This document shows, in pieces, positions 1-5,115 of a stretch of DNA of 5,115 bases. The translations under genes were made by a program, and so were the position numbers. Source of the stretch: JBFLXN01 sp040755715 [NCBI: Candidatus Edwardsbacteria bacterium] (GTDB lineage: Bacteria; Edwardsbacteria; AC1; JBFLXN01); the NCBI GenBank assembly GCA_040755715.1, contig JBFLXN010000183.1, positions 1 through 5,115 of the forward strand, written 5' to 3'. Below the pieces are notes generated by a model. The model was not told where the DNA came from and did not search any database. It was given only the letters and a program-made list of their open reading frames with translations. Position 1 is the stretch's first letter; every line of letters starts with the position of its first letter.

Positions 1-53
1 AGGTAGAAAAACATAAGAAATGAAATGTCCGAATCCGTAGGAGTTATATTGAA

Positions 54-611
54 TTGCAGGATTTTACAAAGGCAAGGGAATATCTTATAAATGCCGAAAA
101 GATTGCAAGGGAAATTGGTGAGAAAGAGGTTTTGCGGAGGGTTTATGTTTCGTTAGGGGAGTTGATACTCGCGGAGACCGTAGGGCGTAAAGCGTATAGC
201 GTAGAGCGTAAGGCGAAAACTTACGCAGAAACAGCCCTCAAACTTGCTGAAGAATTGAATTCAAAATCTGGCAAGGCAGAGGTATTGCTTTTGCAAGCAA
301 GGATTATGGTAGAACAGGCATCCTTGCCTGAGACACCCCTGACCCCTCTTAATAAAGGGGAATTTAAAGAGGCAGGCGATAAATTCAAATCCGCTATCTC
401 AATATTTGAGGAATTAAAACAACCTTTTGAAATCGCCAAGGCGTATTATTATTATGCCCAATCAATCAAAACTGTAGGGACAGGGCTTGTTCCTGTCCAA
501 TTTGATGACAAATCAGAAGAATATCTGCAAAAGGCAAGTGAACTTTTTGAAAAAATTGGAGCCAAAGCTTGGTTGGAAAAAATCGAAGGAGATGCAGGAT
601 TGTCCGCCTAA
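54..611 (+). CDS. TPR-repeat protein, C-terminal part, 5' end missing or broken
   Basis: The 185-residue product is a run of tetratricopeptide-type helix pairs, normally a protein-protein interaction scaffold. Helices are visible at about residues 1-21, 25-40, 55-69, 72-88, 105-122, 125-139 and 152-169. The ending around GAKAWLEKIE resembles the last TPR of large multi-TPR regulatory or ATPase proteins (from memory). The start is uncertain. A TTG at 54 has AGGAG at 39-43, but TPR-like sequence (YIELQDF) continues in frame upstream to codon 24, just after an in-frame TGA at 21-23. All three forward frames are closed before position 24. I therefore infer either the remnant of a longer gene or a short gene that starts at TTG. 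Residues 41-54, 89-103 and 140-150 are encoded by repeat elements inserted in the loops between helices A and B. The final residues and the stop come from a palindrome. Confidence 0.6.
   Translation: MQDFTKAREYLINAEKIAREIGEKEVLRRVYVSLGELILAETVGRKAYSVERKAKTYAETALKLAEELNSKSGKAEVLLLQARIMVEQASLPETPLTPLNKGEFKEAGDKFKSAISIFEELKQPFEIAKAYYYYAQSIKTVGTGLVPVQFDDKSEEYLQKASELFEKIGAKAWLEKIEGDAGLSA
185..219 (+). repeat. Heptanucleotide tandem repeat inside the TPR gene
   Basis: Four successive 7-base units begin with GCGTA (185-191, 192-198, 199-205, 206-212), followed by a degenerate fifth unit (213-219). Because 7 is not a multiple of 3, each unit is read in a different frame, giving residues around GRKAYSVERKA. 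The array lies between helix A (about 25-40) and helix B (about 55-69) of a TPR unit. The unit boundaries are seen directly; the insertional origin is inferred. Confidence 0.8.
315..372 (+). repeat. Composite palindromic insertion inside the TPR gene
   Basis: A 6-bp inverted repeat, CAGGCA/TGCCTG (315-320 and 325-330, loop TCCT), is followed by a second one, CCCCT/AGGGG (343-347 and 356-360). CCTCTT at 345-350 can alternatively pair with AAGAGG at 367-372. It encodes the stretch SLPETPLTPLNKGE, which has low helical propensity and splits a TPR pair. The PLTPLNKGE peptide is one I associate with dispersed coding palindromes in other bacteria; this is memory, not a search. Confidence 0.65.
474..498 (+). 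repeat. GTAGGGACAGG-type palindrome inside the TPR gene
   Basis: GGACAGG at 478-484 and CCTGTCC at 492-498 form a perfect 7-bp inverted repeat around a 7-base loop. It is read in frame as VGTGLVPVQ, a Gly/Pro/Val loop between two helices of the last TPR. The same opening (GTAGG, then ACAGG) and closing (CCTGTC) occur in the membrane-protein gene at 1530-1552 in the same reading frame, so the two look like members of one family. Confidence 0.75.
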
Positions 612-618
612 GGCGGAC
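602..618 (+). repeat. Palindrome GTCCGCC-TAA-GGCGGAC carrying a stop codon
   Basis: This is a perfect 7-bp inverted repeat with a 3-base centre, and the centre is the TAA stop codon (609-611) of the TPR gene. The last residues (about GLSA) are therefore encoded by the left arm. It could act as a weak hairpin at the 3' end of the message, but no T tract follows, so I do not call it a terminator. Confidence 0.75.
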
Positions 619-690
619 TCGCAGTAAACGCTAGATTACTTCGTTCGCAGGAGACGCAGGATCGTTTCACTCGCAGGAAACTCTTTTTCG
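619..690 (+). repeat. Degenerate CGCAG-containing repeat region
   Basis: CGCAG or CGCAGG recurs at short intervals (620-624, 645-650, 654-659, 671-676), with pieces such as ATTACTTCGTTCGCAGG and TTTCACTCGCAGG. No open frame of interest crosses it. It resembles a decayed mixture of short dispersed repeats. The rest of the gap up to 825 holds two palindromes and no recognisable gene. Confidence 0.4.
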
Positions 691-720
691 AGCCGAAGGC
701 GATACCACGATTACTACGAA

Positions 721-737
721 TCCCGACCACGTCGGGA
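721..737 (+). repeat. TCCCGAC/GTCGGGA palindrome
   Basis: A perfect 7-bp inverted repeat (721-727 and 731-737) surrounds CAC. It is followed by GATGATACTGC rather than T residues, so it is not a typical intrinsic terminator. It belongs with the similar CCCGATGT palindrome about 40 bp downstream. Confidence 0.65.
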
Positions 738-773
738 TGATACTGCTTATTTGACATCCGCTTGATAAATCGC

Positions 774-790
774 CCCGATGTTACATCGGG
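774..790 (+). repeat. CCCGATGT/ACATCGGG palindrome upstream of the DedA gene
   Basis: Eight-base arms (774-781 and 783-790) flank a single central T. GCC at 772-774 and GGC at 793-795 make an approximate outer extension. The element lies between a TTGACA hexamer (751-756) and a TACAAT hexamer (796-801), 25 bp before the next start codon. Confidence 0.65.
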
Positions 791-825
791 ACGGCTACAA
801 TAGAACCTGTGAAGCAGTGAGATAA

Positions 826-1434
826 ATGATTACCACAATCTTGGAAATCGTTGGACACTGGATAATCAGCGTCATTTCTACACTCGGTTACAGTGGCATT
901 GTTATCTGTATGAGTATTGAAAGCGCCTGTATCCCCTTGCCGAGCGAAGTGATTATGCCGTTCTCTGGATATCTCGTCTTTCAGGGACAATTTAATCTCT
1001 GGCTGACGGGAGTGGCTGGCGCCCTCGGCTGTGTAGTCGGTTCAGCAGCGGCTTATGTCGTGGGTATCTATGGTGGGCGACCGTTTATTGAGCGATACGG
1101 AAAATATGTTTTGATTTCACACCACGATTTAAATGTGGCAGATCGCTGGTTTGACAAATATGGAGACTGGGTGATTTTTTTCTCTCGGTTGTTACCAGTA
1201 ATTCGCACTTACATTTCATTGCCGGCTGGTATTGCTAAGATGCATTTTCCAAAATTTTTACTTTACACTTTTATTGGTTCATTCCCGTGGTGTCTGGCTT
1301 TAGCCTTTGTAGGTTTGAAATTAGGTGAACATTGGATGACTATTAGAACTCTCTTTCACCGAGCTGATTTGGTAATCGGTATAGGGATAGTGATACTAAT
1401 TGGCCTATGGTTATATAGGCACTTAAAGAAATAA
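826..1434 (+). CDS. DedA-family membrane protein
   Basis: The 202-residue product is an integral inner-membrane protein of the DedA (SNARE-associated/VTT) superfamily. Members are linked to phospholipid flipping, membrane potential and envelope stress; the substrate here is unknown. Visible family signatures are ESACIPLPSEV at 32-42 (conserved Glu32, prolines and acidic Glu41), the FFSRLLPVIRTY stretch at 118-129, LPAG at 132-135 and GSFPW at 151-155. Arg121 and Arg127 are spaced six apart, like the two essential arginines of E. coli YqjA. Glu32 and Glu41 probably match that protein's two essential acidic residues, with a shorter loop. Hydrophobic segments lie at about 12-30, 42-55, 58-82, 142-164 and 181-197. 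Length is normal for the family. The ATG directly follows an in-frame TAA (823-825), with weak GTGAG at 817-821 as ribosome-binding site. The small membrane-protein gene begins 59 bp downstream. Confidence 0.93.
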   Translation: MITTILEIVGHWIISVISTLGYSGIVICMSIESACIPLPSEVIMPFSGYLVFQGQFNLWLTGVAGALGCVVGSAAAYVVGIYGGRPFIERYGKYVLISHHDLNVADRWFDKYGDWVIFFSRLLPVIRTYISLPAGIAKMHFPKFLLYTFIGSFPWCLALAFVGLKLGEHWMTIRTLFHRADLVIGIGIVILIGLWLYRHLKK

Positions 1435-1481
1435 GTAGAGAGTAGCGAGAAACGAGTGCTCTCCACCTGCTACTTTTCTAC
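1435..1481 (+). repeat. Imperfect hairpin between the DedA gene and the next gene
   Basis: GTAGAGAGTAGC at 1435-1446 pairs with GCTACTTTTCTAC at 1469-1481: 12 pairs including one G-T, one bulged T and a 22-base loop. The left arm starts at the base after the DedA stop. The right arm ends 3 bases before the next gene's ribosome-binding site. With no T tract after it, readthrough into the next gene seems likely. The hairpin might influence translation start or message processing; this is inference. Confidence 0.5.
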
Positions 1482-1493
1482 ACAGGAGACGAA

Positions 1494-1961
1494 ATGATAT
1501 TTAACATTCCAATTCCTTCGCCAGCGAAAGTAGGACAGGCGTCTCACCTGTCAAATGAAGTCGTAGAAATGGAATGGACCTACCGTCCACCAGCAAAGAG
1601 GAAAATTATTTTTATCATCATTCTGATTGTCGCTGTCGCCGCCTTTTTCTATTTTGTTAAATCCGGACGGGGATTTCAGAAAATCTTGAAAGAAATGCTC
1701 GGACCTCTTATCGCACTTCTCCCAGCACTCTTATTTTCTCTGTTCGTTTCTAAAAAATATCGTTTGACAAATTTAGGTGTTTATGAAGGCACAAAACGGT
1801 TAGGTTTATGGACTGAATTCGTAGCGTGGCAAAGGGTAGAAAATCAAGTTAGATTGAAGAAAAAACAGGCATTGTCTAATTTAGCCATCCTTTATTGCAA
1901 TAATACTACAGAAACAATGCGAGTGACAGCCATAGCGGGTAAATATGTTCGTAGACAATAG
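1494..1961 (+). CDS. Small membrane protein with PH-like C-terminal region
   Basis: I do not recognise a named family for this 155-residue product. Two hydrophobic segments (about 38-55 and 68-85) are followed by YRLTNLGVYEGTKRLGLWTEF at 89-109. That pattern is seen in membrane-anchored bacterial PH-like (bPH) domains, where a strand pair precedes a 'WxEF' turn. The tail to 155 is shorter than I would expect for a full domain, so it may be truncated. The ATG is supported by AGGAGA at 1484-1489, five bases upstream. An internal ATG at 1569 lacks such a site. Residues 13-20 are encoded by a palindromic insertion, and the stop codon lies in another repeat. The short spacing suggests cotranscription with the DedA gene. 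Family assignment is tentative; membrane topology is more secure. Confidence 0.7.
   Translation: MIFNIPIPSPAKVGQASHLSNEVVEMEWTYRPPAKRKIIFIIILIVAVAAFFYFVKSGRGFQKILKEMLGPLIALLPALLFSLFVSKKYRLTNLGVYEGTKRLGLWTEFVAWQRVENQVRLKKKQALSNLAILYCNNTTETMRVTAIAGKYVRRQ
1516..1552 (+). repeat. In-frame palindromic insertion near the N-terminus of the membrane protein
   Basis: GACAGG at 1534-1539 and CCTGTC at 1547-1552 form an inverted repeat with a 7-base loop, introduced by GTAG at 1530-1533. This matches the element at 474-498 in arms and in reading frame (both start Val-Gly). A neighbouring TTCGC/GCGAA inverted repeat (1517-1521 and 1524-1528) may be part of it. It encodes a polar linker, AKVGQASHLS, ahead of the first membrane segment. 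Confidence 0.65.
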
Positions 1962-2020
1962 CCTAAAAGTTCATAGCCTAAGAGTCCAAGAGGCTTGCGT
2001 AAGGACTGGCGAACATACTT
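1941..2020 (+). repeat. Nested inverted and direct repeats over the 3' end of the membrane-protein gene
   Basis: AAATATGTTCG at 1941-1951 is mirrored by CGAACATACTT at 2010-2020 (10 of 11 bases pair). Inside this, AGTCC (1983-1987) pairs with GGACT (2003-2007). Two direct copies of ATAGCCTAA-A/G-AGT lie at 1958-1970 and 1973-1985. The TAG stop (1959-1961) lies in the first direct copy, so the repeat may have ended the gene early. No T tract follows, so terminator function is not supported. Confidence 0.55.
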
Positions 2021-2027
2021 AGTTACT

Positions 2028-2138
2028 CCTGAAAAACCACAGATTACACAGATTTTCACAGATTAACACAATTATGGCCCCTTAAAATTCAGCAAATTAT
2101 AATCCGTATAATCCGTGGTTAAGATAGGTTTTTCAAGG
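2028..2138 (+). repeat. MITE-like intergenic element 1 with nested terminal inverted repeats
   Basis: The inner inverted repeats are AACCACAGATTACACAG and onward (2035-2054) and AATCCGTATAATCCGTGGTT (2101-2120), matching at 17 of 20 positions. An outer pair, CCTGAAAAACC (2028-2038) and GGTTTTTCAAGG (2127-2138), matches with one extra base. The left arm is itself a tandem array: CACAGATT begins at 2038, 2047 and 2057. The element has no coding capacity. TATAAT occurs twice in its right half (2098-2103 and 2107-2112), but without a good -35 box. I recall similar ACCACAGATT repeats between genes of many environmental bacteria; their mobilising agent is unknown to me. Confidence 0.75.
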
Positions 2139-2164
2139 AAAATTACTTAAGCACAAGCAGAAAA

Positions 2165-2878
2165 ATGAAATTAAAATTGCAAAAAATAAGAAAAGAAAAC
2201 GCCGAATTTGAGAAAAGAGCGCCCTATAATTTCTGTGACCGCTGGTGCGAGAGATGTCCACCGGAGACCACAAATAGATGCAAGGTCTATCAGGATGAGT
2301 TTGCTAGAGAATTAAAACATATAGCCAGTGGTAAAGACCCTTATGATTGGGATGTTGTATTAGAGGATGTCAAAGAAAATTTTGAGAAAACAAGGGAACT
2401 TATTCAAAAATGGGCAGAAGAGAAAGATATCGATCTTTCTCAAATTGACGATGACCAATACGAAAAACAAAGAAAAAGAGAGGAACAACTCTTTAGCCAT
2501 CCTCTCTATAAACTGGTAATGAAATACTCCCAACAGACGAATCAATTCATAAAAGATACTTTCTATGAAGGAGTTGAACCTGAGTTAATTGATGATTATG
2601 AGACTATTATCTGGTACCATACGCTTCTTCCTGCAAAGGTGCATCGTCTCTTATGTGATTTGTATGCAAAAGAAGATGAGGAGGGAATTGGATTCTATGA
2701 TGCCGTCGCTCAAATAGACATTAGCAAAAAGTCTATTGCTCAATCAGAAAAGACACTGAAAAAACTTCTCATAGAAAAGATTGCTCATCGCTACAGAATA
2801 TCGGAGCTTTTGGACCTATTATGCGAAATAACCAACCAGGTTAAAGTAATAGAAGATAAAATGGAAAGTTGGGAATAA
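2165..2878 (+). CDS. Conserved hypothetical protein with N-terminal four-cysteine cluster
   Basis: This 237-residue, highly charged soluble protein has no signal peptide or membrane segment. Near its N-terminus Cys24, Cys28, Cys31 and Cys39 form a CX3CX2CX7C cluster (FCDRWCERCPPETTNRC), suited to binding zinc or an iron-sulfur centre. Low-complexity acidic and basic helices follow (about 66-110). The C-terminal half is helical and contains IWYHTLLPAKVHRLL at 149-163 and AQIDISKKSIAQSEKTLKKL at 182-201. I recall the pattern 'WY..L.P.K..RAL', then 'AL..IDRS', in uncharacterised proteins of unrelated bacteria, so this is probably a genuine conserved family of unknown function. ATG 2165 is the only usable start: no other start codon lies between it and the in-frame stop at 2120-2122. 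The ribosome-binding site is poor and the leader is A-rich. The gene follows repeat element 1 by 26 bp. Confidence 0.8.
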   Translation: MKLKLQKIRKENAEFEKRAPYNFCDRWCERCPPETTNRCKVYQDEFARELKHIASGKDPYDWDVVLEDVKENFEKTRELIQKWAEEKDIDLSQIDDDQYEKQRKREEQLFSHPLYKLVMKYSQQTNQFIKDTFYEGVEPELIDDYETIIWYHTLLPAKVHRLLCDLYAKEDEEGIGFYDAVAQIDISKKSIAQSEKTLKKLLIEKIAHRYRISELLDLLCEITNQVKVIEDKMESWE

Positions 2879-2919
2879 GCTCGTTGGAGGCACAGTTCAG
2901 ATATTATGGTTTTGATTTG

Positions 2920-3037
2920 ACCACCGAGGGCACGGAGAGCACAGAGAAAAACAAGGACAAAGAATATAAGTGCCTAAATTAAAATCAAAAAGGGTCAAAG
3001 ATTTCAGAATTTCTGTGTTTTCAGTGTCCTCAGTGGC
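2920..3037 (+). repeat. MITE-like intergenic element 2
   Basis: The left arm 2920-2949 (ACCACCGAGGGCACGGAGAG and onward) is imperfectly mirrored by the right arm 3010-3037, ending CCTCAGTGGC; roughly three quarters of positions match. Most mismatches are G/A or C/T changes. The left arm is built of 9-base units starting CAC at 2922, 2931 and 2940. The central part of about 60 bp is AT-rich and non-coding. The design is the same as elements 1 and 3, although the unit sequence differs. Confidence 0.75.
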
Positions 3038-3099
3038 TGCAAGTATTTTTCAACAGCCTGATTAGGCAAAACCCAGCAAAAATCTCTATATGGTTCAAA

Positions 3100-3130
3100 T
3101 AGACAGGATATTCGTGCAATTCGCTATAAT
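3100..3130 (+). promoter_or_regulatory. Candidate sigma70-type promoter for cysS
   Basis: TATAAT at 3125-3130 is a perfect -10 box. TAGACA at 3100-3105 matches five of six -35 bases, but the 19-bp spacer is longer than ideal. It would start transcription near 3137, leaving a leader of about 63 bases before the cysS ATG. Confidence 0.4.
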
Positions 3131-3199
3131 TTGGCAAATTCGTTTTATATCTATTTTGTCAACCATTTTTATGAATATCAACAGTAGAGGGAGTAACTT

Positions 3200-4609
3200 A
3201 TGAGTCTCAAGTTTTTTAATACCTTGACACGGAAAAGAGAAGAATTCGTTCCTCTTAGAGAAGATTGGGTGGGAATGTATACCTGTGGTCCCACCGTCTA
3301 TGATTACGCCCATATCGGCAATTTTCGCACTTACATCTTTGAAGACATTTTACGCCGCGTATTGGAATACAATGGCTATCAAGTGAAACATGTAATGAAC
3401 GTCACTGATGTGGGTCATCTGACTTCTGATGCTGACGAAGGTGAGGACAAAATGTTAGAAGGGGCAAAACGAGAAAAAAAAACACCCTGGGAAATTGCCG
3501 AATATTATAGCAAAGATTTTTTTGAGAATTTGCTGAGATTAAATATTCTCAAGCCTCACATAATTTGTAAGGCTACCGAACATATTCCCGAGATGATTGA
3601 TTTAGTGCAAAGACTGTTTGAAAGAGGTTATGCCTACGAAATTTCTGATGGGATTTATTTTGATGTAAGTAAACTCCGAAAATTTGGTCAACTTTCAGGG
3701 CAAATACTGGAAGAGCAAGAAGCCGGTGCCAGAATAGAAGTAAATCCAGAAAAAAAGCATCCTGCCGATTTTGCTTTATGGAGAAAGGCCTCACCTAATC
3801 ATATTATGCAGTGGGATAGCCCCTGGGGGAAGGGATTTCCTGGCTGGCACATAGAATGCTCGGCAATGAATATGAAGTATCTGGGAGAAACGATTGACAT
3901 TCACTGTGGCGGTGTAGACCATATTCCCATTCATCATGAAAACGAGATTGCTCAGAGTGAAGGGGCAACTGGTAAGCAATTCGTGCGCTATTGGCTACAC
4001 GGACAATTCTTACAAGTTGACGGCGGGAAAATGGCAAAGAGTCTGGGGAATTTTTATCGCCTGCAAGATTTAGAGGCAAAAGGAATTGAACCCTTAGCCT
4101 TTCGCTATTTCTGTTTGACCGGACAATATCGCACACCATTAAATTTCACCTGGGAGTCAATTAGGAGTGCCCGGAACGGACTCTGGAATCTTAGAGAAGA
4201 GATTTTGCGAAGGCGGAGAGAAACTGAAGATTTTGACAAATCAGAAGTTGAAAGATTGCAGAAGAATTTTTTAGAAGCAATCAACGATGATTTAAATATG
4301 CCGCAGGCTTTGAGTATTGTATGGGAAGCGATAAAGGTTTTGAGTGGCAAAACATGGTGGAAACTGATTCTGCAATTTGATAGAGTCTTAGGATTGGGTC
4401 TGGATAAACTTGATGAGATTGAAAAAGAGATGACGACCATTCCTCCAAAAATTGAAGAATTAAGAATCAAGCGAGATGAAGCGAGAAAGAAGAAAGAGTG
4501 GAAAACTGCAGATGAATTGAGAAAGAAAGCAGAAGAGCAGGGCTATCTTTTTGAGGATACACCAGAAGGGACAAAGGTGAAAAAAATTGTAAAGAGTATT
4601 GACAATTGA
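3200..4609 (+). CDS. cysS: Cysteinyl-tRNA synthetase (class I)
   Basis: This cytoplasmic enzyme joins cysteine to tRNA-Cys using ATP. The 469-residue length is normal for the family (E. coli 461). The N-terminal Rossmann domain carries the zinc ligand Cys29 in [15 protein letters not shown], with the HIGH-type motif HIGN at 38-41. The remaining zinc ligands are Cys220 (HIECSAM), His245 and Glu249 (HHENE), matching Cys209, His234 and Glu238 of the E. coli enzyme. The second ATP-binding signature is KMAKS at 277-281, a variant of KMSKS. A helical DALR-type region (about 320-400) and the usual charged C-terminal segment ([20 protein letters not shown], about 425-444) complete it. ATG 3200 has GGAG at 3190-3193, six bases away, and starts where homologues start. 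The metal site reads [14 protein letters not shown] rather than the GGGxDLxFPHHENE of E. coli-type enzymes. The TGA stop overlaps a downstream promoter. Confidence 0.97.
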
Positions 4610-4633
4610 CAGAGAAATTTGATAAACTATAAT
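4599..4633 (+). promoter_or_regulatory. Near-consensus sigma70-type promoter overlapping the cysS stop
   Basis: TTGACA at 4606-4611 and TATAAT at 4628-4633 are both perfect and are separated by 16 bp. A second TTGACA lies at 4599-4604. The predicted start is near 4640. The first gene downstream is tRNA-Thr at 4902, giving an unusually long leader of about 260 bases that contains repeat element 3. It may serve the tRNA or an unrecognised small RNA. Confidence 0.6.
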
Positions 4634-4661
4634 CAGTATTTCGCAAAGATTACTTACATTG

Positions 4662-4790
4662 AACCACGAAGAACACAAAGATATTGTAAAATTATTCTCT
4701 TTGTGTGACACTTTCTTTCCTAAATCTATCGATTTTTCTTTGAGCTCTTCTTGCCCAGACGATATGTCGGAGTGAATGCACTTTGTGGTT
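4662..4790 (+). repeat. MITE-like intergenic element 3
   Basis: The left border AACCACGAAGAACACAAAGA (4662-4681) faces the right border CACTTTGTGGTT (4779-4790); the outer ten bases match at nine positions. CAC units start at 4665 and 4674. An internal perfect inverted repeat, ACACAAAGA (4673-4681) with TCTTTGTGT (4698-4706), could form a 9-bp hairpin in the cysS 3' region, but no T tract follows. The interior shows no convincing gene on either strand. Confidence 0.6.
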
Positions 4791-4866
4791 AAATAGATTT
4801 TGTGAACTATTGATAATAGAAGCGTTTGGCTCATTGCAGATATGGATTAGTCGTCGGTTTTTTACA

Positions 4867-4898
4867 CTAATAACCAATAACTAACCACTATTAACTGT
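4867..4898 (+). repeat. Degenerate TAACCA-type tandem repeat before the tRNA
   Basis: Overlapping variants of AATAACCA, ATAACTAACC and ACTATTAAC run up to three bases before the tRNA. This looks like a slipped, decayed short tandem repeat. No clear promoter is visible in it. Confidence 0.35.
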
Positions 4899-4901
4899 TT
4901 T

Positions 4902-4973
4902 GCCGACATAGCTCAGTGGTAGAGCAGGGGTTTTGTAAACCTCAGGTCGGGGGTTCAAATCCCTCTGTCGGCT
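4902..4973 (+). tRNA. trnT-UGU: tRNA-Thr, anticodon UGU
   Basis: A complete cloverleaf can be folded by eye. The acceptor stem is GCCGACA (4902-4908) with TGTCGGC (4966-4972). The D stem is GCTC/GAGC, with loop AGTGGTA. The anticodon stem GGGGT/ACCTC (one G-T pair) encloses loop TTTGTAA, with anticodon TGT at 4934-4936. The T arm is GGGGG-TTCAAAT-CCCTC. The discriminator base (4973) is T and CCA is not encoded, so CCA must be added by the nucleotidyltransferase. The molecule decodes ACA and probably other ACN threonine codons. Confidence 0.97.
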
Positions 4974-5016
4974 TTCTCTAAAAACTATTGGTTGAATGCA
5001 AAATAAAAGTGAGCAG

Positions 5017-5115
5017 CTAATTTTTAAGTAATTCTTGAATTTTTTCTTTTGATTTTGAGTTGATTTCAAATAATAAATTTTTAATAATTTCAGATTTTTG
5101 TTCTTTCTCAAAATA
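5017..5115 (-). CDS. C-terminal tail of an unidentified gene, cut by the window edge
   Basis: Reading the minus strand from the right edge gives 32 open codons (YFEKEQKSEIIKNLLFEINS and onward, to ELLKN), then a TAG at 5019-5017. The peptide is a charged amphipathic helix with regular Leu/Ile spacing, which suggests real coding sequence. The other minus-strand frames here give poor peptides. The N-terminal part lies beyond 5115, so no family can be named. The gene converges on tRNA-Thr with 43 bp between them and no visible terminator. Confidence 0.5.
   Translation of the reverse strand, partial: YFEKEQKSEIIKNLLFEINSKSKEKIQELLKN

Follow-up and report, generated by a model that had tools for sequence, protein, structure and literature searches.

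Palindromic intergenic elements of a Candidatus Edwardsbacteria contig as probable gene-less relatives of arm-framed GxxExxY nuclease genes

The window analyzed here, a 5,115-nt stretch of a Candidatus Edwardsbacteria contig, carries three short intergenic elements, E1 to E3 (Table 1). These are probably (at a rough probability of 0.7) gene-less, MITE-like members of a small mobile class whose full form is a single GxxExxY gene between inverted arms. The gene associated with the arms belongs to the GxxExxY family (TIGR04256/PF13366), part of the PD-(D/E)XK nuclease superfamily. A literature search found no description of this repeat class.

A preliminary description of the window had recognized three elements of divergent sequence and one architecture, and this was confirmed by direct reading and by 300 dinucleotide shuffles, with E3 the weaker case. 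In a scan that scored CCAC...GTGG pairs 60–160 bp apart, E1 and E2 each scored 25 and E3, the weakest, 15. The best score in the shuffled windows had a mean of 9.1, a 95th percentile of 16 and a maximum of 21, which places E1 and E2 above all 300 shuffles; the third-best shuffled score never exceeded 13. As had also been described, an element lies in three of the four gaps of more than 200 bp between ORFs or tRNA (612–825, 1962–2164, 2879–3199 and 4610–4901); the coordinates first given for E2 and E3 were exact, and E1, placed at 2028–2138, proved a little shorter. The left arm of E1 reads CACAGATTA-CACAGATTTT-CACAGATTAA (9, 10 and 10 bp) and that of E2 CACCGAGGG-CACGGAGAG-CACAGAG (9 and 9 bp). 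E3 has only two units in its left arm (CACGAAGAA-CACAAAGA), one at its far end and an inverted TCTTTGTGT inside. Inverted arms of tandem 8–10-bp C[AG]C units are clear in E1 and E2 and weak in E3. Folded as single-stranded DNA, E2 and E3 gave z-scores of −2.39 and −2.57, and E1, at −0.72, was not unusual.

Table 1. Repeat features of the 5,115-nt window
Feature	Position	Strand	Description	Basis
Element E1	2035..2120	.	AACCAC (2035-2040)...GTGGTT (2115-2120), CACAGATTA-type units in arms, gene absent inside	borders read directly; sequence, shuffles, arm matches
Element E2	2920..3037	.	ACCAC (2920-2924)...GTGGC (3033-3037), CACGGAGAG/CACAGAG units, inverted at far end (TTTCTGTGTTTTCAGTGTCCTCAGTGG)	borders read directly; sequence, fold, shuffles, arm matches
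Element E3	4662..4790	.	AACCAC (4662-4667)...GTGGTT (4785-4790), units CACGAAGAA-CACAAAGA, short right arm and internal inverted unit	borders read directly; sequence, fold, arm matches
7-bp-class array	180..217	+	GCGTAGG, GCGTAAA, GCGTATA, GCGTAGA, GCGTAAG; inside TPR ORF	lag-7 identity 0.79
Possible small inverted 7-bp-class element	1434..1482	.	GTAGAGA GTAGCGA ... CTGCTACTTTTCTAC	lag-7 identity 0.59; inversion by eye

The arm of E1 matched at or near the arms of L164 and L173, where a GxxExxY gene or a remnant of one is present, and at four other loci; the left arm of E2 matched the arms of L133, L201 and L141, all of them GxxExxY loci; and the arm of E3 matched Desantisbacteria elements in L091 and L286. 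A search of the window itself with hmmsearch in maximum-sensitivity mode, using a seven-sequence profile, found no GxxExxY remnant, which counts against the favored explanation; it is therefore by arm similarity alone that E1–E3 are named gene-less derivatives, and the window copies would at one time have held a gene. A second point against it is that direct repeats within 45 bp of E1–E3 include no convincing target duplication, and no 8-bp one: the longest were 6 bp at E1 and 7 bp at E3, with none of at least 6 bp at E2, which is within chance for so many offsets. Old insertions at these sites could have lost their target duplications.

The association of gene and arms was examined in loci taken as the best-scoring matches, at most 30 per search. 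Among the matches listed, 93 of 119 full-length GxxExxY genes, drawn from loci of four phyla and two Verrucomicrobia loci, are framed by inverted arms of tandem 8–10-bp units, and arms were found in none of 105 windows further out. The first set comprised 109 loci (L111–L219); a GxxExxY match over the full length was present in 90, and all but one of those, 89, had both flanks; among these matches, arms were present in 63/89 at a score of at least 40 and 74/89 at a score of at least 34, compared with 0/77 windows 400–700 bp away at the lower threshold and 2.3% and 5.8% of mismatched pairs. In the second set, from the phylum of a Desulfobacterales genome, arms accompanied 14/30 and 19/30 of the matches listed at these two thresholds and 0/28 outer windows. 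The 26 of the 119 listed genes that lack arms at a score of at least 34 count against the favored explanation. Pieces of GxxExxY also occur inside short elements of three genomes, namely elements of G025, a 292-bp family of G101 and G102 and a ~217-bp family of G102.

Period and substitutions were analyzed in the 63 elements scoring at least 40, and the best period was 8–10 bp in 57 of them. The modal period of 9 bp (8–10) is below a helical turn of ~10.5 bp, a correction to the rough one-turn spacing that had been proposed. The units of the upstream arms point towards the gene in 69 cases and away from it in 13 (11 undecided, 93 in all). The ACCAC border, described as shared, is indeed common but not obligatory, as CGC and ACAGGAT units exist. 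In the proteins, residues E26, D66, E76, K78, Q90 and Y94 are 98–100% conserved over 120 sequences; PADLOC defence models gave no match to one GxxExxY protein, the only hit being Cas4 at E 0.046. Copies of the pattern ACCACNRAKNNCACNRAK numbered 40 in one Acidobacteriota, 26 in one Desantisbacteria and 0–5 in the other 28 of 30 genomes, with 0–2 per genome and strand for the reversed-pattern control.

Comparison of trees and identities shows co-inheritance of unit and nuclease across phyla. Phylum labels are dispersed across the nuclease tree, changing 45 times where the minimum is 4, although they are still more clustered than shuffled labels (66.4 changes), which tells against the favored explanation. 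Unit class, callable in 85 of the 93 elements, required 30 changes on this tree (100 shuffles: mean 54.7, minimum 49); on the same 85 rows the phylum label also required 30, equal to unit class and again unfavorable. In cross-phylum pairs, which are not independent, arm similarity tracked nuclease identity with a rho of 0.437 against a permutation maximum of 0.14. Over the 74 elements with an inward first unit, arm identity climbed from ~0.6 to 0.77 with protein identity, and the spacer (0.45–0.53), the outer flank (0.44–0.46) and third codon positions (~0.3) stayed low throughout. The preliminary interpretation, that a protein reads the spacing of the units rather than the whole sequence, is partly supported and largely correct: the unit spacing is fixed and a protein family does stand behind the elements. 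Besides spacing, sequence counts too, since the unit letters follow the nuclease clade, across phyla as well.

Arrays of another period frame a different gene. Among the matches listed, 58 loci of S23-type four-helix genes were used (28 of the 30 in a first set, those with both flanks, and all 30 of a second), and in 45 of these the gene lies between arrays whose period is mostly 7 bp. ORF6N, suggested as an alternative cargo by one Verrucomicrobia locus (L107), was rejected: of 30 loci (L330–L359), 23 were listed after short or broken matches were dropped (L346, L347 and L353–L357), 21 had both flanks, and among these none had arms. This dependence on gene family, with a period of ~9 for GxxExxY, mostly 7 for the four-helix genes and bare ORF6N genes, makes it very improbable that the elements are neutral quasi-palindromes whose arms are kept alike by slippage and template switching and enclose genes by accident. 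Inverted similarity does continue outward past the arms in locus-specific sequence at L116, L141 and L215, as such an origin would have it, but the arms are conserved across phyla and the spacers are not.

The four-helix genes also bring to mind the intervening sequence of Coxiella 23S rRNA. As the available text of PMC4990558 describes, this sequence encodes S23p in an ORF preceded by tandem heptamers, and it is excised by RNase III. Were the arms of the present elements to work in RNA in the same way, pairing in the transcript so that RNase III excises the ORF, the mutual match of the two arms of an element and the mostly constant unit orientation would be accounted for. GxxExxY arms, however, showed no surplus of substitutions preserving G:U pairing in the sense RNA (80 vs 64, p 0.21), and neither did the second GxxExxY set (20 vs 24) or one four-helix set (32 vs 24, p 0.35); this lack of asymmetry speaks against an RNA pairing constraint, and pairing alone would not require the unit letters to be constant within a nuclease clade. 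Excision from RNA is accordingly a distinctly unlikely function for the arms. The intervening sequences resemble the present class as small selfish elements with one small ORF and flanking repeats, and the heptamers of Coxiella, in the available account (PMC4990558), have the same period as the arrays around S23-type genes; yet none of the 60 S23-type loci had an rRNA match, and Rfam found only tRNA in the window. The window class further differs in its 8–10-bp units, its unrelated nuclease gene and its location between protein genes.

Recent movement was observed in the 292-bp family, of which eight copies at seven sites are 98.0–99.7% identical to L249. Exact 8-bp target duplications flank four of the seven sites, and two of the four were confirmed by exact empty sites with one target copy in the close relative G102 (CTTCATTA and TTTCGTGA), showing exact transposition in one genome pair; the absence of a duplication at the other three sites speaks against the favored explanation. 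The expectation of mobility, with empty sites and target duplications, was thus realized in G101/G102, the single genome pair that allowed such a test, but those copies bear IS66-type tips outside the arms. Since these tips (GTAACTATTCA) match the tips of same-phylum IS66 transposases, transposition of the family need not use arms or nuclease, a further point against the favored explanation. IS66-type tips on both sides were found in only 4 of 74 GxxExxY elements, all from G101/G102, so that IS66 looks like a local carrier and is not borne out as a universal motor. Nor is a common target duplication evident in the diverse set, where duplications of at least 7 bp at 10/74 elements form only a slight excess over the expected 3.7%. 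In genome G212, 19 of 20 fetched stretches share what is by eye an IS5-like element carrying a GxxExxY module, with several truncated; this amplification was accordingly set aside as proof of self-mobility.

These carriers invite the reading that E1–E3 are nothing more than MITEs belonging to an IS66-type or IS5-like transposon, whose transposase reads tips outside the arms, with the CAC arrays and nuclease gene as passengers. The tip GTAACYRYTCAGG occurs 381 times in G102 (control 2) and 38 times in G120 (control 1); at 37 of 47 tips in 30 fetched loci the 80 nt that follow contain at least two CAC/CGC units, compared with 7.6% of random positions; and IS66 transposases of G102 and G112, both with internal stop codons, sit between such tips, while the IS5-like element of G212 is a second instance of a carried module. 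This reading is nevertheless unlikely in view of the rarity of paired tips, the open-frame IS66 transposase of G120 that lacks such a tip pair, the persistence of arms round the gene both in two distinct carriers and where no carrier is recognized, and the tracking of nuclease clade by unit class. In the window, a search for GTAACYRYTCA tips with at most three mismatches gave a single tip-like site, on the left of E1 (GTTACTCCTGA); the right side of that element, and both sides of E2 and E3, gave none. Bacterial MITEs, IS66-tipped ones included, are similarly short and non-autonomous with inverted ends, and the 292-bp family shares their 8-bp duplications and empty sites; the arms here differ as unit arrays that follow the nuclease clade. 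A MITE of Porphyromonas gingivalis holds a minisatellite, and so tandem repeats within a MITE, and differs in that the available part of its description mentions neither a nuclease gene nor inverted unit arms (PMC4596501).

REP elements have a GTAG/GGAG guide motif beside their hairpin. Service by a REP-associated tyrosine (Y1) transposase, raised in the preliminary description, would suit elements that are short, palindromic, intergenic and, in other genomes, multicopy, but is the least probable account of E1–E3: their arms are arrays of 8–10-bp units, the gene tied to such arms is a PD-(D/E)XK nuclease, and a search for GTAG/GGAG and their complements within 25 bp outside the borders gave a single hit over the three elements, a CTCC at E1.

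Under the favored explanation, a GxxExxY class with gene-less derivatives, each arm of a complete element would consist of about three tandem 8–10-bp units, which for the most part conform to C[AG]C-N-[AG]-A-K. The gene would move between phyla together with its arms as one unit, and deletion of the gene would leave short palindromes such as E1–E3. In the most probable mechanism, the nuclease, by itself or within a complex, would recognize the unit of its own clade at the two ends and would make or steer the break that allows the unit to be copied or inserted. In cases where the module has been taken up by an IS66-type or IS5-like insertion sequence, the transposase of that sequence would spread it. 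From these patterns we infer that the nuclease reads, or binds, the units and that the module has a route of movement of its own without a carrier. The Rpn fold is also PD-(D/E)XK. These (YhgA-like) recombination-promoting nucleases are likewise widespread and linked to mobilization, but belong to PF04754 and not PF13366, and unit-array arms are not mentioned in the available part of their description (PMC5350276).

A gene and a testable mechanism can thereby be assigned to intergenic repeats that some environmental bacteria carry in abundance. If each nuclease reads its own unit, the class would supply numerous naturally paired enzymes and sites whose code can be read, and possibly a new class of homing-like nucleases. 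Cyanobacterial STRRs are heptamer repeats. For these, and for the TAACTGA heptamers of Beggiatoaceae, Cyanobacteria and Bacteroidetes, the 7-bp class around S23-type genes suggests a testable origin. The TAACTGA repeats, intergenic 7-bp tandem repeats perhaps spread horizontally, may belong to this class, but are direct repeats, a single set among 170 being inverted, and the words S23 and four helix are absent from the available text of the paper (PMC4679880). More tentatively, and at somewhat less than even odds, both periods could belong to a superclass of array-framed selfish genes for unrelated small proteins, in which the protein family sets the period (9 or 7 bp), the unit letters of each nuclease clade are a recognition code, and gene-less arrays, those of the window among them and perhaps also the heptamers known from cyanobacteria and giant sulfur bacteria, are debris and possibly landing sites.

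A rough first scan of cysS loci had yielded one window element and one clear relative only (L032), and the G018 repeats, taken for finding borders, were mostly single arms and were little used. An outer sequence, GTTAGRCTA, is common to a family of G025; it shows no duplication and may be another repeat. Among possible annotation artefacts are short ORFs in these arrays and GxxExxY N-termini extending into an arm. The best lag-7 stretch of the window is the array within the TPR ORF (Table 1).

Three intergenic elements, designated E1, E2 and E3, occupy three of the four gaps longer than 200 bp between the ORFs and tRNA gene of the window, as the preliminary description had it, and direct reading of the sequence agrees with its account of their borders and units, small corrections apart. 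Compared with 300 shuffles of the window, E1 and E2 score above every one, and E3 is the weakest of the three. Each ends in two mirrored rows of tandem ~9-bp units, mostly of CAC type (the arms), which elsewhere frame the gene for a small nuclease, GxxExxY. E1 matches sequence at or near the arms of fetched loci L164 and L173, and also within L032, L327, L392 and L432; E2 matches the arms of L133, L141 and L201, and E3 those of L091 and L286. The assignment of E1–E3 to this class is well supported. Neither a piece of a GxxExxY gene nor a convincing target duplication was found at E1–E3, and their probable derivation from gene-bearing elements is therefore judged from the arms. As for a REP/RAYT system as the source of E1–E3, its guide motif is absent in the 25 bp outside the borders, apart from one CTCC at E1. 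The gap at 612-825, which has no CAC element, contains two more short palindromes of other kinds, CCCGACCACGTCGGG and CCCGATGTTACATCGGG.

Features of the window, including arrays of the 7-bp class, which in other genomes flanks S23-type four-helix genes
Feature	Position	Strand	Type	Remark
TPR protein	54-611	+	ORF	
DedA/VTT protein	826-1434	+	ORF	
No assigned function	1494-1961	+	ORF	
No assigned function	2165-2878	+	ORF	
Cysteinyl-tRNA synthetase (cysS)	3200-4609	+	ORF	
tRNA-Thr	4902-4973	+	RNA gene	
7-bp-class array	180-217			inside TPR ORF
Possible 7-bp-class array	1434-1482			
7-bp-class array	about 4595-4611			end of cysS; ATTGACA units
7-bp-class array	4866-4897			

Copies of the pattern ACCACNRAKNNCACNRAK were counted across the 30 genomes to which the cysS loci led, with the reversed pattern as control (0–2 per genome and strand). 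There were 40 copies in the Acidobacteriota genome G018, 26 in the Desantisbacteria genome G025, and no more than 5 in each of the remaining 28. When the copies were read, some G025 elements proved to encode the start of a GxxExxY protein, and short elements on contigs C67, C43 (two) and C194 of this genome have pieces of the gene between their arms, showing that deletion can produce short palindromes.

GxxExxY (TIGR04256, PF13366) belongs to the PD-(D/E)XK nuclease superfamily. Residues E26, D66, E76, K78, Q90 and Y94 (numbering of row L112) are kept in 98–100% of 120 proteins, a conservation that fits an active nuclease with a QxxxY motif of RecB/Cas4 type. In genome samples labelled after their centre genomes, matches above the family cut-off occur in 57 of 68 for Hydrogenedentota, 13 of 19 for Desantisbacteria and 53 of 149 for Acidobacteriota, and in 67 of 198 genomes from the phylum to which a Desulfobacterales MAG belongs. 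At locus L482 (G335:C32:26300-31500), three GxxExxY genes lie within ~3.5 kb, alternating with genes that by eye are MNT/HEPN-like and HicAB-like, a series that resembles a cassette array, and L484 (G084:C223) holds two tandem elements with alternating arms and 98% identity across 486 bp.

Arms were sought at each locus by aligning two 300-bp flanks of the gene, the upstream one as it stands and the downstream one reverse-complemented; the loci were the best-scoring matches, at most 30 per search, and part of all matches. Among the 89 loci of the first set with both flanks, 63 scored at least 40 and 74 at least 34 (28 and 34 of 40 in Hydrogenedentota and the first mixed loci, 12 and 15 of 19 in Desantisbacteria, 23 and 25 of 30 in Acidobacteriota). 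Windows 400–700 bp further out reached 34 in 0 of 77 cases, and mismatched pairs reached 40 in 2.3% and 34 in 5.8%. In a fresh set (30 loci of the fourth phylum, 350-bp windows), 14 scored at least 40 and 19 at least 34 (outer control 0/28), so that the pooled best-scoring matches carry arms (at least 34) at 93 of 119 loci, versus 0 of 105 outer windows. The same test around ORF6N genes gave 0 of 21. The best period of 63 upstream arms was 9 in 31, 8 in 16, 10 in 10 and 11–13 in 6, and 8–10 in 14 of 19 arms of the fresh set; the units of upstream arms face the gene in 69 of 93, point the opposite way in 13 and are undecided in 11. At L116, L141 and L215, locus-specific inverted similarity extends outward past the arms, as if the flanks had been copied by quasi-palindrome correction.

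The letters of the units follow the nuclease. On a tree of the 120 proteins, built from few columns and with 28 open forks and unsettled bootstrap, phyla are scattered, with 45 label changes (minimum 4); they are also partly clustered, since shuffled labels average 66.4. Arm similarity tracks protein identity (rho 0.455 in a Mantel test; highest permutation value 0.148). The trend persists in the 3235 pairs that join different phyla (rho 0.437, against at most 0.14 when arms were permuted within phyla), where mean similarity rises from 0.42 at 20–35% protein identity through 0.44 (35–50%), 0.62 (50–60%) and 0.84 (60–70%) to 0.97 above 70% (seven pairs). Among 85 elements, unit class changes 30 times on the tree, whereas shuffled classes average 54.7 changes (lowest value in 100 shuffles, 49); phylum label on the same rows likewise changes 30 times. 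Co-inheritance alone could explain the correlation of arms with protein. In the 45 cross-phylum pairs with at least 65% protein identity, the first 25 nt of the arm are 0.77 identical (shuffled baseline 0.52), the spacer 0.53 and the outer flank 0.45; third codon positions are close to saturation (0.29–0.35; unchanged residues 0.37–0.39). Such retention of arms between phyla, when spacers have been lost, speaks for a function.

Evidence of movement comes from G101 and G102, close relatives with 98–99% identity across two shared loci and with 59 and 68 GxxExxY matches, respectively, many truncated. A 292-bp family in these genomes contains the C-terminal part of the gene and has inverted ends of ~41 bp starting GTAACTATTCACCGCAGAG; eight fetched copies at seven sites are 98.0–99.7% identical to copy L249. 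Exact 8-bp duplications flank four sites (L249, L252, L256 and L257), and none was found at L250, L258 or the common site of L251 and L259. In G102, flank searches recovered clean empty versions of two sites, each with one copy of the 8-bp target (CTTCATTA for L257, TTTCGTGA for L256); the L249 site is split across two contigs, one L258 flank had no match, and the flanks of L250 and L252 are ~400 bp apart in G101, so that these sites appear occupied there too. The expectation of empty sites with target duplication was thus borne out in this pair of genomes (8 bp). Short terminal sequences outside the arms, the tips GTAACYRYTCAGG, number 381 in G102 (control 2) and 38 in the Acidobacteriota genome G120 (control 1). 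Within the next 80 nt, 37 of 47 tips at 30 fetched loci have at least two CAC/CGC units, versus 7.6% of random positions. The 30 loci overlap in some cases, and 27 of them contain such a tip. An IS66-type transposase best explains the spread of the 292-bp family, because IS66 transposases of G102 and G112, both containing stops, sit between the same tips; the open-framed IS66 transposase of G120 has no such tip pair.

Elements of this kind might be pure MITEs of an IS transposon, with arms and nuclease gene as passengers. Such a reading accounts for the G101/G102 family but not for elements that lack tips: IS66-type tips lie on both sides of only 4 of 74 GxxExxY elements and on one side of 4 more (control 0/223). 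Of 20 fetched stretches of G212, 19 (L220-L237, L239) contain a transposon, IS5-like by eye, with a GxxExxY element and its arms as passenger, several copies being truncated or internally deleted. The stable module is thus arms plus gene, and its carriers vary. Target duplications of at least 7 bp occur at 10 of 74 elements of the diverse set, a slight excess over the 3.7% expected.

In the mechanism we propose, the nuclease, or a complex containing it, would recognize its own unit in each of the two arms and start movement of the element, and IS transposases would be occasional carriers. We put the probability that the GxxExxY nuclease reads its unit at about 0.45, slightly below even. If the arms instead acted by RNA pairing, as a stem, G:U pairs might be favored; the idea is weakened because GxxExxY arms have no G:U bias (80 vs 64, and 20 vs 24 in the second set). 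Small selfish elements with one ORF, such as intervening sequences (IVS), are already known, and the GxxExxY elements are likened to them as a variant not found described: we know of no account of such arms, and a literature search, with most subscription journals and preprints outside its scope, returned no description of them and no paper with any of six unit strings.

A second framed family consists of four-helix-bundle genes (TIGR02436), which correspond to the S23p family known from rRNA intervening sequences. Arms reached 40 at 16 and 34 at 21 of 28 loci in Hydrogenedentota (mismatched pairs 2.4% and 6.1%), and at 17 and 24 of 30 in Acidobacteriota; the outer controls were 0/22 and 0/28. 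Of 21 arms in the former set, 20 have a period of 7 or 14, as do 16 of 24 in the latter, where the period is 8 in 5 others and 9 in 3. G exceeds C in the upstream arm of 44 of 45 elements, and arms correlate weakly with the protein (rho 0.119, p 0.022). Insertion into 23S genes was ruled out, because none of 60 loci had an Rfam rRNA match. A published study of the Coxiella intervening sequence describes tandem heptamers upstream of the S23p ORF, excision by RNase III, and a pentameric ring formed by a homologue (PMC4990558). These heptamers beside an S23p ORF resemble the 7-bp arms found here and lend the 7-bp class outside support. TAACTGA heptamer repeats, published for giant sulfur bacteria and cyanobacteria (PMC4679880), may belong to the same class. 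Heptamer arrays (GGTAAATGG/GGTAATTGG) also appeared at many sites in G101 and G102, as unexpected matches in the flank search.
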